DNA from: Tichowtungia aerotolerans
Lineage (GTDB): Bacteria > Verrucomicrobiota > Kiritimatiellia > Kiritimatiellales > Tichowtungiaceae
Reading direction: 5' to 3'
Assembly (NCBI RefSeq): GCF_009905215.1
Contig: NZ_CP047593.1
Location: 1,554,900 to 1,618,899, forward strand
DNA length: 64,000 nt
Under the pieces are notes generated by a model, which searched no databases, was not told the DNA's origin, and saw only the letters and a list, made by a program, of their open reading frames with translations. The position numbers were made by a program, and so were the translations under genes. The stretch's first letter is position 1; each line of letters begins with the position of its first letter. Below are positions 1 to 64,000 of this stretch, in pieces.

Positions 1-8
1 TTGAACGG

Positions 9-1187
9 ATGATTAAACGGATGCTCTGGGCCGTCGGAGGCAACCGGATTCTGTTCGACGGGCCGGATGAAATTTTCCAAAGGCTGGAACACCATTACGC
101 GGAATCTTCTGTCGGTCGGTTCGATTCTGAAATAATCGGCGAAAAGATTTACGGTCATGCTTTGCGGATTGAAAAAGCGACGGCCGAACAGATTCCGGAG
201 CCGCAGACGGAAGGTGCCGCACTGGGTCGTCATCTCGACGGATGCCGGATTGGCTTTGATCTCGGCGGTTCCGACCGCAAGTGCGCGGCTGTGATCGACG
301 GAGAGGTTGTTTTCTCGGAAGAGATCAAATGGGATCCCTATTTTGAAAAAGATCCGCAGTATCACTTTGATGGAACAATGGATTCTCTCAAACGCGCCGC
401 GGAACATCTGCCGCGTGTGGATGCCATCGGCGGGAGCGCTGCCGGCGTTTATGTAGATAATGAGGTACGCATTGCATCGCTTTTCCGAGGCGTTCCGGAA
501 GAACAGTTTAATGAAAAAGTCCGGCCGATTTTCAAGCAGATTCAGAAGGCGTGGGGCGGAATTCCGGTTGATGTGGTCAATGACGGTGAGGTGACGGCAC
601 TGGCCGGGTCGATGTCGCTTGATGACAATGCCGTCCTCGGAATTTCCATGGGCACCAGTCTGGCCGCCGGCTATGTAACCCCGGAGGGAAACATCACTTC
701 GCAGCTCAACGAGCTGGCATTTGTTCCGGTTGATTACCGCAAAGACGGCCCTGTCGACGAGTGGTCGGGCGATGCGGGCTGCGGCGTTCAGTATTTCTCC
801 CAGCAGGGCGTGGCAAGGCTGGCGACACTGGCCGGGATTGAATTTCCGACCGATACCCCGTTTGCAGAACAGCTCATTGAGGTACAGCGTCTGATGGCCG
901 AGGGAGATGATCGGGCCCGAAAGATTTATGAAACCATCGGGGTCTGTTTCGGTTATGCCATCGCTCATTATTCTGACTTCTATGACTTCCGCAACCTGCT
1001 GATTCTCGGCCGTGTAACCAGCGGCGAGGGCGGACAGGTGATTATTGAAAAAGCCGAAGAAGTGCTTCGTGCAGAATTTCCGGAGTTGGCTGAAAAAGTA
1101 ACAATTACCACTCCCGACGAACAAATGAAGCGGCATGGACAGGCGGTTGCCGCCGCCAGCCTTCCAATGATTGGAGAAAAACAATGA
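9..1187 (+). CDS. ROK-family sugar kinase (possibly 5' partial)
   Basis: Probable cytoplasmic sugar kinase of the ASKHA/ROK group. The phosphate-binding motif DLGGSD is near residues 84-89, the NDGEV segment near 190 and a second glycine-rich phosphate loop (GISMGTS) near 211-217. The frame is open to the left window edge and the first 80 residues precede the kinase fold, so the true start may lie upstream of position 9. Its stop overlaps the next start (ATGA), so it is translationally coupled to a PIG-L deacetylase and nagB. That context suggests GlcNAc or another amino sugar as substrate, with 6-phosphorylation; this is inference. Residues FQRLE (24-28) come from a copy of the dispersed palindrome. 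Confidence 0.82.
   Translation: MIKRMLWAVGGNRILFDGPDEIFQRLEHHYAESSVGRFDSEIIGEKIYGHALRIEKATAEQIPEPQTEGAALGRHLDGCRIGFDLGGSDRKCAAVIDGEVVFSEEIKWDPYFEKDPQYHFDGTMDSLKRAAEHLPRVDAIGGSAAGVYVDNEVRIASLFRGVPEEQFNEKVRPIFKQIQKAWGGIPVDVVNDGEVTALAGSMSLDDNAVLGISMGTSLAAGYVTPEGNITSQLNELAFVPVDYRKDGPVDEWSGDAGCGVQYFSQQGVARLATLAGIEFPTDTPFAEQLIEVQRLMAEGDDRARKIYETIGVCFGYAIAHYSDFYDFRNLLILGRVTSGEGGQVIIEKAEEVLRAEFPELAEKVTITTPDEQMKRHGQAVAAASLPMIGEKQ
74..90. repeat. 17-bp dispersed palindrome (TTTCCA-N5-TGGAAC)
   Basis: In the ROK kinase gene; read as FQRLE. Confidence 0.75.
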
Positions 1188-1975
1188 ACCCGTATCTGAA
1201 ATTTATTGAAGACATTCAGGCCGGTGTGGAGTCGGCCAAAGGAATCACCGTTTCCGGAGAAACCGCGCCGGTGGAATCCGATCGGAAGGTGCTGCTGTTT
1301 TCGCCGCATCCGGATGATGAGTGTATCACCGGGCTGCTTCCGCTGCGCCTGATGCGCGAGGCGGGCATGCAGATTATCAATGTGCCGGTCACCTTCGGCA
1401 GCAACGTCGAACGTCAGCCCGGCCGCGCCAAAGAGCTGGCCGACGCCTGCGCTTATCTCGGATGGCATATCCGGGAACGCAGCGGGTTTCAGAATCTGGG
1501 AAAGGACGATATTGTCGCGATTCTGAAAGCCGAGCAGCCGGAAATCATTTTTGTGCCGCACGAGCGGGACTGGAATTCGCGCCATATCGCCACGCATTTT
1601 CTGGTGATGGATGCGCTGTCAGAAATGCCGAACGATTTTTCCTGCACGGTTGTCGAAACCGAGTTCTGGGGCGCGATGGATGATCCCAACCTGATGGTTG
1701 AAGGCGATGCGCAACTGGTGGCGGACCTGATTGCGGCGATCTCGCTGCATGTCGAAGAGGTCGCCCGCAATCCCTACCATCTCTCTCTCCCGGCCTGGAT
1801 GCAGGACAACGTGCGTCGCGGCGGCGAGATTGTCGGCGGGCAGGGAGGCGCAGTGCCGGACTTTACATTTGCAACGCTTTACCGCTTGAGACAGTGGGAG
1901 AACGGGCAGTTCTGCCAGATTTTGGAGAGCGGAAAAATGATTTCAATGAGTGATAAACTGAAGGAGATATTTTAA
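1184..1975 (+). CDS. PIG-L family deacetylase
   Basis: Zinc-dependent N-deacetylase of the PIG-L/LmbE family, 263 aa. The signature PHPDDE is at residues 41-46, supplying the His/Asp zinc ligands and catalytic Asp, and a later HERDWNSRH segment carries further His residues. No signal peptide, so cytoplasmic. It overlaps the ROK kinase by 4 nt and shares TAATG with nagB, so the three are coupled. Between a sugar kinase and GlcN-6-P deaminase, the obvious role is removing acetyl from GlcNAc-6-P in place of NagA, for which I see no gene here. That role is inferred from order; other PIG-L members act on different GlcNAc conjugates. Confidence 0.85.
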   Translation: MNPYLKFIEDIQAGVESAKGITVSGETAPVESDRKVLLFSPHPDDECITGLLPLRLMREAGMQIINVPVTFGSNVERQPGRAKELADACAYLGWHIRERSGFQNLGKDDIVAILKAEQPEIIFVPHERDWNSRHIATHFLVMDALSEMPNDFSCTVVETEFWGAMDDPNLMVEGDAQLVADLIAAISLHVEEVARNPYHLSLPAWMQDNVRRGGEIVGGQGGAVPDFTFATLYRLRQWENGQFCQILESGKMISMSDKLKEIF

Positions 1976-2763
1976 TGGAACTTATTATCAAGGACAACGG
2001 ACAGGTCGCCAGCGAGGCGGCTGCACGGGTGGTGGCGCGGTTGGTGCACGAAAAGCCAAACGCAGTGATTGGTCTGGCGACCGGCAGTACGCCGCTGATG
2101 CTCTACAGAGAGCTGATCCGTCTTCACAAAGAAGAAGGGCTCGATTTTTCGCAGGTTACTACCTTCAATCTCGATGAATACATCGGGCTGCTGCCGGAAC
2201 ACGAGCAGTCCTACCGCCGGTTCATGAACGAAAACCTTTTTGAACACATCAACATCAAAATGGAAAATACGCATGTTCCTGACGGAATGGCCGAGGATGT
2301 GCCCGCCTCCTGCGCGGCGTACGAGCAGGCTATTGTCGATGCCGGCGGCATCGACCTGCAAGTGCTCGGGATCGGCTCCGACGGACACGTTGGGTTCAAC
2401 GAGCCGACCTCGTCGTTCGCCTCGCGCACCCGCATCAAAACGCTGACGCGCCAGACGGTGGCCGACAACGCCCGCTTTTTTGAAAACGACGAATCCCGGG
2501 TGCCGCACCACTGCATTACGATGGGGATCGGCACCATTATGGATGCGCGCATGAACATCATGCTGGCTTTCGGCGAAAACAAAGCCGAAGCCGTTGCTGC
2601 CACAGTGGAAGGGCCGGTGGCCTCCATCATGCCGGCGTCAATTCTGCAGCATCATGCGAATGCCAAGGTCTTTATCGATGAAGCAGCTGCTTCGCAACTC
2701 AAGCTGGCCGACTATTACCGCTGGGTCTACGATAACAAGCCGGATTGGCAGAAGGACGCTTAA
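1975..2763 (+). CDS. nagB: Glucosamine-6-phosphate deaminase
   Basis: Converts GlcN-6-P to fructose-6-P plus ammonia. 262 aa, close to the 266 aa of E. coli NagB. Family motifs are intact: ATGSTP (35-40) for phosphate binding, NLDEY (65-69) with the catalytic Asp, and GIGSDGHVGFNEP (132-144) with the catalytic His. The start codon overlaps the PIG-L stop, indicating coupling. It is the link between amino-sugar salvage and glycolysis in this operon. Confidence 0.95.
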   Translation: MELIIKDNGQVASEAAARVVARLVHEKPNAVIGLATGSTPLMLYRELIRLHKEEGLDFSQVTTFNLDEYIGLLPEHEQSYRRFMNENLFEHINIKMENTHVPDGMAEDVPASCAAYEQAIVDAGGIDLQVLGIGSDGHVGFNEPTSSFASRTRIKTLTRQTVADNARFFENDESRVPHHCITMGIGTIMDARMNIMLAFGENKAEAVAATVEGPVASIMPASILQHHANAKVFIDEAAASQLKLADYYRWVYDNKPDWQKDA

Positions 2764-2778
2764 TTTCGGGAGGGAAGT

Positions 2779-3873
2779 ATGGATCAGTTTAAAGATGTCG
2801 CTGCGGCGTTTCAGTGCCCCGGGAGCTATCTTGGCGAGGAGCCTTACGGGAGCGGGCATATTAATGATACCTACAAGGTCTTCTACGATGTGGATGGCCG
2901 CGAGGTGCATTACATCCATCAGCGCGTTAATAAAAACATCTTCAAGGATGTTCCGGGGCTGATGGAAAACATCGGCCGCGTGACGCGTCATCAGCGCAAA
3001 AAGTTTGAAGAGGCGGGTGCGGACGATTTGGACCGCCGTGTGCTGACGCTGATTCCGACCGTGGACGGAACGGATTACTACGTGGATGCCAACGGCGATT
3101 TCTGGCGCTGCTATGTGTTCATTGAGGATGCCGTTGGTATTGACGTGATTGAAAACACGGACCAGGCCTATGAATCGGCCAGAGCTTTTGGTGAATTCCA
3201 GTGTCAGCTGGCCGATCTTCCGGGGCGCTTGGTTGAAACCATTCCGAATTTTCATCATACCCGCTCGCGGTTCGATACGCTGAAAGAGGCCATTGAGGCA
3301 GATATTCACGGTCGCGCCGACGATGTGAAAGACGAGATCGAATTTGCCATGGCCCGCGAGGAGATGGTTGATGTGGTCATTGATCTGATGGCCTCCGGAG
3401 AAATTCCGGAGCGCGTAACACACAACGACACCAAGCTCAATAATGTGCTGATCGACAACGCCTCCGGCAAAGGACAGTGCGTGATCGACCTCGACACCGT
3501 TATGCCCGGGTCGGTGCTCTACGACTTTGGAGACATGATCCGCACGACCACAAACCAGGCGGCCGAGGATGAGTGCGATCTCTCCAAGGTGAAAATGAAC
3601 ATTGATTACTTTGAGGCGCTGGTGAAGGGATACCTCGAAACAGCTTCCGGGTTCCTCGTCCCGAAGGAGCGCGAGCTGCTGGCGTTTTCGGGAAAGCTGA
3701 TTACTTTTGAGATCGGATTGCGTTTCCTAACCGACTATCTTCAGGGCGATGTTTACTTCAAGACGCACCGCGAGGGGCAGAACATCGACCGCTGCCGCAA
3801 ACAGTTCAAGATGGTGCAGTCGATGGAAGAGCAGATGGATGCGATGCAGAAGATTGTGGAGGACTGTACATGA
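2779..3873 (+). CDS. NahK-like N-acetylhexosamine kinase (APH fold)
   Basis: Phosphotransferase with the aminoglycoside-phosphotransferase fold, most like the N-acetylhexosamine 1-kinase (NahK / mucin-desulfatase-associated) group. The N-terminal nucleotide loop GSGHINDTY is at 24-32, the catalytic loop HNDTKLNN at 215-222 and the metal-binding DLDT at 237-240; 364 aa. A good Shine-Dalgarno (GGGAGG) lies before the ATG and the stop overlaps the epimerase start. In bifidobacteria the analogous kinase makes GalNAc-1-P or GlcNAc-1-P, which a nucleotidyltransferase and an epimerase then process. The same partners are present here. Exact substrate is inferred. Confidence 0.82.
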   Translation: MDQFKDVAAAFQCPGSYLGEEPYGSGHINDTYKVFYDVDGREVHYIHQRVNKNIFKDVPGLMENIGRVTRHQRKKFEEAGADDLDRRVLTLIPTVDGTDYYVDANGDFWRCYVFIEDAVGIDVIENTDQAYESARAFGEFQCQLADLPGRLVETIPNFHHTRSRFDTLKEAIEADIHGRADDVKDEIEFAMAREEMVDVVIDLMASGEIPERVTHNDTKLNNVLIDNASGKGQCVIDLDTVMPGSVLYDFGDMIRTTTNQAAEDECDLSKVKMNIDYFEALVKGYLETASGFLVPKERELLAFSGKLITFEIGLRFLTDYLQGDVYFKTHREGQNIDRCRKQFKMVQSMEEQMDAMQKIVEDCT

Positions 3874-4781
3874 GAGTTTTAGTCACCGGCGGCGCTGGAT
3901 TTATTGGAAGCCATGTTGTTGAGCACTTTCAGGGCAAGGCAGATGTGCGGGTGCTGGACAACCTGCGTTCCGGCTATCTGAAAAACCTCGAAGGCCTTGA
4001 GCATGAATTTATCGAAGGTTCAATTACGGATCGGGAGATCGTAAAAAAAGCAGTCGAAGGCGTGGATTACATCTTTCATATGGCGGCCATGATCAGCGTG
4101 CCGGAATCGATGGAAAAGCCGATTGAATGTGTTAATATCAACACCACAGGGACTCTGGTGGTGCTCGAAGAGGCGGCGAAAGCCGGCGTGAAAAAACTCT
4201 GCTTTTCCAGCTCGGCCGCCAACTATGGGGACAACCCGGTTGTTCCGAAGGTCGAGACGATGCTGCCCGAGCCGAAAAGTCCGTATGCGATCACCAAGCT
4301 CGACGGCGAATACTACTGCGACATGTTCAGCCGCGAAGGCAAGCTCGATACCGGCGTCATGCGCTACTTCAACGTCTTCGGCCCGCGTCAGGACCCCGGC
4401 AGCGCCTACGCCGCCGCCGTACCGATCTTCATCGACAAGGCGGTCAAAAATGAAACCATTACAATCTTTGGTGACGGCGAGCAGACGCGCGACTTCATCT
4501 ATGTGAAAGACATCGTTGCCGCCAACGTGTTTCTGGCGATGAACGACACCGAGCCGGGCTTTTACAACGTGGCTTACGGTGGGCGCCTGACGATCAACGA
4601 CCTTGCCCGCAAAATTATCGAGCTGACCGGCTCTTCTTCAAAAATTGAGTATGCGCCCGAGCGCGCCGGCGATGTGAAGCATTCGATGGCTTCGGTCGAT
4701 AAAATCAAAGCCGCCGGGTTTGAGCCGACGTCCAGTTTTGACGAAGGTTTGGCCGCTACCATCCGTTATTTTACTCGTTAA
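3870..4781 (+). CDS. NAD-dependent NDP-sugar 4-epimerase (extended SDR)
   Basis: Extended short-chain dehydrogenase, 303 aa. The NAD-binding GGAGFIG is at 7-13, the catalytic Ser cluster at 113-115 and YxxxK at 139-143. GalE/WbpP-like sugar-nucleotide epimerase is the most likely class. It overlaps the upstream kinase by 4 nt and is followed after 18 nt by a second kinase. With a kinase and a nucleotidyltransferase in the same operon, UDP-GalNAc/UDP-GlcNAc (or UDP-Gal/UDP-Glc) interconversion is the likely job. Sequence alone does not settle which hexose is used. Confidence 0.88.
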   Translation: MRVLVTGGAGFIGSHVVEHFQGKADVRVLDNLRSGYLKNLEGLEHEFIEGSITDREIVKKAVEGVDYIFHMAAMISVPESMEKPIECVNINTTGTLVVLEEAAKAGVKKLCFSSSAANYGDNPVVPKVETMLPEPKSPYAITKLDGEYYCDMFSREGKLDTGVMRYFNVFGPRQDPGSAYAAAVPIFIDKAVKNETITIFGDGEQTRDFIYVKDIVAANVFLAMNDTEPGFYNVAYGGRLTINDLARKIIELTGSSSKIEYAPERAGDVKHSMASVDKIKAAGFEPTSSFDEGLAATIRYFTR

Positions 4782-4799
4782 TCGCATCCGGGAGGAATA

Positions 4800-5915
4800 A
4801 TGAAACCGGCACAGATCGCGGAACAGTTTAATGTGGCCGGCCGGCTGGCAAGTATCCGGCCGACCGGCAGCGGAAACGTAAACGACACCTATCTCGCGGT
4901 CTTTCGCACGCACTTTTCAGAAGAGCGCATCATTATCCAGCGCGTAAACGGCCATGTGTTTGCGCATCCCGAGTGGATTATGGAGAACATGAGCATTCTG
5001 ACGAATCATTGTCACAAGCAGCTGAAGGCCGAAAGCGAAACCGCTGACCGCATCTGGCAGCTCCCGCGCATTGTTCCCTGCCGCAGCGGGCAGGATTATT
5101 TTCGGGATGAAAACGGAGAATGTTGGCGGGCGCTTACCTTGATTGCCTCCGCGACCTCCTTTGATGTCGCTCAGAGCGCGGAGCATGCCCAGGAGGTCGG
5201 AACGGTTCTTGGACAATTCCATCGCCTGCTTTCCACGATGAATCCCTTGAGTCTGCGCGATACGCTGCCGGGGTTTCATGAGACACCGAAATACCTGGAG
5301 AAATATGACGCCGTACTGGAAACGGAATCCGCACGTGAGCTGAGTGAAAGCTCGATGGAGGTGCGAAACCTGATTCGGTTTGTCGAGGATCGTCGGGAGT
5401 TTGCCTATGTGCTTCAGAACGCGCAGGATGCCGGCGAGCTGCACATCCGCCTGATTCACGGCGATCCCAAAGTCAGCAACATTATGATTGATGATGACAC
5501 CTTCAAAGGAACCTCCATCATCGATCTTGATACGGCAAAGCCCGGCCTGATCCACTACGACTTCGGCGATGCATTGCGCTCTCTCTGCAACCGGCAGGGG
5601 GAGGAGACCAAAGATGTAGGCAAGGTATCGTTCGACCTGATCCTGTGCGAAGCCTTTGTGCGCGGCTATATGGTGCATGCCGGAAGTTTTCTCACCGACA
5701 ACGACAAAAAATACCTCTACGACTCAATCCGCCTCATCACCTTTGAGCTGGGCCTGCGCTTTTTCCAGGACTATCTGGCCGGGAATGTATACTTCAAAGT
5801 CAAATCCCCCGAGCAGAACCTTCACCGTGCAAAGATCCAGTTCAAGCTGTGCGAAAGCATCGAAACGCGCAAACGGCAGATCAACGAACTGCTCGAACAG
5901 GTTTTTACTTCATAA
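4800..5915 (+). CDS. Second NahK-like kinase, paralogue of the 2779 gene
   Basis: APH-fold phosphotransferase paralogous to the gene two positions upstream: nucleotide loop GSGNVNDTY (23-31), catalytic HGDPKVSN (220-227), metal-binding DLDT (242-245), and the matching C-terminal layout (LITFELGLRF then an aromatic-rich tail). 371 aa, strong Shine-Dalgarno GGGAGGAATA. Two diverged kinases in one operon suggest two hexosamines or anomers, for example GalNAc and GlcNAc, or one kinase for a neutral hexose. This is inference. Confidence 0.8.
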   Translation: MKPAQIAEQFNVAGRLASIRPTGSGNVNDTYLAVFRTHFSEERIIIQRVNGHVFAHPEWIMENMSILTNHCHKQLKAESETADRIWQLPRIVPCRSGQDYFRDENGECWRALTLIASATSFDVAQSAEHAQEVGTVLGQFHRLLSTMNPLSLRDTLPGFHETPKYLEKYDAVLETESARELSESSMEVRNLIRFVEDRREFAYVLQNAQDAGELHIRLIHGDPKVSNIMIDDDTFKGTSIIDLDTAKPGLIHYDFGDALRSLCNRQGEETKDVGKVSFDLILCEAFVRGYMVHAGSFLTDNDKKYLYDSIRLITFELGLRFFQDYLAGNVYFKVKSPEQNLHRAKIQFKLCESIETRKRQINELLEQVFTS

Positions 5916-5936
5916 CTGAATCAACAGGAGAATTCC

Positions 5937-6827
5937 ATGAAACCGACTCTCGTAATTATGGCCGCAGGCATCGGAAGCCGCTACGGAGGACTCAAGCAGA
6001 TCGATCCCGTCGGACCGTCCGGTGAAATCGTACTCGACTACTCTGTCTATGACGCCATCCGCGCCGGATTTGGAAAAGTTGTTTTTATCATTCGCCCGGA
6101 TATTGAAACGGATTTCAAAGAAGCGATCGGCAACAAGTTCGAAGGAAAAATTGCGGTCGAATATGTTTTCCAAACCTTGGAACAAATTCCGGAGGGTTTT
6201 CCCGTCCCTGGAAGCCGCACCAAGCCGTGGGGAACCGGACAGGCGGTGCTGATGGCGAAAGAGGTCGTGAACGAGCCGTTTGCGGTCATTAATGCCGATG
6301 ATTTTTATGGTCGCGAATCATTTGACGTGATCGGAGAAAAACTGAAGAACACTGCTGCAGGCAGCACCGATTTTTCCATGGTTGGATTTTATATCAAAAA
6401 CACACTGTCACCGTTCGGTGGTGTCGCCCGCGGCTACTGCGATGTGCAGGACGGAAAACTTTCCACGGTCACAGAGCGGTTCGATATCGAGCGCAAAGAA
6501 GATGGCGTGATCCGTTATGATGGCGGCGAAATGGCAGATGATGACATGGTTTCGATGAACACCTGGGGTTTCACGCCGAAGCTGTTCGAATTCCTCGAAC
6601 GCGGGGTCGTACAGTTTCTCGAGCGCGCCGGCGGCGAGCTGAAAAGCGAATATCTTCTTCCGGAAGTGATTGATGCCATGATCAAGAACGGTGATGCCAC
6701 TGTGGAAGTGCTGCCGTCCAATGAAAAATGGATGGGCGTCACTTACTCGGAAGACAAACCGCAGGTTCAGGCCGGAATACGCGCCTTGGTTGATGCCGGC
6801 GTTTATCCGGAAAATCTCTGGGCTTAG
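5937..6827 (+). CDS. Sugar-phosphate nucleotidyltransferase
   Basis: Nucleotidyltransferase of the NTP_transferase group, 296 aa. The signature AAGIGSRYGGLKQ is at 9-21 and an INADDFYG metal-binding segment near 118-125. It probably makes UDP-GlcNAc/GalNAc (or UDP-hexose) from the 1-phosphate supplied by the upstream kinases, completing a kinase-transferase-epimerase route. Shine-Dalgarno AGGAGA precedes the ATG. FQTLE near residue 80 is encoded by a dispersed palindrome. It is the last gene of the salvage operon: 3 nt after the stop begins an operator for the following gene. Confidence 0.85.
   Translation: MKPTLVIMAAGIGSRYGGLKQIDPVGPSGEIVLDYSVYDAIRAGFGKVVFIIRPDIETDFKEAIGNKFEGKIAVEYVFQTLEQIPEGFPVPGSRTKPWGTGQAVLMAKEVVNEPFAVINADDFYGRESFDVIGEKLKNTAAGSTDFSMVGFYIKNTLSPFGGVARGYCDVQDGKLSTVTERFDIERKEDGVIRYDGGEMADDDMVSMNTWGFTPKLFEFLERGVVQFLERAGGELKSEYLLPEVIDAMIKNGDATVEVLPSNEKWMGVTYSEDKPQVQAGIRALVDAGVYPENLWA
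6167..6183. repeat. 17-bp dispersed palindrome (TTTCCA-N5-TGGAAC)
   Basis: In the nucleotidyltransferase gene; read as FQTLE. Confidence 0.8.
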
Positions 6828-6915
6828 ATGTCGTAAATACTGGTGCAGTATTGCGCAGAATGCCGCTTCCTTTAATCCGGCAGGGCCTACTAGGATACTC
6901 TCGGAACAGATCGAA
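6827..6915 (+). repeat. Promoter-region duplicate, copy 1
   Basis: About 88 bp containing operator O1 are closely similar to 13562-13650 in front of the DUF2264 gene. Shared segments include ATGTCGTAAATA, GGTGCAGTATTGCGCAGAAT and the TAGGATA -10-like box. The whole regulatory region was copied, not only the operator. Confidence 0.75.
6829..6859 (+). promoter_or_regulatory. XylR-type operator O1
   Basis: TGTCGTAAAT followed 22 bp later (half-site to half-site) by TTGCGCAG, reading toward the GH2 gene at 7020. A -10-like TAGGATAC lies at 6891-6898, about 32 nt beyond the proximal half-site. Confidence 0.75.
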
Positions 6916-7019
6916 AAGCCGCATGGCCGTTTTCGCAGGCTCTTCGGAACGCCGATGAAGCCTGTGGGGGGGTGACCGTGCCCGCTGCGGTCTGTTTAGA
7001 AGGAAAGGTTGGACGGCTT

Positions 7020-9533
7020 ATGACCTCATTAAACCCCACGGAAGATTCCGGCAGATGCGTCTACAGTTTTAATCCCGGGTGGCGTTTTATTTTCGGCGAT
7101 CCCGATGGTGCGGAGCAGGCCGGCTTCGATGACTCCGGCTGGATGCCGGTTAATTTGCCGCACGGCCTGGAACTGCTTCCTGCGGATGCCAGCGGTTCTG
7201 TCAATTATCAGGGGCCGGCATGGTATCGCAAAAGGTTTTCTGCTCCGGCGGTCAGGGAGGGCGGTCGGTCAATTCTTTGTTTTGAGTCCATTATGGGACG
7301 TTCAGAGATTTACCTGAACGGAAGGCTGGTAAAGCAGCACCGGGGAGGGTTTACGCCGATTGTTGTCGATATTACGGACGGGCTGAATCCTGAAGGTGAA
7401 AATGTGATTGCCGTCTGTGCGGATAACAGCGACGACCCATCCTATCCGCCCGGCAAGGAGCAGTGCCTGATGGATTTCTGCTATTTCGGCGGCATCTATC
7501 GCAATGTCTGGTTGTATACGCACGGTGCTGTGCATATCACGGATCCCCATCTTGTGGACCGGGTTGCCGGCGGCGGCATAGTTGCCATCTGCACCTCATT
7601 GTCCAATGAAAAAGCCGTGTTGAGCGCGCAGGTTCATCTGAAGAACCACGGCGGCAATAAGGTTGACGGCACTGTTAACCTGCGGTTGTTGGACTCCGCC
7701 GGGACGATTGTTGCCCGATTTTCTCAACCGGCTGATTTCGAGGATGAAGTTTGTTGTGAAATGGATGTTTTGAACCCACATATGTGGAGTCCATCCGATC
7801 CCTATCTTTACCGCCTGCAGGTGCGCGTGCTTGATAGGGAAGGGAGAGTATGCGACGGGCAGGAACTGTCGGTCGGGCTGCGGACAATCGACTTTAATAA
7901 ACAGCAGGGGTTTGTCCTGAACGGGGAGCCGTACGGAGAGAAGCTGGTCGGTGTGAACCGCCACCAGGATTTCGCTTATGTTGGTAATGCGCTTCCCGAC
8001 TCTGTCCATGTGCGTGATGTAATCAAGCTGAAAGATGCCGGGGCGAATGTGATTCGCAGCGCGCACTATCCGCAGTCCCCTGCGTTTATGGATGCCTGTG
8101 ACCGCCTCGGCCTGTTCGTAATTGTTGCAACGCCGGGCTGGCAGTTTTTCAATCCGGATCCGGCCTTCCGTGAGGCGGTATATTGGGATGTTCGACAGAT
8201 GATACGGCGCGATCGTAATCATCCTTCCTTACTGGCCTGGGAGCCGGCTCTGAATGAAACCGTTTGTCCTGAGGAATTCAACAGGCAGGTCTGGGAAATT
8301 GTGCATGAAGAGATGCCGCAGCGCAGATGCTATTCGACTTGTGACCACCATGTACATCCGTTGTATTGCGACCTCATTTATCGGCATCCGCCCACGGCCT
8401 GGCGTGATGACTTCAGCGGCGCAGCGGATGCGGCCGCCGATGCCGCAGAAGAGCGCTGTTACTTTACCCGTGAGTGGGGAGATAATGTCGATGACTGGAA
8501 TGCACATAATTCTCCGAGTCGCGTGCATCGCAGTTGGGGCGAGCTGCCGCAGTTGGTTCAGGCGCTTCATTACGCGGAGCCCTCTTATCCTTATACCTGC
8601 CTGAAAACAATTCACCAGGCGCCAGTGGAATATGTGGGAGCGACCCTCTGGTGCGGATTTGATCACCAGCGCGGGTACCATCCTGATCCTTTCTACGGTG
8701 GGCTGATGGATGCTTTCCGCCAGAAAAAATATTCATGGTACCTGTTCCGAAGTCAACGTTCCTTACTGGACGGTCCTGTGCTGTTTGTTGCTCATGAGTT
8801 AACGCCGTTTTCCGGCAGGGACATTGTCGTCTTCTGCAACTGCGAGGAGGTTTCCCTTTCGTTTTGCGGTCGTGAGACCGTTCGGAAAAAATGTCAACCC
8901 TGGTGCGATGGCGCTCCGAATGCCCCGATGGTTTTTGAGAACGAATTTGACTTTATGGAGCTGAAAAAACTGCAGCGCGCCGGCCGGACGAGTGAGGCGG
9001 TTCTTGAGGTAAAGGGCTGGGTCGACGGCAGGTGCGTGATTTCCAAAGTCCGGAAGCCGGCGCTCGAAAAAGAGGCCATTGTGCTGACGGTTGATGATTG
9101 CGGTGTTCCGCTGACGGCGGATGGTTCGGATTTTGTAACGGTTATTGCCAGCGTGGTCGATGTCACTGGCACAGTGAAGCGGCTCAATAAGGATGTCATC
9201 CGGTTTGAGGTTGAGGGAGCGGGCCATCTTGTTGGTGATGGAAACATCGGGGCGAATCCGCGCGCGGTCGAGTGGGGAACTGTTCCCGTATTGATCCGTT
9301 CGACCGGAAGCGCCGGAAAAATCACGGTGCGGGCCCGTCCGCTGCAGGCCGGGATTCGTTCGCTTAGACCGGCAGAAATTACGCTGGAAAGTGTGCCTCC
9401 AAAATGTCCGGCTGTCGGGAAAGATGCCGGGATGGAATATCGGCATGCGCCCGTACGTGATTATGGGCCTGCACGTCGGCTCGTGCAGGCCCGTCTTCGC
9501 GGCGTTGCGGAGCAGCAGGCGGATTTCGAGTAA
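7020..9533 (+). CDS. GH2 glycoside hydrolase (beta-glucuronidase/galactosidase type)
   Basis: Cytoplasmic-looking GH2 enzyme of about 837 aa; no signal peptide. Order: sugar-binding N-domain (jelly roll, WYRKRF near residue 63), immunoglobulin-like domain, TIM barrel from about 310 (GVNRHQDF, then IRSAHYP), then C-terminal Ig-like domains. The acid/base is probably the Glu of ALNET near 411; the nucleophile probably lies in TREWGD near 482. ATG 7020 is preferred over GTG 6972 because AGGAAAGG precedes it. Operator O1 lies about 160 bp upstream. In this regulon a beta-glucuronidase acting on chondroitin fragments is plausible, but galactosidase cannot be excluded. The tail encodes a long hairpin. 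Confidence 0.85.
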   Translation: MTSLNPTEDSGRCVYSFNPGWRFIFGDPDGAEQAGFDDSGWMPVNLPHGLELLPADASGSVNYQGPAWYRKRFSAPAVREGGRSILCFESIMGRSEIYLNGRLVKQHRGGFTPIVVDITDGLNPEGENVIAVCADNSDDPSYPPGKEQCLMDFCYFGGIYRNVWLYTHGAVHITDPHLVDRVAGGGIVAICTSLSNEKAVLSAQVHLKNHGGNKVDGTVNLRLLDSAGTIVARFSQPADFEDEVCCEMDVLNPHMWSPSDPYLYRLQVRVLDREGRVCDGQELSVGLRTIDFNKQQGFVLNGEPYGEKLVGVNRHQDFAYVGNALPDSVHVRDVIKLKDAGANVIRSAHYPQSPAFMDACDRLGLFVIVATPGWQFFNPDPAFREAVYWDVRQMIRRDRNHPSLLAWEPALNETVCPEEFNRQVWEIVHEEMPQRRCYSTCDHHVHPLYCDLIYRHPPTAWRDDFSGAADAAADAAEERCYFTREWGDNVDDWNAHNSPSRVHRSWGELPQLVQALHYAEPSYPYTCLKTIHQAPVEYVGATLWCGFDHQRGYHPDPFYGGLMDAFRQKKYSWYLFRSQRSLLDGPVLFVAHELTPFSGRDIVVFCNCEEVSLSFCGRETVRKKCQPWCDGAPNAPMVFENEFDFMELKKLQRAGRTSEAVLEVKGWVDGRCVISKVRKPALEKEAIVLTVDDCGVPLTADGSDFVTVIASVVDVTGTVKRLNKDVIRFEVEGAGHLVGDGNIGANPRAVEWGTVPVLIRSTGSAGKITVRARPLQAGIRSLRPAEITLESVPPKCPAVGKDAGMEYRHAPVRDYGPARRLVQARLRGVAEQQADFE
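9465..9492. repeat. 11-bp stem hairpin inside the 3' end of the GH2 gene
   Basis: GGGCCTGCACG (9465-9475) pairs perfectly with CGTGCAGGCCC (9482-9492) around a 6-nt loop. No T-run follows, so it is not a standard intrinsic terminator. It resembles the intergenic GC hairpins seen elsewhere in the window and forms part of the protein's C-terminal tail. Confidence 0.7.
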
Positions 9534-9562
9534 TTGTGCGTCATGATGCCCGTAATCGTTTG

Positions 9563-9595
9563 TGGCGCAAATAGAGGTGATATCCTGCGCACATA
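9563..9595 (+). promoter_or_regulatory. XylR-type operator O2
   Basis: GGCGCAAATA (from 9564) and TGCGCACATA (from 9586) are 22 bp apart and read toward the PL8 lyase at 9783. The distal half has GG instead of GT at its first positions. Confidence 0.68.
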
Positions 9596-9782
9596 CTCTC
9601 TTGCGGCTGTTGGTTCAATGCACCCAGACTGTTCACATTGTCAGGGTCCCTGCGGGTCCGATGCCGGCCTGTAACAACTGACGATAGGGAAGGGACTATG
9701 TGAAGCCGTCTGTTTGTTGCTGTGACCGCTGCTGCAGTGGGACTATGCTCAGTATGATTTTCCAGTGAAGGAGGTTGAAGTA

Positions 9783-12700
9783 ATGAAGTGTGTACGAGGA
9801 TTTGTTGGCGGCGTGCTTTTGATGCAGGTGTGTGCACAGGGCGCTGCCCCGGTTCATTCCGCGCCCGCGCTGGCGTCTGCTTCTTTTGAGCATGAGACGG
9901 AGCTGGTGCATTTCCAGGTGAGTCCGACGGGTGCTGTAGAACGAAGCAGTGAACATGATCAATTCGGCGCCTGGGCACTTAAGTGGAATTGTGCTTCAGG
10001 CAGGGAGTTGCTGGTGAAGAATGTGTGCTCGCTTTCGCTGGAAGAGAGCGGTTCCTGGTACGGGGGACATTTCACGAGCAGCCCGACATTTGTGATGTCT
10101 CTGTACAACGATACCCCCCTGAAGGGCAGTCTGCGTATCGATTTTAATGATGAACTGGGCTTCGATCTGAATCTGGATTTCAGAGGGTGGCGAACGGTCT
10201 GGGTGCCGTTTTATGAAATGGAGGGAAACGCTCCTCCGGCTGGAAACCCGTACGAGGTCAAGTCGGTCCGGTTTGCTGCTCCAGCGTCGGCAAAGACTCT
10301 CTGGCTGGATGATATTATTTTCAGCCAATACGTTGATGATCGCCATCAGTATCCCGGTCTCGAGGTTCCGTTTGTCAAGGGAGGGGGAGCGCATTCCGGG
10401 GACCATTGGATGCCGAAGATTCCGCACTGGGAAAGACTGTCCCGCCTGGCGATGCCATGCATTTCTGACGTTCAGAAGGAAGAGTTAGATGAAATATATG
10501 CCCGGCTTCGAACGGTTTATTTTCAGAAGGCCGGCAGTTTGAGGGGCGCGAATTATTACCGCGATAGATTTGAAGAAGAGGGTGTGTTCGCGACAGAGGG
10601 ATCCCCGATTCCTCTGGAGCTGAGTAAACAGGTTGGTGTAATTCGCTATGACAGAGCACTGCACGGAGAACCGCAATATCTGGAGTTGCGTGATTTCGGG
10701 AAGTTAATGCTTAAGCTGGCGAATGAGCACGGGTCGACCGGGAATGTGCCTGAGCGTGCAGAGCTGGCGGACCTGTTCGCCCGTGCTTCTGAATATTATC
10801 TGGATCAGGGATGGGCCGCCGGCAGTGCACAGGGGACAGCACACCACATTGGTTATCAGACCCGCGAGCTGCAGACGTCGTTCTTCCTGATGAAAGATGC
10901 TCTTCACGAGCACGGTTTACTTGAAGCAATCGGCAATTCCATTTTATGGCAGTTGAACTTCGGTGAAATGCTGGATCCGTCTCATTTGGAATCGAATCTC
11001 GACTATTATAATACGCAGTCAGCTTTCCGGTTGATGTCCGTATTTCTCACCAATGACCCGTCTCGTCAGGCGGCTTTGCTGAAGGTTTATTCCGATCATC
11101 TGACAGCGGCGCTGGCGATGACCGACAGCAAGGGAGGGTTCAAGCCGGACGGAACGGCGTGGCACCATTGGGGCCATTATCCCGCGTACGCTACCGGTGC
11201 GTTTGATCGTGTGCCTGTCAGTATTAAGGCGCTTTCGGGGACTTCTTATCGGATCGGAGAACCGGGACACGCAAACTTCAAGCGGGCGTTTATGGCATCG
11301 ACGATATACAGCAATCCGCTCTACTGGGGGCTGGGTCAGGCGGGGCGTCATCCGTTGGGCGGAAATATTAACAAGCTGAAGGATTCCTGCCTCGCGCTTG
11401 CTCTAAGCGGTACGCCGGACGGAGAAGAGGCACTGGACGCGGAAGTGGCCGCCACGTATCTGCGACTGTGGGGTGAGCCGAAGGATAACGCTGTTCGGGA
11501 GCTGTTTTCGAAATATGAGCTGGATACTTCTCCTCCGCATGGGCATTGGACATTTCCGTATGCTGCGCTTTCCGTGCATCGTCGGTCTGACTGGTCGGTA
11601 AATATGAAGGGCTATAACCGCAATGTGTGGGCGTCTGAGATCTATGCGACGGATAACCGCTATGGGCGTTATCAGTCCAGCGGCGTGGTGCAGATCCTTC
11701 CGAACATGACACAGAAAGAGGCCGGTTATAATGAGCCGGGTTGGGACTGGAACCATCCGCCGGGAGCAACCACGATCGAGCGGCCGTTTGCTGAGCTGGA
11801 GCCGAAAAAGCTGCTGGTCATGTTCAAGTCCGAAGAAACGTATGCCGGCGGTTGTGCGCTTGACGGAGATGGTGTTTGGGCCATGAAACTGAATGAGGCT
11901 GACGGCTATACGATTGACCCGGTGAAGGAAAAAATGTCGTTTCCCGGGAACCTCAAAGCACGCAAGTCGGTCTTCTGTTTTGGTGAGCAGCTGCTTTGCC
12001 TGGGTTCAGGCATCGAAGCGGATGACCCTGATGCGCCGGTTCATACGACGCTGTTTCAGAACGGCGTGAACCAGCGCAGCGATGCACCCTATTGCAATGA
12101 TGCGGGGTTGCTGCTGGATCCGACCGGGAACGGATACAGGATTCTCGATGGATCAAAAGCGGTTGTAGTCGTCGGGGAGCAGTCTTCCCCGTGCAATAAA
12201 TATTCACTCTGGACAGGTCAGGGGCGCGGTGGGCCGAACCAGACCGGCAACTTTGTTACAGCGTGGATTGACCACGGCAGCGCGCCGAAGAACGCAACCT
12301 ATGCCTATGCGGTGTATCCGCAGATCGGCGCAACGGATTTCCAATCGTTGGAAAAACGAATCTCAGAAATTCCGTCACTCGAAATCCTTCGCCAGGATCA
12401 TGCCGCGCATATAGTTAAAGACCCCCAGAGCCAGACACTGGCGTATGCCTGCTTCGAAGCCGGTGAGTCAGGCGAGGGACTGCTGCAGTCAGTTTCGGCC
12501 CCGTGTTATGTTATGATCAGACAGAATGCGGCCGGACTGCTGAAGGTGGCGGTATCCAATCCGGATTTAGGTCAAATCTACAATGAGAAGCTTGGTTATT
12601 ACGAAGGCCCTTCGAAAGAAGAACCCGTAACACTGAAACTCTCCGGAAAATGGAAGGTGCGCGGTAAAGCCGAGGCGTGGACTGTCACTGAAGATGATTT

Positions 12701-13490
12701 TACAATGCTCACGGTTAAATGCATCGAAGGGAAATCCATGAGTGTCGAACTGCAGGAAAATCGCGATCAGATCCTGTTTGAGCAGCTGGACAAACTGGCC
12801 TGGAAGCCGGTTTCCCGCGATGCCGGTTCGGACGACTGGGCAACGCACTGGGTGCTTGACGGTGAGTTCGCAACGATCGAAAACGGCAGCGATGGAATGG
12901 TTTTCTCCGCGGGGCCTGAAGAGTGGAATCACGCGCATCACTCCGTGCTTTGGACGAAGGATTCATTCAAGGGTGATGTGAAGATTGAGTATGACTACAC
13001 TCGTATAGATGAAGTTAATAAGTGGGTGAATATCCTCTATATTCAGGCGACAGGAAAAGGCGGCGAGTTCGCGTCAGATATTATGAAGTGGGCGGATTAC
13101 CGCAGAGAGCCCTGGATGGAGCATTACTTTGAAAACATGAAACTGCTTCACATCAGCTATGCTGCTTATGGCCGGAATGATAATGGGGTGGATGATGATT
13201 ACGTTCGTTGCCGTCGCTATCCCAAGGCGGAAGACGGCGAGTTTTCCAGGACGGAAATCAATCCTGATTCATTCCATACGGGTCTGTTTCGTCCGGGAAA
13301 AACGTATCATATTACAGCGATTAAAAAAGGGAATCGCCTTTTCTTTAATGTGAAGGGGGATGGACAGGAGCGGCTTTATGCGTGGGAGTCGCCGCTCATT
13401 TCTGAAGTGACTGAAGGACGGATCGGACTGCGTCATATGTGGATGAAGTCCGCGCGTTACAAAAACTTTATTGTTTCCTCTTTGGAGTAG
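9783..13490 (+). CDS. Secreted PL8 chondroitin/hyaluronan-type lyase with C-terminal DUF1961-like domain
   Basis: Polysaccharide lyase family 8, about 1235 aa, with a signal peptide (MKCVRGFVGGVLLMQVCAQG). Compared with Proteus chondroitin ABC lyase I, the catalytic set is present: His and Tyr in WHHWGHYPAY (near 460-470), Arg in GRHPL (near 521) and Glu in ASEIY (near 618), within the family block DNRYGRYQS. The last 240 residues (from about 1000) form an extra beta-sandwich resembling DUF1961/LamG-like domains, absent from the second PL8 here. ATG 9783 has a strong Shine-Dalgarno (AAGGAGG). It likely depolymerises chondroitin/dermatan or hyaluronan outside the cytoplasm. One palindrome copy encodes FQSLE near 853. 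Confidence 0.9.
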   Translation: MKCVRGFVGGVLLMQVCAQGAAPVHSAPALASASFEHETELVHFQVSPTGAVERSSEHDQFGAWALKWNCASGRELLVKNVCSLSLEESGSWYGGHFTSSPTFVMSLYNDTPLKGSLRIDFNDELGFDLNLDFRGWRTVWVPFYEMEGNAPPAGNPYEVKSVRFAAPASAKTLWLDDIIFSQYVDDRHQYPGLEVPFVKGGGAHSGDHWMPKIPHWERLSRLAMPCISDVQKEELDEIYARLRTVYFQKAGSLRGANYYRDRFEEEGVFATEGSPIPLELSKQVGVIRYDRALHGEPQYLELRDFGKLMLKLANEHGSTGNVPERAELADLFARASEYYLDQGWAAGSAQGTAHHIGYQTRELQTSFFLMKDALHEHGLLEAIGNSILWQLNFGEMLDPSHLESNLDYYNTQSAFRLMSVFLTNDPSRQAALLKVYSDHLTAALAMTDSKGGFKPDGTAWHHWGHYPAYATGAFDRVPVSIKALSGTSYRIGEPGHANFKRAFMASTIYSNPLYWGLGQAGRHPLGGNINKLKDSCLALALSGTPDGEEALDAEVAATYLRLWGEPKDNAVRELFSKYELDTSPPHGHWTFPYAALSVHRRSDWSVNMKGYNRNVWASEIYATDNRYGRYQSSGVVQILPNMTQKEAGYNEPGWDWNHPPGATTIERPFAELEPKKLLVMFKSEETYAGGCALDGDGVWAMKLNEADGYTIDPVKEKMSFPGNLKARKSVFCFGEQLLCLGSGIEADDPDAPVHTTLFQNGVNQRSDAPYCNDAGLLLDPTGNGYRILDGSKAVVVVGEQSSPCNKYSLWTGQGRGGPNQTGNFVTAWIDHGSAPKNATYAYAVYPQIGATDFQSLEKRISEIPSLEILRQDHAAHIVKDPQSQTLAYACFEAGESGEGLLQSVSAPCYVMIRQNAAGLLKVAVSNPDLGQIYNEKLGYYEGPSKEEPVTLKLSGKWKVRGKAEAWTVTEDDFTMLTVKCIEGKSMSVELQENRDQILFEQLDKLAWKPVSRDAGSDDWATHWVLDGEFATIENGSDGMVFSAGPEEWNHAHHSVLWTKDSFKGDVKIEYDYTRIDEVNKWVNILYIQATGKGGEFASDIMKWADYRREPWMEHYFENMKLLHISYAAYGRNDNGVDDDYVRCRRYPKAEDGEFSRTEINPDSFHTGLFRPGKTYHITAIKKGNRLFFNVKGDGQERLYAWESPLISEVTEGRIGLRHMWMKSARYKNFIVSSLE
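12338..12354. repeat. 17-bp dispersed palindrome, exact arms
   Basis: In the first PL8 gene; read as FQSLE. Confidence 0.85.
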
Positions 13491-13524
13491 ATTGCCATTG
13501 CGTACGTTGAACAAAAACCAACAG

Positions 13525-13559
13525 CCGGGGGTCGGCCGGCTTTCCTTCGAAACCCCCGG
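13525..13559 (+). terminator. Hairpin after the PL8 gene
   Basis: CCGGGGGT (13525-13532) pairs with ACCCCCGG (13552-13559) across a 19-nt loop just after the PL8 stop. No T-tract is visible, so termination is only a suggestion. Confidence 0.4.
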
Positions 13560-13561
13560 GG

Positions 13562-13650
13562 CCTGAATGTCGTAAATAGTGGTGCAGTATTGCGCAGAAT
13601 GCCGGTTCCTTTAACCGGGGGAGCTTCATAGGATATTCCTAGAACAGATT
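13562..13650 (+). repeat. Promoter-region duplicate, copy 2
   Basis: Second copy of the 88-bp regulatory segment found at 6827-6915, including operator O3 and a TAGGATATT -10-like box at 13629-13637. Confidence 0.75.
13568..13598 (+). promoter_or_regulatory. XylR-type operator O3
   Basis: TGTCGTAAAT then TTGCGCAG with 22-bp periodicity, reading toward the DUF2264 gene. The gap from the proximal half-site to TAGGATATT is about 31 nt, as at O1. Confidence 0.75.
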
Positions 13651-13662
13651 TGGGGAATATCT

Positions 13663-15678
13663 ATGGCTTACGAAATTAAGAATCCGGATTTTAAGAAGAG
13701 TCCACTTACGGGGATGACGCGCACACACTGGGTGCAGGCGGCGAAATATCTGGTGGACGGAGTCCTGCAGCACATTCAGTCGGTCGACGATCCGATCGTG
13801 ATCCCCAAGCAGTCGGAAGTGTGTTATCCGCTTCCCGACGAGCCGAAACACCGTTATCAGGCGGCTGAGTTTGAAGGGCTGGCGCGTACCTTTATGGCCG
13901 CTGCGCCGGTGATTGCCGAAGATCCATCGGCTGAAAGCAACGGAATCAATCTGCGCGACTACTATGCCCGGCAGATTCTGCTGGCAACGGATCCGGAATC
14001 TTCGCGCTATGTCGGATCGATTACCGATTTTTTTGAACGGTATCAGAAAATTCAGTATCAGCAGACAGTCGAAGGCGGCGCGCTGGCGGTCGGCCTGATG
14101 CAGTGCCGCGAGCAGATTTGGGAACAGTATACGAATGCCGAAAAACAGCAGGTGGCCGACCTGCTCTCCGACTGGGGGCACGGGCAGACCATTGGACATA
14201 ACTGGCGCTTCTTCAATGTGCTGATGCTGACCTTTCTCAAGGTCAACGGCTTTGAAATCAATGAGGTGGTTCTGAAAGATCACCTGCAGCATCTGATGGC
14301 GCAGTATACCGGCGACGGATGGTACAGCGATGATCCCTGTTACGACTTTTATAATCCGTGGGGTTATCATTTTTACGGGCCGCTCTGGTGCCGCTGGTAC
14401 GGCTATGAACACGAACCGGAACTGGCCGCAATCATCGAGCAGCGCAATCGCGAATTTATTGTGAACTGGCCGCGTTTCTATTCGCGTGACGGCAAACAGC
14501 TGATGTGGGGCCGCAGCCTGATCTATCGCTTCGGCTGCTCGGCTGCGCTCGGCGCGCATTTTCTGATGAATGATCCGGTGCTGAATCCCGGCTTCGCCCG
14601 GCGTCTGGCTTCCGGCAATATGCTTCAGTTTATGACGCGCGATGATCTTTATGTGAATGGCGTGCCGTGTCTCGGCTATTACGGCCCCTTCGATCCGCTG
14701 GTGCAGTTTTACAGCTGCGCGGCCAGCCCGTTCTGGATCGCCAAGATTTTTGTGGCACTGGCGCTGCCGGCAGACTCTCCCTTCTGGACCGCGGAGGAAA
14801 ACGAGGGCTTTTGGCCGGAACTTGGCGATCGCATCGAGACCGTGGATCTCGAAGGTCCCGGCATTCAGATTATTAACCGCGGTGAGTCCGGCGTTACCGA
14901 GATCCTGACCGGCAAGGTTCCGCAGCACATGCCCTATTACAACCAGCTTTTCTTCAACACCGAGTATTGCTACGAAGACATCAACCCGGAGGGCAGTAAC
15001 CCGGTCAACTATTCGCTGAGCGATGGACTGACCGAAGGCTTCCGCCTGCCGCTGACCATCGGTTTCAATAAATTTGAAAATGGCGTGATGTATCGCACCC
15101 TGAATATGAAAGCGCCCGGCGGCGCAAATTCCCTGCTGGGATATGTGGTCAACAAAGGGATTGAGAAGATCGATCTGGCCGACATCGTCATTCCGGGCGG
15201 AGTGATTCGCGTGGACCGAGTTCGTTTGCCGCTGACCAATTGTCTGCATCTCGGTCACTTTGCGCTTCCGCATCTGGAAGGCACCTCCGCCGCGGTGCAG
15301 ATTGGAACGGTGGAAGGATACAAAACCATTTCGGCGGCTGTTGACGGCCGGAAAGTCGCAATGACCGCCGTGCTGGGCTGGGAAAGCCTGCAGGCGGCGG
15401 TTCACCATGGAAAGAACGCCGAGGCTGACGAGAGTACAATCATTTATGCCGAGCGCGAGGACACAGAACGCTACGGCGGAATGGAAATCCTCATAACCGT
15501 CATGCTTCACCGTCAGGACAACGGCGACTGGACGGACGACGAGCTGATGCCGATCCGAGCCTTCAAAGTACTCGACTGGGCACCTTCCGGCCAGCCGTGC
15601 GGTGTGCGGCTCGAACTCAAAGACGGTCGCAGCTTTGTCATTGATTACGGCAACGTGGAAGGCAATCTGCGCGGCTGA
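13663..15678 (+). CDS. DUF2264 family protein
   Basis: Cytoplasmic-looking protein of 671 aa with the DUF2264 layout: an all-helical toroid-like N-domain rich in Trp/Tyr/His (for example WRFFNVLML, YGPFDPL, YSCAASPFW) and a C-terminal beta domain. I recall some DUF2264 proteins being placed in a glucuronidase CAZy family (GH154); I cannot verify that here. An exo-acting uronidase would suit its place after a GH2 and a PL8 lyase under the same operator. Start ATG 13663 follows GGGGA. A 623-codon open frame on the opposite strand is a shadow. Confidence 0.75.
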   Translation: MAYEIKNPDFKKSPLTGMTRTHWVQAAKYLVDGVLQHIQSVDDPIVIPKQSEVCYPLPDEPKHRYQAAEFEGLARTFMAAAPVIAEDPSAESNGINLRDYYARQILLATDPESSRYVGSITDFFERYQKIQYQQTVEGGALAVGLMQCREQIWEQYTNAEKQQVADLLSDWGHGQTIGHNWRFFNVLMLTFLKVNGFEINEVVLKDHLQHLMAQYTGDGWYSDDPCYDFYNPWGYHFYGPLWCRWYGYEHEPELAAIIEQRNREFIVNWPRFYSRDGKQLMWGRSLIYRFGCSAALGAHFLMNDPVLNPGFARRLASGNMLQFMTRDDLYVNGVPCLGYYGPFDPLVQFYSCAASPFWIAKIFVALALPADSPFWTAEENEGFWPELGDRIETVDLEGPGIQIINRGESGVTEILTGKVPQHMPYYNQLFFNTEYCYEDINPEGSNPVNYSLSDGLTEGFRLPLTIGFNKFENGVMYRTLNMKAPGGANSLLGYVVNKGIEKIDLADIVIPGGVIRVDRVRLPLTNCLHLGHFALPHLEGTSAAVQIGTVEGYKTISAAVDGRKVAMTAVLGWESLQAAVHHGKNAEADESTIIYAEREDTERYGGMEILITVMLHRQDNGDWTDDELMPIRAFKVLDWAPSGQPCGVRLELKDGRSFVIDYGNVEGNLRG

Positions 15679-15708
15679 ACTGCCGCCTTCCTTCTTTCAG
15701 GGGGGATT

Positions 15709-15770
15709 GGCTCTGAGAGCCAGCTCTACACGAAGAGCGGGTTGTAGCGTCGGCTCTGCGAGCCGATTTT
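15709..15770. repeat. GAGAGCC/GGCTCT composite hairpin repeat, copy 1
   Basis: Contains GGCTCTGAGAGCCAGCTC, TTGTAGCGTCGGCTCTGC and GAGCCGATTTTG. It matches, with a shorter centre, the segment at 36952-37003. Both can fold into nested hairpins and both lie close to a copy of the 17-bp palindrome. Confidence 0.6.
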
Positions 15771-15789
15771 GCGAACATTGGAACAATTT

Positions 15790-15806
15790 TTTCCAAGGTC
15801 TGGAAA
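15790..15806. repeat. 17-bp dispersed palindrome, exact arms
   Basis: Intergenic, just after the composite repeat at 15709. Confidence 0.85.
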
Positions 15807-15866
15807 CAGGCAGATAGCCATGTTTGTTCGGGAGATTTCATTTTGATTTGGTTTGAGCTAAGGGAC

Positions 15867-16388
15867 CTATGATTTAATGTTTTGGTTTTCTGTCGGTTCT
15901 AATTTTTCCGTGATCTGTTGCGAGTCATATTGTTTTTGTACCTTAAATCGGTGCAGGGGGATATCGGCGGTTTGGAAGGCGTGGTTTACAAAGTCGTCGC
16001 GCTGTTTGCGTTTGGGCTGGCGGTGGCTTTTGTCGTCCAGCTCGATCGCGGCTTTGATCTGGAATGTGACGGGATCGTAGAGCAGGAAGTCGACGTGCTT
16101 GCTGCGAATTCGGCAGAACGCGGCATGATGTTCTTTTCCTTTTGCGTCGGGTTGGAGAATGTCGGCCAGACGCGATTTGAGCGAAATGCCCGCAGTTTCT
16201 CCGACGGCTTCTTTAAGTGCTTTATAGAATGTCTGCTCGGCAGGCGTCAGAATCGTTCCGCAGGATTTGTATTCATAATTCTTTCGTCTGGGCCTGCTGT
16301 TCAAGATTTGAAGAAGGATATACAAAACAGCCACCACGCCGAACACCATGATGGCCGGTTTCCATGCTTCTATAGCGGCTGTAAACAT
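15867..16388 (-). CDS. DUF2726 domain protein with N-terminal membrane segment
   Basis: Protein of 173 aa starting at the ATG complementary to 16386-16388, with Shine-Dalgarno AGGAG. A hydrophobic segment (PAIMVFGVVAVLYILLQIL) near residues 12-30 anchors it. The rest resembles DUF2726, a restriction-endonuclease-like fold: KHVDFLLYD and AAIELDDKSH fit the D...ExK arrangement, although whether it cleaves DNA is unknown. It stands alone, opposite in strand to the preceding genes. A longer upstream frame (to 16583) is rejected because it lacks a ribosome site. A perfect 21-bp inverted repeat overlaps its ribosome-binding site. Confidence 0.75.
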   Translation of the reverse strand: MFTAAIEAWKPAIMVFGVVAVLYILLQILNSRPRRKNYEYKSCGTILTPAEQTFYKALKEAVGETAGISLKSRLADILQPDAKGKEHHAAFCRIRSKHVDFLLYDPVTFQIKAAIELDDKSHRQPKRKQRDDFVNHAFQTADIPLHRFKVQKQYDSQQITEKLEPTENQNIKS

Positions 16389-16399
16389 GTGTTCAATCT

Positions 16400-16420
16400 C
16401 CTGTCTCTTCAAGAGACAGG
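16400..16420. promoter_or_regulatory. Perfect inverted repeat over the DUF2726 ribosome-binding site
   Basis: CCTGTCTCTT-C-AAGAGACAGG, arms of 10 bp. The right-hand bases of the mRNA arm include AGGAG used for the DUF2726 start, so a hairpin could mask the ribosome site, or a dimeric protein could bind here. Confidence 0.55.
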
Positions 16421-17081
16421 AAAGTTGAGTTTTTGAAAAGAGTTTATGGGGAAATCCCCCGCAAATGCAGAATTCGCAATAAAGAGAGCCATTCATGAAT
16501 CGCCACCAAAAGCACCAAAATCCACGAAGATTATGAGATGCTGTTTTTGTGTTTCTCGTGGCTGAAAAATCCCTTTTTACCACCCACTGCGTTAGAGGGA
16601 TTCAGAGAAGCTTCGAGAGGGAAACTGTTCGGTTCTCGGTCTTCCTCGGCTGTTTGCTCCAGAGACGCGGGGGGGTTAAAAATCTGCTGTTCTGAACGGC
16701 TGTCGTAAAGCGGACGGCGGGGACACCGTCCCTCCAGACCTATTGCGGTTAACGGGTCTTTTTTGTGGTTTGTCGTGTTTCTCGTGGCTAAAAAATTACT
16801 CGGCCTCGGTGTGCGGCCTATTTGTGTTAATTAGTGTCCATTCGTGGTTTTCCCACTTTTGCGCTCTCTGTGTTCTGTCGCGGTTAAACCTCTCCGCGGT
16901 CGCGGCCCGCGGCTACAGGAATTCTCTTTCGCGTTCATCCGCGTCTATTCGCGGTCGACTCTTTTGCGGTTAGCGGGTTTGTTATGTTGGCACCGCACCT
17001 ATGTTAAAAGAGGCCTTCCCAAATATCGAAAAAGTCTTTTTCTACAGGTTAAGTTGAAACGCTCGAAAACCGGTCCGGCCG

Positions 17082-17098
17082 GTTCCAATGTGTGGAAA
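17082..17098. repeat. 17-bp dispersed palindrome (GTTCCA-N5-TGGAAA)
   Basis: Intergenic, directly next to the terminator at 17103. Confidence 0.75.
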
Positions 17099-17102
17099 CA
17101 AA

Positions 17103-17128
17103 AAAGCCCCGGTTCACGCCGGGGCTTT
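17103..17128 (-). terminator. Intrinsic terminator of the 17148-19523 gene
   Basis: AAAGCCCCGG (17103-17112) pairs with CCGGGGCTTT (17119-17128), loop TTCACG. On the minus strand the stem is followed by TTTTTT-rich sequence, right after the stop of the secreted-protein gene. Confidence 0.85.
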
Positions 17129-17147
17129 GATTCGGTTGCTGTTCGAG

Positions 17148-19523
17148 TCAGTTCTGTTCAACTTTCAGCCTGATGAATTTCGTGCTGTCGGTCATTTCTG
17201 TGCGGTTGGTCACAGATTTAAACCCGCCGACTTCAGCAGACTCTCCTGCGTTGAACACATCATTGGTGTTCCAGACTGGTGCGTTCACCAGGTCGGTTTC
17301 CGTGCCGATGGAAAATGTAAGCGAAGGGTCGTCTGTGCGTTCGTTGTGGACATGGTAGAACCAATTGGTTGTGCCTTCTGTTGCCACAAATGTGGCAGGC
17401 TTGACGCTTGATGCATCATCCGCAGTCGGGTCGCCGCCGAGGGCGTATTCCATCAGGTTGTCGAGTCCGTCCGGCTCGACATCACTCCCGGGCAGGGCAT
17501 CGTCACCGTACAGGTCGAATCCGGCGGCCCACGCTTCAAGAGCACTGTCGTATACCGGAATAATGCTTTCGATCGTGACCTGAATGTTGTCGAGGACAAT
17601 ACCGTCAGCAGAGGTGTAGCCGCCGGTGTCGGTGCTGATCTGGATGCCGCCGGCCGATCCGGCCTGATCGACAGCGATTACATACGAGCCGGTGACAGTG
17701 GTCCATGTGGAGTCATCATCAACAAAGTCAAAGGTCTGTGCTGTAACTGAGGTATTGGTTCCGAACCATCCGTCGGATACACTGATGTTTTTGCTGTAAT
17801 TTCCGGTATTGATTTTTACAGTCCAGTTGGTTGGCTCAATGCCTGCATGATCGGTGCCGAGAATATCGAACGACCAGCTGACCCGGGTTTGATTGGAGCT
17901 GTTCATGTTATTGAGCCGGAAGTCGAGCTTCTGTACATAGATACCGAAGTCCGTGTTTGCTGTGTTGATCGTTCTTACGAGCAGCGCTTTTTCATGGCCG
18001 GTACCTTTATCGACAATGAAGTAGTCGGTTCCGGAGCTTCTGCCGTTGAAGGCAAGCGTGTTGGCAACGGCGTTGCTCCCGACGTATACCTGATCGGATG
18101 TATAATCGTATTGGGCAATGTTTTCCGCAATGGGATCGAAATCACCGTTGAAGGTCCACGTCAGGGTCTGTACGCCTGGATCAACCACCGGTACGACTAC
18201 ATCCAAGGTGTTGCCGATGCGGATTTCATCCACTTTCTCAGAGCCGGCTTTACGTGACAAAGTGAACAGATTCATGTCGATGAGACTGCCGCTGTCTGCT
18301 GAATCGGTCATTGTCCATGTCGCGGAGCCTGAGACGTCGGTCAGGTTTGTGGGGTTAATCCATGCAGTCATGGTTCCGGAGTCGAGGTCTATCTCGGTGA
18401 CAACGAAGAACAGCAGGTTGCTGGCGAGAAGAGAGCTTGGGCCTGTGCGGATGTCGATCCCGTCGTTGCCGAAGATTCCGAAGTTGCTGGAGGTGGAACG
18501 CCAGGTGGCGACCGGGGTTCCCGGTGAGCTGCCGGCGTCGCCGACGGTGTTGTAGAGGCCGGCGGCCATTCCCCAGGAATTGGCGGAGTCAATCTGCTGC
18601 AGGAAACTCATGTAGACCTTTCCGCTTCCCGACCCTTCGATTGCGTCGGAGAGCATCAGTTGAGCATTCTGGGTGCCGCCGAGCAGGTTGGTCATGCCTC
18701 CGGATTTTCCGGTGGTTTGGAGTTCGTTTCCGAGAGCGTCGGTGTAGGTGAGCCCGTCGAAAATGATCATCTGACCGTATGTGTTTGTATAACCCGAGAA
18801 GCCGTATCCGGTGATTCCGAGGTCGATCAGTCGGGTGCCGTTGGTGGCCGTGGTATCGAAGCTTTCATACGCATAGAGCGTTTCCGGCACTGTGGTGACG
18901 GAGAAGTTGTCCAGGTAGATATTTCGAGAAGCGGAATCGTTGCTTTCCACAAAGCGGATCTGCAGTGTGTCTCCATCATCATTGGCAGTGACCTTGTATG
19001 ACACACTGAAATCAACAGGCACATAAGCGACATGATTGATTCCGCTGACGTTCAGAATAGAAGATTCTGCCAATAGAGTGTTGTCGGTTAGATTCCAAAG
19101 CTGGGCTTTATAGTTTGAATAGCTGCCATCGTCGTTATAAACACTTCCCGAAAAGTAGATGACGCGATCTTTCTCCATGGTTCCGGAAATAGTGAGGGCT
19201 ATCGCTTCATTGGCCGAAACCGCATCTTGAGTATCAAAGCGCAGCCCGCCGTCTCCAGAGCCGTCGAGGTCAGAAATACCGTCGCCGGTGAGAACCATGC
19301 CGGCAGTATAGGCCAGTTTGTTGGCCGGATCACCGTCATCGTAGTCGCCGCTGGTTGTGCTGTCGTATGCGATAGTTGTTATAACGGCTCCAACGCTGGT
19401 CCAGCTGCTGGATGTGTCGCTGCTGAAGTCATCACTCGTCGGAGTGATAGCAGCCATGATGGCAGATGCTGTTGCGACAGCAATGATGATTGCCACGGTT
19501 TGTCTGCGTATGATTGTCTTCAT
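17148..19523 (-). CDS. Secreted multidomain beta-sandwich protein with calcium-loop C-terminal tail
   Basis: 791 aa with a signal peptide (to about residue 24, ending ASAIMAA). No catalytic domain recognised. A beta-rich N-domain (30-210) is followed by a LamG-like segment (about 215-440, including KVYMSFLQQID and KVDEIRIGN) resembling the small secreted protein at 26700, then another carbohydrate-module-like domain (455-650). The tail has an Asp-rich loop (DVEPDGLDNLMEY) and a terminal beta unit shared with the 19805 and 53353 proteins. It is divergent from the 19805 gene and has its own operator (O4a). Likely surface binding or adhesion to substrate; function unproven. Confidence 0.8.
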   Translation of the reverse strand: MKTIIRRQTVAIIIAVATASAIMAAITPTSDDFSSDTSSSWTSVGAVITTIAYDSTTSGDYDDGDPANKLAYTAGMVLTGDGISDLDGSGDGGLRFDTQDAVSANEAIALTISGTMEKDRVIYFSGSVYNDDGSYSNYKAQLWNLTDNTLLAESSILNVSGINHVAYVPVDFSVSYKVTANDDGDTLQIRFVESNDSASRNIYLDNFSVTTVPETLYAYESFDTTATNGTRLIDLGITGYGFSGYTNTYGQMIIFDGLTYTDALGNELQTTGKSGGMTNLLGGTQNAQLMLSDAIEGSGSGKVYMSFLQQIDSANSWGMAAGLYNTVGDAGSSPGTPVATWRSTSSNFGIFGNDGIDIRTGPSSLLASNLLFFVVTEIDLDSGTMTAWINPTNLTDVSGSATWTMTDSADSGSLIDMNLFTLSRKAGSEKVDEIRIGNTLDVVVPVVDPGVQTLTWTFNGDFDPIAENIAQYDYTSDQVYVGSNAVANTLAFNGRSSGTDYFIVDKGTGHEKALLVRTINTANTDFGIYVQKLDFRLNNMNSSNQTRVSWSFDILGTDHAGIEPTNWTVKINTGNYSKNISVSDGWFGTNTSVTAQTFDFVDDDSTWTTVTGSYVIAVDQAGSAGGIQISTDTGGYTSADGIVLDNIQVTIESIIPVYDSALEAWAAGFDLYGDDALPGSDVEPDGLDNLMEYALGGDPTADDASSVKPATFVATEGTTNWFYHVHNERTDDPSLTFSIGTETDLVNAPVWNTNDVFNAGESAEVGGFKSVTNRTEMTDSTKFIRLKVEQN

Positions 19524-19640
19524 TTTTTTCTCCCTTTTTGTCGCTGCGTTTAGAGATTCCCCGCGCTGATTCGAGGATTATTTTCGCTTCATTCTGCACT
19601 TAAATTTGTATCGCACCTTGCCATGATTCCGTAGAGGTAA

Positions 19641-19672
19641 TGTGCGCAATATAGCCTCCCAATTTGCGACAT
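19641..19672 (-). promoter_or_regulatory. XylR-type operator O4a (minus-oriented)
   Basis: On the minus strand: TGTCGCAAAT then TTGCGCACA, half-sites 22 bp apart (19643 and 19665). It points to the 19523 gene. A -10-like GATACA lies at 19607-19612 (minus strand), about 30 nt beyond. Confidence 0.75.
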
Positions 19673-19698
19673 GGTTCTGCGCCGTGCGGGATCCTCCC

Positions 19699-19729
19699 TG
19701 TCGCAAATAATACAAGGGGATTGCGCTGA
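19699..19729 (+). promoter_or_regulatory. XylR-type operator O4b (plus-oriented)
   Basis: TGTCGCAAAT (19699-19708) and TTGCGCTG (19721-19728), half-sites 22 bp apart, pointing to the 19805 gene. GATATT at 19757-19762 is a possible -10, about 28 nt beyond. Confidence 0.75.
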
Positions 19730-19804
19730 TCTCGGGTAGGTTCTTATCTCGGCTGTGATATTCTATCAGCGTAGGACAGACGAAACCGTTTCCCGGAGAT
19801 TTAA

Positions 19805-22126
19805 ATGAGAAGTTGGACACCAATTAGATGGAAACAGACGCTTTTCATCAGCGTTTTAATGGGCGCAGCAGCAGTGATGGCCCAGACGCAATGGTGGGGA
19901 AGTTATGACGGATCCTCCTCTAATACACTGGCGTTTTATTCGTTTGATGAGTCGTCGGTTTATACCAATGGCGCCTCTGTTTATTCAGCAGTTGTTCCGG
20001 ATCAGTCCGATCGGACATGGGATGCAACTTATCCTGTTTCGACAGCAACCTGCGCGTTCGATGCCGGCGGGCGGAAAGGCTTCGGGCTGCAGGTGCCGGG
20101 CGGCTCCGATATCGCTTCAAAATGTTCAACATGGAACGGCGCGAGTATTTTCCCGTCAGAGCCCGATCCTAGTTTAACAATAGAATGCTGGGTGCTTTTT
20201 AATGACGATACGTCGCGACAGTTTCTTATTTCGAAAGGGGACGCCTGGTCCAGCAAAGGCGGTTATGACCTGTGGTATGATGCCGGAGAGTTGAAGTCCG
20301 CTTTTGGCGATTCAGATACCAACACCATGCCCGTAACGGTTGCATGGATCCCCTTCACCGGAGTCTGGTATCACGTTGCGGCAACCTGGAATGCGGAGGA
20401 CGACACCGCCCGGATGTATGTCAATGGCGAGGAGCTGGTTGCCAGGGAATTTGCCGGCAGGTCCATTATCAACCATACGCGCACCCTGGCAATCGGCCAG
20501 CGTTGCGTCAGCAACTACAACGGCCTTGACGGAATGATTGATGACGTGCGGATCAGCAGGGTTGCCTATGAGTTTAAGCCGTCGGTTCGTCCGTTCCGGG
20601 CCACCTATCCGGCCGGGAAAAAATTCTGGTTCAGCTTTTATTCAACACTGGATGCGGACACCGAATATGCACTCGCCAACGGCGCAACCGGAATGGGTCC
20701 GTATTATGGCTCCCTCAGCAATCAGCAATATTACTACGATTGGGCGGATGAGCGCGGCGTGAATATTTCCTATAAAGTCCGTCCGGCCTGTATGTCGGAT
20801 TTTTCCACCTCTCAAATGCACGATTCCGGATTTGTGTGGCCGTCAGATGAAACAATTATTGCCGATGCGATCAAAGCGGTAACCGCGGTTCGCTATAATC
20901 CGAACATTGCCATGTGGGATCTGCATCCGGAAGAAGTGCTCTTCTATGATGCGCAGGAAGTTCATTATCTGGAACTGATCTCGTCGGTGGTTCATGCGTA
21001 TGATCCCTTTGACCGACCGCTTATGATGTATGAGCAGAACAACCGCACCGCAGCCAACCTGTCCATCACGCTTCCGTATCAGGATATCTGCGCCAAAGGC
21101 ACCTATGTTCAGGCGGTCAACAGTGGTGAATTTAAAAACAACCGCATCTGGGCGCGCTGGTCTATCGAGCAGGAGCTCGGGGCCATCGCCGCGGTCAACA
21201 GCAATGCCGTGCCGTGGATCATGCTCTGGATGGCCTGGGATGCCGCCGAAGGTGAAGAACATCTGATCGACGACTGGTGTCGTCACGATGCCTACATGGG
21301 ATTGATCCTGGGGGGCAAGGGCATCAACGTCTGGTCCGGCTTCCGGCCGCGCTCCGGGTTTGAAGACGACTTCCAGGCTTATTTCGACGGCTATCTTTCG
21401 GTCGCGGCCGACCTCAATCTGGACAAAAATTTTGCTCCGGTCTTTCTGTACGGAACCGAAGTGATCGGCGTCACGCACACCGTAACCTCCGGCCCGGCGG
21501 AACTGGAGCTGATTTACACACCCAATGCCTCCGAAGGCACATTCACCAACAGTTATCCGTCGGTCACCTACGCGCTCCGTCAATACCTCGGCCAGCAGTA
21601 CCTGTTTGCCGTTAACTCCGCCACGCAGGCCGTAACGCTCACCTTCAGCGGTGTGCCTGATGTTCCACGCACCGACCTTTTCCAAGGATTGGAAACCCCG
21701 GCATCCGGCGGATCATTCAGTACAACGCTCGATCCTTATGAAGTGATTGCCTACCGCTTTGACGGCTACGAAACCTGGCGCGACGGTGAGTTCACCGCGC
21801 AGCAGATTCTTGATGGTGCCGGCGATGAAACCGCCGACCCCGACGGGGACGGTCGCACCAACCGCGAAGAATTTATCGCCGGAACGGATCCAAACCTTGG
21901 AACGGATTTCTTTCGGGCTGATCTGGTTTTTTCCAATGATTGGAAAACCGTTTCGTTTGGCACCGCCAGTAACCGGTTCTACGGTGTGGATCGCTCCACC
22001 AACCTCGTTTCCGGCAGCTGGATTCCAATGCTTGAAAACGAGCAGGGAACCGGCGCGGACCTGTCAGTCATCGACACGAACGATGTTCCGAGCGCTTTTT
22101 ACCGCACGCGTGTCACCCGGCCTTAA
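19805..22126 (+). CDS. Secreted LamG-plus-barrel putative glycoside hydrolase
   Basis: 773 aa with signal peptide (to about AAAVMAQ, residue 27). A concanavalin/LamG domain (40-260; LTIECWVLFND, GVWYHVAATWN, GMIDDVRIS) precedes a region of about 330 residues that reads like a TIM-barrel hydrolase (KFWFSFYSTLD, MWDLHPEEV, IMLWMAWDA), without a family I can name. The tail has a calcium-type loop DPDGDGRTNREEF and a terminal beta unit, as in other secreted proteins here. Two palindrome copies encode FQGLE (near 626) and SNDWK (near 709). Shine-Dalgarno GGAGA; operator O4b upstream. Substrate unknown, presumably the regulon's glycan. Confidence 0.75.
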   Translation: MRSWTPIRWKQTLFISVLMGAAAVMAQTQWWGSYDGSSSNTLAFYSFDESSVYTNGASVYSAVVPDQSDRTWDATYPVSTATCAFDAGGRKGFGLQVPGGSDIASKCSTWNGASIFPSEPDPSLTIECWVLFNDDTSRQFLISKGDAWSSKGGYDLWYDAGELKSAFGDSDTNTMPVTVAWIPFTGVWYHVAATWNAEDDTARMYVNGEELVAREFAGRSIINHTRTLAIGQRCVSNYNGLDGMIDDVRISRVAYEFKPSVRPFRATYPAGKKFWFSFYSTLDADTEYALANGATGMGPYYGSLSNQQYYYDWADERGVNISYKVRPACMSDFSTSQMHDSGFVWPSDETIIADAIKAVTAVRYNPNIAMWDLHPEEVLFYDAQEVHYLELISSVVHAYDPFDRPLMMYEQNNRTAANLSITLPYQDICAKGTYVQAVNSGEFKNNRIWARWSIEQELGAIAAVNSNAVPWIMLWMAWDAAEGEEHLIDDWCRHDAYMGLILGGKGINVWSGFRPRSGFEDDFQAYFDGYLSVAADLNLDKNFAPVFLYGTEVIGVTHTVTSGPAELELIYTPNASEGTFTNSYPSVTYALRQYLGQQYLFAVNSATQAVTLTFSGVPDVPRTDLFQGLETPASGGSFSTTLDPYEVIAYRFDGYETWRDGEFTAQQILDGAGDETADPDGDGRTNREEFIAGTDPNLGTDFFRADLVFSNDWKTVSFGTASNRFYGVDRSTNLVSGSWIPMLENEQGTGADLSVIDTNDVPSAFYRTRVTRP
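21679..21695. repeat. 17-bp dispersed palindrome, exact arms
   Basis: In the 19805 gene; read as FQGLE. Confidence 0.85.
21930..21946. repeat. 17-bp dispersed palindrome, exact arms
   Basis: Second copy in the 19805 gene, in a different frame; read as SNDWK. Confidence 0.85.
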
Positions 22127-22181
22127 GCCTGAAAGGGGGGAGCGCGGCCTCCGGGAGCGTTTCTTATAAAAACATGATTTC

Positions 22182-22207
22182 CGAACCGGTTCCTCCGGAA
22201 CTTTTTT
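22182..22207 (+). terminator. Intrinsic terminator after the 19805 gene
   Basis: GTTCC-TCC-GGAAC (22189-22201) followed by TTTTTT. An alternative longer pairing TTCCG...CGGAA is also possible. Confidence 0.55.
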
Positions 22208-22254
22208 CTGCATCAGGCCGAAGAAAAATGATACATATCCTGCCCGATCACTTT

Positions 22255-22286
22255 TGTCGCATATAGGGCCCTCACTTTGCGCAAAT
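22255..22286 (+). promoter_or_regulatory. XylR-type operator O5
   Basis: TGTCGCATAT (from 22255) and TTTGCGCAAAT, half-sites 22 bp apart (22256, 22278), reading toward the small ribbon-helix-helix gene. Confidence 0.75.
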
Positions 22287-22313
22287 TACAGACGCTGATA
22301 CTTTTAAATATTA

Positions 22314-22319
22314 TATAAT
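22314..22319 (+). promoter_or_regulatory. -10 box TATAAT for the small RHH gene
   Basis: Exact TATAAT, 29 nt after the proximal half-site of O5. No good -35 hexamer is present at the expected place, which fits an activator-dependent promoter with the regulator sitting at or next to -35. Confidence 0.6.
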
Positions 22320-22392
22320 AGACGCAAGGAAGGCACAGATCTTCATGCTTCAGGTGAAGCCTGATAAGGACTGTGAGAAAGGAAGGTGTATT

Positions 22393-22569
22393 ATGGCTAC
22401 GAATCCTATTGGAAAAGGCACGAAGACCATCGGGATCAATATGAATAAGAAAATGGCGGATGAGCTGGAAAAACGCGCATCGTCAATGCATATCAGTAAG
22501 TCCAAGTACTGCAAAATTATTCTGCAGCAGTGGATTGATTCCGGCAAAAAGCTGACTCTCAGCGAGTAA
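22393..22569 (+). CDS. Small ribbon-helix-helix DNA-binding protein
   Basis: 58 aa. Pattern of an Arc/MetJ-type ribbon-helix-helix protein: a beta strand (KTIGINMNKKM, residues 9-19), helix A (ADELEKRASSM) and helix B (SKSKYCKIILQQWID). ATG 22393 has Shine-Dalgarno GGAAGG. It would act as a dimeric DNA-binding regulator. Uniquely among regulatory genes here it is driven by the XylR-type operator O5, so it looks like a second-tier regulator switched on with the catabolic genes. Target unknown; no toxin partner is adjacent. Confidence 0.75.
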   Translation: MATNPIGKGTKTIGINMNKKMADELEKRASSMHISKSKYCKIILQQWIDSGKKLTLSE

Positions 22570-23111
22570 GCTGTTTGCAGTTTCGGCAGCAGAGAAAAGG
22601 CGTCTCTTTGTTCGGTCGCATTTCCTCTGTTTGATCTGAGGTTCAGGTCAGAATGTTGGAGTATCGCTGCAGCCGTTCGCCTGTGCGAACGGGTCGCCTG
22701 CAGAACAGCAGTTACCGAACGTTAATATCTGAGTGATGGATGAAACTGCCAAGGGCAGGACGTGACCGCCGGGAGCGGCGTCTGTTCCGAGCATCATAGT
22801 GTGAGGGAGCGGACGGCGTGGCGATCCGTCCTTCCCGGTTCTTGACGGAAAAGCCGATTCGCACGATCGTTTTCAGAGTTTGGAAAATCGTGAATAAAAT
22901 TCCAGCGCCTGGAAACGATTCGCGCTGTCGGTATTGCTCACAGTTAATAGATTTTAATTCCTTAAATCCCTGATGCTATCAGCTGATGTGATAAACACCG
23001 CTGTAAATAAAATCATTAAGCAAATAAAATTATAGATTTAAGCGTACGGTGATTATTCAGTATTAGCACATGAAAAGGTTGTGTGTTTTCCGCTTCACGC
23101 TTTGCACACGA
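22570..23111. other. Gene-free stretch with hairpins
   Basis: Contains a perfect 8-bp stem CCGTTCGC-CTGT-GCGAACGG (22673-22692), a GGACGGC...GATCCGTCC hairpin (about 22811-22830) like that near 16711, one palindrome copy (22899-22915) plus a degenerate one near 22870, and an AT-rich segment (22945-23060). No open reading frame with a ribosome site. Confidence 0.6.
22899..22915. repeat. 17-bp dispersed palindrome (ATTCCA-N5-TGGAAA)
   Basis: Intergenic; a degenerate second copy lies near 22870. Confidence 0.7.
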
Positions 23112-25232
23112 TCAGCGAATGACAATAAACGCACTCTTCAATGTCGGCACCTGAATGTCGAAGGTGAGAGTTGCTATGTCGTCCTCGATTTCGACTTGCG
23201 GCTGAACGTCGACCCACGTTGCTTTTTCCAATGTTTGGAAACTTTTCCCGTCAATCTCTGCGGCAGGCAGTTTGATGACGACGTTTTTCGAGGTGTCGTA
23301 GATGACGTTGGTGCAGGCAACGGAGATACCGTCTTTGATGTCGTGCGCATGCACATGGAACGGATGTCCGCAGGCAATCGTCTGACCTTGTCCGCTCATT
23401 TTGAACAGCAGTTGGGTCCAGAATTCCTGCCGCACGCGGTTGAAGTAGGCCATGTAGAACTGGGCTGTTCCGAGCGGGTAGCAGGTGGAGAAGACCGTGC
23501 CGCCGAGCTCGTTGGTGAAGAGCTGTGCCCCCGGGAATTTAATTTCGAACTCTGCGCCTTTGATGGTCGAGAGTACTTCGGCGTTACCGGCCGGTTCAAA
23601 TACGCCGATGGGGTCCGCACAGCGCTGAGCGCACATGCGCGGTGCAACGCCGCCGGCGAGTTTCCCAAAGAATGATTCTTCAACTTCCTCCAGCGAATAG
23701 GCCGAGTCATCGAGCTTGATGCGTGAAACGTTTGTGACGCCGATCAGATCGCCGAAGCCGCGCTGCACGAGGACTTCGACGCTGGGCAGGTCGAGAATGA
23801 TATTCTGGCTGAGCAGCGTTTTGATTTCTTCATCGCTGTAGCTGCGCAGGGTCTGATCGGAGACCGCAAAGATGTCGCCGTCCTTTCCCTTGATGTCGCG
23901 GGTGAAGCTGTGGCTGATGCCGAGGATGTAGAACACTTTGCTCCACTCGGTCGAGTTGGCCTGCAGGTCGTTGAGCGATCCGCCGCCGGTCTGGAATTTG
24001 GAAAGGTCTTCGCCGGTGTACATTTTGGCGCCGCCGCCGGAGGCGCCGGCTCCGGTCCATTTGTGTTCAGCAATGTCGGGGCTGAACAGAACCTTTACGC
24101 CGCGCGCTTTGCGGTCGTCGAGTTTGAGTCCCAGCAGCGCATCGAACATGTTGCGCTGTTCGCCGAGGGCTTTGCCGAAGCCCCGGTCGTAATAGGTGTT
24201 CATGCCCATGTTGTCAAAATGGTTGATCGTGATGCCGCGCGATCCGTAGAGAATGGCGTTGGTCATTTCCCAGATTGAATAGTTATGCGAACCGCTGTAG
24301 GGGCCGCAGCGTGGAGAGTTTTCGAGCTCGGGATAAATGTCGGCGTCGCGATCGAGTTCGGCGATGGTCTGGCGCGAGTAGCTCGGAACGGTGGTGATCG
24401 GCGGTTCTTCGGTGTAGGGAGGCATGTGCGGGCGAATCAGGACATTTTCATCGTCTTCGGTGAAGATATCCATCAGCCCGTTCCAGTCGCGTTTTTCGAT
24501 GCTCTGTACGTCGGGAATAGAGGACATCAGTCCAATGCGCATATCGGGCCGGGCGGCTTTGAGTGCATCGGTCAGTTTCTGTGCCGGTTCGCTGAGCGCG
24601 GCCCATGCGAGCTCCAGCCATTTTTCGCGCCATGGATGCGGTTCGCCGGGTGCGGTCACTGCGGCGACGACCTGTTCGCGGGTGACGCTTTCTTCACCGA
24701 CCATTTTGGCAAAGCGGTCGAGGCAGTGGTCGCAGAAGCATCCGCCGTAGCCCATTTCGCCGCCGTGATTGTGCAGGCGCCAGTCGTCTTCCACCCACAG
24801 GGCGACGGGATCGATTTCCCTGGCAAGGTAGGTGAAGTAGTCGCACAGGTATTGCTGCCAGTTTTCACAGAGCGGGCAGGCGGTCATGCCGTTGTCGGCG
24901 CCGGTTTCGCCGACCATCAGCCGGAAATTCTGACCGTCGTGAAGGTGGCGTCCGCGCGAGCAGTGATAGGTGGTGGTCCACGGGTTGATGCTGGTTTCGA
25001 CGCCGTATCTGGCAAACATCACCTGCGCCTGCCGGATGGCATCGATCCAGGGTTTGGAAAGCTCCTCGGTGGGATGTCCGGAGCTGCGCTCTTCCGGCAT
25101 CAGCAGGAACATGACTTCGTTGATCGTCGATTCCTGTATGAAGGTTTCGAGCTGTTTGAGGTTTTCCTCCAGTCCGTTGTAGGGGTCGAGGCCGTAGCGG
25201 AGGATGATTTTAAAAGGGGTGGTTTTGTTCAT
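23112..25232 (-). CDS. Cytoplasmic putative glycoside hydrolase (beta-galactosidase-like barrel)
   Basis: 706 aa, no signal peptide. It reads as a GH42-like or related (beta/alpha)8 hydrolase: RYGLDPYNG at the N-terminus, a Cys-rich metal-like cluster (TACPLCENW, near 120; GGCFCDHC, near 163), WVEDDWR near 150 as a possible acid/base region, SHNYSIWEM near 315 and a trimerisation-like domain afterwards. No family can be assigned with certainty. Shine-Dalgarno AGAAAGGA. Operator O6 lies 64 bp upstream, tying it to the regulon. FQTLE near 666 comes from a palindrome copy. Confidence 0.65.
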   Translation of the reverse strand: MNKTTPFKIILRYGLDPYNGLEENLKQLETFIQESTINEVMFLLMPEERSSGHPTEELSKPWIDAIRQAQVMFARYGVETSINPWTTTYHCSRGRHLHDGQNFRLMVGETGADNGMTACPLCENWQQYLCDYFTYLAREIDPVALWVEDDWRLHNHGGEMGYGGCFCDHCLDRFAKMVGEESVTREQVVAAVTAPGEPHPWREKWLELAWAALSEPAQKLTDALKAARPDMRIGLMSSIPDVQSIEKRDWNGLMDIFTEDDENVLIRPHMPPYTEEPPITTVPSYSRQTIAELDRDADIYPELENSPRCGPYSGSHNYSIWEMTNAILYGSRGITINHFDNMGMNTYYDRGFGKALGEQRNMFDALLGLKLDDRKARGVKVLFSPDIAEHKWTGAGASGGGAKMYTGEDLSKFQTGGGSLNDLQANSTEWSKVFYILGISHSFTRDIKGKDGDIFAVSDQTLRSYSDEEIKTLLSQNIILDLPSVEVLVQRGFGDLIGVTNVSRIKLDDSAYSLEEVEESFFGKLAGGVAPRMCAQRCADPIGVFEPAGNAEVLSTIKGAEFEIKFPGAQLFTNELGGTVFSTCYPLGTAQFYMAYFNRVRQEFWTQLLFKMSGQGQTIACGHPFHVHAHDIKDGISVACTNVIYDTSKNVVIKLPAAEIDGKSFQTLEKATWVDVQPQVEIEDDIATLTFDIQVPTLKSAFIVIR
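23225..23241. repeat. 17-bp dispersed palindrome, exact arms
   Basis: In the 23112 hydrolase gene; read as FQTLE on the minus strand. Confidence 0.85.
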
Positions 25233-25293
25233 GGAAATCCTTTCTCATTTGCAGAAAGGATAAGCCGGACGTTTCTTTACTCTCAATGGAGAA

Positions 25294-25325
25294 TGTGCGC
25301 AATCGAGGGGGATGATATGCGACAG
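25294..25325 (-). promoter_or_regulatory. XylR-type operator O6 (minus-oriented)
   Basis: On the minus strand: TGTCGCATAT then TTGCGCACAT, half-sites 22 bp apart (25296, 25318), pointing to the 25232 gene. It lies between that gene and the 3' end of the regulator. Confidence 0.75.
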
Positions 25326-25334
25326 ATTCTGCAG

Positions 25335-26519
25335 CTATTTTTTTTTGCGCCGGGCTCTGGCGGTTGCCTTTTTTCGATAGCCGGTGGCGGAGAGGTCGGT
25401 TTCTTTGCGAAAGGTGTCTTCGAAACGGTTGGTGCTGTTGAAGCCCGATTCGCGCGCGATTCTGGAGACCGGCCAGTCGGTGTTTTCGAGCAGTTCTTTG
25501 GCCCGTTCGACATGGCAGCGGCTGATTTCCTTGTAGACTCCGTGGCCGACGACCTCCTGGAACCTGCGTTCGAGGGAGCGCCGTGAAATCGGCATGATGC
25601 TCATGACATCCGAAACGTCGATGAAACGGCCGGAGTGGTTGCGGATGTAGCGCAGGGCATCGGCGACATACGGGTCATCCACGGTCAGGAAATCGGATGA
25701 ATTGCGCAGAACGACGCCGACGGGCGGAATCACCACGTGGGTTTCTTTCGGAGTTCTGCCGGCCATCAGTGCGGCCAGTATTTTCGCGGCCTGATAGCCG
25801 AGCTGTTCACCGGAGAGCGCGATGCTGGACAGGTTCGGGGTGGCCAGGTTGCAGAGAATCTCGTCGTTGTCGACGCTGATCAGGCAGATGTCTTCAGGGA
25901 CCCGCAGTTTCAGCCGGCGGCAGGCCCGGAGGATTCCGTAGCCGACCCGGTCGCTGGAGGCAAACACCCCGACCGGCGGCACCAGCTGTTTGACGGCTTC
26001 GATGTAGTGGTTGCTTTCAATCCATTCTTCATCCAGCTGTCGGGTATTTGCGGCCGGGCGGATCCAGCATTTGGTGCAGAGTGCGTCATGCCCGGCGAGT
26101 TCTTCGACAAAGGCTTCGCAGCGGCGCTGAGAATAGTCCCATTCTTTGGGGCCGATAAACGCAAAACGGTCCAGGTCGTGTTCCAGCAGATGTTCGGCTG
26201 CCATTTTGCCAATGGCTCGGTCATCAAAGGTGACGGATGGAAACGAGTACTCGAGGGACGGCCGCGACGTCGTTACAACCGGTATGCCTTTGGAGGCCAG
26301 AACACGGAGGTGTTCCTTGCGGTATGCCGGGGCAATAATTCCGTCTCCTTTCCAGTGTTTGAGGTCCGCCCATGTGGAAAAAGAAATCGGTTCTTCGCTC
26401 CGGGTCTGAATATCCCATGGACCGTGCTTGCGGGTGTAGGCGATAATTCCCTGCACGATCTGGCGGGTGAAGTCGGAGTTCAGAGAAAAGCGCAGCGCAA
26501 CCTTTTTATGTTCAACCAT
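25335..26519 (-). CDS. XylR-type regulator (periplasmic-binding fold plus AraC HTH)
   Basis: 394 aa hybrid regulator: N-terminal LacI/periplasmic-binding-like sensor (residues 5-275; FASSDRVGYG near 185, SVDNDEI near 213) and C-terminal AraC/XylS double HTH (about 287-385; MPISRRSLERRF and the family signature near ESGFNSTNRFEDTF). XylR of E. coli has this architecture and activates through direct-repeat sites. Its position in the middle of the operator-bearing genes makes it the best candidate to bind the 22-bp-spaced sites. An operator variant (O7) sits 22 bp before its start, suggesting autoregulation. The effector is probably a sugar released from the target glycan. Confidence 0.9.
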   Translation of the reverse strand: MVEHKKVALRFSLNSDFTRQIVQGIIAYTRKHGPWDIQTRSEEPISFSTWADLKHWKGDGIIAPAYRKEHLRVLASKGIPVVTTSRPSLEYSFPSVTFDDRAIGKMAAEHLLEHDLDRFAFIGPKEWDYSQRRCEAFVEELAGHDALCTKCWIRPAANTRQLDEEWIESNHYIEAVKQLVPPVGVFASSDRVGYGILRACRRLKLRVPEDICLISVDNDEILCNLATPNLSSIALSGEQLGYQAAKILAALMAGRTPKETHVVIPPVGVVLRNSSDFLTVDDPYVADALRYIRNHSGRFIDVSDVMSIMPISRRSLERRFQEVVGHGVYKEISRCHVERAKELLENTDWPVSRIARESGFNSTNRFEDTFRKETDLSATGYRKKATARARRKKK

Positions 26520-26539
26520 CGTACGGCTCCTTTGAACGT

Positions 26540-26571
26540 CTGGCGCAAAATAATCATATCTTTTGCGCCGA
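26540..26571 (-). promoter_or_regulatory. Operator O7 in front of the regulator gene (inverted-repeat form)
   Basis: GGCGCAAAA (26542-26550) and TTTTGCGCC (26561-26569) form a perfect 9-bp inverted repeat, still with 22-bp half-site spacing. It ends only 22 bp from the regulator ATG, so a bound regulator would overlap the promoter or leader. Confidence 0.65.
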
Positions 26572-26611
26572 AGTCAATTCGGAAGGCTACTGCGATCCAC
26601 TCGGAGAGTCC

Positions 26612-26663
26612 GCCCTGCCTGTCAATTGTCGAATGAACCGGCAGGGCGAGGCGTTGTCTCGCC
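26612..26663. repeat. Double hairpin between regulator and LamG-type gene
   Basis: GCCCTGCC (26612-26619) pairs with GGCAGGGC (26640-26647); a second stem GGCGAG (26645-26650) pairs with CTCGCC (26658-26663). It could terminate the 26700 gene on the minus strand, without a clear T-tract, and looks like the other intergenic GC hairpins. Confidence 0.55.
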
Positions 26664-26699
26664 GAAGCGGAAAGAGTGAGGGAGATCCGGGCTGCGGTA

Positions 26700-27497
26700 T
26701 TACTGATAGGGCAGCACGTCTTCTACGCGTTCTCCAAAGCGCAGTTCGTCGATGATTCCTTCGGCTGTGCTCTTTTTATCAAAGCTGAACGTTTTGATTG
26801 GGTTGAGTTCGAGGCCTTTGATTTTCACCGAGGCCATCGCCGTGAGCTCTGCATCGCGCAGGTCTTTCGGGTTCAGGAACGCAGTGACCGAACCGTCATC
26901 AGATTTTGACCCGACGTTTTCAACTTTCAGGACAATCAGGGTGAGTTCCATCGGCGTCATTCCCGGTTGGCTCTGGAACAGGCCGTCTTTCGGTTTTCCT
27001 GAAGCTTGCACGGCGGACTGAATACGCCAGCGGTTCTGTTCCTTGCGTCCATTCATAACCTTGAACTGCATTTCCCCTTTTTCATCCAGAAACTGAATGT
27101 CCCAGCCGTAGCCGACCTGTTCGTCCAGCTGTGTCAGAAAAGAAATCCAGACGGTTCCTTCCAGTGCTTTATCCAGATTGCGTGTCAGCGCGCCTTTGCC
27201 GGAGCCGGCCGGTTTACACAGCATGCAGCCGGGCGCGGTCACAAGCGTATTGCCTTTGGCGTCGGTATGTGTGACCGGTTTTTTCGATGCAATATAGCGG
27301 CGGCTGTTGCCGTCGTTGCTGCTGAGATCAACCTGCCATGGTTCAAAGCCGGTTCCGCCGTTGGTTCCGAGCAGCTCCGCCCGATGTTCATAATCTGCCG
27401 GAACGCTGAACCCGTCGTACGCTTTCAGTTCGGCGGATGCATTGAGCAGGGTGGCAGCGGTCATGATAAGGCCTGTCTTCAGTATGGATGAATTCAT
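26700..27497 (-). CDS. Small secreted LamG-like protein
   Basis: 265 aa with signal peptide (MNSSILKTGLIMTAATLLNASA). One beta-sandwich domain that parallels the central part of the 17148 protein (WISFLTQLDEQ, ELTLIVLKVE, IDELRFGE). ATG 27497 is chosen over a longer upstream frame because of the Shine-Dalgarno AGGAGGAG. It is divergent from the PL8 lyase and shares a two-operator control region with it. A carbohydrate-binding or surface role is likely. A copy of the 17-bp palindrome lies in its 5' leader. Confidence 0.78.
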   Translation of the reverse strand: MNSSILKTGLIMTAATLLNASAELKAYDGFSVPADYEHRAELLGTNGGTGFEPWQVDLSSNDGNSRRYIASKKPVTHTDAKGNTLVTAPGCMLCKPAGSGKGALTRNLDKALEGTVWISFLTQLDEQVGYGWDIQFLDEKGEMQFKVMNGRKEQNRWRIQSAVQASGKPKDGLFQSQPGMTPMELTLIVLKVENVGSKSDDGSVTAFLNPKDLRDAELTAMASVKIKGLELNPIKTFSFDKKSTAEGIIDELRFGERVEDVLPYQ

Positions 27498-27508
27498 ATT
27501 CTCCTCCT

Positions 27509-27525
27509 TTTCCAATGCTTGGAAT
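27509..27525. repeat. 17-bp dispersed palindrome (TTTCCA-N5-TGGAAT)
   Basis: Between the -10-like box and the ribosome site of the LamG-like gene, so it would form a hairpin at the mRNA 5' end. Confidence 0.8.
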
Positions 27526-27529
27526 CTTA
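27524..27529 (-). promoter_or_regulatory. -10-like box for the LamG-like gene
   Basis: TAAGAT on the minus strand, 32 nt beyond the proximal half-site of O8a, at the same spacing as at O1, O3 and O10. Confidence 0.45.
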
Positions 27530-27560
27530 GTTGCCGGTTCTTTTGATCCAAAGAAAATAT

Positions 27561-27590
27561 CTGCGCATAAAAGCCCCACAATTTGCGACG
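27561..27590 (-). promoter_or_regulatory. XylR-type operator O8a (minus-oriented)
   Basis: On the minus strand: CGTCGCAAAT then ATGCGCAGAT, half-sites 22 bp apart (27562, 27584), pointing to the 27497 gene. Confidence 0.75.
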
Positions 27591-27621
27591 TGTCGTAATT
27601 TGTGGGTCTAGCTTGCGCAAT
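27591..27621 (+). promoter_or_regulatory. XylR-type operator O8b (plus-oriented)
   Basis: TGTCGTAATT then TTGCGCAAT, half-sites 22 bp apart (27592, 27614), pointing to the PL8 lyase. It abuts O8a, so divergent genes each have their own site. Confidence 0.75.
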
Positions 27622-27687
27622 TGTTTTCTTGTTAAAAATCCGGACCCGGCAAAGCATATGGACCAACAAATACGACTCGGGAGTGTT

Positions 27688-30612
27688 ATGAATAGAAATT
27701 TACAGACAGTCTGTTTTGCGGTGGGGGTTCTTTTGTCCGGGGTTGCGCAGGCGGCATCGGGTGAGGTGGCGCTGGTTGCAGAAGATCCTGCATCCCCCAT
27801 CATTTCATTTGAAAGCAGCGAGCTGCCCGGATCGCTCCAGTCCGGCGGCGGATCAGCGGTTCAGCTGAGCACTCGGCATTACTTGAACGGCTCCCGGTCG
27901 CTCGAGTGGAAATGGAATGGAACGTCCGATCTTTTTTTTGATCGCAAGATTCCTTTCGTATCCGATCAGAAAGCCTATCAGCAGCTCAAACGCGGCGCCG
28001 TGAGTGTTTTTTCGTTCTGGGTCTACAGCGAGAAAGCACTGCCGGGAGCACAACTTCGGGTCGAGTTCGGCAAGGAGGACTGCGGGTTTGACTTCGGTCT
28101 CAACTTTACCGGCTGGCGCACCTGTTCGGTGGCCTTTACCCGCGATATGGATGGCACGCCCCGCGACGGAATGCGCGGCCTGAGGATCAAGGCTCCCGCG
28201 AACGTGCCGGCCGGCGAACTCTTTATCGACCGTATCATTCTCGCATCTGTCGATGACATTCGTTATCAGTGGCCCGACCCTCAGGTTCCGTTTGTGAAGG
28301 GGACCGGTCATACGACGATGGAAATCACTCCGATTCCGGACGCGGTCTCTGACACGCCGGACGAGCGCGCAGTTGTTGATCGTCTTGAGGCACAGCTTGA
28401 ATCCGAAGTCCTCCTGGAAGAACCCGTTTCCTCCAATGCGGTGGATCAGATACAGGCGCAGTTCGAAGAGCTGGATATCAAAATGAAAGACGGCGTGGTA
28501 ACCGGTCGTCACGTTATCTTCTCACGGAGCTCCTTGCACGACCGGCAGGATTCGGTTTATCCGCGCGAGCTGACGGCACAGGACAAATATCTGATGTCGC
28601 AGTATGCCGAACTGCGTGACTATACCGATTTCATGCAGCATATCGCAAAAGTGTATCGCACACTGCCTCCGGAAAGTCCGGGCGCGTTGCAGCTGCGGAA
28701 TATTTTCATACTGATGAGCCGTCATTTGCTGGATCAGGGCTGGCAGGAGAACAGCGCGCTCTATACCACCCATCATTTCGGTTATGCCTCGCGCGGCTGG
28801 TATGTCGCCGTTTTCCTGATGCGCGACGAGCTGGCCAGAGAAGACCTGCTCGACCCGGTCGTGCGTTCACTCATCTGGTACATGCGCGAAAAGGTGGACT
28901 TTGCAAAAATGGAGTTCGATCCGGCCGCCGGAACCGACCTCGACTATGTCAATACACTTTCAAAAGCCCATCTGATGACCGTGCTGTCCCTGCCGGACGG
29001 CCCGCCCAAAACCGTGCTGGTCAGAAAATACAGCGGTTATTTTTCCGACCTGCTGGCCGCGGATACACGCGGCACGCTCGGCGGCATCAAGGCGGATGGC
29101 ACCGCGTTCCATCACGGTGGCAACTATCCGGGTTATTCCTTCCCGGCATTCCGCTCCGCGGCCTTCATCTGCCGTCTTCTCAACGGAACACCGTTTGCCA
29201 TCCGGGAAGACGCGCTGAAAAATCTGAACAAAGCACTGACTGCGGCGGCGATCTACAGCAATCCGGAAACCGGAATCGGACTCAGCGGACGGCACCCGTT
29301 CGGTGAATCATCGGTGCTGTCCCTGACCGATGCATTTCAGGATGTGGCCGAGTGCGGACATCCTGTGGAACTGGACCGCGATCATATGCCGGATGGTCAC
29401 TGGTCGTTCAACTACGGCTGTTTCGGGATTCACCGCCGGGACGGAAAAATGGTCACCTTCAAAGGATACAACCGCTACGTCTGGTCGTCTGAAATCTATA
29501 CGCGCGACAACCGCTACGGCCGCTACCAGAGCCACGGCAGTGTGCAGATTATGAACCGCGGCGGTCGCGCCGCCAGTGGCTGGGTGGAGGATGGCTGGGA
29601 CTGGAACCGCCTGCCCGGAACCACCACTATTCACCTGCCTCTCAATCTGCTCGAAAACCCGAAAAAGGGAACCCTCATGGCCCGCTCGGACGTCCGCTTC
29701 AGCGGCAGTTCCAATCTGGGCGGACGCTACGGAGTTTTTGCCGCCCACATTAAAACGCCGGACATCAAAAACTTTGATCCGACCTTTGAGGCGCGCAAAT
29801 CCATGTTTTGCTTCGACGATCGTATCATCTGCCTCGGCGCCGGCATCACCAACCGGACCGAGGACTATGCGACTGAAACCACGCTGTTCCAGCACGCATG
29901 GAAAGACGGACAAACCCCGGTCTGGATGAACAGTCCAACTGCGATTACGAACCTTCCGTATACAGCCAAAGAAGGCGGGGCATCCCGCTGGCTGGTCGAT
30001 GCTCACAGCAACGGCTATGTGATTGCCAAAGGTGATCCCGTGCGCCTGTCCATTTCGACGCAGAATTCGCGCCACGAAAAAACAAAAGAGCCGACACAGG
30101 GCGACTTCGTAACCGCCTGGATCGATCACGGCGAAGCGCCGGACGGCGCTTCGTATGAATACGCCATCCTGCTCAACGGTACATCGCAAACAACCGCCGC
30201 GTTTGCCGCTGCTCCACCGTACACCGTTCTGCGCAACGACCCGCAGCTGCAGGCTGTTCGCGACCAAGAGAGCGGCGTCACTGCCTATGCTTTCTTTAAA
30301 GGCGCCTCCAGGCCGGTGGATGATCTGATTCTATATACCGACAAGCCGTGCCTCATTATGACACAGAAAAAAGACAGCAAGCTGACCATGAGCGTCAACA
30401 ACGCCGACCTGCGCATTATTGGTGCCGACTCCGCCTACACCACCGACGAAGAAAGCCGTCCCGGCTGGGTCGACATCCTGCTGTCTGGAAAATGGGAGCA
30501 GGCAACGCCCAATGAAAAAGTGACCCTCAAAGACCGCGACGAAAACACCTTCATCTCCGTATCCATCCACCACGCCATTCCCGAAGAGTTTGTGTTGAAG
30601 AAGAGGCGTTAA
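27688..30612 (+). CDS. Secreted PL8 chondroitin ABC-type lyase
   Basis: 974 aa with signal peptide (ending SGVAQAA). Extensive resemblance to Proteus chondroitin ABC lyase I over its whole length (1021 aa in that enzyme). Catalytic residues are present: His/Tyr in FHHGGNYPGY near 473-482, Arg in GRHPF near 534, Glu in SSEIY near 601, plus DNRYGRYQSHG and DWNRLPGTTTIHLPL. It should eliminate at hexosaminide-uronate bonds of chondroitin/dermatan sulfate to give unsaturated disaccharides. ATG 27688 has GGGAG upstream; a 35-codon upstream extension is rejected because it covers operator O8b. No palindrome copy inside, unlike its neighbours. Confidence 0.92.
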   Translation: MNRNLQTVCFAVGVLLSGVAQAASGEVALVAEDPASPIISFESSELPGSLQSGGGSAVQLSTRHYLNGSRSLEWKWNGTSDLFFDRKIPFVSDQKAYQQLKRGAVSVFSFWVYSEKALPGAQLRVEFGKEDCGFDFGLNFTGWRTCSVAFTRDMDGTPRDGMRGLRIKAPANVPAGELFIDRIILASVDDIRYQWPDPQVPFVKGTGHTTMEITPIPDAVSDTPDERAVVDRLEAQLESEVLLEEPVSSNAVDQIQAQFEELDIKMKDGVVTGRHVIFSRSSLHDRQDSVYPRELTAQDKYLMSQYAELRDYTDFMQHIAKVYRTLPPESPGALQLRNIFILMSRHLLDQGWQENSALYTTHHFGYASRGWYVAVFLMRDELAREDLLDPVVRSLIWYMREKVDFAKMEFDPAAGTDLDYVNTLSKAHLMTVLSLPDGPPKTVLVRKYSGYFSDLLAADTRGTLGGIKADGTAFHHGGNYPGYSFPAFRSAAFICRLLNGTPFAIREDALKNLNKALTAAAIYSNPETGIGLSGRHPFGESSVLSLTDAFQDVAECGHPVELDRDHMPDGHWSFNYGCFGIHRRDGKMVTFKGYNRYVWSSEIYTRDNRYGRYQSHGSVQIMNRGGRAASGWVEDGWDWNRLPGTTTIHLPLNLLENPKKGTLMARSDVRFSGSSNLGGRYGVFAAHIKTPDIKNFDPTFEARKSMFCFDDRIICLGAGITNRTEDYATETTLFQHAWKDGQTPVWMNSPTAITNLPYTAKEGGASRWLVDAHSNGYVIAKGDPVRLSISTQNSRHEKTKEPTQGDFVTAWIDHGEAPDGASYEYAILLNGTSQTTAAFAAAPPYTVLRNDPQLQAVRDQESGVTAYAFFKGASRPVDDLILYTDKPCLIMTQKKDSKLTMSVNNADLRIIGADSAYTTDEESRPGWVDILLSGKWEQATPNEKVTLKDRDENTFISVSIHHAIPEEFVLKKRR

Positions 30613-30640
30613 TTTGAGCCGGAAGAGACCGTGAAGGATT

Positions 30641-30654
30641 GAGCACGATTGCTC
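30641..30654. terminator. Short hairpin between convergent genes
   Basis: GAGCA-CGAT-TGCTC in the 40-bp gap between the PL8 stop and the stop of the lipoprotein gene. Weak stem; bidirectional terminator is only a possibility. Confidence 0.3.
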
Positions 30655-31165
30655 ATATATTTTGAATCTGGTCGTCCCAGACAAAGCTGGTCAAAGACCA
30701 GTTTCCATCGGATTGATAGAAGATGAAGCGCCATACTAAAGGAACGTTTTTACATTTAGCCAGATATATAAACTTGACGAGGGAATTGCTGACGAGTTGT
30801 TCATCGACAAGTTCGTATCCTATGCATTTTCCATAACGGTTTTGCAGAAGAGCGAGCTGCTTTTGGGTTCCTTCACATGCTCCATCCATTTCGGACTCGG
30901 GGAGAATAGTGTACTTCTTCATCTCTTCAAATGCTGATTCTATATCGTTATCTCCGACAAACCCCATGATCTTGTCACAGATGTCTCTGAGCTCTAAAAT
31001 GTCTTCAACCGTCTCAGCATCTTTATTGCCTAGTGTAGAAGTAAGATCCTTTCTTCGTGCAGTTTTTTGTATCTCACTAATTTTTTCCAATACCTCATCG
31101 CTAGCACTTTTGTCTTCACAACCAGCAAGAGCGACTAAAAGCGCGAAAATCCAAATGTATTTCAT
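30653..31165 (-). CDS. Hypothetical lipoprotein
   Basis: 170 aa with a lipoprotein signal peptide and lipobox LVALAGC (Cys 16). The rest is charged and helical, followed by a C-terminal portion rich in Trp/Phe (WRFIFYQSDGNW). No family recognised. Its base composition is visibly more AT-rich than the surrounding catabolic genes, it is on the opposite strand, and it has no operator. It may be a recent arrival between the two units of the regulon. Confidence 0.65.
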   Translation of the reverse strand: MKYIWIFALLVALAGCEDKSASDEVLEKISEIQKTARRKDLTSTLGNKDAETVEDILELRDICDKIMGFVGDNDIESAFEEMKKYTILPESEMDGACEGTQKQLALLQNRYGKCIGYELVDEQLVSNSLVKFIYLAKCKNVPLVWRFIFYQSDGNWSLTSFVWDDQIQNI

Positions 31166-31261
31166 GATTCTTCCTGAATTTAAAATTGTTTATGCGTGAT
31201 CCATCTTTCATCGAAAGACCGACCTAGAGCGTAATCAACATCTTGTGTTGATGTAAATATC

Positions 31262-31278
31262 TTTCCCGGGGTTGGAAA
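31262..31278. repeat. 17-bp dispersed palindrome, one mismatch (TTTCCC-N5-TGGAAA)
   Basis: Intergenic, upstream of operator O9. Confidence 0.65.
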
Positions 31279-31324
31279 AAAGAAAATATCATGTGTCATG
31301 ATGAGGTTTACGTAAATTTTGATA

Positions 31325-31341
31325 TTTCCAAAGGTTGGAAA
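31325..31341. repeat. 17-bp dispersed palindrome, exact arms
   Basis: Intergenic, 36 bp upstream of operator O9. Flanks (GATA before, CAG..CCTGTT after) resemble the copy at 36796. Confidence 0.85.
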
Positions 31342-31376
31342 CAGATCCTGTTCATCCTGTTGTCCGGCTAAAATTT

Positions 31377-31407
31377 TGTCGCAAATTAGAGCGTAACATT
31401 GCGCAGT
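31377..31407 (+). promoter_or_regulatory. XylR-type operator O9
   Basis: TGTCGCAAAT then TTGCGCAG, half-sites 22 bp apart (31378, 31400), 43 bp upstream of the sulfatase ATG and heading the sulfatase-sulfatase-fucosidase-CBM9 operon. Confidence 0.75.
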
Positions 31408-31449
31408 TCTTCGGTTGTTGTGCGGATGGTTTTCGGGGAGACTTCAATC

Positions 31450-32829
31450 ATGGACGCACAACCGAATATTCTTTTTATTATGACCGATCAGCAGCAGGCG
31501 GAGACGCTGAGCTGTCTGAACCATTCGTTGGTGAACACTCCGAACCTCGACCGCATTGCGGCGCGGGGTGTTAATTTTACAAAGGCGTATTGCCCGAGCC
31601 CGGTCTGCGGTCCGTCGCGCACATCGATTTTCTGCGGCGAATATCCAGCCAAAACCGGAACGGTTAAAAACTACATTCCCTACAACAGCGGGCTGCAGGT
31701 TCTTCCGGAGGCGCTGCGCAGTGCAGGGTATGAAACCGCGCTGGCGGGCAAGCTGCATCTTGCGCCGATTGAGGATGCGCATGGTTTTGAAGAAAAACAT
31801 CTGCACGACGCGGGCTACGATATTTATCGCGACGACGAACCGGCCAACTCCGAGTATGTGCAGTGGCTGGCCGATAAGCGCGGATGCGGCGTGGATGAAA
31901 TTGTTGACCAGTTCAATGAGGACGAGGCGTGTTTAAAAACCGACACCTTTCGGTTCATTATGGGATCGAACTGGCGCACGGAGGAGGAGCACTCCAATAC
32001 ATGGGTCACCGAATGCACGCTCGATTTTCTGCGCAAAGAACATGATCGGCCTTTCTTTATGTTCACGTCCTATTTCGGCCCGCATCAGCCGATGATGCCG
32101 CCGGAACCGTGGGCCTCGATGGTCTCGCCGGACGACATTGAACTGCCGCCGGAATTTATGACCTCCACCGACGATAAGCCGCTGGCGGCAGAAAAGCAAA
32201 CGTCGAGCCCGATTCTTAAAAACGGACTGACCGAACAGCAGTACCGCGAGGCGCTGGCGGCTTATTACGGGCAGATCATGATGATCGACCACGGCGTCGG
32301 CCGCATCCTCGACGAGCTGGACGCGCAGGGGCTGGCGGACAACACCATTATCGTCTTTACGGCCGATCACGGCGACCATGCCGGACAGTTCGGCCTCTTT
32401 TTCAAAAGCACCATGTATGAAAACGCCGTGCGCGTGCCGCTGCTGGTTTCCGATCCATCCCGGACGACCGGCGTTTGCGGGAAGCTGGTGAATAATCTCG
32501 ACCTGTACGCCACGCTGCTCGAATGCGCCGGGGTGGACGCTCCGCCGACGGCATCGCGCTCGCTGGTGCCGTTGCTCGATAATCCGGCATCTTCAGAGTG
32601 GGAGAATGTTACCTACAGCGAACTTTATCCGTGGACCATGGTTGCGAAGGATGACTGGAAGCTGATCCGCTTCCGCAACGAGGACGGCACACAGGTGCAT
32701 GAACTGTATCGTCTGGATACCGATGTGGCCGATTCTTCCAATGTTTGGAATCAGCCGGAGACCGCTGCCGTTCAGAATGAACTGGTTGCGCTGCTGGACC
32801 GCTGCGAAGAAAAGGCAAAGGGGAAGTAA
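31450..32829 (+). CDS. Cytoplasmic Cys-type sulfatase A
   Basis: Family S1 sulfatase of 459 aa. The formylglycine motif CGPSR begins at Cys53; metal-binding residues include DQQQ near 13 and FTADHGDHAG near 312. Maturation requires a formylglycine-generating or anSME enzyme, not in this window. ATG 31450 follows GGGGAGA. No signal peptide, so it desulfates oligosaccharides after uptake. First gene of the O9 operon, 1 nt from the next sulfatase. SNVWN near 431 is from a palindrome copy. Confidence 0.9.
   Translation: MDAQPNILFIMTDQQQAETLSCLNHSLVNTPNLDRIAARGVNFTKAYCPSPVCGPSRTSIFCGEYPAKTGTVKNYIPYNSGLQVLPEALRSAGYETALAGKLHLAPIEDAHGFEEKHLHDAGYDIYRDDEPANSEYVQWLADKRGCGVDEIVDQFNEDEACLKTDTFRFIMGSNWRTEEEHSNTWVTECTLDFLRKEHDRPFFMFTSYFGPHQPMMPPEPWASMVSPDDIELPPEFMTSTDDKPLAAEKQTSSPILKNGLTEQQYREALAAYYGQIMMIDHGVGRILDELDAQGLADNTIIVFTADHGDHAGQFGLFFKSTMYENAVRVPLLVSDPSRTTGVCGKLVNNLDLYATLLECAGVDAPPTASRSLVPLLDNPASSEWENVTYSELYPWTMVAKDDWKLIRFRNEDGTQVHELYRLDTDVADSSNVWNQPETAAVQNELVALLDRCEEKAKGK
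32735..32751. repeat. 17-bp dispersed palindrome (CTTCCA-N5-TGGAAT)
   Basis: In sulfatase A; read as SNVWN. Confidence 0.75.
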
Positions 32830-32830
32830 C

Positions 32831-34297
32831 ATGGATGCCGCGCCGAATGTCATTCTCGTGCTGGTTGACGATCAGGGGTTCGGTCAGTTGCCGGTCTATT
32901 CCGAAGCGTATCCGGATGAAATGCTGTTCCTGACGAAGAACACGGAGCGCTACCGCTGTGATGAACAGAAAGCCAAAGCGGCGGCCAGGGCCTGCATGCC
33001 CAACCTGAACAAACTGGCTCAGAACGGCGTAACGTTTATGAACGCGCACGTGACTTCGCCGGTGTGCGGACCGTCGCGCGCCGCGCTGATGACCGGCCGC
33101 TACCAGCAGCGTTTCGGCGTTTACGACAATTGCGATCTGGCGAAGGCCGGGGTTCCGCTTTCGGAAACGATGCTTCCGGAACTGTTTCAAAAGGCCGGCT
33201 ACCGCACGGCGATGATCGGCAAATGGCATCTGGGTAAAACCACCAAAACGCCGCTGCCGGTGCAGACGCATGACTATCACAAAAACGCGATTGCCGGCTG
33301 CATCCCGGAGCACAATCCGATCAACCGCGGGTTCGATCACTATTTCGGGTTTAATTCGTCGGGCACCACCTATTACGATTCGCCGAGCCTGTTCCGAGGT
33401 TTGGAAAACGTAACGGCGCAGGGATATTCCACCGAGGAGTTCACGGACGATGCCGTCCGGTTCATTGAGGACTCCGGCGAGGATCCGTTCTTCATCTTTC
33501 TCGCCTACAACGCGCCGCACATTCCGCTCGAAGATCCTGCGCCGCAGAAGTACCAGCGTTTCGATACCGGCAACCCGGAGGTCGACAACTATTACGCCAC
33601 GCTGGCGGCGGTCGATGACGGCCTCGGAAAAATTTTCCAAACCTTGGAAAAAAGAGGCGAGCTCGACAACACGCTGATTTTCTACCTCAGTGACAACGGC
33701 GCGGTGATCGATTCGCCGCAGCCGATGAATGGTCCGTTCCGCGGCAACAAAGGTAATTTCCATCATGGCGGAATGCATGTGCCGATGATCGCCCATTGGC
33801 CCGCCAGGCTGAAGCCCTCAAAGCATGAAGCGCGCGTTGCATCCATTGATGTGATGCCGACTGCACTGGCTGCCGCGGGTATTGAACTGCCGGATAATCT
33901 GGACGGGGTTCCAATGTTTGGAACAACCGAAGATTCGCACGAAGCCATTTTCTGGGCCGGGCCGGAAATCATGCACTGGAGCGAGGACAACAAGACGTTC
34001 TGGCGCGATTACTGGGAGTACGTTACCGAGCGCACCGACGACGCGCCGAGCAGTCCGCTGAAAGCGGGCGACGCATCGTGGGCGGTGCAGAAAGGGCCGT
34101 GGCTTCTGCGCTGTAATGAAGTGACCGGAAAGACGGAGCTGTTCGATACGTCCGTCGATCCCGGTGAGCGCAGCGATGTTGTCGCGCAACATCCGGAAAC
34201 GGCCGCCGCTTTGCGTGATGAATACAAAGCATGGGCGGCCAACCTGGGCAAGCCGCTTGTCTGGAGCGAGGAACAGTATAACCGGTTGGTGCAATGA
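32831..34297 (+). CDS. Cytoplasmic Cys-type sulfatase B
   Basis: Family S1 sulfatase, 488 aa, with formylglycine motif CGPSR starting at Cys79 and metal-binding DDQG at 13-16; GKWHLGK near 134 is typical of the arylsulfatase/GalNAc-sulfatase group. No signal peptide. Start ATG 32831 lies one base after the upstream stop and has GGGGAAG before it. It differs enough from sulfatase A to suggest a second sulfate position. Three palindrome copies fall inside this one gene, read in two different frames (FRGLE, FQTLE, VPMFG). Confidence 0.9.
   Translation: MDAAPNVILVLVDDQGFGQLPVYSEAYPDEMLFLTKNTERYRCDEQKAKAAARACMPNLNKLAQNGVTFMNAHVTSPVCGPSRAALMTGRYQQRFGVYDNCDLAKAGVPLSETMLPELFQKAGYRTAMIGKWHLGKTTKTPLPVQTHDYHKNAIAGCIPEHNPINRGFDHYFGFNSSGTTYYDSPSLFRGLENVTAQGYSTEEFTDDAVRFIEDSGEDPFFIFLAYNAPHIPLEDPAPQKYQRFDTGNPEVDNYYATLAAVDDGLGKIFQTLEKRGELDNTLIFYLSDNGAVIDSPQPMNGPFRGNKGNFHHGGMHVPMIAHWPARLKPSKHEARVASIDVMPTALAAAGIELPDNLDGVPMFGTTEDSHEAIFWAGPEIMHWSEDNKTFWRDYWEYVTERTDDAPSSPLKAGDASWAVQKGPWLLRCNEVTGKTELFDTSVDPGERSDVVAQHPETAAALRDEYKAWAANLGKPLVWSEEQYNRLVQ
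33391..33407. repeat. 17-bp dispersed palindrome, degenerate left arm
   Basis: In sulfatase B; read as FRGLE. Confidence 0.6.
33633..33649. repeat. 17-bp dispersed palindrome, exact arms
   Basis: In sulfatase B; read as FQTLE. Confidence 0.85.
33908..33924. repeat. 17-bp dispersed palindrome (GTTCCA-N5-TGGAAC)
   Basis: In sulfatase B, third reading frame; read as VPMFG. Confidence 0.75.
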
Positions 34298-36030
34298 GTG
34301 CGGAAGATAAACTTTCATGGTGGCGCGAAGCCCGGTTTGGAATGTTCATTCATTGGGGGCTTTATTCGATCCCGGCGGGCATCTGGAACGGACGTGAGAT
34401 CCCGGGGATCGGTGAGCAGATTCTGCGCTTTGGGCAAATTCCGATGGCGGAGTATGAGAGGCTGGCCGCTGATTTTAATCCGGTAAATTTTGATGCCGAT
34501 GCCATCGTGAAGCTGGCCGTCGATGCCGGGATGAAATACCTGGTTTTTACTGCCAAACATCATGACGGGTTTGCCATGTTTAAGTCGGATGCCGATCCGT
34601 TTAACGTGGTGGACGCCACGCCGTTCGGCCGCGATGTGGTCGCCGAACTGGCTGAAGCCTGTGAGCGGGCAGGTATCCGGTTCTGCATCTATTATTCGCA
34701 GCGTCAGGACTGGCATCACCCGGACGGCTCATGGAAAGAGTGGCCGGAGCAGCATCCGGTTCCGTTTGATGAGCGCGACGTCGACTTCAACCGATGCATG
34801 ACTGAAAAATGCATTCCGCATATGAAGGAGCTGATGACCCGCTACGGAAGAATCGGTCTGGTGTGGTACGACACGCCGGTCGACTCAACACCGGAACAGA
34901 GTCGTGCTTTTACGGAGCTGGTTCATGATCTTCAGCCGGACTGTCTGGTGTGCGATCGCGTTGGCACCGGTTTCGGAGACTACGCTGTGCTTGGTGATAA
35001 TGAATTTCCGTACTGCAGTCGGAATATGGATGGCGAAGTGCCGGCCACGATGAATAACTCGTGGGGATATAAGAGCACGGACAGCAACTGGAAGAGTGTC
35101 GAACAACTGCTTTATTCGCTGATTCGTTCCGCGGCCAACGGCTGTAATTATCTGCTGAACATCGGGCCGAAATCCGACGGGAGCATTCCCGCTGAAAGCG
35201 TCGAGCGCCTGAGAGCGATCGGTGACTGGCTGAAGGTAAATGGAGAGGCCGTCTATGGAGCCGGAGCGGCGCCGTTTCCCAATCCGCTGCGGGGATGTCT
35301 GATGACAGTAAAGGGAAACAATCTGTATCTCATTTTCAGGAGATGGCCCGGCAGTACCTTTGAGCTGAAGGGCGTACAAAGCCGGGCGGTGCGTGCGGTG
35401 CTGCTTTCTGAGCCCGGCCGTCCGCTTAAAATGAAGCAGAGTGACAGCCTGGTTTTACGTACCCTGCCGGATGTTTCATCGCAGACCTGTTTTCCGGTGG
35501 TTCGGGTGGAATTCGATGAGCCCCTGCGGGTGGATCCGCGACTGATACCGGCGACGGATGGAACCGTCACGCTTCTTTCCGGAAATGCCGAGGTCAGGCC
35601 GGCCAAAGGAAGCCGGCTCGCGGTGGACCGCAAAGGACTGCCGGTGGCATTCCATGAAAAAAGCGGCCGGCTTCTGTGGGACTTTCTGATCGAACAGCCG
35701 GGGCGCTATCGGCTCACCGCACTGACCAATCGGCACTGGAGTCAGCAGTGGATTTCCGGCATTCAGCTGAAAATAAAATGCAGCGAAGACAACCGAACGG
35801 TTGAGTTGGTGCAGGATGTGGAACTGGAAAATATCCAGGCTCATTATCACCCTGAGACGGTCAGCTGCCTGGGGACGGTCGGGCTGTCTGAGCCCGGTAT
35901 GCACCAGTTGAGTGTTTCTGTGGCAGAGATGCCGCAGTTTGAGGTGCATAATCCGCTGTGTGAAGATCTCGAAGACGCGCGTACGCTTAACCTGATCAAG
36001 ATGACCCTTACACCTGATGAAACAAATTAA
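34294..36030 (+). CDS. GH29 alpha-L-fucosidase
   Basis: 578 aa, no signal peptide. GH29 features: RFGMFIHWGLYS at 14-25, the TAKHHDGF block near 86-93, and the probable nucleophile Asp193 in VWYDTP. C-terminal beta domains follow after residue 330. The ATGA overlap with sulfatase B shows translational coupling. Coupling a fucosidase to two intracellular sulfatases, under the same operator family as two chondroitin lyases, points to a sulfated fucose branch on the target polymer (inference). Confidence 0.9.
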   Translation: MSAEDKLSWWREARFGMFIHWGLYSIPAGIWNGREIPGIGEQILRFGQIPMAEYERLAADFNPVNFDADAIVKLAVDAGMKYLVFTAKHHDGFAMFKSDADPFNVVDATPFGRDVVAELAEACERAGIRFCIYYSQRQDWHHPDGSWKEWPEQHPVPFDERDVDFNRCMTEKCIPHMKELMTRYGRIGLVWYDTPVDSTPEQSRAFTELVHDLQPDCLVCDRVGTGFGDYAVLGDNEFPYCSRNMDGEVPATMNNSWGYKSTDSNWKSVEQLLYSLIRSAANGCNYLLNIGPKSDGSIPAESVERLRAIGDWLKVNGEAVYGAGAAPFPNPLRGCLMTVKGNNLYLIFRRWPGSTFELKGVQSRAVRAVLLSEPGRPLKMKQSDSLVLRTLPDVSSQTCFPVVRVEFDEPLRVDPRLIPATDGTVTLLSGNAEVRPAKGSRLAVDRKGLPVAFHEKSGRLLWDFLIEQPGRYRLTALTNRHWSQQWISGIQLKIKCSEDNRTVELVQDVELENIQAHYHPETVSCLGTVGLSEPGMHQLSVSVAEMPQFEVHNPLCEDLEDARTLNLIKMTLTPDETN

Positions 36031-36081
36031 TCTGCTGATTTTTCCTTGCCGTCTGGCCGTGTTTTGCGGACGTTCTGACAG

Positions 36082-36735
36082 ATGAAGATGAGACCTGTTT
36101 TTAACGCGGCTAGATATCCTCAGTTCGGCCCCGCGTATCCGTTTGCGTTCAGCTCGGACCGCGATGGCTGTCCGCAGGAAGGTGCGTCTGTCCGTTTTGC
36201 ATGGAATGAGTCCGGACTTTTTGTTCAGGCGGAGCTGGAGGACTCAGTTCTGATTCAGAAAAACCGTCAGAACGAGCAGTTTCACTATCAGAGCGGCGAT
36301 GTGTTTGAGCTGTTCGTGAAGCCGTTGAATGAGTTCTATTGCTGGGAGATGTATGCCACGCCGTTCGGCAACAGAACGACGATCTTTTTCCCTCAGAATT
36401 GCGAAGGAATGACGCTGGATCAGTTTTTGAAGGATCACCCTTTCCAAGGTTTGGAAGTGACAAGCACAGAATTTTCCAAGCCTCGGGAGAATAGTCGGGT
36501 GGAGGCTCAGCCTCCTTCCAGGGGTTGGAAAACACAGATGTTCGTGCCGATCGCCCAGCTCACAGCACTTGGTGCCGGATGGGGCGACGGGACGGAATGG
36601 ACGGTTTTCTGCGGTCGCTACAATTATAATTCAGACGACCTTTCCGATCCCGAGCTGTCAATGGCTCCCGCGCTGTCTGCAACGAACTATCATCTGGTCG
36701 ATGAATACGCCCGGTTGAAGCTGTGCGCGGAGTGA
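36082..36735 (+). CDS. CBM9-like carbohydrate-binding protein
   Basis: 217 aa single beta-sandwich resembling CBM9/DOMON-like domains: VRFAWNESGLFVQAELED, DVFELFVKPLN, YCWEMYATP and a terminal GTEWTVFCGRYNY. No signal peptide and a weak ribosome site; it follows the fucosidase stop by 51 nt, so it may be coupled. The middle contains FQGLE, then about 20 residues (TEFSKPRENSR to PPSRGWK) bounded by palindrome sequences that look inserted relative to the rest of the fold. Confidence 0.7.
   Translation: MKMRPVFNAARYPQFGPAYPFAFSSDRDGCPQEGASVRFAWNESGLFVQAELEDSVLIQKNRQNEQFHYQSGDVFELFVKPLNEFYCWEMYATPFGNRTTIFFPQNCEGMTLDQFLKDHPFQGLEVTSTEFSKPRENSRVEAQPPSRGWKTQMFVPIAQLTALGAGWGDGTEWTVFCGRYNYNSDDLSDPELSMAPALSATNYHLVDEYARLKLCAE
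36441..36457. repeat. 17-bp dispersed palindrome (TTTCCA-N5-TGGAAG)
   Basis: In the CBM9-like gene; read as FQGLE. Confidence 0.8.
36473..36531. repeat. Composite palindrome-hairpin-palindrome insert in the CBM9-like gene
   Basis: A TTTCCAAG half (36473-36480), an internal hairpin GGAGGCT-C-AGCCTCC (36501-36515) and a full palindrome copy (36515-36531). Outer ends TTTTCCA and TGGAAAA are inverted. The frame stays open through it. Confidence 0.5.
36515..36531. repeat. 17-bp dispersed palindrome (CTTCCA-N5-TGGAAA)
   Basis: In the CBM9-like gene at the end of the composite insert; read as SRGWK. Confidence 0.7.
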
Positions 36736-36795
36736 GGATTGGTTACCGCAGCGAGCGTGGAGCGTTATCCGACGCATATCACAAGAGTTCTGATA

Positions 36796-36812
36796 TTTCC
36801 GAAGGTTGGAAA
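36796..36812. repeat. 17-bp dispersed palindrome (TTTCCG-N5-TGGAAA)
   Basis: Intergenic after the CBM9-like gene. Confidence 0.75.
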
Positions 36813-36951
36813 CAAGCCTGTTAAGCAGCTGTCGATTCCTCGCAGAATGATCTATGGGACTCATACATGTCTGCAGAGCCGTTTTGGAGCAAATCCAGGA
36901 AAACCGTAGCCGCTCAAATTGGAGGGCCGGCATCCCCGCCGACCACTTTTC

Positions 36952-37003
36952 AGCTCAGAGAGCCGGCTCTACATTGTAACGTTGGCTCTCTGAGCCAATC
37001 TTG
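36952..37003. repeat. GAGAGCC/GGCTCT composite hairpin repeat, copy 2
   Basis: Contains CAGAGAGCCGGCTCTACA, TTGTAACGTTGGCTCTC and TGAGCCAATCTTG; the same design as 15709-15770 with a shorter centre. Confidence 0.6.
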
Positions 37004-37083
37004 AAAACGCGATACGGCATCTCAACCGTGATCTGCTCTAGATCATTCTGCCGCCCATAATATTGCACCCTTCTTGCGCCGGG

Positions 37084-38844
37084 TCAGATGGTTTTCTTAC
37101 GGTTGTAGATAAACCGAAGCAGTCCGCCGACGAGCAGGAAGGTTCCTCCGGCGTAGATAAAGAGCAGGCGTTCCGCACCGGTGTTTGGAATCAGGGCGCC
37201 GAGGCAGATAGCGGTGCCGTAGACGAAGCACATGAGGCTCATATTGCGGTACTGAGCGGCGTCGGAGTCGGAGGTTTTTTCGGCGACATGGTCGATGGGC
37301 GTGTTCATGTCTTTGTAGAAGGCTTCGACACTCGCGGTGTATTTTTCGGAGGCGAAACGGTTGTAGAAAAACGAGGTAAAGAAGTACCAGGAGGTACCGA
37401 CCAGAATGGTGATGACGCCGCTGACGATAAAGGTCATGTCCTTGGCTTCCAGCTCATTGAGCGGCATCTGCATGCCGAGCAGGTCGCAGAGCTGGCTGAT
37501 ATCGAGCAGCTTCTGAGTGATCCATCCGGCAAGCATGGAGACCAGAACCGTACTCCAGCAGCTCCATCCGGGGGTGCGTTTGTAGAGGATGCCCAGCACC
37601 ATCGGAATGATGAGCGGGAACTGCAGCAGGACATTGAATTTCAGAAGCATGGAGAAGAGGTCGGCATCGCGGAACATCGAGATCAGGATGGCCGCCCCCA
37701 TGACAATGCCGCCGAAGACGACCGAAAAAACACGACCGAGATACAGAAGGGTTTTTTCTGAGGCGTTCGGGTTGATGATGTCGCCGTAGAAATTTTTGAC
37801 GAAGAAGCCGGCGTTTTTATTAAGAGCCGTATCCATGCTCGACAGCGTTGCCGCAAAGATGGAACAGACCATGAGGCCCATCATGCCCTGCGGGAGCACT
37901 TTCTGGGCGATGGCGACGTAGGCTCCTTCGCTGGCGTTTTTCAGGTTGGGGAACATGGAGGGCAGGTCGAAGTCCAGCATACCGGCCGCCATAACCGGCG
38001 TGAAGGCAATCAGCGGGACCAGTGCCGTGCCGACAATCATCATCATGCAGGCTTTTTTTGCGTGGTGCCCGTCTTTGACGGTGAGGAACTTTGCTCCGTT
38101 CGTGTTGAGGTCGAGTGCGCGCAGCACGTTGACCGCAGTAAACATCATCATCAGGGAGATCCAGACGGCAGGGCGTTCAAAGAGGCTGAAGTTGATGTAA
38201 TGTTCCGGAAGCTGTCCGAAAAATCCGGAGAATCCGCCGACTTCCGGGAGCAGCAGCGTGCGCACCAGAATGGTGATCGACACGACGATGATAATCATCA
38301 TCTGGATAAAGTCGCTGGCGGAGACGGCGTATGAGCCGCCGGAACTGGCGAGCACGGTTACGGCGACCGCCAGCAGCATAATGGTCGGCACAATCGGCAA
38401 TCCGATTGCGGCGCTGACGAACAGCGAAATGATGTAGAGCATGACGCCGCCCTGGAAGAGGCCGATCGGCAACGCGGTCCAGACCCAGAACTGTTCGGTG
38501 GGTTTGCCGAACCGCCGGCGAATGGCATCGCAGACGGTGACGGCCCGCATCTGACGATAACGGGCGGCCAGGAAAAAGTAGATCAGCAGATAAGGGATGA
38601 TGCCGACCAGATAGACAATCACCAGCAGAAACCCGGTTTCAAACACCTTCGCGCCGGCGGCGGTGAACGAGTAGGCCGTCAGGCCGACCGCCAGCGAGGA
38701 CATGCCGTTGATCCACCACAGGATGTTTCCGCCGCCCCGGAAGAAGTCGGATGCATTTTTGTTAATCCGGCTCCAGAGAAGGCCGATCCCCATCATGAAT
38801 ATCAGGTAACACCCGATTACCGCATAGTCCCACCCTGTTAACAT
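37084..38844 (-). CDS. Sodium/solute symporter (SSS family)
   Basis: 586 aa inner-membrane transporter with about 13-14 hydrophobic helices. Typical N-terminus WDYAVIGCYLIFMMGIG, then SDFFRGGGNILWW and the SSLAVGLTAYSFTA block of SSS symporters. Shine-Dalgarno AGGAGAAA. Operator O10 and a CATAAT -10 box precede it, so it is part of the XylR regulon and the only obvious uptake system in the window. It probably imports a mono- or disaccharide released by the lyases. Confidence 0.92.
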   Translation of the reverse strand: MLTGWDYAVIGCYLIFMMGIGLLWSRINKNASDFFRGGGNILWWINGMSSLAVGLTAYSFTAAGAKVFETGFLLVIVYLVGIIPYLLIYFFLAARYRQMRAVTVCDAIRRRFGKPTEQFWVWTALPIGLFQGGVMLYIISLFVSAAIGLPIVPTIMLLAVAVTVLASSGGSYAVSASDFIQMMIIIVVSITILVRTLLLPEVGGFSGFFGQLPEHYINFSLFERPAVWISLMMMFTAVNVLRALDLNTNGAKFLTVKDGHHAKKACMMMIVGTALVPLIAFTPVMAAGMLDFDLPSMFPNLKNASEGAYVAIAQKVLPQGMMGLMVCSIFAATLSSMDTALNKNAGFFVKNFYGDIINPNASEKTLLYLGRVFSVVFGGIVMGAAILISMFRDADLFSMLLKFNVLLQFPLIIPMVLGILYKRTPGWSCWSTVLVSMLAGWITQKLLDISQLCDLLGMQMPLNELEAKDMTFIVSGVITILVGTSWYFFTSFFYNRFASEKYTASVEAFYKDMNTPIDHVAEKTSDSDAAQYRNMSLMCFVYGTAICLGALIPNTGAERLLFIYAGGTFLLVGGLLRFIYNRKKTI

Positions 38845-38885
38845 ATTCGTTTCTCCTGAATAGATCTGTAAAATCTTGTCAGCAG

Positions 38886-38891
38886 GATTAT
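38886..38891 (-). promoter_or_regulatory. -10-like box for the symporter
   Basis: CATAAT on the minus strand, 32 nt beyond the proximal half-site of O10. Confidence 0.5.
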
Positions 38892-38921
38892 GACAGGTTT
38901 AGGAAAGTGGGCAAAATGTGT

Positions 38922-38953
38922 TGTGCGGCAATTTTATGTATTATTTGCGACAT
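38922..38953 (-). promoter_or_regulatory. XylR-type operator O10 (minus-oriented)
   Basis: On the minus strand: TGTCGCAAAT then ATTGCCGCA, half-sites 22 bp apart (38924, 38946), pointing to the symporter gene. Confidence 0.73.
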
Positions 38954-39198
38954 ATCTGAGTGCGGACTGGGCTTCTTCCGGAGACCCGGGGTTGCGCCGC
39001 GGGTTGCGGCCCGTTCGACCTGATCGCGAAGCCGCGGAGTGAGCATGCGGCAATCAGGTCACAGGTTTTGAATCCCTCACAGATAGAAGGCGGATCAACA
39101 ACTGCATATGTTTGAATCAGGGCCGCGCCGTCCTCCTCAAGAAAGAGCGAAAGATTCAGACCTTCTATCGCCGGTTGCGGTTCATGCCAGCCGTTCAC
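38941..39198 (-). CDS. Doubtful 85-codon open frame, possibly a gene remnant
   Basis: A GTG-started frame beginning 4 bases after the LacZ stop, with no ribosome site and no recognisable domain. It runs into operator O10. The first 50 codons look more protein-like than the last 35. It could be a decayed fragment or chance; the 38845-39201 gap otherwise contains only the O10 promoter region. Confidence 0.15.
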   Translation of the reverse strand: MNGWHEPQPAIEGLNLSLFLEEDGAALIQTYAVVDPPSICEGFKTCDLIAACSLRGFAIRSNGPQPAAQPRVSGRSPVRTQICRK

Positions 39199-39201
39199 AA
39201 A

Positions 39202-42351
<3,150 letters not shown>

Positions 42352-42509
42352 TTAGATCGTGCCGTTGCTGGTGGTGTCAGACTTGCCGCTGCGCGAACAG
42401 CTTTGCTGTCTAAATGAAAAATCAGTCCGTCATATGCGATCCATGCTCCCATCATTAAGAGATAAAGGCAGCATAACCGGCCATATTGTCGTTGGGGGAC
42501 AATGGGGGC

Positions 42510-45029
42510 TCATTCAGTCACTAGGAATGCCGGGACGCCGGGCTGGAGTGAGATGTGGAGTGTGTCGCTGTTGGTTTTCATCAGCTTCGGTTCTGTATGG
42601 TCGAACCGGTAGATTTTGGATGCTTCTTTCGGAAGCCGGATGCTTTTTTCACCGCCGGTGGCGGACTGCACCATTAGAAAATTTCCGCCGGCCTGAATAA
42701 AATCCGGACGGTCAAAGTCGGTCGAAAAACTCTCATCGGCGAGGTAGAGGTGGCAGCCTGCTTCCTTGAACAGCTTGCGCCACTGCAAGGCGGGCATGCC
42801 GGGCGAGCCGAGAAAGGCAGCGGTCCAGCCGCGCATTTTTTTTGTCGCGCAGGACGGCTCCCCTGTGGCGGTATAATGCGCAAACGTATCGGCTTTGTGA
42901 TCGGCAACCGCAAAGGTCGGGGCGACCGGCTGTTCGTTCTGTCTGCCGAACTGGCGCCTGCCGAACAGTGAGCCGTTATCCAGCCGGGATTCCGGCATGA
43001 TGGCACCTTCCTGTTTTTTGAGCTCGATGGTGTCGAGTGCAGTAGTACCGCAGAAGATGATGGTTCGGCCGTCTTTCATGAAGCGGCTTTTCAGAACCGC
43101 TTTTTGATCTTCAGTCAGGCTCCACGGCGTGAGCAGGATGATGCAGCGGGTGCGGTCGCTTAGCTGGTCGATTTCCGAGGTTTGGAAATATCCAATGGTT
43201 GTGTCGACGCGGTTGAGGAAAAAGCGGTTCTGGTAGAGCCAGCGTTCCGTAAGCCCGTAGGCATCGGTTTTCAGCATTGTCACGGCATCGGGGTCCGCCA
43301 GTACCGCGACCTGCGGTGTGAAGGCCGGTGCCTGGCGCTGTTTCATCCACGCCAGATACGGTTTGTACATATCCCAGATCTGATTGTTGTTGAATCGACC
43401 TTCGCTGAACAGGTTTTGCCAGAGGAGAATCTGGTTGTGGGCGGTAACGACGCCCAGATCGCGATGCAGCACAGCGAGCGTTTCATCCATGTTCTTCGTA
43501 CGGCTGGCATAGCCGGGCGCATATCCCTTAACGACTTCCGGAACGTCTTCGGCCAGATGGGTAAAGGTATCTTCTTCGGTCATCACCAGTTTGCCGAACG
43601 CGTTGGCGCCGTCGAACGGGCCGTGCAGGTCGACCGGCAGGCCGAAGCCGCGCCCGATCGGGTTGTAGGAATAAGGCGCTCCGACGATGTCGACAGCTGG
43701 TGAGCGGTACAGTTTTTCAAGCCCGAGATGACCGCCCTGCTGGAGCCATTTTTCATGCCACGCCAGTTCGAACAGATAGCCGTAGAAGGTCGCGGTGAGG
43801 GTGGGGCCGTCGGCGGCTTCTTTAACGGATCGGGAGAAGCGGATGATGTTGTCGGCATTGACCGTATTGTAGAATTTTGAAAACTCAATGACGCGCTGCT
43901 GTATTTCCGGATCGCGGAACAGTCCCTCGACGGCGGCATTTCGCTCCTCTTCGGTCGGAACCGGCTTCCCGAAGGCGCGGCGAACCGGTTCTTCAAAACC
44001 GGCGGCGCGATGCGGGTCCCAGAAAATCCACTCGCCGGTCTGGTAATAGGTCAGTTTGAAGCCGACGCACTGTTGTGCATACGGCGAGCGACGGATCAGG
44101 TTGACCAGTTCGCGCAGGTTGTGGTCTGTAAAATTTTTCCAGGGTTCGGAACAGGGCGATGCATAGCCGCCGATCTGACCGTCGGCATACTTCATCATTT
44201 CTGCCGGGAAACTCTGCTGCCATTCGCTGCCGGGGCCGAGCCAGATGCGCGGAATGAAATACGCGTCCGGAAACGGTTTCATGAACCGCTCAATCATTTT
44301 GAGCGTTTCCGAATTCGACACCATGGCCGGCAGATACAGGTTGAATGACAGTACCGGAACCCCGGCAGCAACCGCCTTTTCCATTTCTTCGAGAATCCGG
44401 TCATCGCGGTTGAATTGGTTGTTGCCGAAATACATCGCCAGGGGTTGTTTTTCACCGTTGATCGTCCATTCGCAGGCGCCGTTTTCGTTTTTAACGACTT
44501 TTGCCTCCGGCAGTTTCTGAAGCGGTGCGGCCTCAGCCTTTTCAAAACGAAAGTTTGTGAAGGTCACTTTTCCGGTAACGAAGGTGGCGAGCAGGCGCAG
44601 TTCGATTTCCTTCACGTTTTCCTGAACAACCGTTTCGAGTTCGAGATGGATGGTTTTTGTCCCGAGAGCCCGCTCGGATCCCGGTGCGCAGAGCACGCGC
44701 CCCGCAGGGTCAATCTGGGCAAGGGTCAGGCAGACATTGCGGGGTTCCAGATTCAGGTCAAACGGTTTCAGTTTGCTGTTGCCTTTTTCGTCACGAATAT
44801 CGGTCAGTTCTGCATCGGCCGAAAACCGCAGCAGTTCACCCGCTTTAAACGGGCCGGGAATCCGCTGTGTTGCAATTGTGTTTTTTTTCGATTTCTGCGG
44901 CTCGATCGTAACCGTTTCGCTGGTTTGCGATGCGCAGGCCGGAAGTTTCCAGGCATTGGAAACTTCCGAGAAGGCTGTTCCGGCGATCAGGGTAATAGTC
45001 AGCAGCAGGTTTTTGCGGGTTGTATGCAT
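42510..45029 (-). CDS. Secreted putative beta-galactosidase-like hydrolase
   Basis: 839 aa with an N-terminal signal peptide (LLLTITLIAGTAFS). An N-terminal beta domain (40-170) is followed by a probable TIM barrel (WTINGEKQPLAMYFGNNQF near 187; FKLTYYQTGEWIFWD near 325) and a GH42-like alpha/beta domain near 600-700 (VAVLADPDAV, RCIILLTPWSL). The exact family is unclear. Palindrome copies encode SNAWK right after the signal peptide, SEPWK and FQTSE. Separated from LacZ by 233 bp that show no gene. Confidence 0.68.
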   Translation of the reverse strand: MHTTRKNLLLTITLIAGTAFSEVSNAWKLPACASQTSETVTIEPQKSKKNTIATQRIPGPFKAGELLRFSADAELTDIRDEKGNSKLKPFDLNLEPRNVCLTLAQIDPAGRVLCAPGSERALGTKTIHLELETVVQENVKEIELRLLATFVTGKVTFTNFRFEKAEAAPLQKLPEAKVVKNENGACEWTINGEKQPLAMYFGNNQFNRDDRILEEMEKAVAAGVPVLSFNLYLPAMVSNSETLKMIERFMKPFPDAYFIPRIWLGPGSEWQQSFPAEMMKYADGQIGGYASPCSEPWKNFTDHNLRELVNLIRRSPYAQQCVGFKLTYYQTGEWIFWDPHRAAGFEEPVRRAFGKPVPTEEERNAAVEGLFRDPEIQQRVIEFSKFYNTVNADNIIRFSRSVKEAADGPTLTATFYGYLFELAWHEKWLQQGGHLGLEKLYRSPAVDIVGAPYSYNPIGRGFGLPVDLHGPFDGANAFGKLVMTEEDTFTHLAEDVPEVVKGYAPGYASRTKNMDETLAVLHRDLGVVTAHNQILLWQNLFSEGRFNNNQIWDMYKPYLAWMKQRQAPAFTPQVAVLADPDAVTMLKTDAYGLTERWLYQNRFFLNRVDTTIGYFQTSEIDQLSDRTRCIILLTPWSLTEDQKAVLKSRFMKDGRTIIFCGTTALDTIELKKQEGAIMPESRLDNGSLFGRRQFGRQNEQPVAPTFAVADHKADTFAHYTATGEPSCATKKMRGWTAAFLGSPGMPALQWRKLFKEAGCHLYLADESFSTDFDRPDFIQAGGNFLMVQSATGGEKSIRLPKEASKIYRFDHTEPKLMKTNSDTLHISLQPGVPAFLVTE
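43172..43188. repeat. 17-bp dispersed palindrome (TTTCCG-N5-TGGAAA)
   Basis: In the 42510 secreted hydrolase; read as FQTSE. Confidence 0.7.
44136..44152. repeat. 17-bp dispersed palindrome, degenerate right arm
   Basis: In the 42510 secreted hydrolase; read as SEPWK. Confidence 0.5.
44941..44967. repeat. Extended dispersed palindrome with 11-bp arms
   Basis: GGAAGTTTCCA-GGCAT-TGGAAACTTCC, perfect arms; in the 42510 gene just after the signal peptide, read as SNAWK. Confidence 0.85.
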
Positions 45030-45405
45030 GGCGGTTATTGTAACAGCTGTTTATTGATTAACAGCTTAATATGCATGACATCAAAACCGGAATCTATACG
45101 CAGATGCATATTTTAGTTAATAAAATCCAAACTGCCATGAGATGGTTTTTTGGAAGCCAATGGCGATGGCGCGGGTTTTAAGCCGGTGTGGCTGTCAGAT
45201 CGTTGCGTTTTTCCCAGAACTGGTGGCCGATGGGGTGTGTCCAGCCGTTCCATTCATCCGCGAGGGCGAGGAGGGCTTTGCGCAGGTTGTGAACGGTTTT
45301 CTCTTCTGGATCTACTACGGCGCCTGCGACTTTGCCATCTGTCTGGCACCGGATCCCTCAGTGAAACGGTCGGCGCCTGCATCCAGGGGCTGTAAGGCAA
45401 GGGTC
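45030..45405. other. Gene-free stretch with an inverted repeat and a possible relic frame
   Basis: ATATGCAT (45069-45076) and ATGCATAT (45104-45111) form an inverted repeat 40 bp upstream of the secreted hydrolase start, a possible operator. From 45181 to 45360 the minus strand has an open stretch reading protein-like (LRKALLALADEWNGW) without a start, stopping in frame on both sides; it may be a gene fragment. Not called as a gene. Confidence 0.4.
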
Positions 45406-45942
45406 TCAGGCCTGTTCGAGAGCTGACCACGTTCGGATGGTTTTCACTTCTGCGTCCGGTATTCCGAGCGACAGCAGAAAGTCCCGGTGGATTTCCGGGG
45501 CGCTGCGCTCGAATTCCGCATGCCAGTTTCGCATGGCCTGTTCATCCATTCCGGCGGCAGCCAGCAGGTTGACCCAGGCGGTTTTATCCATCACCTGAGT
45601 CTTTTTTGTTCCAGGCAGCTGTTGGAGCATTGCTGCAATCTGGTGTTGCTGCTGTCGGATTTTTACCGCTTGTTTCCCTAGTTCTGCCAGTCGGCGTTCA
45701 AGAATTTCTGAGCTTTGGCTGCCTGGGGCGGATATCATTTGCTGGATTTCTTTCAGGGAGAGACCCGCCTCACGCAAGGCGCAGATCCGTTGCAGGCGAT
45801 CCAGGTTTTTGTCGGTGTAACGGCGGTATCCGGAAGCGCTCCGGCCCGAAGGTTTTAATAATCCAATGCGGTCGTAATAGAGCAGAGTGCTGCGGGACAG
45901 CCCGACATGCTTTGCCATTTGAGAAATTGTATAATTGTCCAT
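45406..45942 (-). CDS. MerR-family transcriptional regulator
   Basis: 178 aa. N-terminal MerR winged helix (residues 1-70: YTISQMAKHVGLSRSTLLYYDR, then GYRRYTDKNLDRL), a dimerisation coiled coil (75-110, SSEILERRLAELGKQ) and a C-terminal effector domain of about 60 residues (KTAWVNLLAAAG, NWHAEFERSAPE, DFLLSLGIPDAEV). ATG 45942 preferred over GTG 45978, although its GGAGG is only a few bases away. The effector domain is closely matched by the separate small protein encoded just upstream at 46000-46185. Ligand unknown. Confidence 0.85.
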   Translation of the reverse strand: MDNYTISQMAKHVGLSRSTLLYYDRIGLLKPSGRSASGYRRYTDKNLDRLQRICALREAGLSLKEIQQMISAPGSQSSEILERRLAELGKQAVKIRQQQHQIAAMLQQLPGTKKTQVMDKTAWVNLLAAAGMDEQAMRNWHAEFERSAPEIHRDFLLSLGIPDAEVKTIRTWSALEQA

Positions 45943-45999
45943 TCTCCTCCATGAGTTGTGCCGGAGTGCTCTGAGCACAGAACCTCCGGCGCATGCAGT

Positions 46000-46185
46000 T
46001 TAACGGCTGCTTTGGCGGATTGCATCTATTTCTGTCTCCGGCAGTCCCAGCAGGCGGAGAAATTTTCCATGTTCTTCCGGGTGCCGGTGTTCGAAGAGGC
46101 GATGCCATGTTTGCATCATTTCATCGGTTAGTCCCGTATCTCTGAACAGGGCTACCCATTCATCTTTTGTTATCAGCTTGCTCAT
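46000..46185 (-). CDS. Stand-alone paralogue of the MerR effector domain
   Basis: 61 aa, start at 46185 with Shine-Dalgarno AAAGGAAA. Its full length aligns with the last 60 residues of the neighbouring MerR protein: KDEWVALFRDTG against KTAWVNLLAAAG, TWHRLFEHRHPEEH against NWHAEFERSAPEIH, and FLRLLGLPETEI against FLLSLGIPDAEV. It lacks the DNA-binding and coiled-coil parts. It lies 57 bp upstream of the regulator on the same strand, probably in one transcript. Possible roles are competition for the effector or direct modulation of MerR; this is inference. Confidence 0.72.
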   Translation of the reverse strand: MSKLITKDEWVALFRDTGLTDEMMQTWHRLFEHRHPEEHGKFLRLLGLPETEIDAIRQSSR

Positions 46186-46366
46186 CGTTTTTCCTTTCCT
46201 TTTGTTTGCTGTTACGGTCATGACAGGGAAAGGCGTAAACTGTGAAGCTGTAGTCGGGGCAACTGAAAAATCAAACAAGCGCACATTTTCAGTTCCTTCA
46301 AGATGTCGCACTGCGACTTTTTTTAGTGCAATGCGTGAGCTTTTTGGGAGATCCGCCGTCAGAATC

Positions 46367-48697
46367 TTACACAGGGCATTCTCCGGAGAATGATTTAACG
46401 GTGTGGTGGGTTGTTTCGTCCGGCAGGATGATTTTCAGCGGAATTCCTTCCGGAGCGGTGACCTTTATGGAGAAAATTCCGTTTTCAATTTTCCAAACAC
46501 TGGAAACGTCTCCGTGCGGAGTCGGCGCGGAGCCTTCCGCAAACTGCAGGTCGAGCGGCTGCGGCTGGATCAGGATTTCCTCGAAGCCCGGCTTGGCGGG
46601 TTTGATGCCGAGTACGCCGCGGATAAATTCGATGGACGGGAAGGCGCTCCACGCGTGGCACAGCGAGCGCCAGTAGGTGATGTCCTCCGCCCATGTGCTG
46701 AAGCCGCCGTCGATCATTTCCTGCCAGCGGCCGAGCAGCTGCGGGAATTTGCTGTACTGTCCGCAGTCTTCGAGCGCGCGGATCATGAAGTAAATGCCGA
46801 AGAACGACGCCGGGTCGAGCGATGAATCATTGAGCGCCGCGTTCATGGCGCGCGCGGCCTGTTCGCCGGTCGCCGCGCCGGAGTGAACGGCCCACGCGTT
46901 GCCGTACTGGCTGGCGTCGGGGCTGCCGGGGCAGTCTTCGTAGAGTCCGCGGTCTTCGTTCCAGAACAGTGCGTTGATTTTTTCTGCGACGGTTTCCGCC
47001 TCGTCTGCAAAACGGTTCATCGATTTGTCCAGTTTGGCGGCAACGCGCAGCGCGCGCAGGTATTGCGAGCTGATGATGCAGGTCGGGCCGCGGTCCCAGC
47101 CGGGCGGGCAGCCGCGGTCCCAGCGCGGTGACCAGTCGACGATGTTCCAGTGCGGCAGTTTTGCGGGCAGTCCGCTTTCGTCCTTGTGGCGGTCGAACCA
47201 GTCGAGAATATTGCGGACGCAGGGCAGCAGGTCGCGGACGGTTTCTTTGTCGCCGGTGTAATCATAATAGTCGGCAATCATGAAAATGTAGTGCAGGCTC
47301 CAAGACGGGATGACGACCGGCAGGGTGGCCGGATAGCGGCATTCAGTGATGCCTTCCGGGCGCAGTGACCAGGAAAACTGATAGAGCGCCTGTCTGGTCA
47401 ACCGGGTGTCGCCGGTTCCGGCCAGCGCAATCAGCGAAGTGATCTGGCTGTCGCCGGAATACTGCATCTGCTCGTAATACGGGCAGTCCTCGAAGGTTTC
47501 GTGCGTGCAGAGCCGGAAGGTGCGCCAGCTGATTTTTTCCAGGGTTTGGAAAAAGTCGTCCGAGCATTGGAAGCGGTGTTTCTGCTCAAAGGGGAAAAGT
47601 GCTGTTCTGTATTTGAGAGGCGCTAGCGCCAGCGGTTCGTCGGCGGTTTCGATGGTCAGTTTGACAAACTGGAAGCAGCGCCAGTGGAACGGTTCATAGG
47701 TGAATTCGCCGCCGGGAAGGGTGACTTCGTCGAACCAGCCTTTGAGCTCGCCGCGGCGGTCGAGCGTCCAGCCCGCCTGTTCGCTGTCGTTCATGGTGGA
47801 GACGTTGGAGGTGTCGATGCCGCGCCCGAGGATGGTTGCGTCTTCGACGCTCCACGGCAGGCGCAGCCCTTCGGCGTACATCATCCGAACTTTGGAATTT
47901 TTTCCGCCCGAGGTTTCAAGCAGAGGGAACCCGGTCTGAAGTGCGCCGGCGTCGAGGATGACTTCGACGGTAGTATGGGCCGGGATTTCCGTTGGAGTCT
48001 CGGCGTCGCCGCCGCCGGGCTCGAAGACAGATTCGAACTCTTTGGCTTCGCTTTCGTCGAGTGGCGGGACGATTGCCTCGAGCAGGCCGTAGGGGGAGGG
48101 GGCGTCGCGATAGTCCTCAATGCGGGTCGGCGGGTAAAGCTCGGTTGAGGGCTGCCAGTCGCCGCATTCCGCGGCGGGGGTGACGCGCTCGAAGTAGCCG
48201 ACGAAGCCGCCGTGCGGGCAGCCTTCGTTATGGAATTCATAGCTGCGGTCGACCTGTACCTGCCAGTTTTCGTCGGTGGAGAGTTCCGGCATTTCCTCGC
48301 ATTCGAGCAGGAACCCGCCGGAGCGGGTGATGCTCCAGCACGGCGCGCCGAGTTCCGGCGGGTGGCAGTTGACCTTGGAGAAATCCATGACCAGTGCTTC
48401 GAGTACGTTTTCGCCGGCTTGCAGGTGCGGGGCCAGGTCGACGACGGAGTAGAACTGATGAGCCACATCGCCTTTGGCCGGGCCGCGGACGATAATTTGC
48501 CCGTTGCAGGAGAGCGTGAAGCGGCTGTCGCCAGTGACAGAAACTTCAAGCTTTTGCGGAACGGCATTCAGCTCGAATGTGCGGCGGAAGCGGCGCACTT
48601 CGTAGTGCGATGGGGATCCGTTTTCAGCGCGTTTATAAATATGTTCGCCGGACCAGATCCAGCGGGCGGGACTGTTTTCAGAAAATATCTGTTTCAT
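46367..48697 (-). CDS. GH78-type alpha-L-rhamnosidase (cytoplasmic)
   Basis: 776 aa, no signal peptide. Architecture of GH78: N-terminal beta domains, the DAGALQTGF block near 252, then an (alpha/alpha)6 barrel with THETFEDCPYYEQMQYSGDSQ near 398-418 carrying the acidic residues, and a C-terminal beta domain. Two palindrome copies encode FQTLE (near 385) and SSVWK (near 731). No XylR-type operator seen. Sugar specificity (rhamnose or a related 6-deoxy sugar) is inferred from family. Confidence 0.85.
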   Translation of the reverse strand: MKQIFSENSPARWIWSGEHIYKRAENGSPSHYEVRRFRRTFELNAVPQKLEVSVTGDSRFTLSCNGQIIVRGPAKGDVAHQFYSVVDLAPHLQAGENVLEALVMDFSKVNCHPPELGAPCWSITRSGGFLLECEEMPELSTDENWQVQVDRSYEFHNEGCPHGGFVGYFERVTPAAECGDWQPSTELYPPTRIEDYRDAPSPYGLLEAIVPPLDESEAKEFESVFEPGGGDAETPTEIPAHTTVEVILDAGALQTGFPLLETSGGKNSKVRMMYAEGLRLPWSVEDATILGRGIDTSNVSTMNDSEQAGWTLDRRGELKGWFDEVTLPGGEFTYEPFHWRCFQFVKLTIETADEPLALAPLKYRTALFPFEQKHRFQCSDDFFQTLEKISWRTFRLCTHETFEDCPYYEQMQYSGDSQITSLIALAGTGDTRLTRQALYQFSWSLRPEGITECRYPATLPVVIPSWSLHYIFMIADYYDYTGDKETVRDLLPCVRNILDWFDRHKDESGLPAKLPHWNIVDWSPRWDRGCPPGWDRGPTCIISSQYLRALRVAAKLDKSMNRFADEAETVAEKINALFWNEDRGLYEDCPGSPDASQYGNAWAVHSGAATGEQAARAMNAALNDSSLDPASFFGIYFMIRALEDCGQYSKFPQLLGRWQEMIDGGFSTWAEDITYWRSLCHAWSAFPSIEFIRGVLGIKPAKPGFEEILIQPQPLDLQFAEGSAPTPHGDVSSVWKIENGIFSIKVTAPEGIPLKIILPDETTHHTVKSFSGECPV
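46490..46506. repeat. 17-bp dispersed palindrome, exact arms
   Basis: In the GH78 gene; read as SSVWK. Confidence 0.85.
47536..47552. repeat. 17-bp dispersed palindrome, exact arms
   Basis: In the GH78 gene; read as FQTLE. Confidence 0.85.
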
Positions 48698-49162
48698 AAA
48701 TCATACCTTATGGTTGAAAAGCAGAATCTAAGCAAATGGAAACCGTTCTTGGGCATATTGTTTTAGGTATTTAATTTAATGAAATAAATTTTATATGCGG
48801 ATCGGGCTTGGGAATATCTTAGAGCTGAGTGCCGGAAGACTCTCTCATGGATCAAGAAACGTCGGAAGCCAGTGGAGGGAGTCTGGCTGGCGTTGCATCC
48901 GATCCGTCGAATATTGTCTGGAACAAAGGGACCTTCCGATGAGCTTTTACTTTGATTTGAAGTGCAGGGAAGATTCGAATCAGTGACAGATAAGATGTTT
49001 TGGCAATTTGACTTTGGAGAGCTGTCGTTTCCAGGTATTGGACCTCGCAGATGCGACAGGCAGCAGCGAAAGTGTTGAACGGGGATGAAGCCGGAACAGT
49101 ATAGGCCTGGCTTCAACTGAGAGTGCGTTTTGCTTCACCATTGAAGCGAGAAGTGCGTGAGA
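48698..49162. other. Gene-free stretch
   Basis: AT-rich near 48720-48800, then about 350 bp of mixed composition with one imperfect palindrome copy (49028-49044). Short frames on both strands have no ribosome site or recognisable protein. Nothing else seen. Confidence 0.5.
49028..49044. repeat. 17-bp dispersed palindrome, degenerate right arm
   Basis: Intergenic, TTTCCA-N5-TGGACC. Confidence 0.5.
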
Positions 49163-50224
49163 TCAGCGGCGCCCTTCGGTCGATTCGCGTTTGATAAGTT
49201 CAGTTTCAATTTCGGTAAATCCCGGGGTGTAATCTCTGTTTTTTTCGAGGATATTGAGAAGAGTGTCAATTGCCTGATATGCCTGTTCTTCTACGGGACG
49301 TTTAATGCTGGAAATGGTAGGAGTTGTCATTTGGCAAATCATGGAATCGTCAAATCCGATCACCGCAATGTCCTCCGGAACTTTAAAGTTGAGGTTTCTG
49401 AGGGTTGTGATGCAGTGTGCGGCCAGTTCATCGATCTGGCAGAATATCGCATCTATTTTCTTCAGGTCTTTCAAATTGCTCAGGAGATCGCGAACCGAGT
49501 TCGGGTCGCAGGGGATTGTGTAGATTTTCTGTTTAGTCTGCGGGATTTTGGCAGATATCAGGGCGTCTTTATATCCGCGGGTGCGGTCTTTGAAACACTG
49601 GACGTGTTTGCTGTTTTCCGGAACCAGGGTTATAATATTCTTTTTTCCTGTTTCGAGGAGGTAGTTGACTGCTTTTCTGGCGGCTTTACGGTTGTTGATA
49701 TCAACACAGGGGAGTTTTTTTGAACTGCCGGGCAGGCTGCCGACAAGGACCACCGGGAAGTCGGGCGAGGCAATATCCAGAAATTCTTTATGATTATTGG
49801 TGGGGAGCAGGTAAATCATGCCTTCCAGCAGATCAGATTTAAAGTCCATGTCGGTCAGAGGTTCCGACTTGTTTTCATGACGAATATGAAATACTAGGTC
49901 ATATTTCTTAAAAAGGGGGTGGGATTCCATTGCCTGAACAAACTGGCCGATCTCATTAAAACGGTCCGCCCGGTCAATATAGTCGAGCTTCATGAAAGAA
50001 ACGCCAATGAGGTAAGTGCGGTTGCAGCGAATGACTCGTGCCATTCGATTGGGTTGGTACCCCATGGTTTTGGCTGCGGTCTGTATTTCCTGAATCTTTT
50101 CCGGGCTGACCTGAAAGTTTTTGAATTTCCCGTTTAATACGCGGGAAACCGTTCCCTTATTCACGTTGCAGTGTTCTGCAATCATGTTGAGCGTGACACG
50201 TTTTTTATTCGTTTTTTCTGTCAT
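49163..50224 (-). CDS. LacI-family transcriptional regulator
   Basis: 353 aa. N-terminal LacI HTH (residues 10-35: TLNMIAEHCNVNKGTVSRVLNG) with hinge helix near 55-60 (QPNRMARVI), then the periplasmic-binding-like effector domain (GVSFMKLDY; IFCQIDELA near 264; AVIGFDDS near 288). Divergent from the 50594 gene, so it probably controls the right-hand cluster rather than the XylR regulon. A near-palindromic PurR-like site lies in the intergenic region. Confidence 0.9.
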   Translation of the reverse strand: MTEKTNKKRVTLNMIAEHCNVNKGTVSRVLNGKFKNFQVSPEKIQEIQTAAKTMGYQPNRMARVIRCNRTYLIGVSFMKLDYIDRADRFNEIGQFVQAMESHPLFKKYDLVFHIRHENKSEPLTDMDFKSDLLEGMIYLLPTNNHKEFLDIASPDFPVVLVGSLPGSSKKLPCVDINNRKAARKAVNYLLETGKKNIITLVPENSKHVQCFKDRTRGYKDALISAKIPQTKQKIYTIPCDPNSVRDLLSNLKDLKKIDAIFCQIDELAAHCITTLRNLNFKVPEDIAVIGFDDSMICQMTTPTISSIKRPVEEQAYQAIDTLLNILEKNRDYTPGFTEIETELIKRESTEGRR

Positions 50225-50593
50225 TCAGGTCCGGTTCCGTTTTGAAGAAGGTGCAATGTGGAAATATACATTCTACAGATGGCGGGAGTCAAACAGCATA
50301 ATAAGCGACCGTATTGAGCGGTGTTGAAAACAAAGGCAGAGAGAGGGGGGTAGAGTTTTTTCTTGTGCTTTAAGCAAACGTTGCGTATGTTGTGTTGTAT
50401 TAATCAGGAAGTCAGGTCCGTTTTGGGTGTCGAGCGTTGAGAATAATCATCAGTTTGCCGGGTCGATGACGGAAGCTTCAGGTGTTTTCAGAAAAATTCG
50501 GGATAGAAAGTTTGATATGCGAATCGGTTTTTTTGCCTAGAAACTAAAACGATTCAGAGTGCTGTGCGTTGATAAAAGATTGTGAGGGTTGAA
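50225..50593. other. Divergent control region of the right-hand cluster
   Basis: No gene. Contains AGCAAACGTTGCGT (50374-50387), like the PurR/LacI-type operator ACGCAAACGTTTGCGT with one base missing, and an inverted repeat GAATCG(50521-50526)/CGATTC(50550-50555) about 40 bp before the 50594 start. No copy of the XylR-type operator or the 17-bp palindrome. Confidence 0.5.
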
Positions 50594-51565
50594 ATGTGTA
50601 AAATGATTTTGGATACAGATATTGATATGGATGTCGATGATGTCGGAGCGTTGGCGTTGTGTCATTCGTTAGTGAATCGTGGAGAAATGGAACTGCTCGG
50701 AGTGATCTGTGACAGTGCATCCTCCTCTGCACCGGCTTGTGTGCACGTCATCAATGCGAGCCGGGGGCGTCCGGATATCCCGGTCGGAAGCATTTATTCC
50801 GCAAGTCTGGCGAAACGGCTGGACTATGAAACGCTGCGGCAGGTCATTCCACAGCGCGGCAATGATTTTTATAATCAGGCAATCGCACAAATGAATCCTG
50901 AAGCGGCTGCGCAGCCGGTCTGGAACAGCACCAAGCTGTATCGGAAGTTATTGAGTGAGGCCGAAGACCAATCCGTTGTGATCTGCAGTATTGGTTTTTT
51001 GACGGCGCTTTCGGATCTGCTGGTTTCTGCTCCGGATGAATGGAGTGAGCTGGATGGTCGGTCGCTGGTTGAGCGTAAAGTTAAAAAACTGCTGACCATG
51101 GCTGAAGCATATCCGACCAACGGGTATGAGGTCTGTAACTGGGTGATTGATCTGGAAGCGGCAACGCATGTGCTGAAGGAGTGGCCGACCGAGCTGGTTA
51201 TCAGTCCGCTGGGAATCAATGTTTGGACCGGCGGCACGTTGTCCGATGTATGCCCAGAAAATGACCCGGTTCGGCGGGCGTATGAAATTTACAAGCGCGG
51301 GCCGAATTTGCCGCAGCAGAGCTGGGATTTGATTTCCGTGTATTACTGCGTCCGCGGGTGCGATGATTTGTTCCGTGAGCATGCCGAAGGGCATTGCTAT
51401 CTGAATCCGCTTAACGGCCATTACCAGTGGGGTGAAGCCAATCACCACGTTAAGGAACACATTTTACTGGAACAGATTACAGAGGATTGTCGGGTTGAAG
51501 ATCGGATTGAGGGTCTGCTGAAACCGAATGCTGTTCAGCGTGAATTATCGGTGGAAATTTGCTAA
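50594..51565 (+). CDS. Nucleoside-hydrolase-like protein
   Basis: 323 aa, inosine-uridine nucleoside hydrolase fold. The calcium-binding Asp cluster appears at residues 7-16 (DTDIDMDVDD), a variant of the family DTDxGxDD, with later IGFLTALSDL and NVWTGG segments. Such proteins recur in polysaccharide-utilisation clusters, where they may act on other glycosides; substrate unknown. ATG 50594 has GAGGG upstream; GTG 50582 is the alternative. First gene after the LacI divergent region. Confidence 0.78.
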   Translation: MCKMILDTDIDMDVDDVGALALCHSLVNRGEMELLGVICDSASSSAPACVHVINASRGRPDIPVGSIYSASLAKRLDYETLRQVIPQRGNDFYNQAIAQMNPEAAAQPVWNSTKLYRKLLSEAEDQSVVICSIGFLTALSDLLVSAPDEWSELDGRSLVERKVKKLLTMAEAYPTNGYEVCNWVIDLEAATHVLKEWPTELVISPLGINVWTGGTLSDVCPENDPVRRAYEIYKRGPNLPQQSWDLISVYYCVRGCDDLFREHAEGHCYLNPLNGHYQWGEANHHVKEHILLEQITEDCRVEDRIEGLLKPNAVQRELSVEIC

Positions 51566-51590
51566 AATGGCGCTTTTTCGAAGGGAAACA

Positions 51591-53303
51591 ATGAAGATGA
51601 AAATTTTACTGAGTTTGCTGCTGTCTGCTGTTCTTGCGGGGACATGTTCTGCAATGAACACTTTGTATATTGAAGATTTCGGCGCCGTGGGTGATGGGAA
51701 GCAGGATGATATCGCAGCGATTGTTAAAGCAATCGATGCGCTGAAAAGCGGCGATACACTGGAGTTTTCTGCCGGAAAGATCTATCGGCTCGGCCTGCGG
51801 GACGACAGTATTGCACAGATTGACCTGCAGAACATGACCAATGTGACTGTCAACGGAAACGGATCCATGATGCTGACGACTCCGCGGCAGGCGGCAATCC
51901 GGGTGAAGCATTGTGAAAATGTGACCGTGAAAGGATTTGTGATTGAGCAGGACCCGCTGGCTTTTACTCAGGGAGCCATTACAAAGATTCTTCCCGAAGA
52001 GGGGGTTTTTGAAATGAAGATCATGGAAGGATACGACCTCCTTCCAACGGACGAAATGCGTAAGGCGGCAGGTTTTCCCGGCTGGGAGTGGGGAGCAATC
52101 CTTGATCAAAGCCAGCGTCGGATTCGACGCGGTGTTCGAGACCATTTCAGATCAACCCGCATTGAGCACTTAGGAGAGAGACTTTATCGGGTTTATTTGC
52201 AGCAGGGATTTGTTGACGATTTGAAACAGGTGCAAGTCGGCGACATTTACTTTCAGCCGATTCAATATAACGTGCAGAGCCGCCTGTCCAGAATTGACGG
52301 AGGTCGCTACGCCGCCAGTATCCATGTGACCAATAGCGGGGATTGCCTGATTGAAAATATTACGCTGTACAGCGGACGCAGCTCGATGACCAGCCGGGTG
52401 GATCTCAATTATGGACGGATCACGTTCCGCGGATTCAAGGTGATGTTCCGCCCGGGAACCGACCGGATTGTTACCAACTGGCGCGACGGGATGCACTGCA
52501 AGGACAACCGCATCGGGCCGATCATTGAGGACTGCTATTTCGAGGGAATGCTTGATGACAGCATCAACCTCAGCCAGAACACAATTATGGCAGCAGAGAA
52601 ACTGACGGATAGGACTTTCCGGATGCGGAAAAACGAAGGACCGGAACGTTGGACGAAATATTCATCCAGCATCTGGTTGGGTGATGAAATTATGGTGTTT
52701 TATCCGACGACAGGAGAGTATGCAGGTCCCTTGAGGGTGATTACTGTGGACCCGAATGCGCCCGACACCATTACATTTGATCAGCCGGTGAAAAACGTGG
52801 TTCTGGCTTCCGGGCAGACTGGGGGAGCGGCAGATAAACACACGACACATTTTTACAACATGAATATGTGTAATGCCGGATTCATCGTGCGTAACAACAG
52901 GTTTCTGCCGCAGCGCCGTCATGCCGTTCTGACCCGCAGTATCGACGGGGTGATCGAAAATAATGTTATCGACGGCGTCGGGGGACACGGCATTGAAATC
53001 CAGAATGAATACGGCCATTTCTACGAAGGTCCGTTTCCGCAGAATATCCTTATTCGCAACAACACGATCCGGAATACGTATAACTCACCGATTCGGGTTT
53101 GCACGCAGTCCGGACAGGCAGGCGTCCAGGTTGTTCGCAATATACGTATGGAAGGAAATATCATTACTTCGGATGAACCGGCGATTGAACTGGAGAACGT
53201 GTCAGACGTGATGATTGAAAACAACCGGTTTTACGCTTTGGACGGAAACGTGATGAGAAATCCGGTCCATATGGAAAACTCGATCGACGTTAAAATAAAG
53301 TAA
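51591..53303 (+). CDS. Secreted right-handed parallel beta-helix enzyme (GH110/GH28-like)
   Basis: 570 aa with signal peptide (ending GTCSA). It begins with the pectate-lyase-superfamily N-cap (DFGAVGDGKQDD) followed by parallel beta-helix turns (NVTVKGFVI, NCLIENITLYSG-like, CYFEGMLDDSINLSQN, GFIVRNNRFLPQRRHAVL). The DDSIN turn and RRHAVL arrangement resemble GH110 alpha-galactosidases, but GH28-like activity is also possible. Shine-Dalgarno AAGGGA. It is a paralogue of the C-terminal 550 residues of the 59435 protein. Confidence 0.8.
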   Translation: MKMKILLSLLLSAVLAGTCSAMNTLYIEDFGAVGDGKQDDIAAIVKAIDALKSGDTLEFSAGKIYRLGLRDDSIAQIDLQNMTNVTVNGNGSMMLTTPRQAAIRVKHCENVTVKGFVIEQDPLAFTQGAITKILPEEGVFEMKIMEGYDLLPTDEMRKAAGFPGWEWGAILDQSQRRIRRGVRDHFRSTRIEHLGERLYRVYLQQGFVDDLKQVQVGDIYFQPIQYNVQSRLSRIDGGRYAASIHVTNSGDCLIENITLYSGRSSMTSRVDLNYGRITFRGFKVMFRPGTDRIVTNWRDGMHCKDNRIGPIIEDCYFEGMLDDSINLSQNTIMAAEKLTDRTFRMRKNEGPERWTKYSSSIWLGDEIMVFYPTTGEYAGPLRVITVDPNAPDTITFDQPVKNVVLASGQTGGAADKHTTHFYNMNMCNAGFIVRNNRFLPQRRHAVLTRSIDGVIENNVIDGVGGHGIEIQNEYGHFYEGPFPQNILIRNNTIRNTYNSPIRVCTQSGQAGVQVVRNIRMEGNIITSDEPAIELENVSDVMIENNRFYALDGNVMRNPVHMENSIDVKIK

Positions 53304-53352
53304 AAAAATAAATATAGAATTTATTGTGTAAACAAAGATGGGGAATTGTGAA

Positions 53353-55191
53353 ATGAAAATGATAAGAAAGAGAGCTCATTGTTGCATCGCTTCTGTTACT
53401 GCAATGTTGTGTATTTTTGGCAGCATGGTTCATGCAGCTCCAGTGAATGTTTGGCTGGATAATGGGACAAAGGCTCCCGGGTCAACAAGTTCCGGAACGG
53501 CCTATAACGGCTTACGGGATGCAACCTGGGATGTGACCGCGACAGAGGAAAACGGTTTGGCAGATATCGGGGCGGCGGTCATGAACGTTAGACTGGTCAG
53601 TTTTATTCATAACGGTAATTCTAGGAAGAGTACAGATGGTGGTGGAAACGGGTTAGCCGTTTACTCAGGAAGTAATAATTTCTGGATGGATGCCCTTAAC
53701 CATGAGGGCGTGGCCTTTCAACTGAAATTTTATAGTGACGCTGCCAAGACAGAGGAAATTACGGATCTGGATATTACGTTTAAGTCTCTCATGGCACGGA
53801 CTGCCAGTTCCAATCTGGCGGTGAATGTGTATGCGGGATCGGGAGAGTTGGCGATCAGTGGAGATGCAACAAATGATACGGACATGGTCACGCTGGACGG
53901 GACCGATCTGGGTATTACATACGACAGCACATTGGCGTTTGCGGGAGAGACGGATCTGATTCCGTCCGGCTTTATTGGAACAGGCTTTTATACAATCAGC
54001 GGAACGGATGCGGTTACTTTCGGTGAGGAAGATACCTTCTGGCTTCGTCGTTATAATTTGAATTCCCAGGCGGATACTGCTTATCAGGTTGCAAATCTTG
54101 CTTTCGATGTTGTACCGAAGCCGGCAACGGTCTCTGTGTGGCTGGATGACGGGACAAAAGCGCCCGGATCAACAAGTGCCGGTACCTCCTATGCCAACCT
54201 GCGGGATGGAGCATGGGATGTTACCGCGACACAAGAAAATGGTTTAGCAGATATTGGGGCGGCAGTTATGAGTGTCAGGCTGGTCAGTTTTATTCATAAC
54301 GGTAATTCCCGTAAGAGTACAAACGGTGGAGGAAATGGGTTAACCGTTTATTCAGGGAGTAATAATTTCTGGATGGACGCTGTTAACTATGAGGGTGCGG
54401 CTTTTCAGCTGAAATTTTATAGTGACCTTTCCAAAACACAGGAAATCAAAGGAATGGATATCACTTTCAGATCCATCATGGTACGAACCGCTAATGCCAA
54501 TCTGGCGGTGAATGCATATGCCGGATCCGGCGCGCTGGCAATCAGCGGTGACGGCACGAATGATACGGATATGGTGTCTTTGGACGGAGCGGACATGGAT
54601 TATAGCAGTGACAGTGCCAATTCATTTGCAGAAGAAACAGATTTAGTTCCTATCGGTTTCAATGGTCCAGATTTCTACACGGTAAATGGAACCCATGCGA
54701 TCACCTTCAGCGAAGACGACACATTCTGGGTTCGTCGTGATAATTTGAATGGTGCAAGCGATACTGCCTATCAGGTGGCGAATCTTACTTTTGAGCTGCA
54801 AAAAATCGGTGGTTATGATGGATGGGCGGCCGGCTACGGTCTTCAGGAACCGGCAACCGGTGATGATGACAATGATGGACTGAGTAATCTCCAGGAATAC
54901 GGATTGGGAGGGAATCCGACCAATGCGCTTGATCAAGGAATTTCTCCTGTTTGTTCAGTGATGGAACAGAGCGGAAGCAATGTGTTCCATTATGTATATC
55001 CTCAATTGTCTGATCCAAGCAGCGGTTTAACCTACTACCTTGAGCTTAATACAGACCTGGTATCCGGTACTTGGACAAATACGGGGTATATTGTTGCCGG
55101 GACCAATCTTACTGGCGGAACATTTGATTTTGTCACAAACACCACGGATATGGCTTCTGATGTTAAGTTTATCCGACTGGTGGTTGAGTAG
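53353..55191 (+). CDS. Secreted protein with two copies of a novel ~220-aa domain and a calcium-loop tail
   Basis: About 612 aa with signal peptide (ending MVHA). Two tandem domains (nt about 53443-54110 and 54130-54798), each starting VxVWLDxGTKAPGSTS, with NGLADIGAAVM, GGGNGLxVYSGSNNFWMD and a final DTAYQVANL strand. I do not recognise the family; beta-rich and Asn/Gly-rich, like a carbohydrate-binding or adhesion module. The tail has a calcium-type loop DDDNDGLSNLQEY and a terminal beta unit shared with the 17148 and 19805 proteins. No catalytic domain, so a binding or sorting role is likely. Confidence 0.8.
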   Translation: MKMIRKRAHCCIASVTAMLCIFGSMVHAAPVNVWLDNGTKAPGSTSSGTAYNGLRDATWDVTATEENGLADIGAAVMNVRLVSFIHNGNSRKSTDGGGNGLAVYSGSNNFWMDALNHEGVAFQLKFYSDAAKTEEITDLDITFKSLMARTASSNLAVNVYAGSGELAISGDATNDTDMVTLDGTDLGITYDSTLAFAGETDLIPSGFIGTGFYTISGTDAVTFGEEDTFWLRRYNLNSQADTAYQVANLAFDVVPKPATVSVWLDDGTKAPGSTSAGTSYANLRDGAWDVTATQENGLADIGAAVMSVRLVSFIHNGNSRKSTNGGGNGLTVYSGSNNFWMDAVNYEGAAFQLKFYSDLSKTQEIKGMDITFRSIMVRTANANLAVNAYAGSGALAISGDGTNDTDMVSLDGADMDYSSDSANSFAEETDLVPIGFNGPDFYTVNGTHAITFSEDDTFWVRRDNLNGASDTAYQVANLTFELQKIGGYDGWAAGYGLQEPATGDDDNDGLSNLQEYGLGGNPTNALDQGISPVCSVMEQSGSNVFHYVYPQLSDPSSGLTYYLELNTDLVSGTWTNTGYIVAGTNLTGGTFDFVTNTTDMASDVKFIRLVVE

Positions 55192-55235
55192 AGCCGCTCA
55201 TAAAGAGCTGAAATTTTCAGACAGGAAAAGAAGAC

Positions 55236-56774
55236 ATGAAACGACGTGATTTTTTAGGGACAACCGTTGCTGGTTCCGCTGGAACGGTGGCGGCCGGCAG
55301 CCTTCGAGGTGCATTTAAAAATAGGCCTAATATTATTTATGTGGTGGTGCATGATCTCGGGCGCTACTTCAGTCCGTATGGAGTTCCGATCGATACGCCC
55401 AACCTGCAGGCATTTGCGGAGGGCGGCATTACGCTGGACAACGCCTGCTGTGGTGCGCCGCCATGCAGTCCGTCGCGGGCCTGTGCCATGAGCGGTAAGT
55501 ATTCTCACTCCAATGGAATGACCGGGTTGCATGGTCATGAGTGGTCTTTGACCACGGAGTGCAAGACCATCGTGGATTATTTGAATCAGGCCGGGTACGA
55601 AACCGCCTGGGCCGGTTTTCAGCATGAACGGCATGATCCTGCGGATAATCATTATCAGAGGAATCTCAATCTGATTCATCAGGAAGAAGGAAAGCCGGAT
55701 GTATTTGTAGAGAATGCAGTGGATGCAGCCATCGAATATCTGAAGACCGGACGGGATCGAAGTCGTCCATTCTATCTGAATATTGCGACGCAGGATGTGC
55801 ATGGAAGTTTGTGGATTCCGGGGGGCTATTACACTAAAAAATTTGATCGTCCACACACTGTGTACGGCATTGATGACCCGTCGAAGGTTTACATACCCGC
55901 CCAATGTCCGGATAACGAACAGACCCGACAGAGCTTTGCCCGTTTCGTTCCGTGCATCCGCCACATGGATTCGCAATTTGGCCGTCTGGTTGATGCCGTA
56001 GATCGCTTGGGGTTGCGCGAAAATACTTTGTTTATTTTCACCACTGATCACGGAATTCTGGGCAGTCGTGCAAAGGGGACGGTCTACGAACGAGGAACGG
56101 AAATCGGGACAATCATGCAGATGCCCGGTGTTATCAAAGCGGGCGACCGCATGAAGGAACTGGTCAATAATATCGATTTTCTGCCGACATTTTTAGAGGC
56201 CGCCGGTGTTCGTTGTTCGCCGAAGCCGGAGGTGCAGGGACGATCTTTCTGGGCGCGTTTGTGCGGAAAGAAATATATTCCAAGCGAAGCCATTTTCACT
56301 GAGCGGAATTGGCATGAAAACTACGACCCTGTTCGTACGGTGCGGACAAAGAGATACCATTACCTGCTTAATCTGCATCCCGGGGCAAAACGCCATTTGC
56401 TCCCCGAAGAAATTCTGAATCATACAAACCCGGTGGTGCGGCGTTCCTGGCCGAACCGGTATGTATGGTGCGGAGATTTTGACAGGCCGGATAGTTCATA
56501 TTTCCGCTTTTTTGAGCCGCGCCCGAGAGAAGAACTTTACGACTTGGAAAATGACCCGGAGGAATTCGTGAACCTTGCCGATGATCCGGCATATCAGAAA
56601 ATTAAAGAAGAGCTGGCTGCGAAATGTAAGCGGTGGATGGCAGAAACGAACGATCCTGTATTGGCAGGTCCTATTCCGCTTCCGCCGGGCAGCCACCTTA
56701 AGGAGATTTTGAATCAACGCATGGCCCGTTCAGAATCCATGAGCCAGGGAGAGCTTGATCTGCTCCGCGATTAA
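55236..56774 (+). CDS. Exported Cys-type sulfatase with Tat-like leader
   Basis: Family S1 sulfatase of 512 aa. N-terminus MKRRDFLGTTVAGSAG looks like a Tat signal (twin arginine). Formylglycine motif CSPSR starts at Cys77; FTTDHG near 270 supplies metal ligands, and the length and layout recall the N-sulfoglucosamine sulfohydrolase-like S1 group. Unlike the two sulfatases at 31-34 kb it is exported, so it desulfates the polymer or large fragments outside the cytoplasm. 44 bp after the preceding gene, probably one transcript. Confidence 0.88.
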   Translation: MKRRDFLGTTVAGSAGTVAAGSLRGAFKNRPNIIYVVVHDLGRYFSPYGVPIDTPNLQAFAEGGITLDNACCGAPPCSPSRACAMSGKYSHSNGMTGLHGHEWSLTTECKTIVDYLNQAGYETAWAGFQHERHDPADNHYQRNLNLIHQEEGKPDVFVENAVDAAIEYLKTGRDRSRPFYLNIATQDVHGSLWIPGGYYTKKFDRPHTVYGIDDPSKVYIPAQCPDNEQTRQSFARFVPCIRHMDSQFGRLVDAVDRLGLRENTLFIFTTDHGILGSRAKGTVYERGTEIGTIMQMPGVIKAGDRMKELVNNIDFLPTFLEAAGVRCSPKPEVQGRSFWARLCGKKYIPSEAIFTERNWHENYDPVRTVRTKRYHYLLNLHPGAKRHLLPEEILNHTNPVVRRSWPNRYVWCGDFDRPDSSYFRFFEPRPREELYDLENDPEEFVNLADDPAYQKIKEELAAKCKRWMAETNDPVLAGPIPLPPGSHLKEILNQRMARSESMSQGELDLLRD

Positions 56775-56865
56775 AAATCCTTATAAGAAAAAGCGAGTTT
56801 TCAGGGAGAAATCTAAAACAATTTAACCGCGTCTGGGGAGGCGGGTATTGTTGTTGAAAAATGAT

Positions 56866-59259
56866 ATGAATAAGGCGTTTAACAGATCTTTGAATGGGTA
56901 TTTTAGGAACATCAGCATTGTTTGTGTGTTTTTGTCTGCGTTTTCAATCCAGACCTTTCGGGTTATAGGTGCGCAGGTTTCAGTTTGGCTGGATGACGGC
57001 ACAAAAGCGTCTGGATCAACCAGCGCCGGACAGGCATTTGCTGGCAGTCGGGATGCGTCATGGGATGTGATTGTTTCTCAGGAAAGTGGCTTGGCCGATA
57101 TCGGTGCGGCCGTGATGAGTGTTCGTGTTGTCAGCTTCATTCATAATGGCGATTCGCGCCAGTCGACAACCGGTGGCGGGAACGGGTTAACTGTTCGCAG
57201 CGGAAGCAATAATTTCTGGTTCGATGCGCTTAATTATGAAGGAACGGCCTTTCAGCTGAAGTTCTACAGCGATGCTTCCAAAACCGTTGAAATCACTGAT
57301 TTGGGAATTACTTTCAAGTCGGTCATGGTGCGGACGGCCAATGAAAATCTGGCGGTGAATGCATATGCCGGAACCGGAGAACTTGTAATCAGCGGTGAAA
57401 GCACGAATGATACGGACAAAGTGTCATTCGGTGGCAATGACATGATTTATACTGACGACAGTTCCAGTTCGTTTGCGCAAGAGACAGGTTTGGTACCTCT
57501 TGGGTTTGCTGGAACCGGTTTTTATACAATCAATGGAACCGATGCGATTACCTTCACTGAAGACGATACGTTCTGGCTTCGGCGATATAACCTGAATGAA
57601 ACTTCCGATACGGCGTATCAGGTGGCGGCTTTGACATTCTCCGTTCAGGAGGGCGGGGCGGCTTCTCATTTGACGGATGAAGGGTGGAGATATGTTCTTG
57701 CTCCCGCTGAATCTGTTTGCATAAAGGGCGGGGCGGCTTCATTGAAAAATCAGAACGGCAAACCGCTTGTTGTAAAGCGGATGGACGATGTGGATGGATA
57801 TTCAGCTGTACTGGTGAAGTATGATCTGACCGAGTTGCCGTTGGAAACTTCAGTAAACAGTATAATTCAGCATTGGGTGAGCGGATCGGGGTCTGGATCA
57901 AATCCATCTATTGCAGTTTATGCTGTCGACAACGATTGGGATGCGGAAACTGTTACCTGCGATTCTGCTCCGCAGAAACTGGAGCGACTTACAGAAGTTA
58001 CAATGCCGGTAAACGTAGACACCTCGATTCCTTTTCCGGTTACAGAATATTTTAAGGATCATTTAACTAATGATATTGTTTCTCTTTTGTTTGAAATGCG
58101 CAGCTCTGCCGGATTTTCTCAAGAGGTCGAGTTTTTCGAAGTCCCGTTGCTTAAAACCGCGAAGGATGAGGCGGTTTTGTATGACCGGGAAGCGCTGCTT
58201 CGACCGGTTTGGTCCGGTGATCGAATCGAAAACGAAACCCTGATGCCGATTTCCTATACCGGACAGTTGGCTCAGGCTGATTTGACGTTGCTTCCGTCGC
58301 GAATTATATCGGTAAAAAACTATGCGCTTAATATATCTTATCAGGAGGGGGTGGACTATATCATTGATGGTCGGACATTGCGTCTGACGGAAAACAGTTC
58401 CATTCCTTTTTTTGAATATGACGAGCTTTATACGGATGATCCGGACGCCGATCCGGATGTCCGTTCTGCGCTGGAAGGCGGTTATCTTCTTTATACTGAA
58501 TCAGCATTTTTTAACAACCGGCAATTAGCGGTTACCTATAAACACGAAGCAGGCTGGGGCGGTCCGGTGCCGCAGTGCGCCGAAGCAACTTTGCCGAAAA
58601 CGTTCCAAATATTGGAAAACGGCGATTCGCTTAAACTGCTGGTTTTCGGCGACAGCATTTCAGTCGGTGCCAGCGCCAGCGGCCAGCGCATTCGCGAGCC
58701 ATGGATGCCGCGCTGGGCGGATCTGGTAGCCGATCAGCTTGAGAGAACATACGGGTCTCAGATTGAGTATATTAATCCGTCACAGGGGGGAACTGTTTCA
58801 GAATGGGGACGTGAAACGATCGATGGGCTGGTTTCGTTTGAGCAGCCGGATCTGGTGATTTTGGGATTCGGCATGAATGATGGGGGTGGAGCTTCTCCAG
58901 TCAACGCCGATCAGTTTGCTGAAAATATTAGCGCGATCATGACTTCGATCCGCAGTCAGAATCCGGCTGTGGAATTTATTCTTCTCATGTCTTTTCAGCC
59001 AAACAGTAAATGGCGCAGTTTGGATCCAATGCCGGGTTATCTGACAGCGATAAGTGCAATGGCGGGCGATGGAGTTGCGATCGCAGATATCTGGTCTCTT
59101 CATGAATATCTGCTGGAGCAAAAAACCTACGAAGACATGACTGCTAACCATATTAATCATCCGAATGATTTTATTGTAAGGATCTATGCCCAGACGCTGC
59201 TTACGAAGTTGGGGGCTGCTCCGGACTGCAGTAGCGGGATGGTGTTTACATTACGGTAG
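56866..59259 (+). CDS. Secreted SGNH/GDSL esterase with one novel domain
   Basis: About 797 aa. N-terminal signal-anchor-like segment (SIVCVFLSAFSIQTF), one copy of the ~220-aa VSVWLDDG domain (nt about 56976-57650), a DNRLRE/CBM96-like beta domain (to about residue 400), an uncharacterised linker domain, and an SGNH hydrolase at the C-terminus: block I FGDSIS (Ser near 596), block II GGTVSEWG, block III GFGMND, block V HINHPND. Likely an acetyl-esterase on the glycan. FQILE near 581, just before block I, is the only palindrome copy in 49-64 kb. Confidence 0.83.
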   Translation: MNKAFNRSLNGYFRNISIVCVFLSAFSIQTFRVIGAQVSVWLDDGTKASGSTSAGQAFAGSRDASWDVIVSQESGLADIGAAVMSVRVVSFIHNGDSRQSTTGGGNGLTVRSGSNNFWFDALNYEGTAFQLKFYSDASKTVEITDLGITFKSVMVRTANENLAVNAYAGTGELVISGESTNDTDKVSFGGNDMIYTDDSSSSFAQETGLVPLGFAGTGFYTINGTDAITFTEDDTFWLRRYNLNETSDTAYQVAALTFSVQEGGAASHLTDEGWRYVLAPAESVCIKGGAASLKNQNGKPLVVKRMDDVDGYSAVLVKYDLTELPLETSVNSIIQHWVSGSGSGSNPSIAVYAVDNDWDAETVTCDSAPQKLERLTEVTMPVNVDTSIPFPVTEYFKDHLTNDIVSLLFEMRSSAGFSQEVEFFEVPLLKTAKDEAVLYDREALLRPVWSGDRIENETLMPISYTGQLAQADLTLLPSRIISVKNYALNISYQEGVDYIIDGRTLRLTENSSIPFFEYDELYTDDPDADPDVRSALEGGYLLYTESAFFNNRQLAVTYKHEAGWGGPVPQCAEATLPKTFQILENGDSLKLLVFGDSISVGASASGQRIREPWMPRWADLVADQLERTYGSQIEYINPSQGGTVSEWGRETIDGLVSFEQPDLVILGFGMNDGGGASPVNADQFAENISAIMTSIRSQNPAVEFILLMSFQPNSKWRSLDPMPGYLTAISAMAGDGVAIADIWSLHEYLLEQKTYEDMTANHINHPNDFIVRIYAQTLLTKLGAAPDCSSGMVFTLR
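58602..58618. repeat. 17-bp dispersed palindrome (GTTCCA-N5-TGGAAA)
   Basis: In the SGNH esterase gene; read as FQILE. Only copy right of 49 kb. Confidence 0.75.
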
Positions 59260-59280
59260 GTTTTAAGGCCGATAAGATCA

Positions 59281-59312
59281 CGCACTGTACGTGCGCAAAA
59301 CGATGGCATCGT
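59281..59312. repeat. Two adjoining short palindromes before the 59435 gene
   Basis: CGCAC-TGTAC-GTGCG (59281-59295) and ACGATG-G-CATCGT (59300-59312). They could form terminator or operator structures between the esterase and the next gene. The internal TGCGCAA lacks a partner at 22 bp, so this is not a XylR-type site. Confidence 0.4.
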
Positions 59313-59434
59313 ATCTGTGGCTGAAAAGGAAAATCAATGTATGGACTGTTGGTTTGCTTAGTGAGCCATGCTGAATTGAGGAAAAAGAAACATGAGGCTG
59401 AAAAAAATTGTTGGCTCTGAAACGATAGAGGAAC

Positions 59435-62400
59435 ATGGCTTGGGAAAATAAAATTAAGCGATGGGGGGCATGGTTAGTGTCTGCGTTCTTATGGATGCAT
59501 TCTGTTGCAGGAGCGATGATGGTCGTGTTGACGACCGGAACGGGATCGGATGCGCAGGCAGAGCAGATTGCGATCTGGTTGGATGACGGCAGCCAGGCTC
59601 CTGGGTCAACAAGTACTGGTCAAGATTATGCGAATCTGCGAGATGCTTCGTGGGATGTCCCCGCTACGCTGGAGAACGGGTTGAGCGACATTGGAGCTGC
59701 TGTTATGACAGTCCGCATGGTCGGCTTTAATGTCAACGGGAATTCACGCCAGCTGACGACCGGTGGAGGCAATGGTTTGGCTGTTAAGACGGGCAGTAAT
59801 AATTACTGGATGGATGGAATCAATCATGAAGGAGCAGCCTTCCAGTTTACCTTTTATAGTGACTTGGCCAAAACGGATGAAGTCTCCGGGGTGGGCATTG
59901 TTTTTGACTCACTTTGTCTTCGCACCGCAAGCAGCGACCTTGCCCTGGATGCGTTTGCCGGATTCGGACAACTGACAGTTGATGGGACTTTTGATACATC
60001 AACGGTATCCCTTGGAGATGTTCGGATGACCAGTCAGGCGGATAGTATGATGGCATTTGTTTCGGATAAGAACCTGACTCCTGAAAATTTTTCAGGTACG
60101 GGATGGTATACTGTTAATGCCAGTCAGGAGGTTGTTTTCACAGAGAAAGATACGTTCTGGGTGCGAAGAAAAAATATGAGCGATGCTTCGGATTCAGCCT
60201 TTCAGATTGGTGGTATAACATTTCATGTTTATCGAAAAGGGTTGGTGAATGTCTGGTTGGATGACGGAGCCAGCGCCCCGGGATCGACGAGCGACGGCCA
60301 GTCCTTTGCGAATCAACGGAATGCAAATTGGAATGTGTATGCGACATCCGAAAACGGCCTTGCCGATATTGGAGCTGCGGTTATGGCCGTCCGTTTGGTC
60401 AGCTTTATGAGCGCCGGCTATTCCCGTGAATCAACAACCGGTGGTGGCAGCGGACTAAGTGTTCGTTCCGGTTCCAACAGCTTTTGGATGGATGCCCTCA
60501 ATTATGAAGGGGCCGCTTTTATGCTCTATTTTTATGAAGACCTAGCAAAAACAACGCCGATTACAGATGTAAATATCACCTTCAAATCGCTTTGTGTCCG
60601 AACGGCAAATGCCAATTTGGCACTGGATGTATATGCCGGGAACGGAGGTGTGTCTCTTGCCTCCAATCCGAATGATTCCTCTTCGGTGACACTCGGCGGG
60701 AATGTGCTGGAATATACCAGTGACAGCGCCAATTCGTTTGCGGAAGAAACCGGTTTGGCGCCATCTGGATTTTCCAGAACAGGGTTTTATACGGTGCATG
60801 GGAATGATACTGCTACCTTCCAGAGCGGAGACACTTTTTGGGTTCGCCGAAAAAACACCGGCGGAGCTTCCGATGCCGCCTTTCAGCTTGCTGGGCTTTC
60901 TTTTACGATTCAGAGACCGGTGTCGGTTCATGATTTCGGTGCGGTCGGAGATGGAGTTACCGATGATATTGAGGCGGTGGTCAACGCGGTTAAGAGTGTG
61001 CGGGCCGATGGCCCCGGGGCTATTTTGACATTTGAGGCTGAAAAGACATATAAGCTTGGGTTGCGCGAAAACAGTATTTTCCAGATTGATCTGCTTGGAG
61101 CATCGCATCTCACAATTAACGGCAACGGCTCTACATTGCTCAACACGCCCCGCCAGGCCAGTTTTCGTTTGAAACATTGCAACGGGGTTACGGTTAAAAA
61201 TTTCAAAATCAAGCAAAGTCCGCTGGCATTTACACAGGGAGTTATCACAAACATAAACTCCGTTGCAGGAACATTTGAGATGACGCTCATGAGGTATTTC
61301 CCGGATCTTCCAACCGATACGCAACGCACAGCAATGGGAGTAGATTACTGGGATTGGGGAGCGATTCTTGATCCTGATCTGAAATATATACGATGGGGAA
61401 CATATAACCATTACTATATCAATAGCATTACAAACATCGGGCCGCGCAGATATCAGGTAACTGTGGAGCCGGAATTCGCTTCGGGATTGGCGGGAGCTCG
61501 CAACGGGGATGTTTTTGTTCAACCTATCCAATGGAACTATCAGGATCGGCTTGCTGCAATCGATGGAAATCGGTATTCGCCGAATATTCATGTAACTCTC
61601 AGTGAAGATTGCCTACTGGAAGATATTACACTTTACAGTGGACGCAGCTCAATGTGCAACCTGGTTGATTACAATTATGGATTGATTACCTATCGGAATT
61701 TCAGGGTTGAGGTGCCTCCTTCCGAACCCATTCGGTTTGTGTCGAATTGGCGAGGTGGTTTTAACTGTAAAAACAATCGAATTGGGCCTGTGATTGAAAA
61801 TTGTCATTTCGAATCCATTTTGGACGACAGCATTAATATGAACCAGACTCCGGTAATGGCTGCCGAGATTGTTTCCAGCACTGAGTTTAAAATGAGTCCG
61901 GACGGATGGACCGCAGATGAGGCTCAGTTTTTCGAAGGAGATCAGGTGATGGTTTTTTATCCTCCGACGGGAGTGTATACAGGGCCATTTACGGTGGCAT
62001 CTGTTGATTCGGATTATCCTGAAATGGTTACATTTTTTTCGTCGGTTCCAAATGTCGTAACCGGGACTGTCGCAGGTGTATCCGCAACCAATGCAACACA
62101 GTTTTTTAATATGGACATGTGTTCCAGAGGATTTGTTGTTCGGGGTAACAGTTTTGGTCCTCAGCGCCGACATGCTGTTTTGGTCCGAAGTCCGGATGGA
62201 TTGATTGAAGGGAATGCGATTAATGGAGTCGGGGGCAATGGAATCATACTTGAGAATGAAAACGTAGCTGGCTGTCGCGAAGGGCCGTTCCCTCAAAATA
62301 TCGTTATTCAAAGTAATACGGTTTGTTCTCAATGGACGCCGATTCGCATAGCAGCAGATAGCGGAAGCATATGTACTCAGCCGGTCACAAATATTTATAT

Positions 62401-62557
62401 CACCGGTAACACGATTGTTGCAGCTGAAGAGATCGCGATTAAGTTGGATAATGTCAGGGATCTATTGATTTCCAGTAATGAATATCTGAATACAAATTTT
62501 AATTTCTTGGCTGATCCTGTTTATCAGACAAATTCGATTAATATCATGATTCAATGA
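59435..62557 (+). CDS. Secreted beta-helix enzyme fused to two novel domains
   Basis: 1040 aa with signal peptide (WLVSAFLWMHSVAGA). Two tandem copies of the ~220-aa domain (IAIWLDDG from nt about 59568; VNVWLDDG from about 60246), then a parallel beta-helix (from DFGAVGDGVTDD, residue about 500) closely related to the 51591 protein: PRQASFRLKHC against PRQAAIRVKHC, and PQRRHAVLVRSPDG against PQRRHAVLTRSIDG. Probably the same or similar glycan activity (GH110/GH28-like) with added substrate-binding modules. Shine-Dalgarno GAGGA. Confidence 0.82.
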   Translation: MAWENKIKRWGAWLVSAFLWMHSVAGAMMVVLTTGTGSDAQAEQIAIWLDDGSQAPGSTSTGQDYANLRDASWDVPATLENGLSDIGAAVMTVRMVGFNVNGNSRQLTTGGGNGLAVKTGSNNYWMDGINHEGAAFQFTFYSDLAKTDEVSGVGIVFDSLCLRTASSDLALDAFAGFGQLTVDGTFDTSTVSLGDVRMTSQADSMMAFVSDKNLTPENFSGTGWYTVNASQEVVFTEKDTFWVRRKNMSDASDSAFQIGGITFHVYRKGLVNVWLDDGASAPGSTSDGQSFANQRNANWNVYATSENGLADIGAAVMAVRLVSFMSAGYSRESTTGGGSGLSVRSGSNSFWMDALNYEGAAFMLYFYEDLAKTTPITDVNITFKSLCVRTANANLALDVYAGNGGVSLASNPNDSSSVTLGGNVLEYTSDSANSFAEETGLAPSGFSRTGFYTVHGNDTATFQSGDTFWVRRKNTGGASDAAFQLAGLSFTIQRPVSVHDFGAVGDGVTDDIEAVVNAVKSVRADGPGAILTFEAEKTYKLGLRENSIFQIDLLGASHLTINGNGSTLLNTPRQASFRLKHCNGVTVKNFKIKQSPLAFTQGVITNINSVAGTFEMTLMRYFPDLPTDTQRTAMGVDYWDWGAILDPDLKYIRWGTYNHYYINSITNIGPRRYQVTVEPEFASGLAGARNGDVFVQPIQWNYQDRLAAIDGNRYSPNIHVTLSEDCLLEDITLYSGRSSMCNLVDYNYGLITYRNFRVEVPPSEPIRFVSNWRGGFNCKNNRIGPVIENCHFESILDDSINMNQTPVMAAEIVSSTEFKMSPDGWTADEAQFFEGDQVMVFYPPTGVYTGPFTVASVDSDYPEMVTFFSSVPNVVTGTVAGVSATNATQFFNMDMCSRGFVVRGNSFGPQRRHAVLVRSPDGLIEGNAINGVGGNGIILENENVAGCREGPFPQNIVIQSNTVCSQWTPIRIAADSGSICTQPVTNIYITGNTIVAAEEIAIKLDNVRDLLISSNEYLNTNFNFLADPVYQTNSINIMIQ

Positions 62558-62579
62558 GTTTTAAAGGAATAAGGAGTAG

Positions 62580-64000
62580 ATGGAATCAGACGAAAAAAAT
62601 ATTGCAGGCCTATCGCATTGTGACTGGCCTGCAAAATGGATCGGACATGAGTGGGGACAGCCCTGTGCATTGCTTCGTCAATCGGTTTTGGTAAATAAAC
62701 CTGTGCGAACCGCTCGCATTCATGCCACAGCATTGGGGTTGTTCGAATTGCGGCTCAACGGAAAAAAAGTCGGAAACAGTGAACTGTTGCCGGGTTGGAC
62801 CGATTACCGTAAACGGGTTTACTCTCATTCATTTGATATAACCGATCGGATTGTTTCCGGTGAAAATGTGATCGGCGGCATGGTTGCGCCCGGCTGGTTT
62901 GCCGGGCATATCGGCTGCTTCGGCGATAAAGGTTTCTACGGGCGCGATCCGTGGTTTTCCGCTGTGCTCAAACTCGACTATGAGGACGGCACATCCGGGG
63001 AACTTGTCACCGATCCAGCTTGGAAGGCTTCTGCAGGCGCGGTTGTCGGCGCGGACCTGCTGATGGGTGAAGAATACGATGCACGCAAGGAGATAGCCGG
63101 TTGGGACATGCCGGGCTTTGACGATACGGAGTGGAAAAATGCGGTATTGTTTCGTCCCGAAGAGGAAGTGCTGCCCGAGCGAATTGAGCCATACCCCGGC
63201 GTGCCGGTCCAAACAATTGCTGAACTTCCGGCACAAAGCATTACCGAACCAAAACCCGGCGTGTTTGTTTTTGATCTTGGCCAGAATATGGTCGGAGTGG
63301 TTCGTTTGAAATTGAGCGGCGTTCCTCGCGGAACCGAAATTATCTTAAAACACGGGGAGATGATTGAGCCGGAAGGAACCGTTTATACGGCGAACCTGCG
63401 TTCAGCCAGGGCCGTCGACCGTTACTTTGCCAAAGGTGATGACGAAGAAATCTGGCAGCCGCGCTTTACCTTTCACGGATTTCGATATGTTCAGCTTGAA
63501 GGGCTGCCTGCCGGAATCATTCCTCAGCTCGGCACCGTAACCGGTGTGGTGTGGATGTCCGGCCTGAACGAGACGGCATCGTTTGAATGCTCAAACGAAA
63601 AGGTCAACCGTCTGTTTGAAAACATTCGCTGGGGCTTCCGCGGCAACTATCTGGAAGTGCCGACCGACTGTCCGCAGCGCGACGAACGCCTCGGCTGGAC
63701 CGGTGATGTCCAAATCTTCATTCCTTCCGCCGCGTATCTCGCGGATATTCGTCCTTTTTATGAAAAATGGCTGGTGGATCTGCACGATGCACAGTGCCCG
63801 AACGGTGGCTATCCCGATGCTGCGCCGTTTCTCGGCCGTATGCATTATGCCAGTGCCGGGTGGGGTGATGCCGGAATCATCTGTCCGTACACCCTGTGGC
63901 AAATGTACGGCGACCTCGAATTTATCCGTCCGTGGTGGAATTCCATGAAAAAATACATGGAGTTGATCTGCACGGATGACAATCGCCACAATGGCCCGGC
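62580..64000 (+). CDS. GH78-type alpha-L-rhamnosidase, cut by the window end
   Basis: At least 473 residues; the frame is open to the right edge. Start ATG 62580 with Shine-Dalgarno AAGGAG, 22 nt after the preceding stop. No signal peptide. GH78 layout: N-terminal beta domains (WPAKWIGHEW; LRLNGKKVG), the conserved FVFDLGQNMVGVVRLKL block near 223-239, and DCPQRDERLGWTGDVQIF near 363-380, the family's catalytic signature. More canonical than the GH78 at 46367. It probably belongs to the LacI-linked cluster, which would release rhamnose. Confidence 0.88.
   Translation, partial: MESDEKNIAGLSHCDWPAKWIGHEWGQPCALLRQSVLVNKPVRTARIHATALGLFELRLNGKKVGNSELLPGWTDYRKRVYSHSFDITDRIVSGENVIGGMVAPGWFAGHIGCFGDKGFYGRDPWFSAVLKLDYEDGTSGELVTDPAWKASAGAVVGADLLMGEEYDARKEIAGWDMPGFDDTEWKNAVLFRPEEEVLPERIEPYPGVPVQTIAELPAQSITEPKPGVFVFDLGQNMVGVVRLKLSGVPRGTEIILKHGEMIEPEGTVYTANLRSARAVDRYFAKGDDEEIWQPRFTFHGFRYVQLEGLPAGIIPQLGTVTGVVWMSGLNETASFECSNEKVNRLFENIRWGFRGNYLEVPTDCPQRDERLGWTGDVQIFIPSAAYLADIRPFYEKWLVDLHDAQCPNGGYPDAAPFLGRMHYASAGWGDAGIICPYTLWQMYGDLEFIRPWWNSMKKYMELICTDDNRHNGP

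Follow-up and report, generated by a model that had tools for sequence, protein, structure and literature searches.

A domain family in five copies in secreted proteins of a putative polysaccharide-utilisation cluster of Tichowtungia aerotolerans

The gene cluster, the five units and their host proteins

The window, meaning the whole stretch of 64 000 nucleotides analysed here, comes from the genome of Tichowtungia aerotolerans, a single contig of 3.88 Mb. A gene cluster occupies its last part and runs on past its end (Table 1). In order, the cluster holds genes for a LacI regulator, a nucleoside-hydrolase-like protein, a beta-helix protein, a protein made largely of two copies of the domain described below (the unit), a sulfatase, a CBM96-esterase and a two-unit beta-helix protein, and then for a GH78 alpha-L-rhamnosidase, an MFS_2 sugar transporter, a third beta-helix protein, an AraC-type regulator, GH65 and a GH13-like protein. 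From its gene content the cluster reads as a putative polysaccharide-utilisation locus. Members of Kiritimatiellota degrade sulfated algal polysaccharides, and their sulfatases and glycoside hydrolases are often found together (PMC10880615). The G+C fraction is about 0.48-0.50 in the cluster (48000-64000 and on into the adjoining locus L031) versus about 0.49-0.58, mostly above 0.51, in the upstream 48 kb, and it climbs again downstream, about 10 kb past the window. This dip suggests that the cluster may be a recently acquired island.

Table 1. Features of the cluster in window coordinates
Feature	Position	Strand	Length	Basis or remark
LacI-family regulator	49163-50224	-		flanks cluster
Unit-free beta-helix paralogue	51528-53303	+		beta-helix directly after signal peptide; 49% identical
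Signal peptide, two-unit protein	53353-53439	+		ORF 53338-55191; by eye
Unit A	53443-54114	+	224 aa	alignment and genome search
Unit B	54130-54801	+	224 aa	alignment; 73% identical to A
C-terminal DDDNDGLSNLQEY...-type domain	54802-55188	+		41 matches genome-wide
Sulfatase	55236-56774	+		PF00884, E 3.7e-42; between unit proteins
Signal peptide, esterase protein	56866-56973	+		ORF 56848-59259; by eye
Unit C	56977-57648	+	224 aa	alignment
CBM96/DNRLRE domain	57760-58113	+		Pfam PF24517, above cut-off, E 5.4e-8
GDSL/SGNH esterase domain	58642-59169	+		Pfam PF13472, E 5.8e-13
Signal peptide, beta-helix protein	59435-59560	+		by eye
Unit D	59567-60232	+	222 aa	alignment; most diverged of five
Unit E	60245-60913	+	223 aa	alignment
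Right-handed beta-helix domain	60926-62554	+		49% identical to unit-free protein at 51528
GH78 alpha-L-rhamnosidase	62580-63998	+		L031:2579-4816; extends past window

The five units align with at most two gapped positions at pairwise identities of 52.7-73.7%, far above chance, and 85 of the 224 columns are invariant across all five. A DNA repeat finder returned the same five copies, in register. Units A, B and C group together at 71-74% identity; E is 59-62% identical to that group, and D stands at 53-56%. Because D is the most diverged and E is nearer to A/B/C, D and E are no recent tandem pair, though they lie side by side. For unit pairs with unsaturated dS, dN/dS is 0.11-0.16, so the protein sequence of the unit is held by purifying selection.

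Signal peptides of the three host proteins were judged by eye from the translation. Protein 53338-55191 consists of a signal peptide, A, B and a DDDNDGLSNLQEYGLGGNP-type C-terminal domain; the start used earlier, 53353, is an in-frame ATG five codons into this ORF. Neither Pfam nor NCBIfam recognised a catalytic domain in it. Its C-terminal domain (DDDNDGLSNLQEYGLGGNP ... YxLExxxDL ... FIRL) has 41 matches in the genome, its own included, in large open frames with non-self identities of 29-59%, and is therefore a general part in this genome. Pfam and NCBIfam give this domain no name; possibly it is a signal for sorting or anchoring. Protein 56848-59259 (start 56866 in the earlier analysis) is built of a signal peptide, C, the CBM96/DNRLRE domain and the GDSL esterase, and protein 59435-62557 of a signal peptide, D, E and the right-handed beta-helix.

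An earlier note, made from the letters of this DNA, had described a domain of about 220 residues in five copies, which is borne out by the lengths, identities and shared register given above. The motifs that it quoted recur with slight changes: EGAAF becomes EGVAF/EGTAF in A and C, and FWMD becomes FWFD/YWMD in C and D. It placed the copies in three consecutive secreted proteins; there are three, but they are not strictly consecutive because the sulfatase gene separates the first from the second. The position next to the signal peptide, given as invariable, holds for the first unit of each protein but not for B and E, which come after another unit. The DNRLRE-SGNH esterase said to follow one unit was recognised by Pfam in both its domains. 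For the beta-helix assigned to the third protein, the Pfam signal is below cut-off in that protein itself but above it in the paralogue at 51528.

Homologues without the unit

Both kinds of functional part have homologues that lack the unit. In a congener, an esterase 56% identical to the 56848 protein has none, and residues 274-789 of the 56848 protein align from its residue 25; an esterase paralogue in the same genome, also unit-free, aligns likewise from its own residue 26. In the unit-free esterase homologue, the start of the alignment is directly behind the signal peptide. Among the beta-helix proteins of the cluster, residue 498 of the 59435 protein corresponds to residue 48 of the paralogue 51528-53303, and residue 482 to residue 11 of the unit-free third one (L031:6579-8750). 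For the beta-helix homologues listed from other genomes, the open frames measure just 378-632 aa. As the unit-free homologues align from directly behind the signal peptide, the units occupy precisely the joint where the signal peptide meets the functional part, a clean insertion that directly supports the portable module proposed in the earlier note.

Reading the DNA around a different match turned up a related beta-helix protein of 935 aa (24-26% identity), encoded by a further genome of the class (L057:3167-5971, minus strand). Where D and E sit in the 59435 protein, it carries a different N-terminal module and a DGLSNL-type domain. The location of the units at this joint, which accepts different modules, is the strongest result of the analysis.

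Relatives of the unit and its predicted fold

Profile and sequence searches of Pfam, NCBIfam, PHROGs and PDB sequences named no family for the unit, in keeping with the earlier note, which knew of no family with this signature. No CBM model of Pfam or NCBIfam matches any unit at E <= 1, and the sole CBM match, to CBM96, falls outside the unit. Nor did any unit match a PHROGs family, a phage or a viral contig, as a viral or phage receptor-binding module might. The best PDB-sequence match, spanning 34 residues at E 0.0014, was to 'Bagel' designs and the related cell-surface protein; it was judged to be chance, and no stretch passes alone. The unit is a real family, and apparently an undescribed one as far as these four libraries go.

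AlphaFold was run on the five-sequence alignment with B (pLDDT 54.3, pTM 0.59) and E (pLDDT 57.8, pTM 0.61) as queries. Both models have almost no helix and about ten strands, predicted near residues 45-53, 72-76, 80-85, 89-97, 110-120, 126-132, 182-186, 191-194, 198-204 and 213-222. The unit is likely a beta-sandwich by prediction. Foldseek found nothing for these low-confidence models in the PDB at E <= 0.001; its many insignificant matches include jelly-roll CBMs and xylanases. Fold matches were not used as family evidence because both models stayed below pLDDT 60.

These results bear on ancestry, where a reading compatible with any of the roles discussed below makes the unit a strongly diverged member of a described beta-sandwich family (CBM, concanavalin-like or sorting-associated) lying beyond the reach of profiles. 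We give this slightly less than an even chance. The all-beta prediction in both models and the presence of several jelly-roll CBMs among the insignificant fold matches point that way, and the shallow alignments (at most seven rows) limit sensitivity; against it, no Pfam or NCBIfam family at E <= 1 credibly covers the unit, and no PDB sequence match is of note.

Two further copies, F and G, are probable homologues on the evidence of profile comparisons. They lie in a 966-aa secreted protein of the same genome (L016:4799-7699; G000:C1 about 2.691 Mb), about 1.1 Mb away, and are 25-27% identical to the units. The five-unit profile finds them at E 0.005 and 0.011 per genome, which is the weak direction; in the reverse search the F/G profile finds window units at E 7.7e-5 and 3.5e-4. 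In the shuffling control, the F/G profile scored 20.9-24.8 bits on the three window proteins versus at most 11.1 in 3000 shuffled sequences, and the five-unit profile scored 17.7 bits on the 966-aa protein versus at most 15.1, again in 3000. Profile-profile comparison aligned 75 columns at 35% identity with probability 69. Few invariant residues survive in F and G: they have W81, R119, Q215 and the GGxxG block, but lack W4, W200, R202 and R203. The F/G protein adjoins a rhamnosidase-type gene and two sulfatases, together with a histidine kinase and a response regulator. The last two lie directly upstream (L016:1366-4658), a histidine kinase whose N-terminal half is LamG-like by eye and then a LuxR-type response regulator; they are possibly a polysaccharide-sensing two-component system.

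Among the genomes searched, the unit family is confined to this one. No credible copy was found in 13 congeners (several of them incomplete genomes), in the remainder of the order, in 346 genomes of the class by profile search, or in 289-388 genomes sampled from the phylum with three different profiles. Pattern scans with two alignments of the genome_contigs set, and of viral_contigs, gave no relatives, such scans reaching close relatives only, and tblastn of the unit against plasmids and phages gave nothing. Weak profile matches at four loci were rejected: one is antisense to a gatB-like frame (L019), one lies in a restriction-system region (L015), and at the other two (L014 and L028) the profile fits only loosely to secreted proteins that are long and repeat-like. 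In two genomes from one family of the class (L027 and L029) a stretch WWIRRxDLxEQxDT... in open frames resembles, at E 0.003-0.008, the unit's last strand towards the C-terminus, FWxRRxNLxxxSDTAYQVANL. The likeness is curious but may be chance; being short and below a safe threshold, the stretch was excluded from the unit copies.

A candidate substrate-binding module

The reading we favour, and hold to be moderately probable, is that the unit is a new non-catalytic all-beta accessory module, most likely CBM-like, that would hold the proteins of the cluster on their substrate polymer. Duplication of the domain would have placed units behind the signal peptides of secreted proteins of one polysaccharide-utilisation cluster. 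The unit would bind the substrate of that cluster, probably a sulfated, acylated, rhamnose-containing polysaccharide, and would keep the esterase and the beta-helix protein on the polymer; the two-unit protein, having no recognised catalytic domain, would be a binding-only protein.

A glycan-binding role is plausible from the all-beta prediction, the position of the units, the non-enzymatic two-unit protein and the gene company, namely the sulfatase, the CBM96-GDSL esterase, the three beta-helix proteins, GH78, MFS_2, GH65 and the LacI- and AraC-type regulators. From the sulfatase, esterase and GH78, from the neighbours of F and G and from the habit of Kiritimatiellota, we infer that the units bind the polymer of the cluster; the fold and the substrate are likewise inferred. 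Counting against this reading are the absence of sequence or structural matches to carbohydrate-binding families, the models below pLDDT 60 and the few invariant residues that F and G keep. The neighbouring genes by themselves would suit an anchoring or structural module as well as one that binds sugar.

The main rival is a module for surface retention or spacing, which would tether secreted proteins to the envelope or matrix, or hold the functional part off the surface, and bind no substrate. The first units always stand directly after the signal peptide, and the two-unit protein without an enzyme bears the C-terminal domain common to 41 places in the genome, as this rival would have it; yet that domain is itself the better anchor candidate, the unit occurs only in three proteins of the cluster and one other where a general anchor would be expected throughout the genome, and the same enzymes have unit-free homologues in genus and genome. 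We consider it unlikely. A scaffold, perhaps held together through unit-unit contacts, that joins the two-unit protein with the esterase and the beta-helix protein would account for one module in three products of a single cluster, including a two-unit protein in which no enzyme was recognised, but it is improbable, given that no cohesin- or dockerin-like partner family was recognised in the three window proteins and that the cluster's sulfatase is unit-free.

Under the favoured substrate-binding reading, the nearest comparison is with the beta-sandwich CBMs of CAZymes. Like them, the unit is discrete, apparently non-catalytic, predicted to be all-beta and found in tandem copies, and it lies at one end of polysaccharide-active enzymes as a cleanly inserted module that is present in some and absent from their homologues. 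It differs in having no similarity to any Pfam CBM model and in occurring in one genome only, and its binding is putative. CBM96/DNRLRE (PF24517), described as alginate-specific (PMC9971899), is likewise an accessory module N-terminal to the GDSL esterase that carries unit C, but it is a separate domain (residues 305-422) which the unit does not match, and the region aligning with it is kept in the unit-free esterase homologue. The N-terminal module of the 935-aa protein occupies the place of the units ahead of a related beta-helix; its sequence is another one, with no credible unit match, and the DGLSNL-type domain follows it.

The unit is another accessory-domain family of polysaccharide-degrading proteins, a kind often found, rather than a new kind of system, and is apparently lineage-restricted. 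To our knowledge, binding modules for sulfated algal polysaccharides are few. A tentative proposal, which we think may well prove wrong, is that the unit founds a new CBM family whose target is a marine polysaccharide, sulfated and probably containing rhamnose, and that recent domain duplication has spread it inside a single lineage only. Kiritimatiellota carry many sulfatases, most of them with targets yet to be identified (PMC10880615). The enzyme homologues with and without the unit form a natural pair of constructs with which the contribution of an acquired module could be measured.
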